From NCBI GenBank assembly GCA_030427805.1, contig JAUICP010000001.1, forward strand, positions 124,001-188,000: a stretch of DNA of 64,000 nt, written 5' to 3'. Origin of the DNA: Bdellovibrionia bacterium (lineage in GTDB: Bacteria; Bdellovibrionota; Bdellovibrionia; Bdellovibrionales; JAGQZY01). Shown here piece after piece: positions 1 to 64,000 of this stretch (position 1 is its first letter; each line of letters begins with the position of its first letter). The position numbers and the translations under genes are program-made. The notes under the pieces are model-generated. The model ran no database searches. It saw only the letters and a program-made list of their open reading frames with translations, and was not told where the DNA came from.

Positions 1-39
1 AAACAGAATTGTTAGTAATACTCCCGTGATTTGTTTCAT
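1..39 (-). CDS. 5' end of a secreted or membrane protein gene, cut by the window edge
   Basis: On the minus strand an ATG at 37-39 is preceded by a good ribosome binding site (GAGGAA, 5 bases upstream). It opens a frame of 13 codons that runs off the window. The residues visible, MKQITGVLLTILF, look like the start of a signal peptide: one positive residue followed by a hydrophobic stretch. Nothing can be said about function. Only the start signal and the leader-like sequence support the call. Confidence 0.5.
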   Translation of the reverse strand, partial: MKQITGVLLTILF

Positions 40-251
40 TGATTCCTCATTTCGTTCTTTAACCCATTAGTCTGATATCTATATACTTATCAAACACCAT
101 GCCAGTGGGTTGGTTTGAAAGGGGGCATTTCGTACCTTATTGAAACGACCCTGGCTCACTCATTGGTTTAGAGCGATTGTCTCACTTTAGAACGTAAACT
201 CTTTTATCAGATGGATAAGCATAAATTGTTTACCGTCTAAAACTTTTTAAT

Positions 252-278
252 AAAAAAGGCGTCCCGATTTGAGACACC
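252..278 (-). terminator. Rho-independent terminator of the CsgG-like gene
   Basis: Read on the minus strand, an 8-bp stem (GGTGTCTC with GGGACGCC, including G-T pairs) closes a 5-base loop and is followed by a run of six T. It lies about 25 bases past the stop codon of the minus-strand CsgG-like gene. Confidence 0.7.
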
Positions 279-302
279 CTTCTAGTAAAAAATCGTTTAA
301 TA

Positions 303-1463
303 CTATTTAGATTTTTTAGAAGCTAACTTTCTAAGAGTTTTTGCAGCAATCACATCAGAACTGCTTATTTGGAATTCCCGTCCCTTACAGGTCACTACTA
401 AATCACTATCGAGAGAATCGACTACCACGCACTGCATATATCCATACTTTCGATCCCAAGAACAGGGGCTTCTATCGATATTACAAGTTAGGTAGACATC
501 GCTTCCAACATCTGTCTTTTGGGCTTCAGAAATATGAAGGACTTGATCTGGTTTGGTCATTTCCTTTTTACTTCCATTCATTCTCAAGACGAGAAGTCGT
601 TTTCCAGATTTACTCTTTTTTAAGAGCTTGCACATGGACCAAAGATCTCTATGACCTGTTTTACAAAGATACTTGGTTTTTGTTGCGAGTTTATAGGATT
701 GGGTTCTAACTTCTCCAGAGCCTCCTTTGGTACCATTTGGTAATCCTTTAGAGGTTTGCGATTCAACCTCATCTGATTGAGCCACTTCTCTTGGGTCTTC
801 TTTACGGTCAGGTAGTATACCATCTATTTTATTAGCGGCCTTTGCTAGTGCTACCCTTGTCGCTTCACCTAAAGGGGTATTGCCAAAGGCCTTTGAACCA
901 AAGCGCGATCCCTTGTAATCACCATCGACATTGAACTTGGCAGAACTAGAGCTTCCTTCTACGGTAAAGGAGTCTAAAATCTCTCCACTTTCGACATCGA
1001 CAATTCGAACATCTAAACCAACTTTGGCTTTGGTAACACCACCGCCAACTTTTAGGCCTGTGTTTTTAAAGCCAAAGAGTCCGCCTACGTCAACTTTCGC
1101 ATCTCCACCTTGATTACAAAGTTCAAAGGCAGTTACAGCGCCTGTTATTGAGTAGTGGGCCGACTTAAATTGATTTTTCCGAGGTGAATATCTTCGATCA
1201 GAGTTAATCAAATTATGTTCCTCATTATACATTTGCTTTAAGTTCGTTCTCTCCTGAATTGAAAAGCGACCCTTCTTTTGTAATTTAGTAATTAACTGTT
1301 CTTGAAACCCTGTTCCTAAATCATTTCTAGAAAACCATCCTACCCGGCATTTTGATCGGGCCGACTTATCTTTAAATGTGCTTACCGCGAGGCGGGTTTT
1401 TGCAAAACCTGTTAAAGAAAAAAAGATAGTAGAAATAACTAATAGTAGTTTTAAATTTTTCAT
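303..1463 (-). CDS. CsgG-like secreted protein with a Cys-containing C-terminal extension
   Basis: The 386-residue protein begins with a signal peptide (about residues 1-21, ending GFA). No lipobox cysteine is present, unlike true CsgG. Residues about 24-215 resemble the CsgG/LpoB-type fold: an opening strand LAVSTFKDKS, then an ER-type motif RFSIQERTNL, a glycine-rich stretch, KVGLDVRIVDVESGEIL, and a final helix. CsgG-family proteins form outer-membrane secretion channels or act as periplasmic accessory proteins. Residues about 230-386 are an extra domain with several cysteines (LCKTGHRDLWSMC, YLTCNIDRSPC), suggesting disulfides in the periplasm or outside the cell. The start is supported by AAGGAG seven bases upstream of ATG. 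The gene stands alone. Family membership is likely; the exact role is unknown. Confidence 0.65.
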   Translation of the reverse strand: MKNLKLLLVISTIFFSLTGFAKTRLAVSTFKDKSARSKCRVGWFSRNDLGTGFQEQLITKLQKKGRFSIQERTNLKQMYNEEHNLINSDRRYSPRKNQFKSAHYSITGAVTAFELCNQGGDAKVDVGGLFGFKNTGLKVGGGVTKAKVGLDVRIVDVESGEILDSFTVEGSSSSAKFNVDGDYKGSRFGSKAFGNTPLGEATRVALAKAANKIDGILPDRKEDPREVAQSDEVESQTSKGLPNGTKGGSGEVRTQSYKLATKTKYLCKTGHRDLWSMCKLLKKSKSGKRLLVLRMNGSKKEMTKPDQVLHISEAQKTDVGSDVYLTCNIDRSPCSWDRKYGYMQCVVVDSLDSDLVVTCKGREFQISSSDVIAAKTLRKLASKKSK

Positions 1464-1752
1464 CCGAGACTCCTTGTGCTCTTGTTAAGATTTCCTAACA
1501 CCTGCATCCAAACCTACTTTTAGTAAGAGCATCGATAGTGCCAAGCTAAGTGTTTAAAAAAAGGAGTGCGATTTGTTTAAAGCCTGGTTAGCAAAAGTGA
1601 TAGTTTTGAGACATAAACCCCTGGGATAAGTAGACTAAATGAGACAATTCCAAAATAGGGAGGTGTTCTAAATATAAACACCAAAGGGCCTCTAAATATC
1701 TAGAATTCCTCACATATTTTAAATCATATATGGAGAAACCTTAACAACTAGG

Positions 1753-3465
1753 TCAGTTATTTTCTTTATTGGTCTTGGGATTTTGCTTTTCCACTTTGTT
1801 AGCTGGCAAGCGAAGGGCGCCAGCAAGTGGTTTTTTGAATAGATAAAGACCAGTATAGGTCCCTAAATCGGGGTGTTTTGTGTGAACGTCGAGCACAGCG
1901 CGATAGCGATCGGGTTTTGGAATTTGCCCTTTTGTTCTGGTATTTACGATGATTAAACGTTTAGCGCTGAAGTCTTTAACTCTATTCAAATCCTTAGCAG
2001 ATCTGGGTCCGGATACAAAATAAATGACCGGCGATGATGGATTGGCCAATAGAATTTTATTGATGTCGTATGCTTGGTTCCTTTGCAGACGATAGAATCG
2101 AGCTTTCCTCTTTTTTAGGAGTTGGCTTCTTAATCCCGTATAAAATCTTCCGCTGGCGGAAAATACTATGACATCATCGTTTGACTGTCTGACTTCTCTT
2201 ACAAGTTCCTCTTTGATCTCGGACTTCAAATTAAAAACGGTCACCATGTCTGAGACGCCTTTTAAACCTTTTGAACTCAGAACTTGTTTAAGCTTCTTAA
2301 CAGAAGGAGATTTCAGCTTCTCAAAAGAGATATATCTTTTCTTAAATAGAAGTATTCGTCTTACACTTTCGTTAATTCGGTTCATGGGTATGCGCCCAGT
2401 TTGAACGGCCTTTTTTACAGCTCGAACCACGGCTCGTTGGACGTTACGGGACCAGACAACCATAACAAGGTCATTGCCCGCTTCAATAGCCCTAATGGCC
2501 CGTTCGCCCATTGTCTTATATTTGCCAGCACCTGACATTTCGATGTCGTCTGTAACGACCATGCCTTTGAAACCAAATTGCTTTCTAAGAATTTGATTTA
2601 TGAGCACAGGAGAGTAAGTAGCTGGAGTTCTTGTTGGATCGACATTGGGGTAGGCTATGTGGGCGACCATGATAGCTGGAGAACTTTTTAGGCCACTAGA
2701 GAGTTTCTTAAAAGGTAATAAATCAAAATTAAGAAGCTCATCAAGTGTTTTCGATTTTTGAAGTTTTTCGATATGGGAGTCTCCATTAATCCCACCGTGG
2801 CCGGGAAAGTGTTTTGCAGTCGGTAAAATTCCGGCGTTAAGAAGTCCTTTAGCAAATGCAAAACCCATTTTGGATACAACCTCTGGTTCAAAACTATATG
2901 AGCGGGTCCCGATAAAACTATTTTCTTCGGGATTAGCCACATCGAGAACAGGAGCTAGGTTCATATTAAATCCGAGAGTTCGTAAAAGTTCACCCGTATA
3001 GAAGCCAGCTTTTTCGGCAATTTTTGGACTCTTAGTCTTTCCAATTGAAAGTGCACTCGGAAGAGGAGGTGAAGTTTTAATGCGTATGACTTCTCCACCT
3101 TCCTGATCGACGGCAATCAAAAGGGGAATTTTTGTTTTCGTAATAGCGATACTTTGTGCTTCATAATTCAGTTGGGCGATTTGACTGGCCGACTTGATAT
3201 TGTGACTAAAAACTATGATGGCACCTGGTCGCATCGTGTTCAGGATATTTTTTAAACTTCTGTTTATCGTTGATCCCGAAAAACCAAAGATAAAAAGTTG
3301 ACCAATTTTAGTATTGATATCCATTTTATCTATGATTTCGTTTATTTCTTCTGTCAGCTGTTCTTCGGTGCGCATAAGATTGCCTTCGCGAGCCTGAAGA
3401 GGTGTCACTATGATCAGAGCAAAAAGAGCTAGACTGGTGAAGACAGGAAATAATATAGATTTCAT
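1753..3465 (-). CDS. nagZ: Secreted NagZ-like beta-N-acetylhexosaminidase (glycoside hydrolase family 3)
   Basis: The 570-residue protein has a signal peptide (residues 1-25, ending LQA) and then a family 3 TIM-barrel domain (about 40-380). NagZ hallmarks are visible: AVDQEGG at 118-124, the LAPVLDVA strand, KHFPGHG at 218-224 followed by D229-S230-H231 (the Asp-His pair acting as general acid/base in NagZ), and VVTDDIEMSG at 303-312 with the likely nucleophile Asp306. NagZ removes N-acetylglucosamine from peptidoglycan fragments. In E. coli the enzyme is cytoplasmic and about 340 residues; this one is exported and carries an extra C-terminal domain (about 390-570), as in the Bacillus two-domain form. 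No Shine-Dalgarno is seen before the ATG, but TAATAT lies 7-12 bases upstream, so a leaderless message is possible. Substrate is inferred from family. Confidence 0.8.
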   Translation of the reverse strand: MKSILFPVFTSLALFALIIVTPLQAREGNLMRTEEQLTEEINEIIDKMDINTKIGQLFIFGFSGSTINRSLKNILNTMRPGAIIVFSHNIKSASQIAQLNYEAQSIAITKTKIPLLIAVDQEGGEVIRIKTSPPLPSALSIGKTKSPKIAEKAGFYTGELLRTLGFNMNLAPVLDVANPEENSFIGTRSYSFEPEVVSKMGFAFAKGLLNAGILPTAKHFPGHGGINGDSHIEKLQKSKTLDELLNFDLLPFKKLSSGLKSSPAIMVAHIAYPNVDPTRTPATYSPVLINQILRKQFGFKGMVVTDDIEMSGAGKYKTMGERAIRAIEAGNDLVMVVWSRNVQRAVVRAVKKAVQTGRIPMNRINESVRRILLFKKRYISFEKLKSPSVKKLKQVLSSKGLKGVSDMVTVFNLKSEIKEELVREVRQSNDDVIVFSASGRFYTGLRSQLLKKRKARFYRLQRNQAYDINKILLANPSSPVIYFVSGPRSAKDLNRVKDFSAKRLIIVNTRTKGQIPKPDRYRAVLDVHTKHPDLGTYTGLYLFKKPLAGALRLPANKVEKQNPKTNKENN

Positions 3466-3617
3466 ATATTTATATTAGTCTAACACTATGAAGGGCTTAC
3501 ATGTGTCTAGATTTTTTTATGGATACTTTTTTCAGCTTTCTTAGGAATTAAACAGCCCATTCCAAAGGGCGAGTTTTTGTACTATAAGGTAGATCTTATC
3601 AGAGCAGTGGGTATTCT

Positions 3618-4688
3618 GTGAAAAGTCTTAAGTATTTGTTATTACTAATTTTTATTAGTTCTTGCCAGTCCTCAAATAAAAGTGAAGGGCTCTCTCATAG
3701 TCTTGGCCGGGGGCACCTTAATGAAGGAGTCGCTGAATTTAAAGGCTTGAAGCGGACATTTTATCTCTACAAACCCCAGACGGACCGGCAAAAACTTAAG
3801 GAAAAACCACGGGCCTTGGTCCTTATGCTCCATGGCTGTTTGCAGACGGCCCATGAGTTCATGGAGTCCACTCAGATGAATGAACTCGCAGATCGAGAGA
3901 ATTTTCTCGTTCTATACCCTCAACAAACTCGTATTCAGCTTAAGAAGCCTGAACAACAGCAGCCTGAGTTTGATCCCAATGAAGGCCACCCGGCCGCTTG
4001 TTGGAATTGGTATGAAAGTGAAAACCAAAAAAGAGATTCTGGTGAGAGTGGGCTCATTGCCAAACTCATAAGGGATACGGCAGAAAAATACGAGATAAAC
4101 TCAAAACACATTTATGCAGCTGGAATTTCCGCGGGAGCAGGTATGGCTTCGATTCTAGGAAGCTGTTATCCAGATAGGGTTTCCGCTCTCTCTCTCCATG
4201 CGGGTCCTCTCTTCGGTTCGGCCCAAAATTTAACAGAAGCAACAAAAGTGATGGGTCATCCAAAGGATGTCGACCCCTATAAAACAGCCATCCAAGCCTA
4301 TGAGTGCTCAAAACCTCAAGTCGAAAAACAGTCCTATCCTTTGTCTGTTCAAATTTGGCATGGCACAAAAGATAGGGTTGTGAGTGTTTCCCATGCCTTT
4401 TTGCAAGCAAGACACTTCCGTCACTTTAATGACTTTTTTAAAGGAAATCAGATCAGCCAATCCACCGAACCTTTTGCCACGAAAGCCGTAAATAGTGATT
4501 CAATTCTAGTTTACTCTTGGCAGAGATACATCTTTAGGGACTCACCCATTGAGATCATGCTGGTTTCACAGTTGGGCCACGCGTGGAGTGGCGGAAGTAA
4601 TAAAAAGTGGAACTATTTTGGCGACCCAAAAGGTCCAAATGCAAGCCAAGAAACCTGGCGTTTTTTTCAAGAATCCAATCGTCACTAA
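3618..4688 (+). CDS. Lipoprotein esterase of the PHB-depolymerase/feruloyl esterase type
   Basis: This is a 356-residue alpha/beta hydrolase with a lipoprotein signal (ISSC, Cys16). Features of the LpqC/PHB-depolymerase family are present: LMLHGCLQT at 69-77 (oxyanion hole), CWNWYES around 128-134, a nucleophile elbow G169-I-Ser171-A-G173, an Asp in the GTKDRVV segment, and a late catalytic His in LGHAWSGG. Such enzymes cleave short ester bonds of polyesters or plant-type esters; the actual substrate cannot be told. The start codon is GTG. The gene is divergent from the nagZ-like gene, sharing a 152-bp region. Likely anchored to a membrane and facing the periplasm or outside. Confidence 0.72.
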   Translation: MKSLKYLLLLIFISSCQSSNKSEGLSHSLGRGHLNEGVAEFKGLKRTFYLYKPQTDRQKLKEKPRALVLMLHGCLQTAHEFMESTQMNELADRENFLVLYPQQTRIQLKKPEQQQPEFDPNEGHPAACWNWYESENQKRDSGESGLIAKLIRDTAEKYEINSKHIYAAGISAGAGMASILGSCYPDRVSALSLHAGPLFGSAQNLTEATKVMGHPKDVDPYKTAIQAYECSKPQVEKQSYPLSVQIWHGTKDRVVSVSHAFLQARHFRHFNDFFKGNQISQSTEPFATKAVNSDSILVYSWQRYIFRDSPIEIMLVSQLGHAWSGGSNKKWNYFGDPKGPNASQETWRFFQESNRH

Positions 4689-4894
4689 ATCCCGAATTCA
4701 CTAAGTTGGTATTCGTACAAATCTGAAACGGGACGTAGTTGTAAAAACGAGCCAGCTGAAAGTATGAATTCAGGTCTCTTTTCTAATCTGTTGGTTTTCA
4801 GACTTCATTTTGTTTTACAATTCATATCTGTAACAAAACCCCTATTTTTTCGAATTCCCATAGGAATGATATACTTTTTCGTAGGAGTCTCGTT

Positions 4895-6025
4895 ATGAAA
4901 AAATCCTTCTTTTTTGGCTTTGTAAGCTTGGTTTTTATAAGTCTTGTCGCATGTGCTTCACCGGAGGCCAAAGAAAAGAAAATGGTTAATGTGGATCAAC
5001 TAGAAAAAGCCACTTTTGCCGGCGGCTGTTTTTGGTGCATGGAACCTCCTTTTGAAAAAGTGGATGGTGTTTACGACGCGATTTCGGGTTATGCCGGCGG
5101 GAAAAAGGAAAATCCAAAGTACAAAGATGTAGCCAGTGGAAAAACTAAGCATCGAGAGGCCGTTCAAGTTCTCTATGACCCTAAGAAAATAAGCTACGAA
5201 GACTTACTTGAAATTTATTGGAGAAGTTTTGATCCAACCGACGCGGGTGGCTCTTTTGTTGACCGTGGTTTTCATTATTCTTCAGCGATTTGGTATCACA
5301 ATGAAGAACAAAGGAAGGTCGCAGAAGCCTCAAAGAAAAAACTAATGGAATCAGGTCGCTTTAAGAAACCCATTGTGACCCCGATTATTGCGGCAACAAC
5401 ATTTTACAAAGCTGAAGAGTATCATCAGGATTACTATAAAAAAAGTAGCCTTAAATATAAGTACTATCGCTACCGTTCTGGTAGGGATCAATTCATCGCT
5501 AAGACCTGGGGTGACGAGGCCGAATACGTCCCTAAGAAAAAGGTGGATAAGTTGGCGATGAAGTACAAAAAGCCCAGTGATGAAGAAATAAAAAAGAAGC
5601 TCACGTCATTGCAATATAAAGTCACTCAGAAGGAGGGAACCGAGAGGCCCTTTAAGAACGAATATTGGGACAATAAGGCGGAAGGGATTTATGTCGATAT
5701 CGTTAGTGGTGAGCCGCTATTTAGTTCAACCCACAAATTTAAGTCTGGAACTGGGTGGCCATCTTTTTGGCAACCCATTGATGAAAAATTTATTGTGAAG
5801 AAAAGCGACTTTCATTTACTTTATAAGCGAATTGAAGTGAGATCCAAATATGCAGACTCTCACCTAGGTCATGTCTTCGAGGACGGTCCAAAGCCGACAG
5901 GCCTTCGTTACTGCATTAACTCGGCGGCTTTAAAATTTATTCCAAAAGAAAAGATGAAAGAAATGGGTTATGAGAAATACCTAGAACTTTTTGGAAAGCA
6001 GAAAGTTGCTAAAGTTCAAAAGTGA
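4895..6025 (+). CDS. msrAB: Lipoprotein peptide-methionine sulfoxide reductase, MsrA-MsrB fusion
   Basis: The 376-residue protein has a lipobox LVAC (Cys20). The MsrA domain (about 37-200) has the signature GGCFWC with catalytic Cys45. The MsrB domain (about 230-360) has [15 protein letters not shown] and the catalytic Cys340 in RYCINSAAL. The two CxxC zinc pairs found in many MsrB proteins are absent, so it belongs to the zinc-free type. Together the domains reduce both S- and R-methionine sulfoxide in oxidised proteins, here presumably in the periplasm. GGAG lies upstream of the ATG. It ends 10 bases from the convergent mfd stop. The electron donor for the exported enzyme is not encoded nearby. 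Confidence 0.9.
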
Positions 6026-6035
6026 GAGTTAAGAG

Positions 6036-9000
6036 CTATTTTACAAAACGAAGAAGGTGATTGAGCTCATCAAGCACCTTAGGCCACTCAATTTGATTCA
6101 TGCGGATAATAAATCGATTATCCGGTGTTATTGAGTATTTCTTATTCTCCATTGCCGTGAGTTTGATGACGGTCGCTGGGTCCAAAGGAGTATTTTCAGA
6201 AAAGGCGAGTGTAATGGTTTTAGCGCCTGCTGAAAGATCTTTAATTCCAAGAGTCTTGCATAAATGTCGAATGAGCATGACACCAAGAAGGTTTACAACT
6301 TCAGTCGGCAGCTTTCCAAACTGATCCCTTAGGTCGTCTTCAATCTGATCGATTTCATAGGGCTCATCAATGTCCGACAAGCGTTTATAGAAGCTCAGAC
6401 GAACTCGAATGTCTGGAATATAATTAGAAGGAATGAGGGCAGGAACTCTCAGGTTAATTTCAGGTTCAATCTTTTCCTTAACTTCTTCACCTTTAGCTTC
6501 TTGAATTGTTTCTTCAAGAAGTTCTAAGAACATTTCGTAGCCAACAGCATTGATGTGTCCAGACTGCTCTTCTCCGAGAAGAGTTCCCGAGCCCCTTAAC
6601 TCTAAATCATGTTGTGCAATCATTATTCCGCTACCAAGAGCTGTATGTTCTTGAATGACTTTAAGACGCTCTTGGGCCTCCTTGTCGAGAACTTTATTTT
6701 TCGGAATTAACAAATAACAGTAAGCTCTTCGTTTACTTCGTCCAACTCTTCCCCGGAGTTGATAAAGTTGGCTGAGTCCAAAATTTTGTGCGTCATCAAT
6801 GAACATGGTGTTGGCGTTTGGTATATCGATTCCAGATTCAATAATTGTGGTCGACAAAAGAATATCGATTTCTTTATTGTGAAAAGCGAGCATCGTTTTT
6901 TCGAGCTCTTTTTCATCCATTTGACCGTGGCCAATTCCGATCTTTACCTTAGGCAGGAATTCTCTGAGTTCTGCGGCCTTATTGTAAATTGTCTGAACCC
7001 TATTATGAAGAAAGAAGATTTGACCGCCTCTTGAAAGTTCCGCTTCTACAGCCTTGCGAATGGTTTCTTTATCGAATCGGGTCACAAAAGTTCGAGTGGG
7101 TAAGCGATCAATTGGCGCGGTATTAATGATACTTAAATCTCTGATTCCAGTTAGGCTCATATTGAGGGTACGTGGAATAGGTGTTGCCGACATAGCAAGA
7201 GTATCCACTGCCACTTTTAATTTTCTAATTCTCTCTTTATGTCCCACGCCGAATTTTTGCTCTTCATCAACGATAAGAAGACCAAGGTTACTAAACTCCA
7301 CATCCTTACTAAGGAGTCGATGGGTTCCAATAATAATATTCACTTCGCCCGATTTCAGTTCTTCAAGAATCTTTTTAACTTCTTTATTTGGAACAAAGCG
7401 ATTGAGTGAACGTATTTTTAAATCAAAACTTTTAAAGCGCTTTTGAAAGCTCTCGTAGTGTTGAAAAGTTAGGATCGTTGTGGGAGCGAGCATTGCGACT
7501 TGAAAGCCGTTTTGCGCGGCAATAAAAGCAGCTCGCATGGCCACTTCAGTCTTCCCAAAACCAACATCGCCACAAATTAAGCGATCCATTGGTTGTTCCC
7601 GCTCAAAATCATCGAACAAACTATCTATGGCGCCGTTTTGGTCCTCAGTTTCTTCAAAAGGAAAGGAGTCAGAAAATTTTTGATATTCGATCTTCTGTGT
7701 TTGTAGGGGCGGTCTGGTAGTTTCTTTTCTCTTCGCATAAAGAGTAATGAGTTCGGCAGCAAGCTCTCTAAGACGCTTTTTTACTCTCCCTTTTGTCTTT
7801 TCAAACTGCTTACCGCCCAGTTTATCGAGCACTTTGGTGTTTCCGCCAGAGTATTTATGAATTTGCCCAATTCTGTATATAGGTAAGTAGAGTTTGTCTT
7901 TATCTTTATATGTGATTTCTAAAAACTCAGCGTCCACGCCACCAATTGGCATGGTCTTTAAACCTTCGTATACACCGACGCCATGAATGCCATGAACAAC
8001 ATTGTCTCCGGGTTTTAAATCTGCAAAATCGAGTGCACTAGCCCTTTTTGCGAGGCTTCCTTTATCTTTATATTTCTTTTTTCGCGATTGTTTTCCGAGT
8101 AGTTCGATATCACGAAGTAAAATGATTCTCTCATCATTGATTCTCAAGGATTCGGGAAGCGAATGGGGTAAGAGATGAATGACTTTTTTATCTTCATCCT
8201 GGTGTTGGAGGTAGCTTGACCAATCAAATTCATTTTCGTCGTCAATACAAACGAGTTTAAATTCAGATCCTTCAAAAGAAGTTTCAATTTGTTTTTTTAG
8301 ATTATCTGAAGTTGTGAACAAGAAAATCCTCAAAAGAGATTCTTTCCACAGCTTAAAGCGATTAAACCAGTCGAGCCAGCGATCATCGCTTTCTAGGTTC
8401 GCCTGAATTGAATGGGTACTGTAGCTTAAACTTTTGTCATCTTCGATATCAATATGGTCTGTAATTTTAATCTTTGAAAACCGAATTTCTGAAACAACCT
8501 TTTCATTTTGCTCAAGGTCCTTCATTCGGTATACATCAGATAGATCGGGACAGATTGGTTGCTGTAGAGAATGTTCTCTTTCGGCCTTTAAATCTCCAAG
8601 CAGTTGGTCAACGGAGTTTGTTGTGGCAACGGGATCAATCTCAATAAGATGAAATCCATCGGTAAAATGTTCTAGAGGTTCGGTGAACTCTCCGTAGAAA
8701 GAGTGAACCAAGAATTCCATACCTGAAACATAGTTGGCTCGGGCTAAAGCCGATTGATAGTAATTTGCGTCTTCGGCGGGAACGTTTCGCTCTTCAACCG
8801 ACTTTTTAAAATTTTGTGCAGCCCTAATTTGATCTTCTTCATTTCGAAAGAAAATTTCCCTTGCTGGAATTAAGGTGAAACTTTTAATTTGCTCCATGGA
8901 TCTTTGATTAACCGGATCAAAAAAGCGCATGCTTTCTATGACTTCGCCGAAGAGTTCAATTCTGATGGGCCATTCATGGGCTGGAGAATAGATATCAAGA

Positions 9001-9527
9001 ATTCCCCCACGGATGGCGTAGGATCCAAGGTCTTCCACCGAAGGGCTCGATTCGTAACCAAGGGATTGAAGAAACTCTGCGATGTTTTCTGGGAATTCTT
9101 CGTCCACACTAAATTGAAAGCTATTGTCGAAGAGCGCCTCAACAGGAAGCGTTATCTGCGCAAGGCCCCGAGCCGTTGCTAAGAAAATTTCGTTACCTTT
9201 ATTCTGTTGTGCCCTATGACACCATGCAATTCTCTCCGCTACTAACCGGGGTCTTGGATACAAGCCAGAATAGGGTGAGACGTCTGATTCCAGGAGACTA
9301 ATGCATTCAATCTGTGGGTAGAAGAGGTCCAAGGCATTTTTAAAGTCATCAAGGGTGCCTTCTTTTTCAGCAACAACAACAAAAGGTTTGGAATTTCTTA
9401 ATCTTAATGCGCCTAGTTGTAGAGCAATGGCCAGTGGAGAGTCAGTGCCATCAATCTCAATCAATTTATTTTGATCAGAAATCTGGCTTTCAATTTGATT
9501 GCAAAAAAAGGGAGAGTAACTTTCCAC
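6036..9527 (-). CDS. mfd: Transcription-repair coupling factor Mfd
   Basis: This is a full-length Mfd (1163 residues). It displaces stalled RNA polymerase at DNA lesions and recruits the UvrA excision machinery. In order: a UvrB-homology region (PYSGLYPRPRLVAERIAWC, RGGILDIYSP), the CarD-like polymerase-interaction domain (VVHGIHGVGVYEGL, TYKDKDKLYLPI), and the RecG-like translocase with Walker A CGDVGFGKTEVA, DEEQKFGV and SATPIPRTLNMSLTGIRDLS, then RGRVGRSKRRAYCYLL, and a C-terminal TRCF domain. The start is GTG with no close Shine-Dalgarno; an AGGAAG lies about 13 bases upstream. It is monocistronic, convergent with msrAB and divergent from nuoA. Confidence 0.96.
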   Translation of the reverse strand: MESYSPFFCNQIESQISDQNKLIEIDGTDSPLAIALQLGALRLRNSKPFVVVAEKEGTLDDFKNALDLFYPQIECISLLESDVSPYSGLYPRPRLVAERIAWCHRAQQNKGNEIFLATARGLAQITLPVEALFDNSFQFSVDEEFPENIAEFLQSLGYESSPSVEDLGSYAIRGGILDIYSPAHEWPIRIELFGEVIESMRFFDPVNQRSMEQIKSFTLIPAREIFFRNEEDQIRAAQNFKKSVEERNVPAEDANYYQSALARANYVSGMEFLVHSFYGEFTEPLEHFTDGFHLIEIDPVATTNSVDQLLGDLKAEREHSLQQPICPDLSDVYRMKDLEQNEKVVSEIRFSKIKITDHIDIEDDKSLSYSTHSIQANLESDDRWLDWFNRFKLWKESLLRIFLFTTSDNLKKQIETSFEGSEFKLVCIDDENEFDWSSYLQHQDEDKKVIHLLPHSLPESLRINDERIILLRDIELLGKQSRKKKYKDKGSLAKRASALDFADLKPGDNVVHGIHGVGVYEGLKTMPIGGVDAEFLEITYKDKDKLYLPIYRIGQIHKYSGGNTKVLDKLGGKQFEKTKGRVKKRLRELAAELITLYAKRKETTRPPLQTQKIEYQKFSDSFPFEETEDQNGAIDSLFDDFEREQPMDRLICGDVGFGKTEVAMRAAFIAAQNGFQVAMLAPTTILTFQHYESFQKRFKSFDLKIRSLNRFVPNKEVKKILEELKSGEVNIIIGTHRLLSKDVEFSNLGLLIVDEEQKFGVGHKERIRKLKVAVDTLAMSATPIPRTLNMSLTGIRDLSIINTAPIDRLPTRTFVTRFDKETIRKAVEAELSRGGQIFFLHNRVQTIYNKAAELREFLPKVKIGIGHGQMDEKELEKTMLAFHNKEIDILLSTTIIESGIDIPNANTMFIDDAQNFGLSQLYQLRGRVGRSKRRAYCYLLIPKNKVLDKEAQERLKVIQEHTALGSGIMIAQHDLELRGSGTLLGEEQSGHINAVGYEMFLELLEETIQEAKGEEVKEKIEPEINLRVPALIPSNYIPDIRVRLSFYKRLSDIDEPYEIDQIEDDLRDQFGKLPTEVVNLLGVMLIRHLCKTLGIKDLSAGAKTITLAFSENTPLDPATVIKLTAMENKKYSITPDNRFIIRMNQIEWPKVLDELNHLLRFVK

Positions 9528-9733
9528 GGATTAAGGGCTTCCTAAAAATATGAATTTTTGTGGCTTATAACACGAAGGTATTAGCACACAAAATTCTTAG
9601 TAAAAAACAAGGGAATTAAGACCCTATTATGCACTTAAAATTATTTTATTAAGAAGCCTTCTATAAATTGACCATGCGTCAATATCTATGTAAAAAAACA
9701 CAACTTTTTAAAAAGTAAGAAAGGAGAGGTGGC

Positions 9734-10105
9734 GTGACCTCTTTAACTCCTATTATTGTCCTTACGGTTTTCGTGGCAATTTTTGGTGTCGGTATAGTGG
9801 TTGTTTCGGCCCTATTGGGACCCAAAAGAAATTGGACGAAGGCGAAGAAAATTCCTTATGAAAGTGGACTCCCCGGTCAAGAGCGAAAAGAAACCAAAAT
9901 TCCAGTTAAGTTTTACCTCACTGCAATTTTGTTTATCGTTTTTGATATAGAAGTCGTTTTCATGTACCCCTGGGCACTCACGTATACCGAATTCATAGAT
10001 GCTGGTCTTGGTGGCTATATCTTTGGTGCTATGGCTGTTTTTGTTGGCCTGTTTATCTTTGGTCTGATTTGGGAAATAAAATCAAAAGCATTGGAGTGGG
10101 ACTAA
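9734..10105 (+). CDS. nuoA: NADH-quinone oxidoreductase subunit A
   Basis: The 123-residue membrane protein has three transmembrane helices and the NuoA signatures PYESGLPGQER and FYLTAILFIVFDIEVVFMYPWA. It is part of the complex I membrane arm near the quinone site. The GTG start is supported by AAGGAGAGG just upstream. It is first in an operon of seven nuo genes. Unlike the usual order, nuoB does not follow; nuoH starts 1 base after the stop. In the 206-bp region upstream, TTGACC at 9668-9673 could be a -35 element, but no convincing -10 follows. Confidence 0.93.
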   Translation: MTSLTPIIVLTVFVAIFGVGIVVVSALLGPKRNWTKAKKIPYESGLPGQERKETKIPVKFYLTAILFIVFDIEVVFMYPWALTYTEFIDAGLGGYIFGAMAVFVGLFIFGLIWEIKSKALEWD

Positions 10106-10106
10106 G

Positions 10107-11318
10107 ATGGGATCTGATGTATTTGAAATTTCAGTTAACTTTGTAAAAATGGTCGCCATCTTTTTATTGATGGTGAACTTGGTTCCAATGCTCGTTTGGG
10201 TTGAGCGTAGAGGTTCTGCCTTTATTCAAAATCGTTTTGGTCCCAATCGTGTCGGTCCCTTGGGGCTTATTCAACTGGCCGCTGACGCCATCAAATTCTT
10301 ATTTAAAGAAGAGTTTATTCCCCCTAAAGGTAATAAAGCTCTCTTTTTGATAGCTCCAATAATTGCGCTTATTCCCGGAGCGATTGCTTTCGGTTCTATT
10401 CCTCTTTCAGTGCCGATAGAGATATCTGCTTTTGAAATGTTTGGAAGCCAATGGGGCCCCTATGTTTTTCCATTTCAAAGTTTCGAAATTGGAATTGGGA
10501 TTGTATTTGTCCTCGGAGTTTCCTCTCTGGGAGCCTATTCAATGCTTTTAGCCGGCTTTGGATCTGCCAATAAGTATTCTTTGTATGGTGCTCTAAGAGC
10601 TTCCGCGCAGATGATTAGTTATGAACTGGCAATGGGACTCGCTATTGTTGGTATTCTCATTGTATACGGAACATTCGATTTTGCAGAGATGATTGCTGCT
10701 CAACAGGGTCCTTTGAGTATCCCTTTGTTTGAGGCGGATCACGTTGTTAACAAGATTTTGGGAATTCTTCCTAATTGGGGAGTTTTCTATCAACCTGTCG
10801 GATTTATTCTTCTTTTTGTTTCAGTTTTCGCAGAAACGAACCGACTGCCTTTTGATTTACCCGAAGCTGAATCGGAACTCGTTGCCGGCTATCATACCGA
10901 ATACGGCGGAATAAAAATGAATATGTTCTACATTGGCGAGTACGGACATATGATGGTTGCCTCGGCACTCATCGCTGTTTTTTACTTTGGTGGATACAGC
11001 CTCGGTACAACCCTCGATACCATTCTTGTAGAAGGTACCATCGTTCCAAACATGTCGGCTTTGTTTGCGAGCTTACTCAATCTCTTTGGTAGCGGTTGGG
11101 AGCAGTCGACAAATTTGATTAACGTAGTTCGCGCTTTTGTCTTTCACGGAATTTTCATGGCTAAAATACTTCTGTTCCTTTGGATCTTTGTTTGGGTTCG
11201 TTGGACACTTCCGAGATTTCGTTATGACCAGTTGATGGATCTTGGTTGGAAGACCATGTTGCCTTGGGCTCTAGCCAACACAATTATAACCGCTTTCCTC
11301 ATGCTTTTCTTACGTTAG
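10107..11318 (+). CDS. nuoH: NADH-quinone oxidoreductase subunit H
   Basis: This 403-residue polytopic subunit sits at the junction of the two arms of complex I and forms part of the quinone channel. Signatures seen: WVERRGSAFIQNRFGPNRVGP near the N-terminus, and AETNRLPFDLPEAESELVAG followed by YHTEYGG, the charged loop lining the quinone cavity. It is longer than E. coli NuoH (about 325 residues). The extra length lies mainly in loops around residues 105-125 and 295-335. It begins 1 base after nuoA and ends 9 bases before nuoJ, so the genes are translated as one operon. Confidence 0.95.
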   Translation: MGSDVFEISVNFVKMVAIFLLMVNLVPMLVWVERRGSAFIQNRFGPNRVGPLGLIQLAADAIKFLFKEEFIPPKGNKALFLIAPIIALIPGAIAFGSIPLSVPIEISAFEMFGSQWGPYVFPFQSFEIGIGIVFVLGVSSLGAYSMLLAGFGSANKYSLYGALRASAQMISYELAMGLAIVGILIVYGTFDFAEMIAAQQGPLSIPLFEADHVVNKILGILPNWGVFYQPVGFILLFVSVFAETNRLPFDLPEAESELVAGYHTEYGGIKMNMFYIGEYGHMMVASALIAVFYFGGYSLGTTLDTILVEGTIVPNMSALFASLLNLFGSGWEQSTNLINVVRAFVFHGIFMAKILLFLWIFVWVRWTLPRFRYDQLMDLGWKTMLPWALANTIITAFLMLFLR

Positions 11319-11327
11319 GAATAATAA

Positions 11328-11891
11328 ATGAGTGAATTAGATATTCTTTTTTATATTCTATCTTCGATGTCGGTACTCTTTGGAGCCCTAGTGGTTTTAA
11401 CGAGTAGTCCGATTTATTCTTCATTGTACTTAGTCATGTCCATGCTCTCTGTGGCTGGAATATTCATGACTTTGAATGCCCCCTTTATTGCGGGAATTCA
11501 GATCATTGTTTATGCCGGCGCGGTTTTAGTTTTATTCGTTATGGTCTTAATGCTTTTCGATTTAAAGCGAGAAACTAAAGCTTTCACAAAGGGTCGTTTT
11601 TCGGGCTTTTTAAAATTAGTTGGTGCTGGTCTTCTTTGTGGTTTTATTGCTGGGGCGGCTTATGAATCAGTCAGCCTAATTATGGCGACCAGTGAAGAGA
11701 TTCCAACTAATATCGCTGCCGCTGCAGAAACAGGTTTTTCTCCAACCACGAATTCAATAAAAGAAATTTCAAAACTACTTTTCACAAAATACTTATTTGC
11801 TTTTGAAGTTTTAGGCCTTCTTCTCTTAGTTGTTCCGATTGGAGCGGTTGCCCTATCTCGTGTTGCAGGAGGTACCCATGCAAAGCACTGA
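11328..11891 (+). CDS. nuoJ: NADH-quinone oxidoreductase subunit J
   Basis: The 187-residue membrane protein has about five helices. The family signature is in helix 3 (GIQIIVYAGAVLVLFVMVLM), with a glutamine/tyrosine pattern typical of NuoJ. It is part of the proton-translocating membrane arm. The region 105-150 is a longer, less conserved loop. The gene overlaps the start of nuoK by 14 bases, suggesting translational coupling. Confidence 0.93.
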   Translation: MSELDILFYILSSMSVLFGALVVLTSSPIYSSLYLVMSMLSVAGIFMTLNAPFIAGIQIIVYAGAVLVLFVMVLMLFDLKRETKAFTKGRFSGFLKLVGAGLLCGFIAGAAYESVSLIMATSEEIPTNIAAAAETGFSPTTNSIKEISKLLFTKYLFAFEVLGLLLLVVPIGAVALSRVAGGTHAKH

Positions 11892-12204
11892 AGCACTAGT
11901 AAGCGTCGGCTTAAATCACTACCTCGTTTTATCGGCACTATTATTTACTATTGGCTCCCTAGGCGTTTTACTCCGAAAAAACATGATTGTTATTTTGATG
12001 TCTATCGAGTTGATGCTAAATGCGGTGAATATATCTTTCGTGGCCTTTGCTACATATCTCGATAATCTCGATGGCAAGATTATGGTTCTTTTTGTAATGA
12101 CCATCGCGGCAGCTGAAGCCGCCGTGGGATTAGCCTTGGCTGTAAATATATTTAAGAACTTCCGCGAAGTTAACATTCGATTTTTTGAGCATCTAAGGGG
12201 GTAG
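11878..12204 (+). CDS. nuoK: NADH-quinone oxidoreductase subunit K
   Basis: I choose the ATG at 11878 (108 residues), with AGGAGG five bases upstream, over an upstream in-frame start lying inside nuoJ. The protein has three transmembrane helices. The two membrane glutamates expected in NuoK are visible, one in MSIELMLNAVNI and one in IAAAEAAVGLALAV. It belongs to the antiporter-like part of the complex I membrane arm. nuoL follows after 1 base. Confidence 0.95.
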   Translation: MQSTEALVSVGLNHYLVLSALLFTIGSLGVLLRKNMIVILMSIELMLNAVNISFVAFATYLDNLDGKIMVLFVMTIAAAEAAVGLALAVNIFKNFREVNIRFFEHLRG

Positions 12205-12205
12205 A

Positions 12206-14140
12206 GTGAGTCATTCAGTTTTACTTTCAATATTACTTCTCGCTCCATTTTTTGGGTTTTTGTTTAACGGCCTTCGTTTTAAAAGTAAAAACGTTCAGGT
12301 TGCAGGCGTTGTTGGAACTGCGATGGTGGGCATATCATTTATTTGTTCGGTCTTACTTTTTAGCCAGTTGGCAAGTCTGCCCGAGGCCGAGCGCAGCTTA
12401 AGAGCTGAGTATTGGAATTGGTTAAATGTAGCTGGACTTCAGATTCCATTGGCTTTTGTCGTCGATCAACTTTCTGCGGTCATGATATTAGTGATCACCG
12501 GTATTGGAACATTAATTCACTTATTTAGTATCGGCTATATGTCTCACGACGAGAGACCATCGAAGTATTTTTCCTATCTTAACTTTTTCGTGTTTAACAT
12601 GCTTCTACTCGTTCTTGGGGACAACTTAGTCCTCATGTTCTTTGGTTGGGAAGGCGTTGGACTCGCATCTTACCTTCTGATTGGTTTCTGGTTTACAGAC
12701 AAAGAAAAAGCCGCTGCAGGTATGAAAGCCTTTGTTACCAATCGTATTGGTGATGCAGGTTTCTTAATTGGTCTGTTTTTACTTTTCGGTGAATTTGGCT
12801 CAATCGTTTTTGAAACCTTGAATGCTCAGGCACCTACGGTCCAAGACATGAGCTGGAATAGTAATCTAACACTAGCTTGTATTGCTCTCTTTATTGGGGC
12901 TTGTGGTAAGTCGGCCCAGATACCATTGTATGTATGGCTCCCAGATGCCATGGCAGGTCCGACACCGGTCTCCGCATTAATTCACGCGGCAACAATGGTG
13001 ACAGCCGGTGTTTATATGATCTGCCGACTCAGCAATATCTTTATAGCAGCACCCAATGCTCTATTTATTGTAGCTATTATTGGTGCACTCACTCTATTGA
13101 TGGCGGCATCGATTGGCCTTACCCAGTGGGACATTAAAAAGGTCCTCGCCTATTCAACAGTATCTCAGCTCGGCTATATGTTCTTGGCCGTCGGAGTAGG
13201 TGCTTTTAATGCAGCTATGTTTCACCTTGTAACTCACGCTTTCTTTAAGGCCTTAATGTTCTTGGGTTCGGGCTCGGTGATTCACGCTATGCACGAAGAA
13301 CAAGATATACGAAAAATGGGGGGGCTTAAAAAGCATATGCCCGTAACCCATTGGACTTTTGTAGCTGGCTGGCTGGCTATTATAGGAACTCCATTGTTTT
13401 CTGGCTTTATGTCAAAGGATGAGATCCTCTGGATGTCTTGGCATAGCCCACTTGGTTCTTGGTACCTTTGGCTCATGGGTGTAGCTGGAGCGGGAATGAC
13501 TGCTTTTTATATGACCCGTCTCATGGCTCTGACTTTTTGGGGAGAAAGCCGAGTTCCTTCGGATGTGCATCCCCATGAATCACCAACCAGCATGACCCTA
13601 CCGCTTATAGTCCTCGGGGTTCTTTCTGTCTTTGGTGGGTTTTTAGGAATTCCCCACGTGCTTGGTAAAATCCTACCTGGTCACCCACCTAATTTCTTTG
13701 AACATTGGTTAGACCCACGACTCGCAAATATTCCTGGCTTAGCGCAAGCCAATATCACGATGGAGTGGATTGGAATTGCAATTTCTGTAACCACAGCGGC
13801 CGTCGGTGCTATTCTCGCATATCGCTTCTATATTATTCGCAAAGATCTACCAGAGAAGGTCACTTCAAAAATCAAAGGTCTATACGAACTAGTTTACAAT
13901 AAATATTGGGTTGATGAGTTTTACTTTGGTCGAATCATTAATCCGATCGTCGAAATGAGCAAAGGCCTCTGGATGTATATCGATGTGAACTTCATCGATA
14001 AAATTACCTACTGGACGAGTGATATGGTTAAGGGCGCGGGCTCAAGTGTGCGCTCTATGCAGTCCGGCAATATCCAGCAATACGCTCTTCTAATTCTCTT
14101 AGGTGTCGTCGTAGTCATCTTTGCAGTGGTGATGGGGTAA
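12206..14140 (+). CDS. nuoL: NADH-quinone oxidoreductase subunit L
   Basis: This is a 644-residue antiporter-like proton pump, the distal end of the membrane arm. Recognised by FFGWEGVGLASYLLIGFW, the KSAQIPLYVWLPDAMAGPTP motif, ALIHAATMVTAGVY, and the C-terminal lateral helix region (about 560-620). The key Glu in helix 5 (GWEG) and the Lys of GKSAQIPL are present. The start is GTG, one base after the nuoK stop. Length matches the family (about 610-650). Confidence 0.96.
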   Translation: MSHSVLLSILLLAPFFGFLFNGLRFKSKNVQVAGVVGTAMVGISFICSVLLFSQLASLPEAERSLRAEYWNWLNVAGLQIPLAFVVDQLSAVMILVITGIGTLIHLFSIGYMSHDERPSKYFSYLNFFVFNMLLLVLGDNLVLMFFGWEGVGLASYLLIGFWFTDKEKAAAGMKAFVTNRIGDAGFLIGLFLLFGEFGSIVFETLNAQAPTVQDMSWNSNLTLACIALFIGACGKSAQIPLYVWLPDAMAGPTPVSALIHAATMVTAGVYMICRLSNIFIAAPNALFIVAIIGALTLLMAASIGLTQWDIKKVLAYSTVSQLGYMFLAVGVGAFNAAMFHLVTHAFFKALMFLGSGSVIHAMHEEQDIRKMGGLKKHMPVTHWTFVAGWLAIIGTPLFSGFMSKDEILWMSWHSPLGSWYLWLMGVAGAGMTAFYMTRLMALTFWGESRVPSDVHPHESPTSMTLPLIVLGVLSVFGGFLGIPHVLGKILPGHPPNFFEHWLDPRLANIPGLAQANITMEWIGIAISVTTAAVGAILAYRFYIIRKDLPEKVTSKIKGLYELVYNKYWVDEFYFGRIINPIVEMSKGLWMYIDVNFIDKITYWTSDMVKGAGSSVRSMQSGNIQQYALLILLGVVVVIFAVVMG

Positions 14141-14142
14141 TT

Positions 14143-15729
14143 ATGGGATTATTAAGTTTAATTGTTTTTCTACCACTTTTATTCGCAGTCATCATTGCCC
14201 TGATGCCATCTGATAAAACTGTAAGATTGTCGTCATTAGTTTTCGCCACTCTTCACTTTGTAATAAGCCTTGGTTTGTTATTTAAGTTTGATAGTTCTTC
14301 GGCGGCAATTCAGTTAGCTGAACAGATTCCTTGGATACCTGAAATAGGCGTCACCTATTTTGTAGGAATCGACGGGCTTTCACTTTGGCTTGTGATACTT
14401 TCTACTTTTCTCACACCACTTATTATTTTAGGAAGTTGGGAGAGTATAACCAAGAGAGTGAAGTTCTTTCATTTAAACCTCTTTCTTTTGCAAACGGCGA
14501 TGCTTGGCTCTTTCCTCGCTCTCGATGCCATATTGTTTTACGTCTTTTTCGAATTGTCCCTCGTACCAATGTATTTCATTGTTGGTATCTGGGGAGGAGC
14601 GAGACGGATCTACGCCACCATGAAATTCTTTATCTTTACCATGGCCGGGTCGGTTTTAATGTTACTTGGAATCATTTATTTGATTTTCCAAGTGGATGCC
14701 CAGGGCGGAGCACTGAGTGCGAATGTTTTAGATTTTTATCGGCTCAATATTCCTTTTATAGCCAATGACTTTTTAAACCCTCAAACTCTTCTCTTTTTTG
14801 CATTTGCCATAGCTTTCGCAATCAAGGTTCCGATGTTTCCTGTTCATACTTGGTTACCTGACGCTCACGTTGAAGCACCAACTGCCGGTTCCGTCGTTTT
14901 AGCAGCCGTTATGTTGAAAATGGGAACCTATGGTTTTCTTCGGTTTGTCATTCCAATGTTTCCGGATGCGGCAGCACACTGGGCCTGGTTATTCATGCTC
15001 TTAGGTGTGGTCGGAATTATTTACGGTGCATTGGTTGCCATGGTTCAGCCCGACATGAAGAAGCTAGTAGCTTATTCTTCGGTTTCTCACATGGGTTATG
15101 TGATCATTGGCCTTTTTGCCCTTAATGCCTACGGTGTCACCGGAGGAGTTTACCAGATGTTAAATCACGGTATTAGTACCGGTGGGCTTTTCTTATTAGT
15201 AGGAATGATCTATGACCGGACCCATTCCCGTGAAATTGTAAAGTATGGAGGTCTCGCTAAGATTCTTCCGATCTACACAATATTATTTTTCATCATTACT
15301 TTTTCGAGTATTGCCGTTCCGATGACAAATGGCTTTGTCGGTGAATTTTTAATTCTTCTTGGAACATTCCAGGCGAATCCCGTCTACGGAATATTTGCAG
15401 CAACAGGTGTGGTGTTTGGTGCTGTCTACATGCTCTGGATGTGTAAGAAAATTTTCTTTGGTACAGAGGGCGAATTAATGAACCAAACAAAGGGTGTCTT
15501 AAAAGACCTGAGTCTCAGAGAAATTGTTGTGATGGCACCATTGGTGGTCATGGTCTTCTGGATGGGTTTGTTCCCCGATCACTTTTTGAATTGGTCAAAA
15601 CCAAGTCTCGATTATTTGGTTAATAATAGAGAAAACTATGAACTCACTTTAAAAGACGCCAATCAGAATTCTCAAACAAAAACGGCTTTGATCGTTGAGA
15701 AAGATGAAGAAGAAGGGGAGACACTTTAA
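14143..15729 (+). CDS. nuoM: NADH-quinone oxidoreductase subunit M
   Basis: A 528-residue antiporter-like subunit of complex I. Seen: VTYFVGIDGLSLWLV, FYVFFELSLVPMYFIVGIWGG with the conserved Glu, FAIKVPMFPVHTWLPDAHVEAPT with the conserved Lys, and MVQPDMKKLVAYSSVSHMGYV. About 14 helices are expected. Its stop codon overlaps the nuoN ATG by one base. The C-terminal tail (about 500-528) is hydrophilic and acidic, probably cytoplasmic. Confidence 0.96.
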   Translation: MGLLSLIVFLPLLFAVIIALMPSDKTVRLSSLVFATLHFVISLGLLFKFDSSSAAIQLAEQIPWIPEIGVTYFVGIDGLSLWLVILSTFLTPLIILGSWESITKRVKFFHLNLFLLQTAMLGSFLALDAILFYVFFELSLVPMYFIVGIWGGARRIYATMKFFIFTMAGSVLMLLGIIYLIFQVDAQGGALSANVLDFYRLNIPFIANDFLNPQTLLFFAFAIAFAIKVPMFPVHTWLPDAHVEAPTAGSVVLAAVMLKMGTYGFLRFVIPMFPDAAAHWAWLFMLLGVVGIIYGALVAMVQPDMKKLVAYSSVSHMGYVIIGLFALNAYGVTGGVYQMLNHGISTGGLFLLVGMIYDRTHSREIVKYGGLAKILPIYTILFFIITFSSIAVPMTNGFVGEFLILLGTFQANPVYGIFAATGVVFGAVYMLWMCKKIFFGTEGELMNQTKGVLKDLSLREIVVMAPLVVMVFWMGLFPDHFLNWSKPSLDYLVNNRENYELTLKDANQNSQTKTALIVEKDEEEGETL

Positions 15730-17231
15730 TGGATGTACAATTTAATGCCCTCAGGGAACCCATTCTAATTCTGCCTTTAATTATACTTTTTATTGCGAGT
15801 GTGATTCCGATCACTCTTAAAATGTTAAGAGGAAATCGAGAGCTTAAACCTTTTGCGGCAGTGATCTGGGGCTTTTTCGGTTTACTAGGTGCCTCGGGAA
15901 CGACTTTCGCAGTTATCTCTAATATGTTGAGAGAATCACAAGAGCCTTTTATTACAGCTTTTTCTGGTGCCATAGTTATTGATGGCATGGGTATTTGGAT
16001 TAGTTATCTCATATATTTTCTAGGAGCGATTACACTCTTATTGTCCTACGACCATATTGCCGTGCGTGGAAAGCAGTTTTCGGAGTATCTATTTCTGACT
16101 CTCAATTCAATTATCGGAATGGTCCTAGTCGTTATGTCTAACGACCTAATGATTACATTTATTGCTATTGAATTTATGTCATTGGCTCTTTACGTAATTA
16201 TTGCTCTTTCTCGCGAAAGAACATTGTCAAAAGAGGCTTCGTTTAAATACTTTGTATTGGGTTCGTTTGCTTCGGCTATTTTTCTTTTTGGAATTTCATT
16301 TGTTTATGGTTCAGTGGGATCGACATCAATTCCCGTCATAACATCAAACGCTGTTGATCTATTCAATTCGAATAAGCTGTTTGTAATCGGATTATTGATG
16401 ATCGTTGTGGGATTTGCCTTTAAAATTTCGGTTTTCCCATTTCACGCTTGGACTCCAGATGTCTACCAGGGTGCTGCGACACCGGTAACGACCCTCATGT
16501 CGACGGCTGTGAAGGCAGCTTCGTTCTTGGCCTTCTTGAGAATTTTTACTTCGGCTAACTTTTTTAGGCTTGAAGATCTCGACTTTTTAAATGTTATGCA
16601 GTGGTTGGCGATTCTTACAATGACCGTAGGAAATGTTGCGGCCCTAAAGCAGACCAATCTAAAAAGAATGCTCGCCTATTCAAGTATTGCTCACTCCGGT
16701 TATATGATGGTTGGTATTATCTCTGCTGGATTTGGTGAGAACTTTGATAGTGGAGCAACTGGTCTACTCTTTTACATTTTCGCCTATTCGCTTATGACTG
16801 TTGGTACGTTTGCGCTCGTAGCTCTCTTTGAAAAGAAAGAGACGACAATTTTAAATATCGACGGCCTTAAGGGTCTTTCTTTAAAGGCGCCCCTAGTTGC
16901 TCTATCGTTTGCTATTTTACTCCTGAGTTTAGCTGGAATTCCTCCAACCCTTGGCTTTTTCTCTAAGTTCTACTTATTTTCAGCAGCCATGGATCAGGGT
17001 TTTATTTGGCTATCCCTCTGGGGTGTTATTAACTCTGTGATTAGTGTTTATTACTACCTCAAACCAGTAGTTTACATGTACATGTCTGAGGATCAGCCCA
17101 ATGAGATCCAAACCCGTTTGGTCTTTACTAAAGCAACTTTAGTTGCCTCCGCGGTCTTTATTGTGGTCTTTGGAATCCTTTCAGCATCTCTTTTCAGAGT
17201 GGTTCAAAAGTCCGTAATTACAGGGCTTTAG
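15729..17231 (+). CDS. nuoN: NADH-quinone oxidoreductase subunit N
   Basis: A 500-residue antiporter-like membrane-arm subunit. Motifs: IAIEFMSLALYVIIA with the conserved Glu, FKISVFPFHAWTPDVYQGAATPV with the conserved Lys, and LKRMLAYSSIAHSGYMMVG. It is the last gene of the nuoAHJKLMN operon and is followed by a strong terminator. No peripheral-arm gene (nuoB, C, D, E, F, G, I) is found next to it. Confidence 0.96.
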   Translation: MDVQFNALREPILILPLIILFIASVIPITLKMLRGNRELKPFAAVIWGFFGLLGASGTTFAVISNMLRESQEPFITAFSGAIVIDGMGIWISYLIYFLGAITLLLSYDHIAVRGKQFSEYLFLTLNSIIGMVLVVMSNDLMITFIAIEFMSLALYVIIALSRERTLSKEASFKYFVLGSFASAIFLFGISFVYGSVGSTSIPVITSNAVDLFNSNKLFVIGLLMIVVGFAFKISVFPFHAWTPDVYQGAATPVTTLMSTAVKAASFLAFLRIFTSANFFRLEDLDFLNVMQWLAILTMTVGNVAALKQTNLKRMLAYSSIAHSGYMMVGIISAGFGENFDSGATGLLFYIFAYSLMTVGTFALVALFEKKETTILNIDGLKGLSLKAPLVALSFAILLLSLAGIPPTLGFFSKFYLFSAAMDQGFIWLSLWGVINSVISVYYYLKPVVYMYMSEDQPNEIQTRLVFTKATLVASAVFIVVFGILSASLFRVVQKSVITGL

Positions 17232-17256
17232 GATTAAATTGACTTTAAATACTGAT

Positions 17257-17285
17257 CCCCTGGAAGCTCTTCAGGGGTTTTTTTT
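17257..17285 (+). terminator. Rho-independent terminator of the nuo operon
   Basis: CCCCTG and CAGGGG, extended by an inner GAAG/CTTC with one bulged G, form the stem. Eight T follow. It starts 26 bases after the nuoN stop. Confidence 0.88.
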
Positions 17286-17398
17286 ATAAAAAAACAACAA
17301 ATAAGAGCAAATCTCCTAAAATAAGTACAATTTAGGAGCCTCCAGTTTGCCTTAAGGCCCCAAATATAGTGAATTTCCTCCCGGTGTTGGGAGGATCT

Positions 17399-18241
17399 AT
17401 GAAATTGATCACTATTGCCCTGTTGGGCCTTTTTCTTTCGTTAAATGCATTCGCACTTCATACTCCACGGGGTAAGGGGAAAATCAGTAAGGCATCATCG
17501 GTTTCAAAGTATACGGTGAAATTTCTTGCTGTCATCGAAGTACCAGGAGCTCAAGCGCTTCAGCAGTGTACGGGTACTTTTATCTCTTCTAGAACAATTC
17601 TCACGGCAGCCCATTGTGTTGAATGGGCCGATCACTTTGAAGAACTTATGGTGATTACTTTTAAAGGGTCAGAGCCAGTAGACATTCAAGTCATCGAAAA
17701 AGGTGATTACAAAACGAAGATGCATGAAGACTTTAATGATGTCGCTAAAGAGCTTGGCTTAGATTCAGCCGCATCCTATGACATCGGTTTACTGACTTTT
17801 AAGAAAGGCAGTTTTGCAGTTAAGCAATATGCAAAACTCTATGACTATCCTGCTAACTTAGATTCTGACCCGGTCCTCGAGCAAGTGCTCGGTCTAGGGG
17901 CTGGGCAAAAGAATATCATTTTGCCTTTCTTTAGAAAATTTCGCGAACAGTTAAATACTCTTGCTGGAGAATTAAAGGCGACTACTTTAGATTTACAGTC
18001 AGTAGATTTTAATAGTGGAATTTATAGAACGGAACAGGGCTTTAGAGTCTGTGTTGGAGATTCGGGTGGACCTGTTTTAGCCATACATGAAAACCAAGTT
18101 AAAATTCTTGGAGTTTTTTCTGCGGGTCTTACGGGCTTGTTCTCACGTAACTGTGGAAAAACAGTTTATGTCGCCCTGATCTCTGACGAAAATCACGATT
18201 GGGTCCAAGAGAATATGAAGGCCCTAGAAAAAGAGATTTAA
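17399..18241 (+). CDS. Secreted trypsin-like serine protease (family S1)
   Basis: With the start at ATG 17399 (GGGAGGA just upstream) the protein has 280 residues and a signal peptide ending near residue 19 (LNAFA). An earlier in-frame ATG would add ten residues before the leader. The S1 triad is complete: His72 in TILTAAHCV, Asp128 in SYDIGLLTF, and Ser222 in VGDSGGPVL. The paired cysteines expected in the fold are visible (CTGT...AHC; VCVGDSGG...RNCG). It is likely an exported endopeptidase; specificity is not obvious. The gene stands between two terminators, so it is a single transcription unit. Confidence 0.88.
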   Translation: MKLITIALLGLFLSLNAFALHTPRGKGKISKASSVSKYTVKFLAVIEVPGAQALQQCTGTFISSRTILTAAHCVEWADHFEELMVITFKGSEPVDIQVIEKGDYKTKMHEDFNDVAKELGLDSAASYDIGLLTFKKGSFAVKQYAKLYDYPANLDSDPVLEQVLGLGAGQKNIILPFFRKFREQLNTLAGELKATTLDLQSVDFNSGIYRTEQGFRVCVGDSGGPVLAIHENQVKILGVFSAGLTGLFSRNCGKTVYVALISDENHDWVQENMKALEKEI

Positions 18242-18552
18242 TAAATCGAATTTGAATAGACTCAATAGATATTCAATTTAAAAGAACCCGACGAGTTAAG
18301 CGTCGGGTTTTTTAATGTCTAACTTTGATACAATTGGAGAGAAGAACCAAACAAGTCTGATTGATTCTAAGCTAAGTTATGGAAAACAATAGTGTATCAA
18401 TATGAGACAGAGATAATTGTCACCTGACAAAAATTGTTTTACACCTGTTTTTGAAATGATTAATATTTTTACAGCCTAAAATGTTAACTATCTAAAGTTA
18501 TTGAATAAAATATCAAAAAAGTTTCGGCATCGCCTTTGTATTAATAAATGGC
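18242..18552. other. Non-coding stretch of 311 bases
   Basis: It contains the terminator at 18285-18313. The remainder is AT-rich and should hold the promoter of the M23 peptidase gene. I see no clear promoter pair, small reading frame with a ribosome binding site, or large inverted repeat in it. Confidence 0.5.
18285..18313 (+). terminator. Rho-independent terminator after the serine protease gene
   Basis: A 9-bp perfect stem, AACCCGACG with CGTCGGGTT, encloses a 7-base loop and runs into six T. Confidence 0.9.
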
Positions 18553-19356
18553 ATGAACGAGCGAAATTTAATTTTTAAATTATTGGTTTTGGTTTTAATT
18601 AACATTAGTCTTATGGCGATTACGGCTCCCGATGCTGATGCACTTGGTGATAATTATACACCCAGGGATGGCTTTCGAGCGGACACTAATTATAGAGGCC
18701 GTGGCGGAGATGATCCTGCAATCTATAGAGCTTCTTATGGAAGATCAGGTTCGATGAATCCGATGCAGACTCCAGATCTTGCATTGCCACTTTGTGAATG
18801 CCGCGGATGTAGAGCTGGTTATAGAGACTTCGGTATGCGACCTCATCCGATTCGAGGTGGTACAAGACTCCATGCAGGATGTGATTTAGCAGCTCCGACC
18901 GGGACTCCGATCTATGCACCAGCTGATGGTGTCGTTGCTCGCGCCGGATCATGTGGTAGTTACGGAAATTTTATTAGTATCGCACATGGAAGAAGAAGTA
19001 TGACTGCAGATGACCTCGCCTATGCTGGAAGTGTCAACTGCGGACAGGCAGTTAGAAGTGGTTACTCTACAAATTATGGGCACTTATCGCGAATTAGAGT
19101 CCGCCAGGGACAATTCGTAAGAAAAGGTCAGCTCATTGGTTATGTCGGATCAACTGGTGGATCGACGGGGCCTCATTTACATTATGAAGTAAGGTTAAAT
19201 GGTAGACCCACTAACCCCGAGGGTGCCCATGGTTACAGTGCACAAATTACGAGTGCTTCTTTACAAAGAAGTTGCAATGATAACTTTAGAGGTGGCGCAT
19301 TTGATAGCCCCGGTATGATGGTGATGAATAAATGGTTAAGCGAAGTCTATATGTAA
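18553..19356 (+). CDS. Secreted M23-family zinc peptidase (peptidoglycan endopeptidase-like)
   Basis: A 267-residue protein with an N-terminal hydrophobic leader (about 5-25). The LytM/M23 domain spans about 95-220, with zinc ligands in LHAGCD (His107, Asp111) and GPHLHYE (His210; His208 also catalytic), and YGHLSRI containing His177. PADGVV and VGSTGGSTG are typical. These enzymes cut peptide cross-links of peptidoglycan. A cysteine-containing segment CECRGC (81-86) precedes the domain and an extra Cys sits in the HxGxD motif, so disulfides are likely. Its last 25 bases overlap the next gene, suggesting coupled translation and a functional pair. Confidence 0.85.
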   Translation: MNERNLIFKLLVLVLINISLMAITAPDADALGDNYTPRDGFRADTNYRGRGGDDPAIYRASYGRSGSMNPMQTPDLALPLCECRGCRAGYRDFGMRPHPIRGGTRLHAGCDLAAPTGTPIYAPADGVVARAGSCGSYGNFISIAHGRRSMTADDLAYAGSVNCGQAVRSGYSTNYGHLSRIRVRQGQFVRKGQLIGYVGSTGGSTGPHLHYEVRLNGRPTNPEGAHGYSAQITSASLQRSCNDNFRGGAFDSPGMMVMNKWLSEVYM

Positions 19357-19736
19357 TTATTGTTTTAACTCTTCTTTCTCCAGGCATTTACGCAAAGACT
19401 AAGAAAGAGTATTTAAAAGAGTTCTATAAAACCTGTTTTGAAACGGCGAAGGAACGAAACTTATTGGGTAAATCTCAAGAGATTTGCCAGTGTGTTACCA
19501 ATAATTTTCGCTATTTAGTTGAGTCTAAAAAGGATATGGAAATCTTTATTAAGCTTTATAAAACTAAAGACAACCACGACGTACCAGATGGGCTCCTTGA
19601 TATGGATGATTCGGTTGCAAACAATTGTAATAAAGATAGCAACTATCTCTCAGAAAAGGCTCAAGCCATAAAGAAGTCTTTAAAAGAAAAAAAGAAAGAC
19701 GGTAAAAAGCCAAAGTCTAAAAAGGCAGCGAGTTAA
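19332..19736 (+). CDS. Small secreted protein of unknown function, paired with the M23 peptidase
   Basis: A 134-residue protein with a signal peptide (1-21, ending GIYA). The mature part has a conserved-looking cysteine pattern (TCFETAKERN, ICQCVTNNF, NNCNK) and a lysine-rich tail (about 110-134). I do not recognise the family. Its start lies inside the end of the M23 peptidase gene, with a 25-base overlap in another frame, so expression is probably coupled. A role as partner, inhibitor or substrate adaptor of the peptidase is only an inference from position. Confidence 0.7.
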   Translation: MVKRSLYVIIVLTLLSPGIYAKTKKEYLKEFYKTCFETAKERNLLGKSQEICQCVTNNFRYLVESKKDMEIFIKLYKTKDNHDVPDGLLDMDDSVANNCNKDSNYLSEKAQAIKKSLKEKKKDGKKPKSKKAAS

Positions 19737-19778
19737 TCAAACCTAATTGAACCAACTCCTTTTACCTCTATTTTGAAT

Positions 19779-20996
19779 TTATATATCGTGCTTTCTAAGC
19801 TCGTTCAGAGCAGATTTAAATCCAATATGAACAATTCGCCCCAAGATCTTGGGGTTTAAGCTAAAGTGATCCACAAAAAACATTTCATGGTCCAATGGAC
19901 TCGGATGGATATACAAATAATCGGTATTCGGCTGAAAATTGACTCGATCAATTATTATCTGTTTGAGTTTGTCGCGATGTTCTTCTGGTAGGTCCGTTTG
20001 TTTAAAATAGCCATCAACAGCCTTAAGAATACTTTTAATTTGCGATTGGTATTCTTTATGTTTTTGAATTTTCTGTTCGATGACCTGGTAGAGTGCCTGG
20101 TTGATAATCATGGGAATTCCATAATTCGATAGGCTCCCGAACTCCTTGGTATAGTGGTAGGGTTGAATTGAGTAACTGGAAATTACTAAATCAGCACCAT
20201 GGTCGGCGGCAACGTGGGTCGAGAGCGTATCTCTGATCTCTCCGTCAAAAAAGAATAACTCTTTCCCTTTTTGATTTCGAATTTTATAGGGTGCAAAAAC
20301 GGGAGGGAGGCTTGCACTGGCAGCGACCGATTGACTGATTGTAGAGAAATCGGCGTACTTAATGGTTCCCGTTTTCCAGGTTTTTCCGAAATTACCAAAT
20401 ACCACTTTTCGAGAGTGATTGAGTTGTGTCGCTATAATGTAGAGTTCTACCCCAAGGCTATCGAATCGATTTTGCGGCCATACGTGGCGTCGAAAATATC
20501 TTTCAAGTCCGCGCGTCGTAAAAAGACCATCAATTTTAAACCCATTTTTAACCAATGCTTCGAGGCCACCGGTGATCATGGAACGTCTGCGCAAAACATT
20601 GGGTACAAACTTAATAAAGCTTCCGCCATTGAGATTAAATATATCTCGATAGGTAATGGGCTTCAGCTTTGTCATATTTTCGTAATCGGCATCGGCACGT
20701 TTTAGCTTGTGAAGGTCCGTGCGCACACCGCGCTCGAAAGCTTCGATGATGGCTTCAACAGAAAATCCAGATGCTAAAAACGTACTGATCACCGAGCCCG
20801 CGCTGGAGCCAACATAGGAGCGAATGGTGAGCGGGTTATCTTCTGGAAAGTTCCGTTCAACTTCGGCAGGGCTTCCGCCGGCAAAACTGAAGCCTTTTTC
20901 ACGGAGTGCGAGACAAACTCCTATGTGGAATGCGGCTGCCTTAATGCCACCACCACTGAGGGCGAGGGCGATTTTCTTTTTCTCTTTGAACTTCAC
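19779..20996 (-). CDS. Patatin-like phospholipase
   Basis: A 405-residue patatin-fold acyl hydrolase. Visible: the oxyanion loop LSGGGIKAAAFHIG at 13-26, the nucleophile elbow G63-S-Ser65-A-G67, and the catalytic Asp in FFFDGEIRDT (DGE in place of the usual DGG/A). These enzymes cleave fatty acyl chains from phospholipids. No signal peptide or membrane helix is seen, so it acts in the cytoplasm or is exported by a non-Sec route. The start is GTG; GGAGA lies almost directly against it. It is convergent with the small secreted gene. Confidence 0.85.
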   Translation of the reverse strand: MKFKEKKKIALALSGGGIKAAAFHIGVCLALREKGFSFAGGSPAEVERNFPEDNPLTIRSYVGSSAGSVISTFLASGFSVEAIIEAFERGVRTDLHKLKRADADYENMTKLKPITYRDIFNLNGGSFIKFVPNVLRRRSMITGGLEALVKNGFKIDGLFTTRGLERYFRRHVWPQNRFDSLGVELYIIATQLNHSRKVVFGNFGKTWKTGTIKYADFSTISQSVAASASLPPVFAPYKIRNQKGKELFFFDGEIRDTLSTHVAADHGADLVISSYSIQPYHYTKEFGSLSNYGIPMIINQALYQVIEQKIQKHKEYQSQIKSILKAVDGYFKQTDLPEEHRDKLKQIIIDRVNFQPNTDYLYIHPSPLDHEMFFVDHFSLNPKILGRIVHIGFKSALNELRKHDI

Positions 20997-21193
20997 TCTC
21001 CAATTTTTGCACTTTTTTGAGTAGTTTCAAGGGCTTATCCATGCCTACTCGACCTTGGTCAAAGTGACTATTCATAAGTCCTGTTCAATACAAATATTTA
21101 GTTAAATCAATAAGTTATAGACTAATTTCATGAATATCCACTTTCGGCTAGACCTGCTGCTCACCTGTGTTATTTTTGAATTCAGAGGTAATT

Positions 21194-21808
21194 ATGGAAC
21201 AGTGGATTTCCCTGACAGACTATGCCAGTAAGTATCGAGTGAGTGTTTCGACTCTTCGTCGGCGCATTAAGGCCGATAAAATTGCCTTTCGAAAAGATAA
21301 AGGGAAGTATCTTCTTCTTGATCGAAATCTTTCCCAAGCTGTTGCAGAAAAAGTTCCATTAAAAAAATCAGCTAAGGTTTCTACTCCACAAGTTTCTGTG
21401 GAAAATGATTTTAATCAACAGTTTGATGCTAACGATTTTGATATTCCACTTGATTCAGAGCCAATGGCAGACAACGAAAGTCAATCGAGCTCGCAAGTGA
21501 GTTATACAAACGAGTCAGCTGAAGATCATGATATTTATCAAAATTATCAGAATCCTTCGTCGGGAATTCCGTCGGATTCTTCGAATTATCAGGCTTCACC
21601 TAGTGCCGAATCTAAAAGTTCGGAGACTTTTCTTTCAACGAAAGTACTACTCGACGAAATTAAAAAAGCTTACATGACCATTCTTCAAGAAAAAGAAGAG
21701 CAATTGGTTCAGCTCAAGACCGAAGTTACGGATTTAAAAACTCTTGTTCGTGCTTTAGAGTCTGAAAACTATCGCTTACAAAGCATCATTAAAGAGCTAA
21801 AGAGCTAA
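21194..21808 (+). CDS. Helix-turn-helix DNA-binding protein with C-terminal coiled coil
   Basis: Starting at ATG 21194 (AGAGG upstream) the protein has 204 residues. Residues 1-50 form an excisionase/MerR-type winged helix (WISLTDYASKYRVSVSTLRRRIKAD, then KGKYLLLD). A low-complexity Ser/Gln/Asn/Asp-rich linker follows (about 65-145). The C-terminus (about 150-204) is a predicted coiled coil (ILQEKEEQLVQLKTEVTDL), presumably for oligomerisation. The target is unknown. The architecture suggests a DNA-bound scaffold or regulator rather than a phage excisionase, and no phage genes are near. Confidence 0.7.
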   Translation: MEQWISLTDYASKYRVSVSTLRRRIKADKIAFRKDKGKYLLLDRNLSQAVAEKVPLKKSAKVSTPQVSVENDFNQQFDANDFDIPLDSEPMADNESQSSSQVSYTNESAEDHDIYQNYQNPSSGIPSDSSNYQASPSAESKSSETFLSTKVLLDEIKKAYMTILQEKEEQLVQLKTEVTDLKTLVRALESENYRLQSIIKELKS

Positions 21809-21859
21809 GCCCTAAAATAAATTCTCTAATTTTACATAGTTTTAAAACATCAAAATAAA

Positions 21860-21886
21860 AAAAGCCCACTGATTCAGTGGGCTTTT
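21860..21886. terminator. Bidirectional terminator between the HTH gene and lon
   Basis: A perfect 12-bp stem AAAAGCCCACTG with CAGTGGGCTTTT around a 3-base loop. It has T tracts on both strands and lies between two convergent genes. Confidence 0.92.
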
Positions 21887-21910
21887 AGTAATGGAATATT
21901 TTTTTGGAGG

Positions 21911-24325
21911 CTAGGCTGCAGTAATTGAGGTTTCTTCTTCTCCAGATTCCTCTGTGCTTGTTTTAGCCTTTTTGCCTTTAAGTAATGCAATTTGTAATAC
22001 TTCATCGAGATGCTCGACATAAACAAATTTAAGTTCTTTCTTAAATTGCTCGGGAATATCTGAGACATCTTTTTGATTTTGGAAAGGAACAATAACTGTT
22101 TTAATTCCAGAAGTTAGGGCTGCAAGAGCTTTCTCTTTAATACCGCCTACTGGAAGCACTCGTCCTGCGAGAGTCACTTCACCTGTCATGGCGATGTCTT
22201 TTCTCACCGGAACATCAGTCATTAAGGAAATGATTGCTGACGCAATAGTCACCCCGGCTGAAGGACCGTCCTTAGGGATGGCTCCAGCAGGCATGTGGAT
22301 GTGAATTTGATGATTCTCAAACCACTCATCCTCAATTCCGAGTTCTCTCGAGTGGGCTCTGGCGTAAGAGAGAGCTGCAGTCGCAGATTCTTTCATGACA
22401 TCACCCATTTGACCCGTAAGAACAAGGCCGCCTTTGCCCTTCATTTTAAGGGCTTCAACAAAGAGGGTTTCACCACCAGCTTGCGTCCACGCAAGACCAG
22501 TAACGATTCCAACACTGTCTTCTTTAAGTTTTTGATCGCGCAAGAAGCGAGGAGCTCCTAAAAGATCAGGCACTGACTCTGGAGTTACAGTGAACTCTTC
22601 AACTTCACCCATGACTACTTTTTTGGCGATCTTACGACAAACTGAACCGACTTCTCTTTCGAGATTTCTAACCCCAGCTTCGCGAGTATAGTGCGAAATT
22701 AGGAATTGAAGGCCATCATCTGTGAACTTAGCCTGTTCAGCAGTTACACCGTTTCCATCGAGCTGACGTTTTACAAGGTGTTCTTTAGCGATGAAAAGCT
22801 TATCGTTTTCTGTGTACCCAGTGATATTAATTAATTCCATACGATCTCTAAGAGCCGGTGGAATATTTTCTAACACGTTCGCTGTAGCGATAAATAATAC
22901 TTTGCTGAGATCAAAATCTACATTGAGGTAGTTATCTCTAAAAGTAGAGTTTTGTTCTGGATCTAGAACTTCAAGCATCGCTGCACTTGGGTCGCCTCTA
23001 AAATCACTACCCAATTTATCGATTTCATCGAGTACGATAACAGGGTTTCTAGTGGCTACCTGCTTAAGGGCTTGAATGATCTTACCGGGCATCGCACCCA
23101 CATAAGTTCTTCTGTGACCACGAATTTCTGCCTCATCTTTAACACCACCTAGGGCAATTCGATGATATTCGCGCCCCATTGATTTTGCGATACTCTTACC
23201 CAGAGATGTTTTACCAACTCCAGGAGGCCCGCAAAAACAAAGGATTGGTCCCTTCATATCGTTTTTAAGTTTTCTGACGGCGAGGAATTCCATGATACGA
23301 TCCTTAGCCTTCTCAAGACCGTAGTGATCTGAGTTAAGGATCTCTTGAGCGACATGGAGGTCAAGGCTATCAGCAGTTTCTTTTTTCCATGGAAGATCAA
23401 CTAACCAGTCAAGATAAGTTCTGACCATCGAAGCTTCACTCGCATCAGGATGCATTCGCTCAAGGCGACCAAGTTGCTTAAGAGCTTCCTGTTGAACTTC
23501 GTCCGGCATTCCGGCATTCAATAGTTTTTCTCTTAGTTCATCCATTTCTTCCGACTTGCTATCTTGCTCGCCGAGTTCATTCTTTATAGCGCGCATTTGC
23601 TCGCGTAAGAAGTATTCTCTTTGAGACTTGTTCATTTCATCTTTAGCATTGTTGCGGATGCGTGCCTGCATTTGCAGTACTTCGAGTTCACTAGCTAATA
23701 TTTCATTTACTAATTTAAGACGAGAGATAGGGTCTTGAGTTTCAAGAACTTTTTGCGCGTCAGCGACCTTGAGATTAAGGTGCGAAGCAATGAGGTCGGC
23801 TAATCGTCCAGGATCAGATACATCATCTAATACTAATAAGATGTCTGGAGAAAGCATTCTGCCTAGAGCGATCACTTTTTCTAATTGCTCTTTTGCGTGG
23901 CGGATCAGTGTATCGATGTCTGCAGTTGGCATTTCTTCATTTTGATTATCGAGAGTTGATTCATCGATTTTGTCGACTTCAACTTCAAAATGACGACTGT
24001 TTTTAACGAACTTTTTGATCTTTCCTTTACCCACACCTTGAATGAGTATTTTAACTCGCCCATCAGCAAGCTTTCTCATTCTCATGATCATTGCAATAGT
24101 TCCAGTCTTGTAAATAGACTCTTCTGAAGGGTTTTCTTCAGTGATCTCTTTTTGTGAAGACAAAAAGATAAGTCGATTTCTTGAAAGGGATTCTTCTACT
24201 GCATGAATTGATGCTTCTCTACCTACAAAAAGAGGCAATATCATGTACGGGAAAATTACTATATCTCGTACAGGTAGCATCGGTAGAGATTCTGGAATAT
24301 CAATCACTTTATCATCTATAGCCAT
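21911..24325 (-). CDS. lon: ATP-dependent protease Lon
   Basis: The start at 24325 has GGAGG six bases upstream, giving 804 residues; a longer in-frame start would add eight. Domains: N-terminal substrate-binding domain (SLPMLPVRDIVIFPYMILPLFVGR), a coiled-coil middle, the AAA+ module with Walker A CGPPGVGKTSLGKS and Walker B VIVLDEIDKL, and the C-terminal protease with the Ser-Lys dyad, Ser in KDGPSAGVT and Lys in GGIKEKALAA. Lon degrades misfolded and regulatory proteins in the cytoplasm. The tail is short and acidic. In E. coli lon is heat-shock controlled. I see a CCCATCTA box upstream but no matching -35. Confidence 0.97.
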   Translation of the reverse strand: MAIDDKVIDIPESLPMLPVRDIVIFPYMILPLFVGREASIHAVEESLSRNRLIFLSSQKEITEENPSEESIYKTGTIAMIMRMRKLADGRVKILIQGVGKGKIKKFVKNSRHFEVEVDKIDESTLDNQNEEMPTADIDTLIRHAKEQLEKVIALGRMLSPDILLVLDDVSDPGRLADLIASHLNLKVADAQKVLETQDPISRLKLVNEILASELEVLQMQARIRNNAKDEMNKSQREYFLREQMRAIKNELGEQDSKSEEMDELREKLLNAGMPDEVQQEALKQLGRLERMHPDASEASMVRTYLDWLVDLPWKKETADSLDLHVAQEILNSDHYGLEKAKDRIMEFLAVRKLKNDMKGPILCFCGPPGVGKTSLGKSIAKSMGREYHRIALGGVKDEAEIRGHRRTYVGAMPGKIIQALKQVATRNPVIVLDEIDKLGSDFRGDPSAAMLEVLDPEQNSTFRDNYLNVDFDLSKVLFIATANVLENIPPALRDRMELINITGYTENDKLFIAKEHLVKRQLDGNGVTAEQAKFTDDGLQFLISHYTREAGVRNLEREVGSVCRKIAKKVVMGEVEEFTVTPESVPDLLGAPRFLRDQKLKEDSVGIVTGLAWTQAGGETLFVEALKMKGKGGLVLTGQMGDVMKESATAALSYARAHSRELGIEDEWFENHQIHIHMPAGAIPKDGPSAGVTIASAIISLMTDVPVRKDIAMTGEVTLAGRVLPVGGIKEKALAALTSGIKTVIVPFQNQKDVSDIPEQFKKELKFVYVEHLDEVLQIALLKGKKAKTSTEESGEEETSITAA

Positions 24326-24562
24326 TCGATCCTCCGCAAGGGCGGGCAAAAGTTAACCTATTCTCTTAAGATACTTTTCGGTTTTCTTAGCGATGGCTTT
24401 AAGAAAATTAGATGGGAAAAAGTCCGGAATTTATTGAAAATCCAGGGTTTTTTTATTTTTAGTACAGGACAAAGGGGGCGTAAACAAACTTGATCTGTGT
24501 AAAAGTTTGACGATATGGACCGGCAAAAGTCTTGCTGGCTGCGGCTTTGGGCTGGTTTGCTT

Positions 24563-24820
24563 TTAGTGGATTATTTCAGCGCTCAAACGAGTTTCTTCAT
24601 ACCAGTTGAGATCTGTTTTTAATTGATCGAGTTCAACCCGGGCGATTTGGTTTTCTATTAATGCGAGTTCCTCATCGATGACTGATAATTTAATTTGTAA
24701 ATTAGAAGACCGTAAAAAAGAGTCACTCTCGTTGTTAAAATTCGATTGGCAGAGTAACTCTTTTCTTAAATTAATAAGAGCTAATTTCTTCTTTTCAAGG
24801 AACTTCTTCACTCTAAACAT
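24563..24820 (-). CDS. Short coiled-coil protein of unknown function
   Basis: An 85-residue protein, largely helical and charged, with heptad-like leucines (FLEKKKLALINLRKELL, SVIDEELALIENQIARVELDQL). No motif or export signal is recognised. It starts 39 bases after the stop of the DksA-like gene on the same strand, and both are coiled-coil proteins, so they may be co-transcribed. Coding status rests on the clean frame and its position. Confidence 0.5.
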   Translation of the reverse strand: MFRVKKFLEKKKLALINLRKELLCQSNFNNESDSFLRSSNLQIKLSVIDEELALIENQIARVELDQLKTDLNWYEETRLSAEIIH

Positions 24821-24859
24821 CCCTGTTTCTTTGATTAATAACCTTGTTATTCTAGTAAC

Positions 24860-25228
24860 TTAGCGAGCAAATCGCTTTTCCATGGCTTCTCGTACTTCGG
24901 CACCTTCGATACTTAAACGAGTCCAAGGGATGGCTTTGAGTCGCTCTGTTTCTATGAATTCTTCCGTTTCTTCACAGATTCCATAGCGACCTTGTTCGAT
25001 TCGAGCGAGAGCACTCTCTACTTCCACGAGCTGATGCCTTATTCGATTTTGATTGGCTAGAAATTCATTTTCGGCCAAAACACTCATCGATTGGTCAGCT
25101 TCATCACCGCCAAAATCATTGCTATCGTATTCTCTTTTGATTTCTTTGAGTCGGTTTAAAAGCTCCGATTTCGTCGACAGGAGCCGGTCTCGACAATCCT
25201 TGATAATTTCCTCAGTTAAGTGATCCAT
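24860..25228 (-). CDS. DksA/TraR-family protein with a degenerate zinc finger
   Basis: The 122-residue protein matches the DksA/TraR layout: a coiled coil (about 5-80) with an acidic tip (Asp42, Asp45 in GGDEADQS), then the zinc-finger region GRYGICEETEEFIETERL. In normal members four cysteines bind zinc. Here only Cys85 remains; Thr88, Ser106 and Gly109 occupy the other three positions, while the flanking YG-C, I-x3-RL-x-A and PW residues are kept. DksA-type proteins enter the RNA polymerase secondary channel and modulate initiation with ppGpp. Zinc-free paralogues exist (for example DksA2 of Pseudomonas). The retained acidic tip suggests it is still functional. Confidence 0.78.
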   Translation of the reverse strand: MDHLTEEIIKDCRDRLLSTKSELLNRLKEIKREYDSNDFGGDEADQSMSVLAENEFLANQNRIRHQLVEVESALARIEQGRYGICEETEEFIETERLKAIPWTRLSIEGAEVREAMEKRFAR

Positions 25229-25381
25229 TTTTTATCCCCTTTGTGTCTAAATAATCATCCTAATTACCGAGTCATCCCTGACTCTACCTAAGTATTTCGA
25301 CTTAGGTGCTTCTTGGACAATACTGGTTCCAAAATGGGTTAAAAAATATCCATTAAAAATTTTTATGGTAGGAATAAGCCT

Positions 25382-27340
25382 CTACTGGGCCTTTTTAAAG
25401 GGTATGATTTTGCCGTTTTCAACAGTAAGAGCCACCATAGGCCGCTCAAATTCACGTTGGTCATTGATAGCAATTTTCCCTACGGCTCCAGAAAAGCTTT
25501 GAGTTCTCATCATAGCCTCAGTTAGGTCTATTCTATTAGAGGCGCCTGAAAGCAGGGCCTGTCTGAGGAATAACGCGCTATCATAGGCTTGAACTTCAAA
25601 AATTCCTGGTGGGTAGCCAAAAGTGCGAACAAATTCTTTATAGAAAGCAGAATTCTTAAAAGTGGCATCGTTTTCAAGGAAGCTATCGAGAAAGAGGGAT
25701 TGTTCTACAAATTTTTGACCACGGCGAACCAAGTCTTTACGATTCCAGACATTGGTACCCAAGAGTTTGATGTCTTTAACATCATTGTAGGCGAGCATCG
25801 GTGCAATCTGACCGACCGCCTTCGGTACATCGGGAATAAACAGGGCATCGAAGTCTATAATAGGAGGGAGGAGATCGTCTGGTGGTGATTTTCTGCTCGT
25901 CTTCCCGCCATTTTCTTTTACCCACTCCCGCATACGAATTTTATATTCATCCATACGATCTTCAAGGTAGTAGCTTCCTACAAGCCTTTTTATTGGGCCT
26001 CTGAAATCAGTTTCTTTAGATACATAGGATTGAGCCGCGCGTATGTCCCCACCACGAGATCGAACTTCTTCCCAGAAAAGGTTCGCAAACTCAACACCGT
26101 AGGGATCATTAGGGTAAAGAATTGCGAATTTTCTTAATCCTAATTTATTAATGGCTAAATCCACGAGGTATTCAACCTGCATTTTGCTCGTTAAAGCGTT
26201 TCTAAATACCGAAGGTCCTATTTGTGTTATCCCCGACTTTTGTGAAAGGGCAATCGAGGGAACGCCGTAGTCATTGGCTTTAGACGCAACGGCCGTTGCA
26301 GTTTTACTGAGTAGACTTCCTATAACTGCTATGGCGTGATCTTCAGAAACGAGGCGATCAACGGCTCTGCGCGCGGTATCGGGATTTCCTTCGCTGTCGA
26401 GTACCGCTAATTTTATGTTTGAACGTTTACCACCGTATATTCCAAGGCCCATTTGAATTCCACGAAGGACGCGATAACCAATACTACCGAGTCGTCCAGA
26501 GAGTGGTAAAACAACGCCCACGGTTTGAGGGTCGACGATTCTTCGCGACTCGATTTGCGTAAGCATGATTTTAGCATTTTCAGCGTATTCGGATTCAGGG
26601 TCGATTTCGATAATTTCTTCTAGGTAACGTCCTGCCTTTGAAAATTGCCTTTGATCATTTAAAAACACAGCATAGCGATAAAGGGCGGGAATCCGTAAAA
26701 AGTCATAGGAACGATCATCAATGATTTTTTCGAGGTCGCCTTCGGGTAAAGTGCTTTCGACAAACTCAACGGCCTTACTTTTAAATCGAGCCTTTTGTTG
26801 AGGGTTGGGGTGAGCTTTAGAAACTTTAACCAAGGTTTTTAAGTATTCAAATTTGTCATTGGTCTCTCTCGCAATTTCTAGTCGCACCTGAAACATTGTA
26901 ACGATCAGAACGTCATTAAGGTCCACGGCCTCTTCGGCGGTGTCTAAATAGTTGAGTGCTTTCTTATACTCTCGAAGTCGTGTGTGAGCCCGGGCTAAAT
27001 AGATAAGTGCTTCGGTCTCTCTTGGACTAAAGTAAACGGAATCAATCACTTCTCTAAAGTAATTGATAGATGTTTTGTAATTGGCAATAGATAGATAAAG
27101 CTGACCAAGATCCATATTGACGTCATCGACCACGTCAGAGTTTGGATACTGGCTTTTGATTTTCTTTAAAAGCTTAACGGCACTGGAGCGTTTTCCTTGT
27201 TTGATGAGTTCACCAGCTTTTTTGTACTGTTGAACAGCTGTTGCAGGGGCTTTTACTGGTGGAACTTTTTTTGGTTTTGAAACACACGATAGAAGAATGA
27301 ACGCAGGTAGGAGAAATACAGTTAATCTTAGTGCTGACAT
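25382..27340 (-). CDS. LpoA-like lipoprotein: TPR region plus periplasmic-binding fold
   Basis: A 652-residue lipoprotein (LLSC, Cys19). Residues about 35-255 are TPR-like helical repeats (KKAGELIKQGKRSSAVKLLKKI; AEEAVDLNDVL). Residues about 270-645 form a type-1 periplasmic-binding-protein fold (VGVVLPLSGRLGSIGYRVLRG, AVIGSLLSKTATAVASKAND, FAILYPNDPYG, VQAYDSALFLRQAL). This combination is that of the penicillin-binding-protein activator LpoA/LppC family, which stimulates peptidoglycan synthases from the outer membrane. An amino-acid-binding role is an alternative, but no transporter genes are near. It follows dnaJ on the same strand by 29 bases. Confidence 0.75.
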   Translation of the reverse strand: MSALRLTVFLLPAFILLSCVSKPKKVPPVKAPATAVQQYKKAGELIKQGKRSSAVKLLKKIKSQYPNSDVVDDVNMDLGQLYLSIANYKTSINYFREVIDSVYFSPRETEALIYLARAHTRLREYKKALNYLDTAEEAVDLNDVLIVTMFQVRLEIARETNDKFEYLKTLVKVSKAHPNPQQKARFKSKAVEFVESTLPEGDLEKIIDDRSYDFLRIPALYRYAVFLNDQRQFSKAGRYLEEIIEIDPESEYAENAKIMLTQIESRRIVDPQTVGVVLPLSGRLGSIGYRVLRGIQMGLGIYGGKRSNIKLAVLDSEGNPDTARRAVDRLVSEDHAIAVIGSLLSKTATAVASKANDYGVPSIALSQKSGITQIGPSVFRNALTSKMQVEYLVDLAINKLGLRKFAILYPNDPYGVEFANLFWEEVRSRGGDIRAAQSYVSKETDFRGPIKRLVGSYYLEDRMDEYKIRMREWVKENGGKTSRKSPPDDLLPPIIDFDALFIPDVPKAVGQIAPMLAYNDVKDIKLLGTNVWNRKDLVRRGQKFVEQSLFLDSFLENDATFKNSAFYKEFVRTFGYPPGIFEVQAYDSALFLRQALLSGASNRIDLTEAMMRTQSFSGAVGKIAINDQREFERPMVALTVENGKIIPFKKAQ

Positions 27341-27369
27341 TCAAATCACCTTTCGACTTAGATCTAGGC

Positions 27370-28341
27370 CTATTTTAACTTTTTAAGCTTCTCGCGAAAC
27401 TCTTGAATTTGAGTACCGCTCTGCGCAACGTCCTTTAACTTCTCTAAGAGCCGCGCTTCATCGGGAGTCACTAATTTGGGAACGTCGATTAAAATTCTTA
27501 CAAGGAGATCTCCGTTTCCGTTACTGCCGACAATTGGCATTCCCTTACCTCTCAAACGGTAGGTTTGGCCCGAATAAGTCCCAGGACTAATTTTAAAAGT
27601 CGCTCTCCCAGTGAGTGTGGGAATATCAACGTTGGTACCTAATACCGCGTCAACAAACGAAATCGGAAGCTCAAAGAAGACATCATTTTCTTGTCGCTCA
27701 AAAATAAGGTGGTCGACGATATTTATAATTACAAACAAGTCGCCAACGGTTCCGCCTGCTGCAAGGGGGCCGTCACCCTCTCCTCTTAATTTTAATCTCT
27801 GTCCCGAACGGATTCCCGCCGGTACTTTTATAGATAATTTCGCATTTTCGTCTTTTCCACCACGTTTTCGAATAAAGTTTACAGTTTTTTCACATCCGCG
27901 GGCGGCTTCTTCTAAAGTGATGTTGAGGTTATATCGAAGGTCGGCCCCTTTTTTCTTTCTCGTGCGACCTTGAGTTGCTCCTTGAGCTCCGGCTTGACCT
28001 TTGTTTTGAAAGAAATCATTGAAGATATCTCCAAAGAAATCCTGAAAAGAATCTTGATTGGCGCCACCTTGGTAATTTTGAAAATCTTCAAAGGGGTTCT
28101 TGCCGCCCCTTTGCTGGGCTCCCGCTGAACCAAACTGGTCGTACATTTTTCGCTTATCTGGATCCTTGAGAACGTCGTAGGCTTCGGTAATTTCTTTAAA
28201 CTTATCCTCGGCGGCTTTATCACCCGGGTTGCGATCGGGGTGATACTTGACCGCTAGCTTACGGTAAGCCTTTTTTATTTCTTCGGCTGTAGCAGTCCTT
28301 TTGACTCCCAATATGCTGTAGAAATTTTTGTTATTAGACAC
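27370..28341 (-). CDS. dnaJ: DnaJ-family co-chaperone without zinc fingers
   Basis: A 323-residue type II J-protein. The J domain (1-70) has the HPD motif in [10 protein letters not shown] Gly/Phe-rich segment follows (about 75-125, [20 protein letters not shown]). The C-terminal substrate-binding domains I and II (about 140-315) carry no CxxCxGxG repeats, so it is of CbpA/DnaJB type rather than classical DnaJ. It stimulates DnaK ATPase activity and delivers unfolded proteins. It lies 7 bases after grpE in a hemW-grpE-dnaJ order. dnaK is not in the window. Confidence 0.9.
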
Positions 28342-28348
28342 AGATCTC

Positions 28349-29002
28349 CTATTCCTCGTCTAGATCAATTTCGTAGACATCGGTATCGTCTTCTGGTCCA
28401 GCACCAGTGCTTGATTTGTTAGAACCAGCGCCTGCAGTTGCAACTACAACTTGGGCGGGTCGTAATAATTTGTCGTGGTATTTATAGGCTCTTCGAAAGG
28501 TTTTCACGATATGACCCGGAGGTACACTATCAGTTTCTTCACTGCTAACCGCTTCGTGGAGGTTGGGATCAAAAGCAATTCCATCAGAGTCGAGCATGGT
28601 AATATGATTATTACTCAAAGCATTTTTGAACTCGGTAAACGTCATTTCCACGCCCATTTTATAATTCTGCAATGTTTCGGGAGTGACTTCTGAATTGATG
28701 GCTGTCTCTAAAATATCTAAAACGCCGAGAAGATCTCGAGCGAGGCTTTCGGCACCAAACTTACTGGCTTGAGAGCGTTCTTTGACCGCTTGTTTTCTAT
28801 AGTTATCAAATTCCGCTCGGAGATATAGGTACTCGCTTTTCAGCTTATCAAATTGTTGATGTATATCTTCTTCTTGAGAGCTGGCTTGTTCTTGGGCAGA
28901 TTCTTGTTCAGGAACAGTATTGTATTGAGCTTCATCACCTGAAGTTGAATCATTTACTGAATTTTTGTCATTTTCATTTTCTGACAAATTGGCCTCCATC
29001 AT
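28349..29002 (-). CDS. grpE: Nucleotide exchange factor GrpE
   Basis: The 217-residue protein has an acidic, low-complexity N-terminus (1-45), a long helix ([22 protein letters not shown]), and the beta domain with the family signature ([43 protein letters not shown]). It releases ADP from DnaK. An unusual acidic tail (about 190-217) follows the domain. Two Met codons start the frame; either could be used. It is 20 bases downstream of hemW. Confidence 0.95.
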
Positions 29003-29022
29003 CTTACCTGACTTAATATGGG

Positions 29023-30216
29023 TTACCCATTTCTAATGTCAATTAAGTCTCTATCTTCTGACGTAAACGTAAGTATTTCCAACACTTTATTAAAAATGTA
29101 AAGTCCTCTTCGCGTGAGCTTGAAGCTTTCACCATTTTGCTCTACTAGACCCTTATCTTTTAACTCCGCAAAGCGATTCATTATAGGTTCTCTTAAGACT
29201 CTCGGAAATTCATCCATTAGCTGATTTAAATAAAACCCAGAGAGCATTCTTAATGCGGTGTGTATCCGGTCAAAGAGAGCCTCGAAGACATCGAGATCTT
29301 CAAAAAATTCAGTATCTTGTAGGGCCGAAGTTTCACGGTTAACGAATTTATAATAGGAACTCAGGCCGGAGGGGCGCCAGAGGCGCTTTCCCCAGGATCC
29401 ACGCTTTAAGTAGCTGTGGGCGCTCATTCCAAGGCCCCAATACTCTTCGTTCGTCCAGTAAAGGGTATTGTGCTGAGCTTCATAGCCGGGAACGGCATAA
29501 TTTGAAATTTCATAGTGCTGAAGTCCTCGAGTGGAGAGTTCTTCTCGAATCAGCTCAAACATTTCAGTAATTAAATTTTCTTCGGGACTCTCTTTCATCA
29601 GGCGATGCTTTTCGGGGAGAGTGAGCACGTAGGCGCTGAGATGTTTTGGTGAGAAGCTCTTATAAATATCCAGGTCTTCTTTTAATTTTCCTAGATCTTG
29701 GTTGGGGAGGGCGAAAAGAATATCAGCCGTGTATATAAAATCCAGTTCATCGATCCACTCGAGAAGTTCAATGGCGTCTTTTTTTCGATGAAAGCGCCCC
29801 AATTGCTCTAGGTAACTGTCGTCAAAGGTTTGAATGCCGAGACTTAGACGGTTAACTCCGTGATCGCGAAACATTTTTACTTGATCTTTGTCTATGGTTT
29901 TTGGGTCGGCTTCGAGTCCAATTTCTGCATCGTCTACAAGCGGGAATCCGTGCTTTTCAAGAGTTTGTACAATAGCTACAATGGATTCTGGTTTGCTGAG
30001 GCTAGGGGTGCCTCCTCCAAAATAGAGTGAAGTCACTTCGCGAGGACCAACCCACTGACTCCAGTTTTCTATCTCCTTGAGAAGGTGGCTTATATATTTG
30101 TCGTTCTCAATACCTTGATTCCATGGAGCTGTAGCGAAATCGCAGTAACTACACTTTTGAATGCAAAAAGGAAGATGGACATAAATACCAAATTTATTTT
30201 TTTCAGATGGAGCCAT
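29023..30216 (-). CDS. hemW: HemW-type radical SAM haem chaperone
   Basis: The 397-residue protein starts at ATG 30216 (a TTG three codons earlier is possible). The radical-SAM cluster motif is Cys18-x3-Cys22-x2-Cys25 in PFCIQKCSYCDFAT. YFGGGTPS (glycine motif), LSLGIQTF, and the C-terminal HemW domain (ISNYAVPGYEAQHNTLYW, GLGMSAHSY) are seen. HemW binds haem and is related to oxygen-independent coproporphyrinogen oxidase, but the Cys pattern favours HemW. Only 2 bases separate its start from that of the divergent M16 peptidase gene, so its promoter must lie inside that gene. Confidence 0.88.
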   Translation of the reverse strand: MAPSEKNKFGIYVHLPFCIQKCSYCDFATAPWNQGIENDKYISHLLKEIENWSQWVGPREVTSLYFGGGTPSLSKPESIVAIVQTLEKHGFPLVDDAEIGLEADPKTIDKDQVKMFRDHGVNRLSLGIQTFDDSYLEQLGRFHRKKDAIELLEWIDELDFIYTADILFALPNQDLGKLKEDLDIYKSFSPKHLSAYVLTLPEKHRLMKESPEENLITEMFELIREELSTRGLQHYEISNYAVPGYEAQHNTLYWTNEEYWGLGMSAHSYLKRGSWGKRLWRPSGLSSYYKFVNRETSALQDTEFFEDLDVFEALFDRIHTALRMLSGFYLNQLMDEFPRVLREPIMNRFAELKDKGLVEQNGESFKLTRRGLYIFNKVLEILTFTSEDRDLIDIRNG

Positions 30217-30218
30217 AA

Positions 30219-32825
30219 ATGCCAACTAAGTTCAAATTAAAGAATAACCTATCAGTCCTGCTCATTGAAAGTCATAAATCCCCAGTTATTTCTGCTCAGA
30301 TGTGGGTTCGAACTGGAAGTGCGGACGAAAAAAAGGGTCAAGAGGGACTCAGCCACTTTATAGAGCATTTGGTTTTTAAAGGCACCAAAAAATTTGATGT
30401 TGGCGAAATTGCTTCTCGAGTTGAAACCTCTGGAGGAGAGCTCAACGCATTTACATCTTTCGATCAAACTGTCTTTTATGTGACCATTTCAAAAGAATTT
30501 AGCAACGTCGCCCTTGAAGTGATCAGTGAGATGATGGGGCACCCTTCCTTCGTTAAAGAAGAAATCGACAACGAAAGGGAAGTCGTACTCGAAGAAATTA
30601 AGAGATCGAATGATAGTTTAGGTCGACAAGCTTCGCGACTTCTTTTTGAAACCAATTTTAAAGAACATCCTTATGGATTACCCGTCCTCGGAAGGGAGTC
30701 GGTAATCAAAAAGTCTTCGCGAAAAAAGATAAAGGATTATTACGAGAGCCGTTACGTTCCCCAGAATATGCAGCTCGTGGTGGCCGGAGATTTTGATGCT
30801 AAGGAGATGAAGAAAGACATCAAAAAGTACTTCGAAGACATTGAAGACTACAAGTTGAAAAAAGTAAAGAGGACTAAGGAGAAGCCGCAAAAAGAAACCC
30901 GAATAAAAGTCAAAAAAACCCAGTTTAAAGAAAGTGTCTTTCATTTTTCTTGGAAAATCCCAGGCGTACTTCATGAAGACATTGCCGCTTTAGATGTGCT
31001 CGCCCTTATTCTGGGTCAAGGCGAGAGTTCACGCCTTACGCAAAGGTTAAGAGTTCAAAAACCAGTTGTTAACTCTGTAGGTTGTGGAACTTTTACGCCT
31101 AAAGATTACGGCTTATTTGATATTTCAGTTAATTTTAACTTCAATAATATGGATGAAATTCTTGAAGTTCTTCACGAGGAACTTGGTATGATTCTCGCCG
31201 ACCCTCCCTCTCAGGAGGAAATGGAGAAGGCCATCAGAATTTTCGAGAGTGATGAAATCTACTCTGTTGAAACAGTAGATGGAATAGCCAGAAAAGCGGG
31301 TATGCTCGAAGATCTTACTGGAGACTACAAGTTTTTTAAGAAATACCTCTCGCGGATTAGCGCTTTGAGGGCATCGGACATTCAAAGAGTTGCTAGAAAA
31401 TATTTAAAAGCCTCTAATTTGACTATTGTGTTGGCAACACCTGGTGATGAAAAAGAAGCGCGCAAAAAAATTAGAAAATGGAAGTCAAACTTTGAGGAAT
31501 CATTAAAGACTTATAAAAAGAGAAAAATTGAGCCAACAAAGAAAATAAAACTTAAAAAATTGAATGTGAGTTTCGGTGGAAAGTCTGAAGGCAAAGTCGA
31601 AATAATAAAAGATCAACTTTCAAATGGGGCTCGACTTATTTATCGAAGAGATACGCAAGCTCCGGTGGTCGCTGTAAAGTCAGCATTTATTGGTGGGCTG
31701 CGCATTGAACACGAAAATGAGGTAGGAATTACTGAGTTAATGTCTAGAACCTGGTGTTCTGGTTCTAAGGATTACAGCGAAGTCGAGATACAGCATAAAA
31801 TAGAAACTATCGCTGGGAGCCTTTCGGCCTTTGGCGGAAGAAATACAGCGGGTCTATCGATTCAATGTTTAAGCCCCTTTCAAAAAGATGCCAGTGAAAT
31901 TTATTCCTCAGTGATGGAAGCTCCTCTTTTTGATGAGGGAATATTAAATAGAGAGCGTCATATGATTGGAGAGCAAGTTCGAGCTAGACAAGATAGCCCT
32001 GCCTTTTTGTGTTCCCTCGATTTTTTGAAACAAATTTTTACAACTCACCCCTACGCGAGGGACCCCTTGGGCTCTTTAGAAGACCTCAATAAAATTACGA
32101 GTGAAGATTTGAAGAAACACTATGAGCGCATGATCTATTCGACAAATGGAACGATAGTGCTCACGGGTGATGTGGATGTTGAATTGTGGAAAGAAAAACT
32201 AGAATCGGCCATTCAGAGTTCGAAAAGTGAGTCTCTTAAAAAATCAATACCAGTCCCCGCTCTTGAGAAAAACAAATACTCCTATCAGGAGAGTGAAAAA
32301 GAGCAGAGCCATATAATTTACGGTTTTCAGGCATTGAGTTTAGATGATCCCGATCGCTATGTTATGCAAATCATCCAATCCGTTCTAGCGGGTCAGGGTG
32401 GTCGCTTGTTTATTGAGCTGAGGGACAAAGCTTCATTAGCCTACACAGTTGCACCCATGCGACTAGAAGGTCTCGATGGGGGGTACTTCGGAGCTTATAT
32501 CGGATGTTCGCCGGAAAAAGGTGAAACCGCCATTAAGATGATGAAGGCCGAATTCGATAAGCTCTGTCAGGAAGATATTTCGGATAAGGAACTGGATCGC
32601 GCAAAGAGGTTTTTGATAGGTCGTCACGATATTGATCTTCAGAGGACGTCGTCGATCAATACCTCCATTTTATTTAATGAGGTGTATGGCATCCCGGGAG
32701 AAGAGATTTATCATTTTTCTGACTCCATTAAATCAGTGAGCAAAGAAAAGGTGAGGGAGTTATCGCAGAAGGTTTTTGCAGGAAATCACGTGATTTCTGC
32801 CGTTGGCCCGAAGAAACCCTTCTAA
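30219..32825 (+). CDS. Double-length M16-family zinc peptidase, apparently cytoplasmic
   Basis: The 868-residue protein has two M16 units. The N-terminal unit (1-430) has the inverted zinc motif His46-F-I-Glu49-His50 and a downstream EREVVLEEIKR glutamate. The second unit (about 455-868) has no HxxEH and would be the inactive partner that closes the chamber. The layout resembles PqqL/pitrilysin-type single-chain peptidases or mitochondrial processing peptidase halves fused. No signal peptide is seen. GGAG lies six bases before the ATG. It probably degrades small peptides; the substrate is unknown. Confidence 0.85.
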   Translation: MPTKFKLKNNLSVLLIESHKSPVISAQMWVRTGSADEKKGQEGLSHFIEHLVFKGTKKFDVGEIASRVETSGGELNAFTSFDQTVFYVTISKEFSNVALEVISEMMGHPSFVKEEIDNEREVVLEEIKRSNDSLGRQASRLLFETNFKEHPYGLPVLGRESVIKKSSRKKIKDYYESRYVPQNMQLVVAGDFDAKEMKKDIKKYFEDIEDYKLKKVKRTKEKPQKETRIKVKKTQFKESVFHFSWKIPGVLHEDIAALDVLALILGQGESSRLTQRLRVQKPVVNSVGCGTFTPKDYGLFDISVNFNFNNMDEILEVLHEELGMILADPPSQEEMEKAIRIFESDEIYSVETVDGIARKAGMLEDLTGDYKFFKKYLSRISALRASDIQRVARKYLKASNLTIVLATPGDEKEARKKIRKWKSNFEESLKTYKKRKIEPTKKIKLKKLNVSFGGKSEGKVEIIKDQLSNGARLIYRRDTQAPVVAVKSAFIGGLRIEHENEVGITELMSRTWCSGSKDYSEVEIQHKIETIAGSLSAFGGRNTAGLSIQCLSPFQKDASEIYSSVMEAPLFDEGILNRERHMIGEQVRARQDSPAFLCSLDFLKQIFTTHPYARDPLGSLEDLNKITSEDLKKHYERMIYSTNGTIVLTGDVDVELWKEKLESAIQSSKSESLKKSIPVPALEKNKYSYQESEKEQSHIIYGFQALSLDDPDRYVMQIIQSVLAGQGGRLFIELRDKASLAYTVAPMRLEGLDGGYFGAYIGCSPEKGETAIKMMKAEFDKLCQEDISDKELDRAKRFLIGRHDIDLQRTSSINTSILFNEVYGIPGEEIYHFSDSIKSVSKEKVRELSQKVFAGNHVISAVGPKKPF

Positions 32826-32908
32826 AAGTGTTTCATATTTAGACAGACTAGGGCGAACCAGACCTTTGGTTGTATTGGCAAAGGGGCCCAGCAGACCAGT
32901 GTAAAAAG

Positions 32909-32917
32909 TGGTATAAT
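32909..32917 (+). promoter_or_regulatory. Candidate extended -10 promoter of the tat operon
   Basis: TGGTATAAT is a perfect extended -10 (TGnTATAAT). No good -35 is seen, as is usual for this class. It would start transcription near 32924, about 35 bases before the start of the gene at 32959, which itself has GGAGG. It lies in the 133-bp gap after the M16 gene. Confidence 0.5.
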
Positions 32918-32958
32918 GGAGGGTGGACTGATCGGTTGGGTTGTGACCTGGAGGTGAA

Positions 32959-33591
32959 ATGTCTGGTTCCAACGGAGATTCATCACAACAAGGTGGGCTA
33001 TTTTCTTCGCCAGGAGAGTACTTTTCAGAAGTCGTTGAAGAGGCTTTCAAAGAAAGAAAAATTGATACCTACCCCATGGTTTCTCGCTATATTGTTGATT
33101 TATTGGAGCATTATCTGTTTGCTCACAACCTCTTTGATTCTGAGGATGAGTCGGGCCGAAAACAGCGTAAAACCTTAGCGGAACTTCTTTTGATCGCCGG
33201 TCAGTCAAATACCAATGAGCGGGTTAAACTATTGAAAAAATTAGGTGATAGCTCACTTTACATCAGTGGTTTTTTTGGCCCTTCTTTGAATAGAAAAGTC
33301 GTCGATGTCGGTTATTATGTTGAAATGGGTACCACGGCCTATGGATCTTTGTCGCAAACGATTCAGGAAGATACTTTTGCAAAGGTATACAGGGAAATTT
33401 CTCGGCAATTTGTGAAGATGGTCGATGTTCTCACCTATATTCGCGAGAAATCGATTACGACTTTTGAGCAGGACCTGTTGCGTCTTAACGAAATCTACGA
33501 ACAAACTGGTTCTGAGTTTGCTCGAGAGCAGCTGACCAAAGCCGGAGTCATAACCGCCCCTGTGAAATCGACTGGAAATAAGAAGCAATAG
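32959..33591 (+). CDS. Conserved-looking helical protein of unknown function upstream of tat
   Basis: A 210-residue soluble protein, mostly helical, without signal peptide or membrane helix. Visible segments: MVSRYIVDLLEHYLF (about 40-54), TLAELLLIAGQ (72-82), DVGYYVEMGTTAYGSLS (116-132), and a Glu/Arg-rich helical C-terminus. I do not recognise the family. GGAGG precedes the ATG. It is the first gene of a run with tatB, tatC and the phosphoesterase (45-base gap to tatB), so a link to export or membrane biology is possible but unproven. Confidence 0.7.
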   Translation: MSGSNGDSSQQGGLFSSPGEYFSEVVEEAFKERKIDTYPMVSRYIVDLLEHYLFAHNLFDSEDESGRKQRKTLAELLLIAGQSNTNERVKLLKKLGDSSLYISGFFGPSLNRKVVDVGYYVEMGTTAYGSLSQTIQEDTFAKVYREISRQFVKMVDVLTYIREKSITTFEQDLLRLNEIYEQTGSEFAREQLTKAGVITAPVKSTGNKKQ

Positions 33592-33636
33592 GTTTCTCTT
33601 TATAGACCACCTAGTAAAAAAGATATAAAATAGGCT

Positions 33637-34113
33637 ATGTTCAATATGGGTTTCACCGAGCTCGTAGTAGTCGGTATAGTTGCACTCATTTTTATAGGTC
33701 CTAAACAATTGCCTGAAGTGGCTCGGGTTGTTGCTCGTCTTCTTAATGAATTTCGAAGAGCTACGGGTGACATTTCAAAACAAGTTTACGACATACGTTC
33801 TTCAGCAACTCAATTCGTAAATGATACTAAACAAGATATTCGCAGCGAAATCGAAAAAGCAGCTGGTGTTGATGAAATCAAAAATCAATTTAATGAAACA
33901 AAGAATTCGGTTGTCGATGACCTAAAAAAAGGTCTCGATGAACTTCCTGATGATTGGGGAATCCAAGAAGAGGAAGATGATGGCCTCGACCCCCATGATG
34001 AATTTGGAAATGTCATAGTTGACGATGGGGTTGCCGAACCACAAACACAGGTGGTTTCGAATCAATCAACGGATACGGCAACTCCTGAGAAAACCGGTAA
34101 AGAGGATAATTAG
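33637..34113 (+). CDS. tatB: Sec-independent protein translocase TatA/TatB component
   Basis: A 158-residue protein with one N-terminal membrane helix, then an amphipathic helix and a charged tail. MFNMGFTELVVVGIVALIFIGP followed by KQLPEVARVVARLLNEFRR matches TatA/TatB. The length, the N-terminal glutamate (FTELV) and the position before tatC favour TatB. TatB receives twin-arginine substrates and passes them with TatC and TatA. Its stop overlaps the tatC GTG by one base. A likely client is encoded in this window at 62834. Confidence 0.85.
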   Translation: MFNMGFTELVVVGIVALIFIGPKQLPEVARVVARLLNEFRRATGDISKQVYDIRSSATQFVNDTKQDIRSEIEKAAGVDEIKNQFNETKNSVVDDLKKGLDELPDDWGIQEEEDDGLDPHDEFGNVIVDDGVAEPQTQVVSNQSTDTATPEKTGKEDN

Positions 34114-34877
34114 TGGCCCTGGATCAAGAAGATGTAACATCAGAGGGGGAGTTGAGTCTCATTGAGCATCTCACTGAGCTCAGAAAAAGAGTCGTTTACT
34201 CTTTAATCGCCATTCTTATTTTTATGGCAGGGGCTTTGGTTTTCAGTGACATCATAATGGAGTTCATTACTGACCCCATTCGCACTTTTTTGCCAGATCA
34301 GAAAATCTTTTTTACGGGGCCAATGGATGTCTTTTTAGCGCATCTTAAAATTGCACTATTAAGTGGCGTGATATTGTCCTGTCCTTTTTGGCTGTATCAG
34401 GTTTGGAAGTTCGTCGAACCGGGCCTTTACGACAATGAGAAAAAATATGGTCTCGGTTTTATCTTCTCTGGAACAGTTCTCTTTTTAACGGGAGTGTCTT
34501 TTGTCTACTATCTCGTTTACCCCATGGCCTTTGGTTTTCTTCTACAATACGATCAAGAAACCGCTCAAGCCATGATCACTATTAAAGAGTATCTGGGCTT
34601 TTTTACACTAACGACTCTGGTGTTTGGTGCGGCGTTTGAGCTTCCTCTTATATTGACCATTCTCGGGATTATTGGTGTTATTGATCAGCAATTTCTCCGA
34701 GATAAACGACGTTACGCCATTGTGATAATTATTACGCTCTCAGCGGTAATCACTCCCCCAGATGTCATTAGCCAAGTCATGTTGGGAGTACCACTTGTGG
34801 CTCTCTATGAAGTATCAATTATTATGATTGGGATATTGGGGAGAAAACCTCCGACTTCTACGGACGTGACTCAATAG
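34113..34877 (+). CDS. tatC: Sec-independent protein translocase TatC
   Basis: A 254-residue protein with six membrane helices. The N-terminal signature LSLIEHLTELRKRV and the PFWLYQVWKFVEPGLYDNEKK loop are those of TatC, which recognises the twin-arginine signal. The start is GTG overlapping the tatB stop (TAGTG). The phosphoesterase gene begins 1 base after its stop. Confidence 0.95.
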   Translation: MALDQEDVTSEGELSLIEHLTELRKRVVYSLIAILIFMAGALVFSDIIMEFITDPIRTFLPDQKIFFTGPMDVFLAHLKIALLSGVILSCPFWLYQVWKFVEPGLYDNEKKYGLGFIFSGTVLFLTGVSFVYYLVYPMAFGFLLQYDQETAQAMITIKEYLGFFTLTTLVFGAAFELPLILTILGIIGVIDQQFLRDKRRYAIVIIITLSAVITPPDVISQVMLGVPLVALYEVSIIMIGILGRKPPTSTDVTQ

Positions 34878-34878
34878 T

Positions 34879-36354
34879 ATGGACTTCAAAGAGGCGCAGT
34901 ATACAGCTATTATAAGTGATCTCCACTTATGTGAAGCTGAACCAGTTCACCCCAAATATCCGCTCTGGAAAAAGTACAAAACAAAAGAGTTTTTTTTTGA
35001 TCATAAGATTGATGGCTTTTTAAAACTCATTGTTAGAGAGGCTGGCGATAACCCCATCGAGCTGGTTTTAAATGGTGATATATTTGATTTTGATTCCGTA
35101 ACTCGTTATCCAGAAAAGCCAAGTTTCAGGGTTAAGGCCCACGAGAAGAAGTATGGCTTAAAATCAACCGAGCGGAAGAGCCTTTATAAAATAGATTCGA
35201 TATTAGATGATCATCCTGGTTTTTTAGAAGCTCTTCGCGAGTTTTTAAAAAATGGGAATCGAATAATTTTCGTTATAGGAAACCATGATTTAGAGCTCTA
35301 TTGGGAGGCTGTACAAAAAAGAATTATCGAAAGAATTACTCCAGATCCAGAAAGACAGGAAGCGATTCGTTTTTGTGAATTTTTTTATATCTCTAATAGT
35401 GATACTCTGGTCGAACACGGCCATCAATACGACCCCTACTGTAAAGTAGAAAATCCTGTGTTCCCATTTATTTTACGCTACAATCAGGTAGAAATAAGAA
35501 TCCCATTTGGCAATCTAGCAACTCGGTACATGATTAATGTTATGGGATTTTTTAATCCCTATGTAGAATCAAATTTTATTATGTCGGCCGGTGAATATGT
35601 CGTGTTCTTTTTAAAGTACATGGCCCGCGCCCAGCCCCTCTTAATTATCGATTGGTTGGTGGGCGCGAGTCAGGTTTTGTTCCGCTCAGTTAGGGATGAG
35701 TTCACGGCAGCCTTTAGAGACCCACTATTAGTCGAGCGTCGAGTAGCAGAAATTGCCGCGAAATCTAATGCGACTCCGAGAATGGTCAGGGAAATGCTCA
35801 ATTTCTCTGTTCCATCGGCATCGAAGAGTCCTTGGCTTCTCGCTAGGGAGCTTTGGCTCGATCGTGCTTTTATCTTCTTACTTTCCATAATTCTAGTTTT
35901 ACAGATAAGTTTGGTGGTCCAGCAGCTCACTGATATATCGATTTATTGGACGGTCATTCCGCTTTTACTTTTTGCCCCATTCTTTATTTTCTATAGTCGA
36001 ACGGTTGTTTCTAAAGTTGGCCAGTTTAAAGAGCCCCAAGAGCGAATTCTAAGCTTAGCCTCAATGGTAACGGGTACTGAAAGAATTGTTCATGGGCATA
36101 CTCATATTCTTAGACACGAAGTCATCGGCCCCATAGAACACCTTAATCCGGGAACCTGGTCGCCGGCCTTTAAAGATATTCATTGTAAACAAGTCAGCGA
36201 AAATCGGGCGGCAGTTTGGATTACCCCTGGTGACGAAGGTCGCCGAAAAGCCCAACTATTAAAGTTCAATGAGGGGGATTTAGAAGAGTTCTTTAAAAAG
36301 AACGATAGCCGCTCAGCATCAATCGAAGAAAAAGAGACAATTCTCGCCGAATAA
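34879..36354 (+). CDS. Membrane-bound calcineurin-like metallophosphoesterase
   Basis: A 491-residue phosphoesterase with the full metal motif set: Asp14-x-His16 (SDLHL), Gly66-Asp67 (NGDIFDFD), GNHD at 134-137, the EHGHQY histidine near 182, and VHGHTH at 404-409. Two membrane helices (about 329-348 and 355-373) are inserted between the GNHD half and the final GHTH motif, which is unusual. Related proteins include UDP-2,3-diacylglucosamine hydrolases and uncharacterised phosphoesterases; the substrate is not clear. It ends the tat operon. Lack of a signal peptide suggests the catalytic face is cytoplasmic. Confidence 0.82.
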   Translation: MDFKEAQYTAIISDLHLCEAEPVHPKYPLWKKYKTKEFFFDHKIDGFLKLIVREAGDNPIELVLNGDIFDFDSVTRYPEKPSFRVKAHEKKYGLKSTERKSLYKIDSILDDHPGFLEALREFLKNGNRIIFVIGNHDLELYWEAVQKRIIERITPDPERQEAIRFCEFFYISNSDTLVEHGHQYDPYCKVENPVFPFILRYNQVEIRIPFGNLATRYMINVMGFFNPYVESNFIMSAGEYVVFFLKYMARAQPLLIIDWLVGASQVLFRSVRDEFTAAFRDPLLVERRVAEIAAKSNATPRMVREMLNFSVPSASKSPWLLARELWLDRAFIFLLSIILVLQISLVVQQLTDISIYWTVIPLLLFAPFFIFYSRTVVSKVGQFKEPQERILSLASMVTGTERIVHGHTHILRHEVIGPIEHLNPGTWSPAFKDIHCKQVSENRAAVWITPGDEGRRKAQLLKFNEGDLEEFFKKNDSRSASIEEKETILAE

Positions 36355-36384
36355 CGCTTCGCAAATATCAAATTCTCCCTCAGA

Positions 36385-36405
36385 GTGAATTCTTTTTGAA
36401 TTCAC
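36385..36405. repeat. Perfect inverted repeat in the histone promoter region
   Basis: Arms GTGAATTC and GAATTCAC (8 bp, perfect) flank a loop of five T. It lies 31 bases after the phosphoesterase stop and 67 bases before the histone ATG, and it covers a candidate -35. It could be an operator or a hairpin; T-richness after it is too low for a standard terminator. Confidence 0.6.
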
Positions 36406-36424
36406 CTAGACCTTAATTTAGACT
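36396..36424 (+). promoter_or_regulatory. Candidate promoter of the histone gene
   Basis: TTGAAT (-35) and TAGACT (-10) are separated by 17 bases; each matches four or five of six consensus positions. Transcription would start about 40 bases before the ATG. The -35 lies in the right arm of the inverted repeat at 36385-36405. Confidence 0.35.
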
Positions 36425-36471
36425 CGGAGCCTGTTAACTTGAACTGTCTTGATCCTAATACGGAGGAAATA

Positions 36472-36666
36472 ATGGCTGAAGTTTTGGTCGTTACTAGCAA
36501 AGTAAAAAAGTACATTAAAGAAAATGGCGATTGTAATACGTCTGCAGAAACAATCGATGTGCTCAGCAAAGCCATCGAACGTCTTTGTACTAAAGGTTAC
36601 GAGTCTGCTAAGGCTGACGGTCGTAAGACAGTCATGGCTCGCGACATCGTTATCGATCACATTTAA
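36472..36666 (+). CDS. Bacterial histone-fold DNA-binding protein
   Basis: A 64-residue protein starting at the ATG preceded by GGAGG. It has the histone-fold layout: short helix 1 (SKVKKYIKE, 9-17), loop, long helix 2 (about 23-48, SAETIDVLSKAIERL), the loop motif GRKTVMARDI at 50-59, and helix 3 (55-63). GRKTV-x-x-xDI is the archaeal/eukaryotic histone hallmark; Arg51 and Asp58 would form the usual salt bridge. It matches, as I recall, the Bdellovibrio histone Bd0055/HBb, an abundant nucleoid protein that binds DNA as a dimer in an unconventional way. It lacks the tails of eukaryotic histones. It is monocistronic and convergent with ligA. Confidence 0.9.
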   Translation: MAEVLVVTSKVKKYIKENGDCNTSAETIDVLSKAIERLCTKGYESAKADGRKTVMARDIVIDHI

Positions 36667-36681
36667 TTTATATATTCTAAA

Positions 36682-38847
36682 TTAAGGGAGAAGTGGTTTT
36701 AGCTTCTCCCAATCGAGTATTTCTACCTTAAGGCTTTTGGCCTTTTCGAATTTAGAACCAGGATCATCTCCGACGATTACGTAGTCTGTCTTTTTACTGA
36801 CAGACCCGGAGATGATTGCGCCTAGAGTTTCTAATTGGTCCTTTAGATCATTGCGTCCAATGGGAAGAGTTCCGGTAATGACCACTTTCTTTCCAGTCAG
36901 TGGACTGTCGGACTGAACCGGTTTTGCCGAACTTTCGAATTGTATCCCTTGTTTAACGAGCTCTTTTATTTCTTTAACGAAGTTTTTGTTTTCTAGGGCC
37001 TTAACGATACTTTCAGCGACCTTTGGGCCAATGTCCTCGATCTCAATGAGTTCTTCCTGCTGAGCCTCCAGAAACCGATCGAGGCTTCTGTAGTGACTAG
37101 CGAGGGCCCGCGCTGTCTGTTCGCCGACGAAGCGAATACCTAATGCATATATGAAGCGGTTAAGAGAAATATTCTTACTTTTTTCGATGGATGCGACGAT
37201 ATTTTGTGAAGACTTTTTTCCCTGTCGATCCAGCTTTTCAATATCTTCTGCCTTTAAGCGGTAAAGATCTGAAAAACCTGAAATCATTCCCTCTTCGAGA
37301 AAAATATCTATTATACGATCACCTAACTTATCGATATTCATGGCTCGACGAGAAACAAAGTGTTTTAAAGACTGGCTTACAATTGATGGGCATAGAATAT
37401 TAATACATCGAGATACAACTTCGCCTTCAGGTTTTACGACCTTTTCTTTACAGCTTGGACACTTGGATGGAATTTTAAATTTCTTACTGTCTTTAGAGCG
37501 TTTATTTTTCAAAACTTCTACAACTTCAGGAATGACATCTCCAGCTCGCTGCACGATGACTGAGTCGCCAACGCGAATATCTTTGCGATCGATTTCATCC
37601 TGGTTATGGAGTGTCGCGTGGGTGATAGTGACACCGCCGACTTTAACGGGTTCCATGATTGCAACAGGAGTGAGGGCGCCTGTTCTTCCCACTTGGACTT
37701 TGATTTCATTGATTTTAGTTTCAGCCTGTTCGGGGGCAAACTTCGCAGCAGCGGCCCAGCGAGGACTTCTGGCAACCTGCCCAAGCTCTTCTTGAAGACT
37801 ATAATCATTGACCTTGATTACAATGCCATCAATGTCGAAAGGAAGAGAGTGGCGGACATCGTTGATGTATTCATAGTACTCGATCACTTCTTCGACAGAT
37901 TTGCAGGCCTTTGAAAAACTGCGAGAGGTAAACTGATGGGTTATTTCGAGTGACTTCTTTCTAAACGCTTTGATGTCGTCGAGATCTTCAGCCTGAGGGG
38001 CATTGATTTGGTATTCTCGGATCGCTTTAGGGAGTTTATTAAAGTGATCTTTAAACTTACTAAAGCTTTGCTTTTCACTTTCGTGATGAACTGTGGGAAG
38101 GCCCCACTCTTGAATTTGTTTTTCGAAATCACTCTGGGATTTAAACTGAATTCCTTGAGTAACCCCTGGGGCGTAACAAAAAATTCTCAAGGGTCTTGAG
38201 GCAGCAATTTTTGGATCGAGTTGTCGAATAGTTCCTGCTGCTGCATTTCTTGGGTTGGCAAAAACCTGAAGGCCGCGCTCTTGTTGGGTGTAGTTCATGA
38301 TTTTAAAATCATCTTTAAAGATGAGAATCTCTCCTCTCACCTCTAAAAGTTCAGGTGGATTCTTTGTGTTGAGTTTGAGGGGGAGGCTCTTTATGGTTTT
38401 AATATTTGCAGTAACGACCTCGCCGGTCGTTCCGTCTCCTCGGGTTAGAGCACGGGTCAACAAACCATTTTCGTATATCAGCTCTACAGCAAGTCCATCA
38501 AATTTAGGCGAGCAAAAATAAGTGATGTCTTCATCTGATTTTAAGAACTTCTTTAGCCTTTCGTCGTAGGCCGTAATCTCTTCTGTGGAATAGGTGTTTT
38601 GTAGTGAGAGCATTGGGAGGCGATGGTCAGCTTTCTCAAACTCTTTCAGTGGGTCGCCACCAACTCGATAGCTTGGGCTGTCCTCGGTAACCCATTCTGG
38701 GTGGGCGGCTTCAATTTTGAGAAGCTCTGAAAACAACTGATCGAACTCATAATCTGAAATCTTTGGTTGGTCCAGAACATGGTAGTTGTGATTGTGTTCA
38801 ATAACTTGAATTTTTAACTTCTCATAATTTTCTTTTTTGTAAGCCAT
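36682..38847 (-). CDS. ligA: NAD-dependent DNA ligase LigA
   Basis: A 721-residue ligase with an N-terminal NAD-binding Ia domain, the adenylation motif Lys115-FDG (SPKFDGLAVEL), RGDGTTGEVVT, the OB fold, a four-Cys zinc finger (CPSC...CINILCPS), helix-hairpin-helix repeats (LGDRIIDIF, IEDIGPKVAESI) and a C-terminal BRCT domain (LTGKKVVITGTLP). It seals nicks in replication and repair. Size is slightly above E. coli (671). A stem GGGAGAAG/CTTCTCCC at 36686-36710 overlaps its last codons and may help termination. Confidence 0.97.
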   Translation of the reverse strand: MAYKKENYEKLKIQVIEHNHNYHVLDQPKISDYEFDQLFSELLKIEAAHPEWVTEDSPSYRVGGDPLKEFEKADHRLPMLSLQNTYSTEEITAYDERLKKFLKSDEDITYFCSPKFDGLAVELIYENGLLTRALTRGDGTTGEVVTANIKTIKSLPLKLNTKNPPELLEVRGEILIFKDDFKIMNYTQQERGLQVFANPRNAAAGTIRQLDPKIAASRPLRIFCYAPGVTQGIQFKSQSDFEKQIQEWGLPTVHHESEKQSFSKFKDHFNKLPKAIREYQINAPQAEDLDDIKAFRKKSLEITHQFTSRSFSKACKSVEEVIEYYEYINDVRHSLPFDIDGIVIKVNDYSLQEELGQVARSPRWAAAAKFAPEQAETKINEIKVQVGRTGALTPVAIMEPVKVGGVTITHATLHNQDEIDRKDIRVGDSVIVQRAGDVIPEVVEVLKNKRSKDSKKFKIPSKCPSCKEKVVKPEGEVVSRCINILCPSIVSQSLKHFVSRRAMNIDKLGDRIIDIFLEEGMISGFSDLYRLKAEDIEKLDRQGKKSSQNIVASIEKSKNISLNRFIYALGIRFVGEQTARALASHYRSLDRFLEAQQEELIEIEDIGPKVAESIVKALENKNFVKEIKELVKQGIQFESSAKPVQSDSPLTGKKVVITGTLPIGRNDLKDQLETLGAIISGSVSKKTDYVIVGDDPGSKFEKAKSLKVEILDWEKLKPLLP

Positions 38848-38959
38848 AAATCTTATAAATATTAGTCTCTATCTCGGGTCAATAAATGGCAGCTAACGCA
38901 AGGCATTTTTTATGTTCTAAATCTTGCCCTTCCCGTATCTTAAGCCTTGGGAGTATTTC

Positions 38960-39244
38960 ATGGACCAAAAACAAATTACAGAGATATCAAGGCTGGCGAG
39001 AATAGAGCTATCAGCCGTAGAAAAAGAAGAGTTTTCAAAAGATCTAGCTAAGATCTTGGAAGCTTTTAACAATATCTCCTCTGTGTCTACAGAGGGCCTT
39101 AATCCAATGCAAAATCCGACTCCCAATAATGGTCACCTTCGTGAGGACGTTGTTAATGCGGACTCTTGCGCAAAGAGCGAAGAGTTACTTGAACTAGCCT
39201 CTGAAAGAGTTGGTCATCTCTACAGAGTTCCACCTGTTGTTTAG
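38960..39244 (+). CDS. gatC: Aspartyl/glutamyl-tRNA amidotransferase subunit C
   Basis: Starting at ATG 38960 (GGGAG upstream) the protein has 94 residues. The family pattern is clear: ITEISRLARIELSAVEKEEFSKDLAKIL near the N-terminus and VGHLYRVPPVV at the end. GatC wraps around GatA and stabilises the GatCAB complex, which converts Glu-tRNA(Gln) and/or Asp-tRNA(Asn). It is the first gene of the gatCAB operon, 9 bases before gatA. Confidence 0.94.
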   Translation: MDQKQITEISRLARIELSAVEKEEFSKDLAKILEAFNNISSVSTEGLNPMQNPTPNNGHLREDVVNADSCAKSEELLELASERVGHLYRVPPVV

Positions 39245-39253
39245 GATTTTGAA

Positions 39254-40693
39254 ATGGAAATATATCAATTATCGGCTCAGCAAATTCTAGAGAGAATTGC
39301 TAAAAAAGAAGTATCTAAAGAAGAAGTATTCGATAGCTATAAAAAGAGAATTGAAAAAATTAATCCTCAGATCAATGCTTTTATTAGTGTCTCTGATTAT
39401 CCGCAAGAAAAGGCCCGAGGGGATGAGGGGCGACTGAGTGGTGTTCCCATTGGTGTAAAAGATCTTTTTTGCACAAAGGGTATACGAACCACCGCTGCCT
39501 CAAAGGCCCTAGAAAACTTCGTTCCCCCTTACACGGCAACAGTCGTAAAAAACCTCTTAAATGAGGGCGCCATTATTTCGGGCAAACTAAATATGGATGA
39601 ATTTGCTATGGGCTCATCCAATGAAAATTCGTTTTTTGGCGCTGTTAAAAACCCTGCAGACCTGGAATATGTAGCCGGAGGATCCAGTGGTGGGTCTGCC
39701 GCTGCCGTTGCGGCCGGGCTTTGCCCGATTAGTTTGGGATCCGACACAGGGGGATCGATTCGTTTACCTGCCAGTTATTGTGGAGTCATGGGATTAAAGC
39801 CGACCTATGGGAGAATGAGTCGCTATGGAATGATTTCTTATGCGTCTTCGCTGGACCAAGCCGGCCCCCTTGCTCGCAGTATAGAAGACCTTGCTTTAGC
39901 AACGGAGATAATGTCGGGCTTTGACGGGAAGGATTCGACGAGTTTCAAATCCGAAGAGAAGGCCTTTTATCAAAAACTGAAAGCTGACTCGCAATTTAAA
40001 GTTGGTGTTATTAAAGGGCTTGATCGACTCAATTTTGATCCAGCGATTAAAACTGCCTATGAGGAATTTGTAGAGGAATTGCGAGCTAAAAAAATAGAAA
40101 TCGAATCCATCGAACTTTCTAGTCTTGAGCACACGGTTTCGATCTACTATCTCATCGCCATGAGTGAGGCTTCGAGCAATCTTTCTCGTTATGATGGGGT
40201 TCGTTTCGGCTACAGGCATGACTTCAGTAAAGAGCCTCCGGGCAGTTTGGAGGAATTCTACTCGAAAACTAGAGGTGAAGCTTTTGGAAAGGAAGTAAAG
40301 CGGAGAATACTACTCGGTTCTTATGCGCTTTCGGCGGGCTACTTTGATCAATTTTATCAAAAGGCAAGTCTCCTCAGAAGAAAATTATCCCTCGAAATTG
40401 AAGAAGCATTTAAAAAAGTCGATCTCATATTAAGTCCGGTCAGCACAGTGGGTGCTTTTAAAATTGGCGAGCGCAATAAAGATCCACTTAAAATGTACGA
40501 AACTGACCAGCTCACAACTTTAGCGAATCTAACAGGAACACCAGCAGTTTCTTACCCCCTGTCACAGAAAACAAAGTTGCCAGTGGGAATTCAATTCATT
40601 GCTCCCCACTTTAGGGAGCAGAGTTTATTAGATTTTGGTTTATACTTGCAAAACGAAGGGTTAATTCGTTCTGAGGTGCAAGATGTCCTATAG
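39254..40693 (+). CDS. gatA: Aspartyl/glutamyl-tRNA amidotransferase subunit A
   Basis: A 479-residue amidase with the Ser-cisSer-Lys triad: Lys69 in GVPIGVKDLF, Ser144 in AGGSSGGSAAAV and Ser168 in SDTGGSIRLPA; the spacing equals that in characterised GatA. It hydrolyses glutamine and channels ammonia to GatB. Its last 11 bases overlap gatB. The presence of gatCAB suggests that tRNA-Gln or tRNA-Asn is made by the indirect route here. Confidence 0.96.
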   Translation: MEIYQLSAQQILERIAKKEVSKEEVFDSYKKRIEKINPQINAFISVSDYPQEKARGDEGRLSGVPIGVKDLFCTKGIRTTAASKALENFVPPYTATVVKNLLNEGAIISGKLNMDEFAMGSSNENSFFGAVKNPADLEYVAGGSSGGSAAAVAAGLCPISLGSDTGGSIRLPASYCGVMGLKPTYGRMSRYGMISYASSLDQAGPLARSIEDLALATEIMSGFDGKDSTSFKSEEKAFYQKLKADSQFKVGVIKGLDRLNFDPAIKTAYEEFVEELRAKKIEIESIELSSLEHTVSIYYLIAMSEASSNLSRYDGVRFGYRHDFSKEPPGSLEEFYSKTRGEAFGKEVKRRILLGSYALSAGYFDQFYQKASLLRRKLSLEIEEAFKKVDLILSPVSTVGAFKIGERNKDPLKMYETDQLTTLANLTGTPAVSYPLSQKTKLPVGIQFIAPHFREQSLLDFGLYLQNEGLIRSEVQDVL

Positions 40694-42119
40694 TGATTAT
40701 GAATTGGTTGTAGGCCTTGAAATTCACGCCCAGTTGACTACAAAATCAAAGCTCTTCTCTCCCGTATCAACCGAGTTTGAAGCAGGGGATAATGAAAACA
40801 TCAGCGAGGTTTGTGTTGGTCTACCAGGAACCTTGCCAGTTCTCAACAAAGCCGTTGTTGATCAGGCTGTACGAGCTGGTATTGCACTGTCTTGTCAGAT
40901 CAACACCCGTTCTCAGTTTTCACGAAAGCAATATTTCTATCCGGACTTGTCCAAGGGATATCAAATCTCACAATTTGATAAGCCAGTTTGCGGTGAAGGT
41001 CTTGTTAGTTTCTTTGTGGGTAGTGAATTAAAAAAAGTAAGAATAGAAAGGGCCCACATCGAAGAAGACGCGGGTAAGTCGACCCATCACGGAACACACA
41101 CCTATATCAATTACAACCGCGCAGGTATGCCACTTTTAGAGATTGTTTCAGCTCCAGATATTCGCAGCGCCAAGGAGGCGGCTGAATACGCTCGAACTGT
41201 TAGAAACATTTTACGATACCAAGGTGTTTGCGATGGAAACCTAGAAGAAGGTTCTTTGCGCTGTGACTGCAATATTAGTATTCGCAAAAAGGGCGACCCA
41301 AAACTTGGAACAAAGGTTGAGTTAAAAAACATCAATTCATTTCGATTTATAGAAAAAGCGATCGATTATGAATATCAACGACAAATTGATTGTAAAGAGT
41401 CGCAACAAACGATCTACCAAGAAACTCGACTCTATGATTCGACAAAGAATGTGACTGTTTCGATGCGCTCTAAGGAAGAGGCTGATGATTACAGGTACTT
41501 TCCGGATCCGGATCTCTTAGACCTTCAAATTGAAGAATCATTTATAGAGGAGCGCAAGAAACTCACATTTGAGGGTCCCGTTCAGCGCCAACAAAGGTAC
41601 ATGCAGGAGTATTCTTTAAATCAAGAAGAGGCCTATTTATTAACTCAGGAGCGAGATCATGCTGATTACTTTGAGTCGGTCGTCGATGTTTGTAAAAACC
41701 CGAAACTTTCTTGTAACTGGATTAGTGGTGAGATTTTTCGCATGCTCAATGAAGAAAAGGTAGAGATCGCAGAGTGTCCAATAAAACCTCAATCTTTGGG
41801 CGGGCTCATCAATCAAATTAGTAAAGGTGTCATTTCTGGAAAAATTGCAAAAGACGTTTTTACCAAGATGTGGGAGTCGGGCGATGAAGCTGAAGTTATT
41901 ATCGAGAAGCAGGGTCTAAAGCAAGTGAGCGATTCCGGAGCCATTGAGGCTTGGGTCGATGAGGTTCTCAGTAAGAACCCAGAAAACGTCAGTGAATATA
42001 AGTCTGGAAAAACAAAAATATTTGGCTTTTTCGTTGGCCAGGTGATGAAGTTGTCAAAGGGTCAGGCGAGCCCGGATTTAGTAAATAAATTATTAAAAGA
42101 GAAATTGAACGGTGAGTAA
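40683..42119 (+). CDS. gatB: Aspartyl/glutamyl-tRNA amidotransferase subunit B
   Basis: A 478-residue subunit that phosphorylates and amidates the misacylated tRNA. Signature stretches: VVGLEIHAQLTTKSKLFSP, the PDLSKGYQISQFDKP region, IERAHIEEDAGKS, and EIVSAPDI. The C-terminal helical YqeY-like tail domain (about 330-478) is present. It overlaps gatA upstream and the Ppx/GppA gene downstream by 8 bases. Confidence 0.96.
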   Translation: MSYSDYELVVGLEIHAQLTTKSKLFSPVSTEFEAGDNENISEVCVGLPGTLPVLNKAVVDQAVRAGIALSCQINTRSQFSRKQYFYPDLSKGYQISQFDKPVCGEGLVSFFVGSELKKVRIERAHIEEDAGKSTHHGTHTYINYNRAGMPLLEIVSAPDIRSAKEAAEYARTVRNILRYQGVCDGNLEEGSLRCDCNISIRKKGDPKLGTKVELKNINSFRFIEKAIDYEYQRQIDCKESQQTIYQETRLYDSTKNVTVSMRSKEEADDYRYFPDPDLLDLQIEESFIEERKKLTFEGPVQRQQRYMQEYSLNQEEAYLLTQERDHADYFESVVDVCKNPKLSCNWISGEIFRMLNEEKVEIAECPIKPQSLGGLINQISKGVISGKIAKDVFTKMWESGDEAEVIIEKQGLKQVSDSGAIEAWVDEVLSKNPENVSEYKSGKTKIFGFFVGQVMKLSKGQASPDLVNKLLKEKLNGE

Positions 42120-43041
42120 AGAAACCCTAGGAATAATCGATGTCGGTACGAATACAGTTTTGGCCCTTGTTTGTCGAAGGGATAAGTCCAAGCTGGTTGA
42201 TATCATGCTCGATGTTCAAGAGGTTGTTAGGTTAGGGCAAGACGTCGATAAAACGAAAAAATTCCATCCTGATGCTCTAGAGCGATTGCGTAAGACATTA
42301 AAAAACTTCAAGCGCCAATTTAACGACCTCGGTGTGCAAAAGCAGATTGCCGTGGCGACAAGTGCAGCGCGAGATGCTAAGAACAAAGAATCACTTGTAG
42401 AAATTTTTGAGGAATTAAAAATACCTCTACGAATAATCAGTGGAAAACTAGAAGCAGAGATGACTTTTCTTGGGGCTTTTGACAAAGAAATTGATCGAAG
42501 TCTGGCCGTTATTGATGTTGGTGGTGGTTCGACGGAACTCACCGTAGGCGATCACCTGGGCATTGAGGTTTCGCACAGCTTTGACGTGGGGGCGGTTCGA
42601 CTCACCGAACGTTTTTTTCCGGGAGGAGAGATAACGCCCCAGTCTTTTAACGAAGCGAAAGCCTTTGTTGAGGAGTTTTTTGAGCCGGTCGTTCATTTAG
42701 ATTTAAATGTTCAATCGATTATTTCAGTGGCAGGTACTCCGACGAGCTATGCAGCCATGGATTTAGGGCAAGAGTTTGATCCGAAGAAGATTCATGGTTA
42801 CCAACTGACCCAAGAGGAGCTTTACTCTTGGATTGAGAAGTTGTCGCAGTTGCCCCTGAGCCAAAGAAAGAAAGTTTCTGGACTTGATGAGAAGAGAGCT
42901 GACGTTATTGTGGCTGGAGGGCTCATTTTATGGAGTTTAATAAAAGAGCTTGGCTGTGATCGTACGAGTGTATCTATAAAAGGCTTAAGATATGGTGTCG
43001 CAAAACATTTTGAACGAGTTGAAGCCTATAAAAGGGTTTAG
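42112..43041 (+). CDS. Ppx/GppA-family phosphatase
   Basis: A 309-residue member of the ASKHA fold. The phosphate-binding loops GIIDVGTNTVLALV (N-terminus) and AVIDVGGGSTELTVGD (about 128-143) are present, plus ATSAARDAKNK. The family hydrolyses polyphosphate and/or pppGpp. At 309 residues only the two-domain core is present; the longer C-terminal domain of E. coli Ppx/GppA is missing, so exopolyphosphatase versus pppGppase cannot be decided. The start is GTG inside gatB, and the end overlaps the DUF192 gene by 50 bases. Confidence 0.88.
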   Translation: MSKETLGIIDVGTNTVLALVCRRDKSKLVDIMLDVQEVVRLGQDVDKTKKFHPDALERLRKTLKNFKRQFNDLGVQKQIAVATSAARDAKNKESLVEIFEELKIPLRIISGKLEAEMTFLGAFDKEIDRSLAVIDVGGGSTELTVGDHLGIEVSHSFDVGAVRLTERFFPGGEITPQSFNEAKAFVEEFFEPVVHLDLNVQSIISVAGTPTSYAAMDLGQEFDPKKIHGYQLTQEELYSWIEKLSQLPLSQRKKVSGLDEKRADVIVAGGLILWSLIKELGCDRTSVSIKGLRYGVAKHFERVEAYKRV

Positions 43042-43531
43042 CCTTCTCCTGCTTTTCTTTTGTATTTCTTGTGTCGCTCAAGGAGAAGGAGAAAAGGCTT
43101 CAACAAAAGAAACTCTCATTGTAGCAGAGTCGTTCAAAAAAGAACGTCCAACATTTGAAATCATAGATGTCCAGGTGGGCAAAATTAAATTGAAAGCCGA
43201 GTATGCGAACTCTCCTTATAAAAGACAGATTGGATTGATGTTCGTAGAAAAGATGCCCAAAAACCAAGGAATGCTCTTTCATTTTGATCGTGTACAAAGA
43301 ATGAGTTTTTGGATGAAAAACACGTTAATACCTTTAGACATTGCTTTTTTTTCGAAGGATGGAAAATTATTGGAAGTTCATAGCTTGGATCCGGCCCCTA
43401 GCCTTTTGTCGAGTAATATTCCTCGAGCAGAATCTAAAGCTTTGGCCCTCTATGCTCTCGAGATGAACAAGGGTTGGTTTAAAGAAAAGGGCCTCAAGCC
43501 TGGCGTACAACTAAAAGTCCTAACAAAATAG
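42992..43531 (+). CDS. DUF192-family lipoprotein
   Basis: A 179-residue protein with a hydrophobic leader and a likely lipidation Cys27 (ISC; Cys24 is an alternative). The DUF192 domain spans about 58-175 with the typical RQIGLMFVEKMPKNQGMLFHF and MSFWMKNTLIPLDIAFF. The family has a compact beta fold; its function is unknown to me beyond structural work. Its start lies 50 bases inside the end of the phosphatase gene. Confidence 0.85.
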   Translation: MVSQNILNELKPIKGFSLLLLFFCISCVAQGEGEKASTKETLIVAESFKKERPTFEIIDVQVGKIKLKAEYANSPYKRQIGLMFVEKMPKNQGMLFHFDRVQRMSFWMKNTLIPLDIAFFSKDGKLLEVHSLDPAPSLLSSNIPRAESKALALYALEMNKGWFKEKGLKPGVQLKVLTK

Positions 43532-43534
43532 CTC

Positions 43535-43552
43535 TCTAGACAGATGTCTAGA
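43535..43552. repeat. Short perfect inverted repeat
   Basis: TCTAGACAGATGTCTAGA has 8-bp arms around GA and sits 4 bases after the DUF192 stop, 110 bases before the LysM lipoprotein gene. It could be a terminator stem without a T run, or an operator for the downstream gene. Confidence 0.4.
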
Positions 43553-43661
43553 AATACTGCTGAAGTCCGGGTTCACCCATAAATCTATGTTTTCATTCTG
43601 TTTTCCCTGTGTTCTAATGAGACAAGATTAAGAAGGGATTCTTGCACCTGGGGTCGTCAGC

Positions 43662-45212
43662 ATGATGCGTATTTTACTTACTTTATTTCTTTCATTGTTT
43701 CTAACAATTGGTTTCACAGCCTGTTCTTCGAGTGATTCTGAAAAAGAGCAGCAAGCCTCCGATGGCTTCGAAGAGGATGACGGAGCTGAGTCTGCTTTTG
43801 CCGATGACGAAGGCGACGAGGAAGGCGACGAAGACGATGACGAAGAAGGATTTGCCGACTCCGAAGGGGGAGAGACCGATGGTGGTGTCTTTGCCGATGA
43901 AGATGGAGATGGTGATGAAGACTTCGGTGACGAAGAAGTTGCCGGTGGTGACGACGCAGGAATTTTTGCCGACGAAGGTGAAGATGATTTTGGTGGAGAA
44001 GAAATCGCTGATGGTGATGACATCTTTGCCGATACCGACTCTGACTCTGCAGTAGCTGACGATGGAAATGACTCTCTCGACTTCCCAGATGACTCTGCCG
44101 GAACTGACCTTGCCGACATATCAGAAGAAGACGTTCTCGATGCCGCGGGTGAAACTTCGGATGCTTTATCAGTGGCTGATGCCATGTCTATGGAAGAACC
44201 GGCAAAACCAAAATGGGTACCTGTTAAAAAAATAAAAGAGGTTCCATTCAAGAGATCAGGCGCTCTCATGAACCGGGTTTACATTGTGAGACCTGATGAA
44301 ACCTTAAAAGATATTTCGGCAAAGATTTATGGTTCAGACGCAAGAGAAGGTGATCTTCTTTCTTGGAATCCGTACTTTAATAGAAAAGCTCCGAAGGTCG
44401 GTGATAAGGTTTACTACGAATCTCCGGGAAGCCCGACTGATGAGTCGCAAATTCTGACCTATTATGAAGACAATAATATTCAGCCTGAAACCTATGTGAC
44501 TAAAGAGGGCGATAATGTACGCAAAATTTCTAAGGATCTTTTGGGTCACAACCGCTCTTGGATGGAAGTTTGGGCAACTAATCCTAATGTTGAATCAAAG
44601 GGTGTTGTCGAGCCAGGCTTAGAAATCAAGTATTGGCCACAAGCTGTAAACATGGCAGTTGCTGGGGATAGCGGTGCTCCTGGTTTAGATGATCCTGTCG
44701 ATGACTTAGGGGATATCGGCGACTCAGACCCGATTGATGATCCTTTGGATGATAAACCATCGGGAATGGGTGGACCTGAAGACAAACCAGTCGCAATGAA
44801 TGATCCGCTACCGACGCCAAAGCCACTGGACATTCCACCTCCAAAGCCTTTGGACATTCCGCCTCCTCCAACAATGAAGAAGCCGGACCCAATTGCGGGC
44901 TTAAACAAACCGGATACGAGTCCGAAGCCACTAGACATTCCACCTCCACCAAAACCTTTGGATATTCCTCCGCCACCGAAGCCCTTGGATTTAAATCAAC
45001 CGAGTGCTTTAAAGAAGCCGCCTTTACCGCCAAAACCTCGTGCAAAAACGAGAAGTCGTAAGAGACCAGGTAGTAGTGCTGCAGCTTCTGGTGGAGACAA
45101 TACAATGCTCTATGGAATTATCGGTGTAGTGATTTTGCTAGCGCTCGTTCTATTCGTAGTCATGCGCAAAAGAAATAAAAAGACAGTCGATCTAGGGCAA
45201 ACTCAAGTATAA
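43662..45212 (+). CDS. LysM lipoprotein with acidic repeats, proline-rich linker and C-terminal membrane helix
   Basis: A 516-residue protein. Order: lipoprotein signal (Cys21, FTAC); a very acidic region (about 30-165) with five FAD-x repeats (FADDE, FADSE, FADED, FADEG, FADTD); a LysM domain (about 205-255, VYIVRPDETLKDISAKIYG); a second LysM-like unit (about 277-326); a proline-rich segment with four PKPLDIPPP-like repeats (about 386-446); a basic patch (457-469); a membrane helix (about 483-500) and a basic tail MRKRNKK. LysM binds peptidoglycan. Anchoring at both ends is unusual. It has some similarity of plan to FimV/HubP-type polar proteins, but no TPR/FimV C-terminal domain is seen. 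Confidence 0.8.
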   Translation: MMRILLTLFLSLFLTIGFTACSSSDSEKEQQASDGFEEDDGAESAFADDEGDEEGDEDDDEEGFADSEGGETDGGVFADEDGDGDEDFGDEEVAGGDDAGIFADEGEDDFGGEEIADGDDIFADTDSDSAVADDGNDSLDFPDDSAGTDLADISEEDVLDAAGETSDALSVADAMSMEEPAKPKWVPVKKIKEVPFKRSGALMNRVYIVRPDETLKDISAKIYGSDAREGDLLSWNPYFNRKAPKVGDKVYYESPGSPTDESQILTYYEDNNIQPETYVTKEGDNVRKISKDLLGHNRSWMEVWATNPNVESKGVVEPGLEIKYWPQAVNMAVAGDSGAPGLDDPVDDLGDIGDSDPIDDPLDDKPSGMGGPEDKPVAMNDPLPTPKPLDIPPPKPLDIPPPPTMKKPDPIAGLNKPDTSPKPLDIPPPPKPLDIPPPPKPLDLNQPSALKKPPLPPKPRAKTRSRKRPGSSAAASGGDNTMLYGIIGVVILLALVLFVVMRKRNKKTVDLGQTQV

Positions 45213-45227
45213 GAAATTAAAGAAACG

Positions 45228-45256
45228 GGGTTGGTTGTGAATTAACCAACCCTTTT
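45228..45256. terminator. Terminator between the LysM lipoprotein and PilZ genes
   Basis: GGGTTGGTT and AACCAACCC form a perfect 9-bp stem with a 7-base loop, followed by TTTT on the plus strand and GTTTCTTT on the minus strand. It overlaps the stop codon of the convergent PilZ gene. Confidence 0.75.
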
Positions 45257-45610
45257 AAAAATATCATCGAGCACGTTTCGACGTGACTCTCTTCTGTTTT
45301 GAACAAAATAGATAAGATCATCGACGATTTGCACGTCACGATTGTTTTCTGGTAAAAAGCGAATTCCCGATCCACCGGTCGAGCACCAAACGACTTGGGC
45401 CATTATTGTACGGGTTCTTCCGCTTACGCTGAAAACAAGGTTCAGCTTATCTCGGGGTTGGATTTCTGGATTTTCGTGCTCCAAAAAAGCCCCAGTAATA
45501 CTAATATTTTTAAGAGAGCCACCATCGTCCCGACGGGCGTAACTCTTTCTATATTGGACATTCAACTTCAGTGGAATGCGCGGTGCTGGTTTTTCTGCTG
45601 TAGATTGCAT
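45242..45610 (-). CDS. Single-domain PilZ protein
   Basis: A 122-residue protein. A beta-barrel PilZ domain covers about 8-105: PRIPLKLNVQYRKSYARRDD, then LKNISITGAFLE (the N/D-x-S-x-x-G motif), and GSGIRFLPEN. PilZ domains usually bind cyclic di-GMP through RxxxR and DxSxxG; the arginines here (RKSYARR) are present but Asn replaces the Asp. A C-terminal basic helix (VQNRRESRRNVLDDIFKR) follows. It probably transduces c-di-GMP levels to a partner. Convergent with the LysM gene and divergent from rho. Confidence 0.78.
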   Translation of the reverse strand: MQSTAEKPAPRIPLKLNVQYRKSYARRDDGGSLKNISITGAFLEHENPEIQPRDKLNLVFSVSGRTRTIMAQVVWCSTGGSGIRFLPENNRDVQIVDDLIYFVQNRRESRRNVLDDIFKRVG

Positions 45611-45987
45611 GATTCCTCCTGCCCAGAAATAAAACCTCGGCCTACCTTACTTATTTTCGTCAAAAAAGCGGCAAAACCATAGCCAAAGGAACCCTAACGT
45701 ACCGATTTGACACTATAAAACTGCAATTCTGGACTTTTTGACGAAGCATTTGACAGATATAATTCACCGCGTAATTTCTTTCTTTCCATATTCGAGAAAT
45801 TTGCTATCCTAAAGCCAGTCATTGACAAATAGGTGATAATTAACCAAATTGTAGAACGTTGAATCATTTGCGATAACTCCCCGGGATAACAAAACCTGGA
45901 GTCGTCACGACCTTAAGGAATCAATACCCAACTCAATCAATTCACTAAAATGGCCCAAGCCATCCATAAATTATTCAAGGATTATTT
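45611..45987. other. Non-coding stretch of 377 bases upstream of rho
   Basis: It should contain the PilZ and rho promoters and the rho leader. A perfect -10 TATAAT lies at 45758-45763, with TTGACG only 14 bases before it, so the pair is suboptimal. A GC-richer hairpin, CTCC-CCGG with CC-GGAG, sits near 45878-45902 in the probable rho leader, where Rho autoregulation would act. No reading frame with a ribosome binding site was seen. Confidence 0.4.
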
Positions 45988-47649
45988 ATGAAAGAATCTC
46001 CTACTGAAAATTCAGAAGAAACAAAACCGAAACCAACTCGCAAGAAAAGCACGAAAAAAGTTGTCGATGTAAAAGCGGATAAGGCGGAAGCCAGTGAAAA
46101 GTCTTCGGATTCTGAAGCGCCAGTAGAAGCTAAATCAAATGATGGTGGAGATTATGATGGTGGAGATGATCAAGGCTCTAGAGAGAGTCGCGGTCATAGA
46201 AGCAATCAAAGACGAGGTAAGAGTCAGGGCGGCAAAGGATCAGGTCGCGGTGGAAAACGCCATAACCACAGGCAGGGATCTAATAGAGGGAACTACCAGC
46301 GAGATAACAGCGGTATTTACGATGATATCGAGCACGTCCCAGTGAGTGGCGGCGATGATGTCGATCTCTCAGACATTAATCTCTCTGATGAAGAAAAGGC
46401 CACTTTGAGTTCAAAAGAGCTAAAATCTCGTAAGATTGAAGATGTGGTTGCTTTGGCTACAAAGTTGAAAATTGAAAATGCTGCGGGAATGAGAAGACAG
46501 GATCTTGTTTTTGAAACCCTTAAGCGTGCCGCACGTTTAGGTGATATTTTTGGTGATGGAGTTTTAGAAATCCTGCCTGATGGCTACGGATTCCTTCGCT
46601 CACCCGATTACAACTATTTACCAGGACCCGATGACATATACGTCAGTCCTTCGCAAATTCGTCGATTCGGTCTTCGTACGGGTGACACGATCAGTGGGAC
46701 GGTTCGCCCACCTAAGGATGGTGAAAGGTATTTCGCTTTACTCAAGGTTGAAACTCTCAATCACGAAACCCCTGAGGCAGCTAAAAAGAAAATTCTTTTT
46801 GATAACCTCACACCTCTTTACCCTGAGAATAGACTCACTCTTGAGCACGTTCCTAATGACTATACGACTCGAGTGGTAGATCTCATGGCGCCCCTTGGAA
46901 TGGGCCAGAGAGCCTTGATTGTCGCTCCGCCAAGAACTGGTAAAACCGTACTCCTACAGAACATTGCTAATGCAATTTCGACCAATCACCCTGAAGTGAA
47001 ATTGATAGTCCTTCTCATTGATGAACGACCTGAGGAAGTGACTGATATGATCCGCTCGGTAAAGGGTGAAGTTATCAGCTCGACTTTTGACGAGCAGCCA
47101 ACCAGACACGTGCAAGTTGCTGAAATGGTTATTGAAAAAGCCAAGCGTCTGGTTGAACACAAACACGATGTTGTCATTTTACTCGATTCGATCACTCGAT
47201 TGGCTCGAGCTTACAATACGGTGGTTCCGCCATCTGGAAAGATTCTTTCTGGTGGTGTGGACTCCAATGCCCTTCACAAGCCAAAGCGCTTTTTTGGAGC
47301 GGCTAGAAATATCGAAGAGGGTGGTAGTTTAACGATTATTGCTACGGCCCTTGTAGATACCGGATCTAGGATGGATGAGGTTATTTTCGAGGAATTTAAG
47401 GGGACAGGTAATGCTGAGATCCACCTCGATCGCAAGCTTATGGAGAAGCGTATCTTCCCTTGTATGGACATTAACAAGTCAGGTACGAGGAAAGAAGACT
47501 TACTCATAGATAAGGGAGACCTCAACCGACTCTGGATTCTTAGGAAAGTCCTAGCTCCAATGAGTGTCGTCGATAGTATGGAGTTTTTGATCGATAAGCT
47601 CGAAAATACCAAGACGAACGACGAATTCCTCAAATCGATGAACGGTTAG
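45988..47649 (+). CDS. rho: Transcription termination factor Rho with a long disordered N-terminal extension
   Basis: A 553-residue Rho hexamer subunit. Residues about 140-553 align with E. coli Rho from its start: helical N-domain, [16 protein letters not shown] (RNA-binding OB fold), Walker A in [24 protein letters not shown] (Walker B region) and [21 protein letters not shown] (Q/R loops). Residues 1-140 are an extra low-complexity segment: Lys/Glu-rich at first, then Arg/Gly/Asn/Gln-rich (61-105), then acidic. Such insertions in other bacteria can add RNA binding or phase separation. It heads the rho-rpmE-prfA-prmC-murA block. Confidence 0.96.
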
Positions 47650-47651
47650 TC

Positions 47652-47680
47652 AACTAAATACGGGTAATTACTTAGTTTTT
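47652..47680 (+). terminator. Weak terminator after rho
   Basis: AACTAA and TTAGTT, with an inner TA/TA pair after a mismatch, form an AT-rich stem followed by TTT. It is three bases after the rho stop. The low stem GC makes it uncertain. Confidence 0.4.
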
Positions 47681-47813
47681 AATCAGCCCCCTATATTTAG
47701 GTTTAAGCTTTTGTTAAAACCCTAGGTATGGGTCTAGGTTGTGGATAACTCAGTGGAAATTGAGGATAAGCTCATTTTTTTTGCGCAAAAACACCTTATT
47801 TTTCACTTGGTGC

Positions 47814-47842
47814 TCGACTTTTGAGCAGGATTGGCATATAGT
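47814..47842 (+). promoter_or_regulatory. Candidate promoter of rpmE
   Basis: TCGACT (-35, four of six matches) and TATAGT (-10, five of six) are 17 bases apart. The start point would be near 47849, about 23 bases before the rpmE ATG. Confidence 0.45.
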
Positions 47843-47871
47843 CTTGCTCTATTTTTTGAGAGGATCGTGCG

Positions 47872-48126
47872 ATGAAAAAAGATATTCATCCTAATTTTAG
47901 AGAAGTTGTTTTTCGTGATGTTTCTTGTGACTTCATGTTCTTAACCAAGTCTACAGTTGAAGCCAAAGATACGGTTGAATTTGAGGGTAAAACCTATCCC
48001 GTCGTTAATGTGGATATTTCAAGTGAGTCTCACCCTTTCTTTACCGGGAAGCAAAAGCTTGTCGATTCTGAGGGACGTGTTGAGCGCTTTAAGAAGAAAT
48101 TCTCTCGCTACCAGAAGAAAAACTAG
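47872..48126 (+). CDS. rpmE2: Ribosomal protein bL31, type B (zinc-free)
   Basis: An 84-residue protein with the type B start MKKDIHPNFREVVFRDVS and the SHPFFTGKQKLVDSEGRVERFKKKF core. The CxxC pairs of the zinc-binding type A are absent. L31 bridges the ribosomal subunits. In many bacteria type B replaces type A when zinc is scarce; here it appears in the position next to rho where rpmE is usual, so it may be the only copy. GAGAGGATC precedes the ATG. Confidence 0.94.
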   Translation: MKKDIHPNFREVVFRDVSCDFMFLTKSTVEAKDTVEFEGKTYPVVNVDISSESHPFFTGKQKLVDSEGRVERFKKKFSRYQKKN

Positions 48127-48147
48127 ATTCTTTGCAAAATCTATGGA

Positions 48148-48169
48148 GCCATTCATAATTGTGAATGGC
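48148..48169. repeat. Perfect inverted repeat between rpmE and prfA
   Basis: GCCATTCA and TGAATGGC (8 bp) enclose a 6-base loop, immediately upstream of the terminator at 48179-48205. Two stem-loops in a row separate rpmE from prfA. Confidence 0.55.
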
Positions 48170-48178
48170 AATGTAAAA

Positions 48179-48205
48179 AGCCGCCACTTGTGCGGCTCTT
48201 TTTTT
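48179..48205 (+). terminator. Terminator directly upstream of prfA
   Basis: AGCCGC and GCGGCT form a 6-bp GC-rich stem with a 7-base loop, followed by CTTTTTTT. It ends 11 bases before the prfA ATG, so it terminates rpmE transcripts and could also act as an attenuator for prfA. Confidence 0.82.
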
Positions 48206-48215
48206 GGATTTTATT

Positions 48216-49289
48216 ATGTTTTCAAAACTTGATGACGTTGAAAAACGTTTTGAAGAGCTTAATCATGAGCTTTCAAATCCCGATGTGACGAGCAACCAAG
48301 ATAAGTACCGCTCTCTAATGAAAGAAGTCTCTGATCTAGAGCCTGTTGTTAAAACCTATCGAGAGTTTAAATCAGTGAGCAATGACATCGCTGGCTCAAA
48401 AGAAATCCTAGAAAATGAATCAGACGAAGAAATGAGGACTCTAGCTAAAGAGGAAATTTCTGAAAAGGAAAAGGCTCTTGAGACGCTCGAGTCAGAGCTT
48501 AAAATTCTTCTCCTTCCTAAAGATCCTAATGACGATAAAGATATCATTCTAGAGATTCGAGCTGGAGCCGGTGGAGATGAGGCCTCACTTTTTGCCGAAG
48601 AGCTTTTTAAAGCATACACTCACTTCGCTTCGACAAATGGATGGCGGGTTGATTTAATGTCAATTGCCGAGGGAAATGCAGGCGGATACAAAGAAGTGAT
48701 AGCGAATATTTCTGGAGACCGTGTCTATTCAAAATTGAAATATGAAAGTGGTGTACACCGCGTACAGCGAGTTCCAAAAACAGAATCCCAAGGACGTGTA
48801 CATACATCGACTATTACGGTAGCAGTCATTCCTGAGGCTGAAGAGGTCGATGTCGAAATCGACAAAAACGACATTCGCATCGATGTCATGCGAGCAAGTG
48901 GAGCCGGTGGCCAGCACGTTAACACAACTGATTCAGCGGTCCGTCTGACCCACGAGCCGAGCGGTATCGTGGTCTATTGCCAAGAAGAAAAGTCTCAACA
49001 CAAAAACAGGGACAAGGCCTTCAAGGTTCTATATGCGCGCCTAAAGGCCATTGAAGAAGAGAAGGCCATGAAAGAGGCTTCTGATGCTCGGCTTTCGCAA
49101 ATAGGAACGGGCGATCGTTCCGAGAGGATACGAACCTATAATTTTCCGCAATCCAGACTGACGGATCATCGAATTGGCCTTACAATACACTCTTTAACAG
49201 AGGTCATGGGTGGTCACCTTGAAAACGTAATTGAACCACTCATTGCTCACTTTCAAGCTGAGGCACTTAAGGCTCAAAAGGATCACTAA
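48216..49289 (+). CDS. prfA: Peptide chain release factor 1
   Basis: Starting at ATG 48216 the protein has 357 residues, the normal RF1 length. The catalytic GGQ is in [19 protein letters not shown], and the UAG/UAA-reading region lies upstream ([28 protein letters not shown] with the PxT-type tripeptide context). It releases peptides at UAA and UAG. prmC, whose product methylates the GGQ glutamine, begins 1 base after the stop. Confidence 0.96.
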
Positions 49290-49290
49290 G

Positions 49291-50157
49291 ATGCAAGTCA
49301 CTGAAGTCCTGAATCGCACCATTGGTTTTTTCAAAAAAAAGGGATTTGAGTCAGCACGTTTAGAATCAGAACTTCTAATTTCTTCGGCCCTTGGTTGGCA
49401 GAGAATCGATCTTTATTCTAAATTTGAATATCCACTTAGTGTTGAACAAATGAATGCGTGTCGTGAACTCGTCAAGCGCAGGACCGATGGTGAGCCCATA
49501 GCCTATATTCTTGGTGAAAAGGGCTTTTATCAAGACGACTTCAAAGTAGGTCCTGGAGTACTTATCCCAAGACCCGAGACTGAAACAATTGTTGATGAGG
49601 TCGAAAAGCTAAGAAATGAATTAGAAGGTGAAGCTCTGATTTTTGATTTTGGTTGTGGCAGTGGATGTTTGGGTCTTTCATTATTGCGTGTATTACCAGG
49701 GGCGCGATTAGCGGGCTTTGATATTTCCGAAACTTGTGTCTCATATTCAAAGGAAAATGCCGAAGCTCTAGGATTAGAATCATCCAGCCAGTTTTTTCAG
49801 AATGATGTGGCAAGCTTAAACTTAAGTGACATGGCCTTGGAAGCCCCCGATCTGATCGTGGCTAACCCCCCTTACATTGCCAAAGATGATCCCGAAGTGG
49901 CCGAAGATGTAAAAAGTTTTGAGCCAAGTGAGGCTTTGTTTTCGGAAGATGATGGCCTTGCCCATATTAAAGGTTGGGCATTGAAAGCTTCAGAATTACT
50001 CAAGCCAGGTGGATTTTACTTTTTTGAAATCGGGCATAGACAAGGTCAAGTTTGCAAAGATTTACTTGAGCAAGATCTCGGTTTTTCACATATTGAAGTG
50101 ATAAAAGATTTGTCCGGAAAAGATCGAGTTATTAGAGCTCAAAAGGAATTGAGGTAG
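49291..50157 (+). CDS. prmC: Release factor glutamine methyltransferase PrmC
   Basis: Starting at ATG 49291 (288 residues), one base after prfA. The N-terminal helical RF-binding domain is followed by the SAM fold (FDFGCGSGCLGLSLL) and the catalytic NPPY motif (LIVANPPYIAKDD). GVLIPRPETE is also typical. It methylates the glutamine of GGQ in RF1/RF2. murA starts 2 bases after its stop. Confidence 0.96.
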   Translation: MQVTEVLNRTIGFFKKKGFESARLESELLISSALGWQRIDLYSKFEYPLSVEQMNACRELVKRRTDGEPIAYILGEKGFYQDDFKVGPGVLIPRPETETIVDEVEKLRNELEGEALIFDFGCGSGCLGLSLLRVLPGARLAGFDISETCVSYSKENAEALGLESSSQFFQNDVASLNLSDMALEAPDLIVANPPYIAKDDPEVAEDVKSFEPSEALFSEDDGLAHIKGWALKASELLKPGGFYFFEIGHRQGQVCKDLLEQDLGFSHIEVIKDLSGKDRVIRAQKELR

Positions 50158-50159
50158 TC

Positions 50160-51416
50160 ATGGATAAAATGTTAGTTCAAGGTGGCAATAGCCTCAGAGG
50201 CGATGTTGCTGTAAGTGGAGCAAAAAACTCAGCTCTTATTTTGATGTTTGCCTCCCTTCTCGCTGAGGGAAAGCATGAATTGACTAACGTTCCCAACCTT
50301 ATGGATGTTCGTTCGGCAAAAACTTTGCTCGAAGCGCTTAACTGTAAAGTTGAATTTTCTAACGGAAGACTTTCAATCGATGTCAGCAAGCCTGAAAAGC
50401 TTGTTGCTGAATACGACCTAGTAAGAAAAATGCGGGCTTCAATTTTATGCCTTGGACCCATGTTAAGTAAGTATGGCGAAGCTTCAGTCAGTTTACCTGG
50501 CGGTTGTGCCATCGGGTCTCGCCCTATTAATTTACACCTTGAAGCTCTAAAAGCGATGGGTGCTGAAATTGAAATTGATAAAGGCTACGTACATGCCAAA
50601 TGCCCGCGACTCCAGGGCACTGAAATCCTATTTGAGTTTGCAACCGTCGGTGGAACCGAAAATGTGATGATGGCTGCAAGCCTTGCTGAGGGTGTAACAA
50701 CCATCGAGAATGCCGCTAAAGAACCAGAAATTGTCGACCTTGCTAATTACCTCAATAAGATGGGCGCGAAAATCACTGGTGCAGGTAGTAGTATTATTCG
50801 TATCGAAGGTGTCGAGAAGCTAAATGCAACTGAACATAGAGTTATGCCCGACCGAATCGAGGCCGGAACCCTAGCCATTGCAGGCGCAATTACATCGGGA
50901 GACATCGTTATTAGAGATTGTGAGCCTCTTCATTTAGATGCCCTTTTGTCGAAATTAAGAGACACGGGTGTTGGTGTTCACGTAGAAAGCCAGTCCATAG
51001 CCATCAAGGGTGTTAAAGAGTGGAGAGCTGTCGATATTACAACGGCTCCTCATCCAGCCTTCCCAACGGATCTTCAGGCCCAGTTCATGGCCTTTATGAC
51101 TTTGGCTAATGGAACTTCAGTCATTTCAGAAACGGTTTTCGAAAATCGATTTATGCACGTTACAGAGTTAATTCGCATGAATGCGGATATAACACCCAAA
51201 ACAAGGGTGGCAGTCGTTCGTGGTAAGCCTGGGGGCCTAGTAGGGGCTCCAGTCATGGCAACGGATCTAAGGGCAAGTGCGAGCTTGGTGCTTGCTGGGT
51301 TGGCGGCCAGTGGAGAGACTGAAGTTAATCGTATTTATCATCTCGATCGAGGGTATGAAAAGCTGGAAGAAAAGCTATCCAAACTCGGTGCTCAAATTAA
51401 GAGAATCAAAGAATAA
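50160..51416 (+). CDS. murA: UDP-N-acetylglucosamine 1-carboxyvinyltransferase MurA
   Basis: A 418-residue enzyme, the first committed step of peptidoglycan precursor synthesis. Catalytic Cys116 is in LPGGCAIGSRPINLHL, matching Cys115 of E. coli and the fosfomycin target. VSGAKNSAL at the N-terminus and HPAFPTDLQAQFMA are family signatures. It ends the rho-rpmE-prfA-prmC-murA series and is followed by a strong hairpin. Confidence 0.97.
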   Translation: MDKMLVQGGNSLRGDVAVSGAKNSALILMFASLLAEGKHELTNVPNLMDVRSAKTLLEALNCKVEFSNGRLSIDVSKPEKLVAEYDLVRKMRASILCLGPMLSKYGEASVSLPGGCAIGSRPINLHLEALKAMGAEIEIDKGYVHAKCPRLQGTEILFEFATVGGTENVMMAASLAEGVTTIENAAKEPEIVDLANYLNKMGAKITGAGSSIIRIEGVEKLNATEHRVMPDRIEAGTLAIAGAITSGDIVIRDCEPLHLDALLSKLRDTGVGVHVESQSIAIKGVKEWRAVDITTAPHPAFPTDLQAQFMAFMTLANGTSVISETVFENRFMHVTELIRMNADITPKTRVAVVRGKPGGLVGAPVMATDLRASASLVLAGLAASGETEVNRIYHLDRGYEKLEEKLSKLGAQIKRIKE

Positions 51417-51451
51417 AAAAACCTCGACTTCGGAGGGGTTTGAAGTCGAGG
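51415..51451. terminator. Hairpin between murA and the small secreted peptide gene; T run on the minus strand
   Basis: CCTCGACTTC and GAAGTCGAGG form a perfect 10-bp stem with a 10-base loop. On the minus strand seven T follow the stem, so it is a textbook terminator for the minus-strand gene at 51514-51660. On the plus strand it lies just after the murA stop but has no T run. Confidence 0.82.
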
Positions 51452-51513
51452 TGGAAAAAACAAGAGTCAACTTTCGGAGGGGGATGAAAGAGAGACTCTA
51501 AAGATTGCCCGTT

Positions 51514-51660
51514 TTACCGAGCAATTTTGGTTCTAGACGTATCATGTGAGTAAGGTGTTTTTGCCTGTGAGCTCTCAAGGTTAAGAGCATCTGATTTCGC
51601 CAAGCCGGAAATTAAAAGAACTATAACTATGTAGGTAACAATTAAAATCGTGCGCAACAT
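51514..51660 (-). CDS. Small secreted peptide, 48 residues
   Basis: On the minus strand an ATG at 51658-51660 is preceded by GAGG six bases upstream and opens a 48-codon frame. The N-terminus is a clear signal peptide (MLRTILIVTYIVIVLLISGLA, about 1-21, with a likely cut before KSDALN). The mature part is about 25 residues, polar, without cysteines. A strong terminator for this strand lies 60 bases downstream at 51415-51451. Gene-like signals at both ends support it. I do not recognise the product. Confidence 0.6.
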   Translation of the reverse strand: MLRTILIVTYIVIVLLISGLAKSDALNLESSQAKTPYSHDTSRTKIAR

Positions 51661-51933
51661 CCAATCCTCACCCCATTGGAAAAAGCAAGCCGAGTGCCAA
51701 TGTTTCAGGGTGAAACAGTCTTAAATTCATTTTCAAATGCAAAATAAACCCCTCTAAGCTTTCACTGGTATAAGGCTGGGATTAAATTCTCTGGAATAGC
51801 TAAAAATTTATGATTATCGTATACTTAGCCTCTGGTTCCTGAATGGTGCTAAAACCCAAGGTGGAACTGGAAAAATCGAAGTTTTACATTTGTAACGCTG
51901 CGAATTAATTTAAGTTTTTAGTACAATAGGGTT
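51661..51933. other. Divergent intergenic region of 273 bases
   Basis: It separates the small secreted peptide gene from the GYF-TM-TPR gene and must hold both promoters. TACAAT at 51922-51927 is a -10-like box six bases before the downstream ATG. Nothing else stands out. Confidence 0.4.
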
Positions 51934-54810
51934 ATGGCTGATAAAAAAATTCGTTGGCTTGTAAGAGATCCAGACGGAAAAATATATGGTCCGCTTTCAA
52001 CCGAGCGCGTCCTACAACAAATCAGTGCCGGTTTTTTTAGGGGTGAGGAAGACGTCAGCCTCTATCCCAATGGCAAATGGATTTCTATATCAGTCGAGCC
52101 ACAGTTCTACGACCAACTTCTCGATGTTCTAGATAGCGAAATAAAAAGTAAGTCTAAACAGCCCGACAAACCAAAAGACACGCCCAAAGAAGATGTGAAA
52201 GAAATAAAGCTTGGCCCCGAAGTCAGTAAAACTGGTGAGCCGCCGGCGGGATTTGAGCGGGGAAAGGCCCATGCCGAAGTTCAAGACCATCAGGCCGATA
52301 CCTATGGTGGAGTGGACTCTGATGAAGTTGTTTCGCGAATGGATTACGAAGAATCTGAAGCTGAGGACGATGAAGAGGTCATCGAGTTAACTGATGTTCA
52401 TCAAATTGAAAAAAGAGAAAAAGTTAAAGCATCTCGCCTCCCGCTTCTTGTTTTTGCCGTCCTCTGTATAGCTATCATTAGCCTTCTTTTTATAAAAGAA
52501 GACGACAGTGTAAAAATAAGACTGCTTCCGACTTCTGATAAAAAGCGCGATATGAATAACCAACAAGTGGCAGTCAAATTTCAAAAAGCCATCAGTTATT
52601 TTGAGCTTGATACTCACAATAATTACAAAAGAGCCCAGAGCGAACTAGTACAAATAGTTGATAGTCAAACGAGGGTGCCAGACCCTTACGAACTTCTTTG
52701 TATGACCTATCATTATTTGTGGCCGTTTTCTTACCAAGACTCTAAAGATATAAACACCATTAAAACGGTCGTTAAGAAGATTAAATTGATAAACCCAACC
52801 TCGCGAGCGGCAGTTGTATGTACTATTGTTGAATTACTTGCTGTCGGTCGCTACCAAGAGGCCAGTGGTTTATCCTCTAATACTTTACGATCGTTTCCTC
52901 AATATGTTTTTGTGAATCAAATTTACGGCGAATTATTGGCCGCAAGAAAACAATATGAGACGGCTAAGTACTATTTTAACCAAGCAAAGGTCCTTTGGAA
53001 TAAAAAGCCACCGTGGCTCGGTCCTAAGGTACACGAAGCAAGAATGTACACAAAAATCAAGGGGCCTGATGAACAGCAATATATGTCCTATGCGTACCGA
53101 CTGTATCGTGAAGTTCTGAAAGCGAACAATAACCACTCAGTAGCCAAGGTTGAATTAGGAAAAATCGAATTCGACTATTTCAAACATGTCGATAAAGGTT
53201 TGTCCCTGGTAAAAGATGGTCTCAATGGTGTCGAACGACTACCTAAATCAATTGAGGTTGATGCTTTTGTTACGCTCGCTAAAATTCACAAGCGCCGTAA
53301 CGAGCGGCAAATTGCCCTTGAATATGCGCAGAGGGCCTTTTCGATTAACTCCAGTAACAGAGAGAGTAAAGACCTAATTGTCGAACTTGGAGGAATGGAG
53401 AAACTGCGAAACACTAAGATGAAAGACCGCGAACTTCTTTATGTCGGGGATCAGTTTGTAAAGGCAGGAGATTGTTTTGCGGCCCAAGCGGAATTTAAAG
53501 CGGCATTTGAAGTTGATTCTACGAATGGGATAGCGGCGATGAAGGCTGCGAAATGTTTATGGGAGCTCAATCAAAGTGAAGAGGCCATTGTATGGCTTAA
53601 AAAAGCGGTTCAAGCAGATCCGAAGCTGACCACAGCCTATGTTCTTTTGGCCGATTACTTTAGTCAGCGCTTTGATTACCTCAATGCGGTAAAAGTTTTA
53701 AAGAAAATTCGTCGGATTAACCCCCGTAGTTATGAAGTTTACAGAGGGTATGCTCTGGTCCAACTCAGGCGAAGAAATTATAAAGGGGCCGTCGTTTCGG
53801 GATCAAAAGCTCTTCAACTTTACGAAACTGATGTGGATACTCTTTTGATTTTGGCCCGAGCCTATATGGGTGTTGAAGAGTACAACGATGCTTTAAAAAT
53901 GATAAGCCGAGCCATTGAGTTAGATAATAACAACGTGGACGCTCACTGTATTTATGCGAAGGTCATTGCGGGCCTGAGAGGTCCTAGTCGTGGTATTGAT
54001 TATCTCCGCAACAAGATCAACGACTATCCTAAGATTTCAGCTTATCGCGAAGCCCTTGGTGATATTTATCGAACCGAAGAAAACTTCAGAATGGCCAGTG
54101 ATTTATACAATCAAGTTGTCCAATTAGAACCGAATAATAAAAAGGCTTTTCTTAAGCTGGGAGAAATCATTCAGCAAGAAAGTCAGTCTCGATCGTCGAT
54201 CAACCGAGCACTGGAGATATACTTGCGAGCTGCGGCCCTCGATCCATCCGATGCTAATCCCATCTTTCTAACAGGAAAGCTCTATTTAGATATTCGCAAA
54301 TATGGATTGGCCTTAAAGCAATTTAGAAGAGTGATCGAGATTAACCCTCGGTTTCCTCTTGCGCATTTTTATGCTGGTCAGGCAGCACTGGAATTACAAC
54401 AGTATCCAGAGGCCTTGGAATACTCCAAGGCCGAGAGAAATATCAATCCAGGCTTAGCCGAATCTTACTTACTAGCAGCCGATGCCTATTTTCGACTTAA
54501 ACAGTTTCAAAACTGTGCTGAAGAATATCAAAAGGCCACTTCGCGAAGTCAGCTTGGATCCATGGTCTACGTCAAACTAGGGCGCTGTTATCGCCTGGCC
54601 GGCGCTCTTGATTCGGCTGTATCCTCACTTAAATTAGCTTCGGTGCAAGAGTCGGGAAATCCCCTAATCTACCTAGAGTTCGGAAAGGTTTATGAGATGC
54701 AGGGAAGTAACGATGCAGCTATAGAAGCTTTCGAAAAGTACCTTGCATTAGCTCCCAACGCCCCGGACAAGAGTCGTGTTACAGCAAAAATTCGCGCACT
54801 CGCTAATTGA
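51934..54810 (+). CDS. GYF-domain / membrane helix / TPR-repeat protein
   Basis: A 958-residue protein. Residues 1-68 are a GYF_2-type domain (WLVRDPDGKIYGPLSTERVL, GFFRGEEDVSLYPNGKW). An acidic linker follows (about 70-165), then basic residues and one membrane helix (about 169-187). The rest (about 200-958) is a series of at least ten TPR-like repeats (for example LEYAQRAFSINSSNRE, AIVWLKKAVQADPKLTTAYVLLADYF). By the positive-inside rule the GYF domain is cytoplasmic and the TPR array periplasmic. GYF_2 domains bind short proline-containing peptides; TPRs bind proteins. It probably is a transmembrane scaffold. A -10-like box lies exactly before the ATG with no Shine-Dalgarno. Confidence 0.8.
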   Translation: MADKKIRWLVRDPDGKIYGPLSTERVLQQISAGFFRGEEDVSLYPNGKWISISVEPQFYDQLLDVLDSEIKSKSKQPDKPKDTPKEDVKEIKLGPEVSKTGEPPAGFERGKAHAEVQDHQADTYGGVDSDEVVSRMDYEESEAEDDEEVIELTDVHQIEKREKVKASRLPLLVFAVLCIAIISLLFIKEDDSVKIRLLPTSDKKRDMNNQQVAVKFQKAISYFELDTHNNYKRAQSELVQIVDSQTRVPDPYELLCMTYHYLWPFSYQDSKDINTIKTVVKKIKLINPTSRAAVVCTIVELLAVGRYQEASGLSSNTLRSFPQYVFVNQIYGELLAARKQYETAKYYFNQAKVLWNKKPPWLGPKVHEARMYTKIKGPDEQQYMSYAYRLYREVLKANNNHSVAKVELGKIEFDYFKHVDKGLSLVKDGLNGVERLPKSIEVDAFVTLAKIHKRRNERQIALEYAQRAFSINSSNRESKDLIVELGGMEKLRNTKMKDRELLYVGDQFVKAGDCFAAQAEFKAAFEVDSTNGIAAMKAAKCLWELNQSEEAIVWLKKAVQADPKLTTAYVLLADYFSQRFDYLNAVKVLKKIRRINPRSYEVYRGYALVQLRRRNYKGAVVSGSKALQLYETDVDTLLILARAYMGVEEYNDALKMISRAIELDNNNVDAHCIYAKVIAGLRGPSRGIDYLRNKINDYPKISAYREALGDIYRTEENFRMASDLYNQVVQLEPNNKKAFLKLGEIIQQESQSRSSINRALEIYLRAAALDPSDANPIFLTGKLYLDIRKYGLALKQFRRVIEINPRFPLAHFYAGQAALELQQYPEALEYSKAERNINPGLAESYLLAADAYFRLKQFQNCAEEYQKATSRSQLGSMVYVKLGRCYRLAGALDSAVSSLKLASVQESGNPLIYLEFGKVYEMQGSNDAAIEAFEKYLALAPNAPDKSRVTAKIRALAN

Positions 54811-54857
54811 TTTTCCAATGCCTTGATTCGTGTTAGAGTCGTGAAGAGAGGTGCTTA

Positions 54858-55154
54858 ATGAGCGGTTTATCTTCAAAAATTCAAATCCATTTTAAAAATT
54901 CATCCGGTTCATTGCTTCTATTTGGCTTTAGGGTCATCACTGGAGGGATGTTGGGGCTCAGTTTTGCCCTGATCGGCGATGAGCTGGTTAATTACGGCCT
55001 TTTCATGTTTCTTTTCGTGATCACCGCTATCGCGCTCAGTTTTTTGCGAATTTCTCGCCATTGGAGCGCGGTTTCCGTATTTGTCTTTAATCTTATTTGC
55101 GTTCTTTTAGGCATGCTGCTAAGGCTTTATATCGTAGTCGCCCCAGGGGCCTGA
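54858..55154 (+). CDS. Small membrane protein of unknown function
   Basis: A 98-residue protein with about three membrane helices (about 18-38, 45-63, 70-95) and a short polar N-terminus. GAGAGG precedes the ATG. It lies 47 bases after the GYF-TPR gene and 21 bases before serS, so it may be part of that transcript. No family recognised. Confidence 0.65.
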   Translation: MSGLSSKIQIHFKNSSGSLLLFGFRVITGGMLGLSFALIGDELVNYGLFMFLFVITAIALSFLRISRHWSAVSVFVFNLICVLLGMLLRLYIVVAPGA

Positions 55155-55175
55155 ACCGAGCAAAAGGTATCCTAA

Positions 55176-56477
<1,302 letters not shown>

Positions 56478-56491
56478 TAATAGCTATTTAT

Positions 56492-56527
56492 GGGCTTTTC
56501 TCCACAGATTATGTGGAGTCTCAGCCC
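56492..56527. repeat. Nested inverted repeat after serS
   Basis: An inner perfect stem CTCCACA/TGTGGAG with a 5-base loop is enclosed by an outer stem GGGCT/AGCCC. There is no T tract after it. It may end the serS message by Rho or protect its 3' end. Confidence 0.55.
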
Positions 56528-56606
56528 AATCTCTAGGCATCAGTTCGTTTTTCAAAAGCAAAATAAATGATTGAATTGTGGTTCAGTTTTCTATAGGGTC
56601 GTCCGC

Positions 56607-56697
56607 GGAGAGCTGGCAGAGCGGTTGAATGCACCGGTCTTGAAAACCGGCAGGCGTGATGAGCGTCTCGGGGGTTCGAATCCCCCGCTCTCCGCCA
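56607..56697 (+). tRNA. tRNA-Ser (anticodon UGA)
   Basis: A 91-base tRNA with the CCA end encoded. The acceptor stem is GGAGAGC with GCTCTCC, the anticodon loop is CTTGAAA (TGA), the variable arm is long as in class II tRNAs, and the T arm is CGGGGG-TTCGAAT-CCCCCG. Reads UCA and related serine codons. It lies downstream of serS. Confidence 0.97.
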
Positions 56698-56869
56698 TCT
56701 TACTTCGAATAAGCTTCCGATTTTAAAAACTATTCTCATTTCGGCTTCGGTCATGTGGCTTATCCACACTCCCTTCAGCTCTCAATTCGAATATTTTTAA
56801 ACTCGTTGCTTCTTCTTGTAAGAGGACTGAGTCTTTGCTTCGTGAGATTTTTGATATTCTTGCAACTCT

Positions 56870-57517
56870 TTGTCAGATCATTGGGGAGTGAAATTGAAGA
56901 GAACAACTGTCATCATTATTTTACTGTTCATGCAACTTGGCTGCTCGATAGGGTTTGCAATGAGTTGTCGATCTTCGGAACTGACACTTGAAGAGTCTCA
57001 AGTCCATTTAGGTGCAGAAAAATACTCGCCATTTTCAACCATGAAAGCTACGAGCTTTATTGGAGGTATTGCCGGAGTCATTGCTCTCGGCAGTGAAGAA
57101 GCGAATCGGGGAGAGAGTCAAATACCTGATTGGGTGACTGGAACTGCAGTTTTGTGGTGGTCGGCATCGGCCCTCATAATGATGTCTGACACCTGTCCTG
57201 TAAAACTTCATCCCGACGCCTCCGCTGCCAAAGTCACCAGGTCTGAAGCGGTCACTGAACGACTTAAAGGCTTAAGACAGTCCTTCTACGCCCTTCACCT
57301 GTTTAACTCCATTCCACTGCTTTTGGCGACACCCTATTCAAACAGAAGCGATAGGGCCCCTATTTTACTAGGTGGAATTCTTTTGCCTGCAGTTGTTGAT
57401 GTTATTTATCGAAACCTGTTCGCTAGAGACCAAGTTTCTCCTTGGACCTTTCAGCCGGGCATTGTCATGAATGACAGAGGGCCGACAGGAGTTTTAGCCC
57501 TTTCATACACTTGGTAA
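56870..57517 (+). CDS. Probable lipoprotein or membrane protein of unknown function
   Basis: A 215-residue protein. A hydrophobic leader (about residues 11-25) ends with QLGC, a likely lipobox. Further hydrophobic stretches occur at about 60-76, 88-102 and 165-180, so it may span a membrane or form a small barrel. The last residues (VLALSYTW) end with an aromatic residue, as in outer-membrane proteins. The start could also be the GTG at 56888. No family recognised. It is convergent with the GspE-like gene. Confidence 0.55.
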   Translation: MSDHWGVKLKRTTVIIILLFMQLGCSIGFAMSCRSSELTLEESQVHLGAEKYSPFSTMKATSFIGGIAGVIALGSEEANRGESQIPDWVTGTAVLWWSASALIMMSDTCPVKLHPDASAAKVTRSEAVTERLKGLRQSFYALHLFNSIPLLLATPYSNRSDRAPILLGGILLPAVVDVIYRNLFARDQVSPWTFQPGIVMNDRGPTGVLALSYTW

Positions 57518-57539
57518 AGTGTTTAAGAGATTTTACCAA
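57511..57539. terminator. Weak hairpin between convergent genes
   Basis: TTGGTAAA and TTTACCAA form an 8-bp stem around 13 bases, covering both stop codons at the junction of the convergent genes. T runs are short, so termination strength is doubtful. Confidence 0.35.
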
Positions 57540-60166
57540 ACAATGCCTTTTAAGTGCTTTTCAACTTGGTCAATTGTTGAAAGACCATTCAGTGAAATTT
57601 GGTAGCCATTGATCCGCATATTACTGAAACCTTCTTTTAAAAGAATTTCGTGAATCTCAGCGCTTGGTGTATTTTTCATCAGAGCTTCTCTAAGGAGTGG
57701 AGTTTTCTTCCAATACTCGAGAAGGGGTACGCGCCCTTTGTAGCCAGTTTGCGAGCAATCATGACACGTTCGTGCTTCCCAAAGTACACTACTCTTAAGT
57801 TCTTCAATCACTCCGGAAACCACGCGCTTTTGCGAAGCAGTCATGGCTCGTGTTCTTCGGCAAGAGTTACACAGCCTGGGGATTAGTCTTTGTGCCATAA
57901 CACCTAAGAGCTGACTTGCTACCAAGCTATCACTGACACCCCAATTTCGAAGGTTATCAATTAGATCTAGTGAATGGGCAGAAAACGTAGTCGCAATTAC
58001 GAGTGAGCCCTTTTGTGCGAGATTAAAGACTTCTTTGGCCACGTCCTCAGAATCAACATCCTCAATAAAGATAACATCTGACTCTTGAAGGGCCGCCATT
58101 TTAAGAGCTTCTTTTTGACTCGGCCCTTTATCCCCTCGAAGTGAGACCTGGTTAATTCCGCTGACCTCTAGACTGACAGGATTTTCGATAGTGGAAATAT
58201 TGAGTTTTAGAGAATTGATTTCTTCTAAACAAGAGTAGACAGTTCCTTTTCGGCCACTCCGCTCGGGGCCCGTTATAAAAAAGACACCTTGTTTACTGCG
58301 CAAAATTTCTTTTAAAAATTTGATAGTATTAGTGTCAGGAATTAACATATTCAGAGGAATCAGACTCGTCGTTGCCGAGGCCCAATTAATCACAACCTTC
58401 TCACCATGCACAGTTGGAAGCACTTTAACCTCTCCTAGGCGAGGTTCAGAGCCAACAGTTTTATCAATACGTCCCTGCTGTATTTGCTGGGTGTTTTGTA
58501 CGTCGAGTTTAGCGGACACCTTAATTCGATTAATCAAACGAGAGCCGATTTCTGGATAGATTTGATCATATTCCCACATTTCACCATCAATTCTAAATCG
58601 AATCATATAACGATCTTCAAGTGGTTCAATGTGTACGGACGCCGCCTTTCTCGCCAAACTTTGACTGAGTATTTCGTCAAGCAGGTGTCTATTATATCTT
58701 CTTTGGCCGGCACCATCCGAAGACTCTTCTGTCTTCTTATTTTTGAGTTCTTCTAAAATTTCAAGAAAGCGAGCTCTGGGTATTGCAAATACATCAGAAT
58801 TAAAATCTGGAAGGTATCGACCCACGATCTCGTTAATGTCTTTATTATTCAATGGATTAACGACACCTACCCATAAATTTTGACCTTCCTTTTGAAAAGG
58901 TAAAACTTGGTATTTTTCGATAGCACTAAGGGGCATGAGGGTCGATGTCACAACTAAGTGTTGCGATATATCTATGTTCTTATATCTGATAGATTGGTTT
59001 TCACTGAGATACTGTAAGCGTCTCGCAATGGATTGAGCTAAGGAAATAGAAAATTGTGGGAACTTTAATAAGCCATTGACGACGTCAGCAGGGACAGCGA
59101 TGACCCGAGAGTCTTCCGTAGCCCTTGCAACATGAATATGGGCTCTATCTGTGAGTAAGGTGACTTCACCGAGAGTATCTCCGGGTTCAGCAAAATAGAT
59201 AGTCGATAGAACATCAGACTCGATGGTTCGCGACACATCGACTCGACCCGATTCAACGATATAGAGCATTTCGACTTTAGTGTTTGGAACAAAAAGGGTT
59301 TCACCGGCATTAAGTACAATTTCGGATGAATGCTTTTTGATCATATTCATTTGTTTGTCGTTAAGATTTTCAAGAATAGTGCATCGATTTTTGAAATCAG
59401 CGAGATCAAGCTTCTCATCGAGCGGTCGAACTTTAGGACCAGACTCTTCGTCATCAACGATGAAACCATCTTTAGCAAGGATTTCGTTTATAACGGCACT
59501 TCTGATTGAGAATATATTTACCGTACTATTCGGGTGCGCTTGTTTCACAATGTCAATCACGGTTTGGTCAAAGGGATCTTCCATGCCGACAATGACGGTT
59601 CGATCACTCGAAGGCAGGGCTACAAAAGCCTTTTCAGCCATAATATCTTTGTGGATTTTATCTGATAAAGGGTAATTCTTCTTAAGCATGTCGCTCAACT
59701 GATGAATACAACCGTGGTCCTTTATGAATTTAAAAGAACGGTGGGACATATTCTTGAGAAGTGTATTCGCTATAGCCTGAGATGACGTCAGAAGCCTTAG
59801 AAAGTCTTCGCTACTCAATTCAAGTAAAGTTGAATCCTGAAGAGCAAAACAGGATGTTGTATGAGCTGAACCGACAAGGGAGCTGAGTTCAGAAAAGTGT
59901 TCACCTGAATTGTAAACCGCAACTCTTTGAGGACGATTGATGATTTTACTAGTTTTTATAACCTCTACCGAACCAGATGACAGAAAGAATACAGAGTCCC
60001 CAGGTTCATTCTCAACAAAGAGGGGCTCTCCTTTTTTGACGGAAACCTCTTTAACACATTTAGTGATTTCATCGACTATCTCATCATCTACTTCATTGAG
60101 GAGATTGCTGTTAGCCAGTAAAATCTTCTTGTACTCGAAATCATTGTTTAATTCTTCAGCTGCCAT
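57533..60166 (-). CDS. GspE/PilB-like protein with two cyclic-nucleotide-binding-like domains and a degenerate ATPase site
   Basis: An 877-residue protein. Order: cNBD-like domain (about 20-140); MshEN/T2SSE-N-like segment (about 165-232, with MEDPFD); second cNBD-like domain (about 262-390, GDTLGEVTLL); second MshEN-like segment (about 400-472, VVNPLNNKDINEIV); and a T2SSE secretion ATPase domain (about 490-830). The Zn-binding Cys pairs remain (CNSC 766-769, CHDC 801-804). The P-loop reads GPERSGRKGT, where GPTGSGKTT is expected, so Arg639 replaces the catalytic Lys. The Asp box reads IENPV and the His box lacks its His. In both cNBDs I do not see the Arg that binds cyclic phosphate. It may be a regulatory pseudo-ATPase of a type IV pilus or type II secretion system. 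Confidence 0.8.
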   Translation of the reverse strand: MAAEELNNDFEYKKILLANSNLLNEVDDEIVDEITKCVKEVSVKKGEPLFVENEPGDSVFFLSSGSVEVIKTSKIINRPQRVAVYNSGEHFSELSSLVGSAHTTSCFALQDSTLLELSSEDFLRLLTSSQAIANTLLKNMSHRSFKFIKDHGCIHQLSDMLKKNYPLSDKIHKDIMAEKAFVALPSSDRTVIVGMEDPFDQTVIDIVKQAHPNSTVNIFSIRSAVINEILAKDGFIVDDEESGPKVRPLDEKLDLADFKNRCTILENLNDKQMNMIKKHSSEIVLNAGETLFVPNTKVEMLYIVESGRVDVSRTIESDVLSTIYFAEPGDTLGEVTLLTDRAHIHVARATEDSRVIAVPADVVNGLLKFPQFSISLAQSIARRLQYLSENQSIRYKNIDISQHLVVTSTLMPLSAIEKYQVLPFQKEGQNLWVGVVNPLNNKDINEIVGRYLPDFNSDVFAIPRARFLEILEELKNKKTEESSDGAGQRRYNRHLLDEILSQSLARKAASVHIEPLEDRYMIRFRIDGEMWEYDQIYPEIGSRLINRIKVSAKLDVQNTQQIQQGRIDKTVGSEPRLGEVKVLPTVHGEKVVINWASATTSLIPLNMLIPDTNTIKFLKEILRSKQGVFFITGPERSGRKGTVYSCLEEINSLKLNISTIENPVSLEVSGINQVSLRGDKGPSQKEALKMAALQESDVIFIEDVDSEDVAKEVFNLAQKGSLVIATTFSAHSLDLIDNLRNWGVSDSLVASQLLGVMAQRLIPRLCNSCRRTRAMTASQKRVVSGVIEELKSSVLWEARTCHDCSQTGYKGRVPLLEYWKKTPLLREALMKNTPSAEIHEILLKEGFSNMRINGYQISLNGLSTIDQVEKHLKGIVW

Positions 60167-60236
60167 GTATCACTTTTCGGCAAATGAAAGCAGCTTGTGT
60201 AGCGGATCAGAGTCTAAATTCTAAAATGAGATAAAA

Positions 60237-60617
60237 TTATTGGGAGGCTTTACCTTGGTAGGGCGTGCAACCTATAGAATAGGTCGTTGCACCCCTTGTA
60301 ACTGCCAGTAAAACAAGACCTTTGTCGCTACCTTTTGAAATTGTATTTGTCTGAGTCTTTTTGTCAGCAGCCATTAGAGTTAAGAGGCCATGATTATTCT
60401 GAGGCACTTCGCGGAGTAAGCTGATTTTTAGTGAATCAAATTGGTAAAGATCAGCTGATGCAATATCTAATTTTTGCTTGAAGCGAATGAATCTTTTTTC
60501 GAGCTTCTTTTGAACAGAACTTCGATTGACGAGGCCCGAGCAAACAAATTCGTTGTTAGACGCTAATACAGTCTGTGAAACAAATAGAGTTAATAATGTG
60601 AGTACAATTACTTTCAT
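60237..60617 (-). CDS. Small secreted protein of unknown function
   Basis: The ATG at 60617 has GGAGAG four bases upstream; a longer frame begins six codons earlier without that support. The 126-residue product has a signal peptide (about 1-19, ending VLA). The mature part has two cysteines (EFVCSGLV near the start, SIGCTPYQ near the end) that could pair, and it looks beta-rich. No family recognised. It is divergent from the sigma-factor operon, sharing 232 bases with an operator-like palindrome. Confidence 0.7.
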   Translation of the reverse strand: MKVIVLTLLTLFVSQTVLASNNEFVCSGLVNRSSVQKKLEKRFIRFKQKLDIASADLYQFDSLKISLLREVPQNNHGLLTLMAADKKTQTNTISKGSDKGLVLLAVTRGATTYSIGCTPYQGKASQ

Positions 60618-60703
60618 ATCGCTCTCCTCAAGCACTCTTCAGACTTAGTCGGTGCCTCAAATAGGTGCAAGGGATCAAATTAAAAATGTAGAGTGGTTAA
60701 AAT

Positions 60704-60722
60704 TGAGACAAAATTTGTCACA
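60704..60722. promoter_or_regulatory. Operator-like palindrome between divergent genes
   Basis: GACAAA-A-TTTGTC is a perfect 13-base palindrome, extended by outer TG and CA after one mismatched pair on each side. It lies between the small secreted protein gene and the lipoprotein-sigma factor operon, a typical place for a dimeric regulator site. Confidence 0.45.
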
Positions 60723-60849
60723 AAAACTTTCCTCAATATAGGCCTAAGTAGCTGATTATATTAGTAAAAATAATTTCTTAAAAAGGCGAAACTTTTCGGT
60801 CACCCAAGTGTTTTGGATATGAATGAATAATCCAACCGGAGAGGTAACG

Positions 60850-61740
60850 ATGGAAAAACTAATTAAATCACTACTTTTAAGTGCATTGATTTTGGGCCTA
60901 GCTGCCTGTGATAAGAGAGTTGAAGAAGCGAGTACAGTCAACAATATTGAAGCCGCGGTCGAAAGTGGTGTATCCGCAATGTCGGGAATTATGGACGATC
61001 AAAATGGCAGTACCTATGCCATGAAGCAAACGCCGATTCACGATCCATTAAGAAATTTAAACGAATTGTTGTTTCCAAAAGCTTACGCCGCCAATTGCGC
61101 AAGAGCCGTTGCTCAGGCCTGTAACCTTGGTGTTAAACAGGCCACATACGATGACTGTAGCGGATCTGCCGGTCTACTTAGTCTAGATGGACAGGTGACC
61201 CTTACATATTCGAACATGGCTTGTACCATGGCAAACGTCGGAGATAACGTCGTAAGAACCTACAATTATACGATATCAGGTCCTCGAGGTGGAGTTGTCA
61301 CTAATTCAAGTGACATTAAAGCCACTTACGATGGCACGCAACTCTCTGGTGGTGCAAAACTTGAGAAGACTGCGACAGGACACGAAGTTACTATTTTTGG
61401 AAAGCACAAATCATTCGTGCGAAATGAGCGAGAACTTTACGACGTTTCGATTGAAACAGGTTCACCCTTGCAGATTACAGGTGGCCTTGCCCGAGGAAAT
61501 CGTCAGGTGACAAATGGAAGCCTCAAGGTTTATCACAATATTGCTGAGTTCACGGCTGAGTTCACTGCTAATAATCTTGGTTGGTCGAGTAGTTGTTGTC
61601 ACCCGGTTTCTGGATCATTGTCTGTATCATACGAGGGATCCATTACTGGTACTGCTTCCATCACTTTTAACTCTTGTGGCGAAGCAACTCACGAAAAAGA
61701 CGGCTTGAGTCAGGAACTGACTTTGTCTTATTGTGAATAG
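60850..61740 (+). CDS. Cysteine-containing lipoprotein heading the sigma-factor operon
   Basis: The ATG at 60850 has GGAGAGG ten bases upstream; 296 residues. Lipobox LAAC with Cys20, followed by Asp, which in E. coli would keep a lipoprotein in the inner membrane. The rest is likely beta-rich and has eight or more cysteines in the mature part (NCARAVAQACNLG, DDCSG, SSCCHPV, SCGEATHE, SYCE), suggesting several disulfides. No family recognised. The sigma factor starts 3 bases after its stop, so the two are co-expressed. A role as envelope sensor or as regulon member is inferred only from position. Confidence 0.75.
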   Translation: MEKLIKSLLLSALILGLAACDKRVEEASTVNNIEAAVESGVSAMSGIMDDQNGSTYAMKQTPIHDPLRNLNELLFPKAYAANCARAVAQACNLGVKQATYDDCSGSAGLLSLDGQVTLTYSNMACTMANVGDNVVRTYNYTISGPRGGVVTNSSDIKATYDGTQLSGGAKLEKTATGHEVTIFGKHKSFVRNERELYDVSIETGSPLQITGGLARGNRQVTNGSLKVYHNIAEFTAEFTANNLGWSSSCCHPVSGSLSVSYEGSITGTASITFNSCGEATHEKDGLSQELTLSYCE

Positions 61741-61743
61741 GGT

Positions 61744-62301
61744 ATGGATAAAAATGATGATCGCTGCATGGAAAAAATCGCGGAAGGTTCGCAAACAGCA
61801 TTCCGCGAATTATTTGAAAAGTACTCTGGTAGTTTATTGGGATATTGCCAGCGATTATTATCCAACCAAAGCTTGGCCGAAGAAATAACCCAGGAGATTT
61901 GGATGAAAGTTATTAAATTAGCTCCAAATTATAAACCTGAAGGACATTTTAAAGCTTGGCTTTTCACAATGGCGCGCAACTCTTGTTTTAACCAGCTGAG
62001 AGCGCAAAAGAATTTTAATAAATATACTGAAAGTGTTAAAGCTGAATCAATATCAGCTACAGAAGAAGAAACATTAGAACAATTTTTTGAAAGTAAAGAA
62101 ACAATGGAATCCCTGAAGAAGGCGGTAGATCAATTACCAGACAGTCAAAGAGCGGCAATCGTATTGTGGCTCGGTGATGAAATGGACTATCAGCAGATCT
62201 CCGAGGAGCTCGATTTATCGCTCGCGGCCACAAAATCTTTACTTTTCAGAGCAAAGAAATCAATTGAAGCGATAGTGGGGACTGGAGGCTCAAATGGATA
62301 A
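61744..62301 (+). CDS. ECF-type RNA polymerase sigma factor
   Basis: A 185-residue sigma-70 family factor with region 2 (FRELFEKYSGSLLGYCQRLL, EEITQEIWMKVIKLA, FKAWLFTMARNSCFNQLR) and region 4 (QLPDSQRAAIVLWLGDEMDYQQISEELDLSLAATKSLLFRAKK). Regions 1.1 and 3 are missing, as is typical of ECF factors. It directs polymerase to a special promoter set, probably for envelope functions given its neighbours. Its stop overlaps the next gene by 8 bases, the usual arrangement with an anti-sigma factor. Confidence 0.92.
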   Translation: MDKNDDRCMEKIAEGSQTAFRELFEKYSGSLLGYCQRLLSNQSLAEEITQEIWMKVIKLAPNYKPEGHFKAWLFTMARNSCFNQLRAQKNFNKYTESVKAESISATEEETLEQFFESKETMESLKKAVDQLPDSQRAAIVLWLGDEMDYQQISEELDLSLAATKSLLFRAKKSIEAIVGTGGSNG

Positions 62302-62662
62302 AAAGCCTTGGTTCCATGAAGAACCATCAAAAGAATACAAAGATGCGGTTTTTGCAAAAGCCTTTAAAGAATTAGAAAAAAATAAAGAGCTAGCGCCATC
62401 TAAAGCAAGTATCCTTTATAGCCGTCTCTTTATATTTCAGTCTTTAGCAGTTGTTATTGGAGGCTTCTTTGTTTGGAGATTTTTTCAGTCGCCTCAACAA
62501 AGAGTCACCCAAGAAGAAGTTGCCGAGCTGAATCGAGCGGTCGAGTTATCAGAAGAAATTCTTATCTCTGAAGCAGGCGTTGAAAGCTTTGAAGACTTAG
62601 AAATGATTGGCGAACTGGATTTACTGACTGATCTCGATGTCATCGAGGAGTGGGAATCATGA
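62294..62662 (+). CDS. Single-pass membrane protein, candidate anti-sigma factor
   Basis: A 122-residue protein with a soluble N-terminus (1-45), one membrane helix (about 50-67, IFQSLAVVIGGFFVWRFF) and an acidic C-terminal part (about 75-122). Position directly after an ECF sigma gene, with an 8-base overlap, and the topology fit an anti-sigma factor, but no ZAS motif or known anti-sigma domain is seen. The end, ELDLLTDLDVIEEWE, is echoed in the next small protein. The stop overlaps the next ATG (ATGA). Confidence 0.72.
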   Translation: MDKKPWFHEEPSKEYKDAVFAKAFKELEKNKELAPSKASILYSRLFIFQSLAVVIGGFFVWRFFQSPQQRVTQEEVAELNRAVELSEEILISEAGVESFEDLEMIGELDLLTDLDVIEEWES

Positions 62663-62841
62663 GTGATAAAGATAGAGACAATAAGAAAGCTTTTGTTCCC
62701 TCGAAAGCAATGCTGAAGAACCTGGATTTGTTGATGAATTTAGACGTGGTTGAGGATGCTGAAAATTGGGATCTCTATGATAACGTCGATTCAAATGAAT
62801 TGATCTCTGCAGATGTAGAGTTAGGTGGTGAAGATGAATAA
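62659..62841 (+). CDS. Small acidic protein
   Basis: A 60-residue protein starting at the ATG that overlaps the stop of the upstream gene. No signal peptide or membrane helix. Residues about 19-36 (LKNLDLLMNLDVVEDAEN) resemble the C-terminus of the upstream membrane protein, and the tail is strongly acidic (about 43-60). It might bind the basic repeat protein encoded next. Existence is supported by tight overlaps on both sides. Confidence 0.65.
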   Translation: MSDKDRDNKKAFVPSKAMLKNLDLLMNLDVVEDAENWDLYDNVDSNELISADVELGGEDE

Positions 62842-63289
62842 ATCAATGAATAGGAGAGACTTCTTTAAATCAAGTTTAGCTCTATCCTTATTGAGTTTAA
62901 GCGGCTTAAAAGAGTCTAATGCCCAGTCGTCCAACGATGCTCTAGAGCGATTTAAATCACTGTCACCTGAGCAACAAAGGGTTCTTCAAGAGCGCTGGGA
63001 GAAATTGAAGTCAATGGATCCTGAGAAGCGCAAAAAATTAATGAAGAATTACAAGCGTTTTAAATCACTTCCTGCCGAACAAAGAAACCGCATTAAAAGA
63101 GGATTAAAGCGTTGGAAATCTCTATCACCAGAGAGAAGAAATAATATTCGTCAGCGCTTTCAAAGATGGAGGAGTATGTCTCCAGAAAGGCGGCAAGTGA
63201 TTCGCCAGCGCTTTCAAAGGTGGCGTACTCTGACGCCCGCTCAAAGAGCGCGAATTAGAAGGAGAATAAGGCAACGTCGCGGTGAATAG
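62834..63289 (+). CDS. Basic 18-residue-repeat protein (DUF3106-like) with a twin-arginine signal
   Basis: Starting at ATG 62834, 151 residues. The N-terminus MNKSMNRRDFFKSSLALSLL has a Tat-type motif (RRDFFK), followed by a hydrophobic stretch. The mature part has six tandem 18-residue repeats, for example KSLSPERRNNIRQRFQRW, of the SPE-x-R type seen in DUF3106. The repeats become more arginine-rich towards the C-terminus. From memory, DUF3106 proteins often lie next to an ECF sigma factor and a small membrane protein in proteobacteria, so the operon fits. The function of the family is unknown to me. Its tatBC exporter is encoded at 33637-34877. Confidence 0.82.
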   Translation: MNKSMNRRDFFKSSLALSLLSLSGLKESNAQSSNDALERFKSLSPEQQRVLQERWEKLKSMDPEKRKKLMKNYKRFKSLPAEQRNRIKRGLKRWKSLSPERRNNIRQRFQRWRSMSPERRQVIRQRFQRWRTLTPAQRARIRRRIRQRRGE

Positions 63290-64000
63290 TCGGTTCTCTC
63301 TAGCACTACTCCTTTTACTATTACTCATCGGTCCGCCATCAAGGGCTGATGATCTTGATTATTTTAGTTTTAAGATTCCAAGTAGCGTTTATTTTGGTTT
63401 GCAAGGAGATAGTCAGAAAACCCGCTCACTGAATCTCGGGTTAGCCCTTAATGTGTACAAAAACAATTTTCTAGAGCTTTCGGTATCAAAGGCTCGGCAA
63501 AAAATTGATGATGAAGAAAGTTACCAAGTTCAAACTCTTCTGATGGGGTATCGTTCAGATCCTTTAAACAAGTTTAGCTATGAAGCTGAGTACTTTGAAA
63601 CCTCTGTTGAGGAGCTTACAAAATTGATCCAGGGCCGAATAGGGGCGGCTTACAATGGGGCTGATTATACGCTCGGCCTTTACCTTGGCTTGTTGAGTAA
63701 CCAGTTTTCGACTACAGAAATTGAAAGTTTAAATATTTTGAGTCACAAAAAAACTTATACGGGGATTCTCTTCGGGTTTAAAGGCGAGTACTTCTATAAA
63801 AGCTGGGGCTTTTTCCTTCAGGCGATCAGCTTTTCTTACAACGAAGACTTAAGCATTTTTGAGGATGAACTCATTAGCTTTTTCGTTCCTATTGAATCAA
63901 TCAACTTAATAACAGGACAGAGTCAGTTAAATGTTAACACTCGCTTTTCTTACTCATTTAAAAATGCGAGCTTAGCTTTGTTAATTAATTATACAAAAGG
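63282..64000 (+). CDS. Probable outer-membrane beta-barrel protein, 3' end outside the window
   Basis: A GTG at 63282 overlaps the stop of the repeat gene by 8 bases and opens a frame that is still open at the window end (239 codons). The N-terminus MNSRFSLALLLLLLLIGPPSRA is a signal peptide. The following sequence alternates polar and hydrophobic residues with regular aromatic positions (SVYFGLQGD, NFLELSVSKA, LTKLIQGRIGAAYNG, YTLGLYLGLLS, FFLQAISFSYNE), as in outer-membrane barrels. The ribosome binding site is weak (AAGG about 11 bases upstream). It is the last visible gene of the sigma-factor operon. Confidence 0.72.
   Translation, partial: MNSRFSLALLLLLLLIGPPSRADDLDYFSFKIPSSVYFGLQGDSQKTRSLNLGLALNVYKNNFLELSVSKARQKIDDEESYQVQTLLMGYRSDPLNKFSYEAEYFETSVEELTKLIQGRIGAAYNGADYTLGLYLGLLSNQFSTTEIESLNILSHKKTYTGILFGFKGEYFYKSWGFFLQAISFSYNEDLSIFEDELISFFVPIESINLITGQSQLNVNTRFSYSFKNASLALLINYTK

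Follow-up and report, generated by a model that had tools for sequence, protein, structure and literature searches.

The gene at 57533-60166 on the minus strand of the window (the whole 64,000-nucleotide stretch of Bdellovibrionia DNA analyzed here) raised the question of what a relative of the motor ATPases PilB and GspE is for once its catalytic site has been dismantled, and whether such a loss reflects decay or a state maintained by selection. The gene was found to be one unbroken frame with no internal stops, and its product was divided as follows:

57533..60166, minus strand: cNBD-containing PilB/GspE-subfamily pseudo-ATPase, 877 aa (by ORF, Pfam and tree)
59732..60166, minus strand: cNBD 1, residues 1-145 (PF00027 at 41-128), E93 kept, phosphate Arg replaced by H102
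59417..59731, minus strand: first N1/'MshEN' second-half subdomain, residues 146-250, without the c-di-GMP motif
58982..59416, minus strand: cNBD 2, residues 251-395, E334 kept, phosphate Arg replaced by H343
58727..58981, minus strand: second N1/'MshEN' second-half subdomain, residues 396-480 (Pfam 398-475)
57536..58726, minus strand: T2SSE motor region, N2 plus C-terminal ATPase fold, residues 481-877 (Pfam 494-869)

Pfam matched cNMP_binding twice (E 2e-32), MshEN twice (E 1.5e-11) and T2SSE at residues 494-869 (E 6e-60, with 203 bits against a curated cut-off of 24.9). PilB was the best match in the PDB by sequence (E 5e-58). The AlphaFold2 model had a pLDDT of 79.6 and a pTM of 0.69, and a Foldseek search with the modelled motor domain placed Geobacter PilB (5tsh/5tsg) on top with a TM of 0.83-0.85. 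The profile, the zinc cysteines and the predicted fold assign the protein to the PilB/GspE branch of the T2SSE superfamily. It scored below the NCBIfam equivalog cut-offs of both PilB (TIGR02538, 276 of 675.65 bits) and GspE (TIGR02533, 242.6 of 630.25 bits). With PilB and GspE (T4aP assembly and T2SS ATPases; PF00437) it shares the second half of N1, N2, the RecA-like C-terminal domain and the zinc site; it differs in having cNBDs, present twice, instead of the helical bundle.

The earlier note had described two cNBD-MshEN pairs followed by T2SSE. That order was borne out by Pfam, but each 'MshEN' part proved to cover no more than the domain's second half. In the PilB of the same genome PF05157 spans residues 67-154, i.e. 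the part after the helical bundle, and the profile covers only the half-domain that follows the c-di-GMP-binding bundle. The bundle itself comprises 53 residues with RLGxx(L/V/I) repeats (PMC5013675). Like the MshEN domains of MshE and PilB, our protein contains the PF05157 half, in two copies; unlike them it lacks the 53-residue bundle. A scan of the protein with a relaxed form of the published motif (two 24-residue RLGxx motifs; PMC5013675) gave 0 matches, and since the scan also gave 0 in PilB and GspE of the same genome, the absence of the bundle rests mainly on the missing segment. Because a cNBD precedes each N1 half, the layout is best given as [cNBD + N1 second half] twice plus the motor, and the cNBD is best read as occupying the place of PilB's c-di-GMP helical bundle. 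A role as a c-di-GMP receptor through MshEN was rejected, the binding half being missing.

Aligned to PKA/CRP-type domains, both cNBDs resemble those of CRP/FNR and PKA in fold and in the retained cassette Glu, and differ from them in carrying His at the position of the phosphate Arg. The absence of this phosphate-contacting Arg had been pointed out before and holds for both domains (H102 and H343), as a family-wide trait that is not peculiar to this copy: most relatives have Lys, His, Thr or other residues there, which makes cAMP unlikely as the ligand of the family. A canonical cAMP sensor was rejected for lack of the same Arg.

We then compared the motor region with the active site described for Geobacter PilB, which consists of R271 and R286 (contacting the neighbour's nucleotide and the Asp box), T327 and the P-loop, E357 (Mg), E395 (catalytic), T411, H413 and H420 (PMC5424180). 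This part of the alignment has no gaps, and adding 308 to the Geobacter numbers gives E579, N594, E635, R639/K640, S665, D703, K719, S721 and F728 in our protein. All ten of the described active-site residues (10/10) were replaced, at positions that were invariant (one of them 52/53) in 53 intact relatives, with Ser or Thr as the residue after the P-loop Lys. The altered motifs and the zinc site lie at:

58385..58432, minus strand: region 579-594, both arginine fingers lost (E579 = R271, N594 = R286 of Geobacter PilB)
58235..58270, minus strand: degenerate Walker A GPERSGRKGTVY, residues 633-644
58172..58192, minus strand: degenerate Asp box TIENPVS, residues 659-665, Mg-binding Glu replaced by S665
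58049..58087, minus strand: degenerate Walker B QESDVIFIEDVDS, residues 694-706, catalytic Glu replaced by D703
57977..58012, minus strand: degenerate His box KGSLVIATTFSA, residues 719-730, both His lost
57755..57871, minus strand: tetra-cysteine zinc site C766-x2-C769 ... C801-x2-C804, kept

PilB and GspE typically carry a tetra-cysteine zinc motif, which PilT lacks. The four cysteines C766/C769/C801/C804, which the earlier note had called retained, are indeed invariant across the alignment, and its reading of the P-loop (Lys to Arg, R639 in GPERSGRKGTVY) and of the lost His box (both histidines replaced, by S721 and F728) was equally correct. The Asp-to-Asn change that it had listed in the Asp box is present here (N662) but is a weak sign of inactivity, because the sister species has Asp and an otherwise intact paralogue in the same genome (L004) has Asn; as proof of inactivity it was rejected. 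The losses went beyond that first list and included both arginine fingers (E579/N594), the Mg-binding Glu of the Asp box (S665), the catalytic Glu (D703) and the substitutions T635E, T640K and T719K. At motor positions conserved to at least 90%, the protein kept 13 of 30 in the catalytic motifs versus 40 of 60 elsewhere (Fisher p 0.04), while intact family members kept 26-30 of 30 and 53-59 of 60-61, respectively. The contrast is moderate because the long branch altered other sites too. The pore position still has an acidic residue, D708, where Geobacter PilB has E400. The protein very probably hydrolyses no ATP.

Lost catalytic residues and a very long stem branch could also mark a decaying pseudogene that is still open by chance. 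The gene was compared with its counterpart in the sister species, a MAG. The dead form was found in these two species only, so the constraint described here rests on one species pair. The proteins were 97% identical at a dS of 0.68, and dN/dS was 0.025 for the whole protein, 0.026 for the motor domain, 0.011 for residues 620-740 and 0.006-0.045 for the remaining domains, as compared to 0.030 for GspE and no amino-acid changes in PilB. The dS of 0.68 was well above that of most neighbouring genes, GspE and PilB (0.31-0.42). Across the four catalytic motifs (52 codons) we counted 21 synonymous changes and 1 non-synonymous change, the latter being N662 here against the normal Asp-box Asp in the sister. 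The P-loop arginines that replaced Gly and Lys differed only synonymously (R636 CGG/CGA, R639 CGA/AGA). A sequencing artefact was rejected, the second genome having the same residues amid many synonymous differences. The dN/dS, the 21:1 codon pattern at the altered motifs and the full-length frame in both species led us to reject the pseudogene, which we regard as wildly improbable. The codon comparison indicates that the altered catalytic site is under purifying selection and is maintained rather than eroding. Together with the TM of the motor to PilB and the full replacement of the site, these changes support the previous suggestion that selection kept the fold while catalysis was lost.

We searched 369 Bdellovibrionota genomes, many of them incomplete. 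The subfamily occurred in 12, namely two of the protein's own genus (the window genome and the sister) and 10 others. The architecture, or contig-cut parts of it, was found in the same order in G041, G053, G115, G136, G116, G112 and G125 and elsewhere in the phylum in G170, G201 and G214, with a one-cNBD version in G367; G125 and G112 are cut by contig ends, and G116 lacks the second N1 by Pfam. In all relatives outside the genus the P-loop is an intact GPTGSGK(S/T), and the catalytic Glu and both Arg fingers are present. So is the His box, except that one of its His is Gln in G136. In the tree the cNBD-PilB-like subfamily formed one clade (98/81, with a core of 12 at 100/99), and the protein and its sister were nested within the intact cNBD clade; their common stem measures 2.88 substitutions per site and their own tip branches 0.02 and 0.003. 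Nesting within the cNBD family was recovered when the catalytic columns were left out. By its cNBD-N1-cNBD-N1-T2SSE order and its position in this single clade, the protein is assigned to the subfamily.

These results support the earlier view of the protein in part. As a general protein type the pseudo-ATPase is not supported, because Walker A/B, the His box and the Arg fingers are all intact in orthologues that share this domain layout and come from further families of the bacterial order or from other parts of the phylum; the earlier note had itself named orthologues with intact Walker A/B as counting against its reading, and for the family they do. Since the sites in the 10 other genomes are intact, the architecture defines an apparently active PilB-like subfamily that one genus turned into a pseudo-ATPase, and on the tree the dead site is a derived state of that genus. 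The simplest history would run from an active ancestor through a burst of change to strong constraint. No subfamily gene was found in three sampled genomes of other genera from the protein's own family (G002-G004), and a scan of genome contigs with the single protein returned the sister species only. Searching the phylum with a profile of the dead site brought up no additional member in the loci that were read; as the profile was derived from the known cases, this speaks only weakly for a true absence.

In this 4.5-Mb genome the window is part of contig C6, and both the T2SS-type cluster with GspE and a pilB-pilT-pilC-type cluster lie on contig C11. The gene thus stands apart from pil and gsp genes, as had been noted. 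The intact PilB, GspE and PilT of the T2SS/T4P clusters are candidate targets in the same genome, which also encodes two 410-aa PilC/GspF-type platforms. We found no gene neighbourhood shared among orthologues, so there was no clue to a partner, and no pil or gsp genes beside subfamily genes in the genomes with readable context. One upstream gene was kept in the sister species with a dN/dS of 0.04 and is a possible operon partner:

60237..60635, minus strand: 132-aa exported-looking protein without a Pfam match, directly upstream of the pseudo-ATPase gene across a 70-bp gap

Directly downstream of the pseudo-ATPase the sister carries an additional pair of minus-strand genes whose products look exported (266 and 209 aa; L073:11045-12478); in the window genome this site (57517-57533) is a gap of 15 bp. 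Further along the window, the product of a plus-strand gene at 62825-63289 begins with a Tat-signal-like stretch and continues with repeated R/K-rich DUF3106 units; the gene lies near a sigma-factor-like gene at 61744-62301. In G201, the gene directly upstream on the same strand (L092:3604-4959) codes for an HD-domain response regulator, a possible second-messenger link.

The replaced active site, the missing pil/gsp neighbourhood and the scores under both equivalog cut-offs set the protein apart from PilB and GspE. It extends the PilB/GspE superfamily and is not a new kind of system. We favor, with a probability of about 0.6, a catalytically dead ring of the PilB/GspE type that descends from an active PilB-like ATPase with sensors and that putatively blocks, parks or scaffolds a T4P or T2SS motor. 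Because all known catalytic residues were replaced and the replacements were kept by selection, it is probably a regulator or adaptor, putatively of a pilus or secretion machine, and the capping or tuning of such a motor proposed previously is plausible. The protein would assemble through its N2 and C-terminal domains, either as its own hexamer or as subunits beside active PilB or GspE, and would dock onto a PilC/GspF platform or the active motor but not turn it. Once docked it would block, park or scaffold the active motor, and its four N-terminal modules, two cNBDs each paired with an N1 subdomain, would decide whether docking occurs. In V. cholerae, inactivating the Walker sites of PilT leaves it able to support PilU-driven retraction, and PilU cannot act when PilT is absent (PMC6762196, PMC13142100). 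Our protein may resemble this pair in that a ring of the family serves as an obligatory partner without hydrolysis of its own (PMC6762196, PMC13142100); PilT and PilU are naturally intact, PilT-type and without zinc site or sensors, whereas here the loss is natural and the protein is PilB-type.

The lack of pil or gsp genes beside any readable locus, the sporadic occurrence of the subfamily among the Bdellovibrionota genomes and the HD-domain response regulator upstream in L092 would also fit a protein that has left the pilus field, with the motor fold as an oligomerisation scaffold and the cNBD/N1 modules signalling elsewhere, in no contact with T4P or T2SS. We consider this unlikely, since the motor domain is constrained about like the rest (0.026 vs 0.006-0.045), D708 and the zinc site are kept, and the relatives retain the full motor site.

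We also found other dead motors in the group. In one genome of another genus in the order, a PilT lying between intact PilB and PilC (L021:2646-3713, i.e. G008:C24:17105-18172; also L094 and L132:8106-9173) has the motifs GPTRSGRSTT, ENPV, FLGD and ATCF, and shares with our protein the changes Gly636 to Arg, Lys639 to Arg, Glu703 to Asp and His728 to Phe. Our protein scored 73.6 bits to this pseudo-PilT versus 40-52 to the intact PilT-type proteins of its own genome, while an intact family member showed the reverse, with 75.9 bits to the pseudo-PilT versus 110-114 to intact PilT-type proteins. In the tree without catalytic columns each of the two dead proteins fell in its own subfamily, so the two dead states arose independently; recombination or a common origin was rejected on the same tree. 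The other pilB-linked PilT loci that were retrieved had a normal P-loop wherever it was readable. A CpaF/TadA-like 356-aa protein without a P-loop (VSSNDEVTRQV) is encoded at L012 (G000:C7:138148-138768) and in the sister (L154); with a dN/dS of 0.009 between the two species, it is a second constrained pseudo-motor ATPase in the genus.

That PilT acquired the same two arginines independently suggests that the RSGR arrangement is useful and not merely broken. Along with the retention of G633, G638 and E661 next to the two arginines now in the P-loop, this agrees with a sensor in which the RSGR P-loop binds a nucleotide or other phosphate ligand without hydrolysis and its occupancy switches the ring. 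The loss of the Arg fingers, the Mg-binding Glu and both His, and the Lys in place of Ser/Thr after the P-loop Lys, speak against such binding, and we hold it to be distinctly improbable next to the dead ring acting on a motor. On a wider view, and tentatively, Bdellovibrionia may have repeatedly made non-hydrolysing rings (PilB-like, CpaF-like and PilT), with the shared residues reflecting a selected locked conformation. If true, pseudo-motor rings would be a new class of regulators, some of them under sensor domains that replace the c-di-GMP module. The same substitutions in an independent PilT suggest which residues give a stable dead site.

Neither the cNBD-MshEN-T2SSE order nor a natural pseudo-ATPase of the PilB/GspE family was found in a search of full-text literature that covered mainly open papers. 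In most bacteria it is an open question what turns pilus extension and secretion motors on and off. A dead PilB relative that is kept by selection and carries sensors, together with relatives that keep the motor, makes a before-and-after pair for testing gating by a dead ring, and the same pair allows testing what the sensors read.
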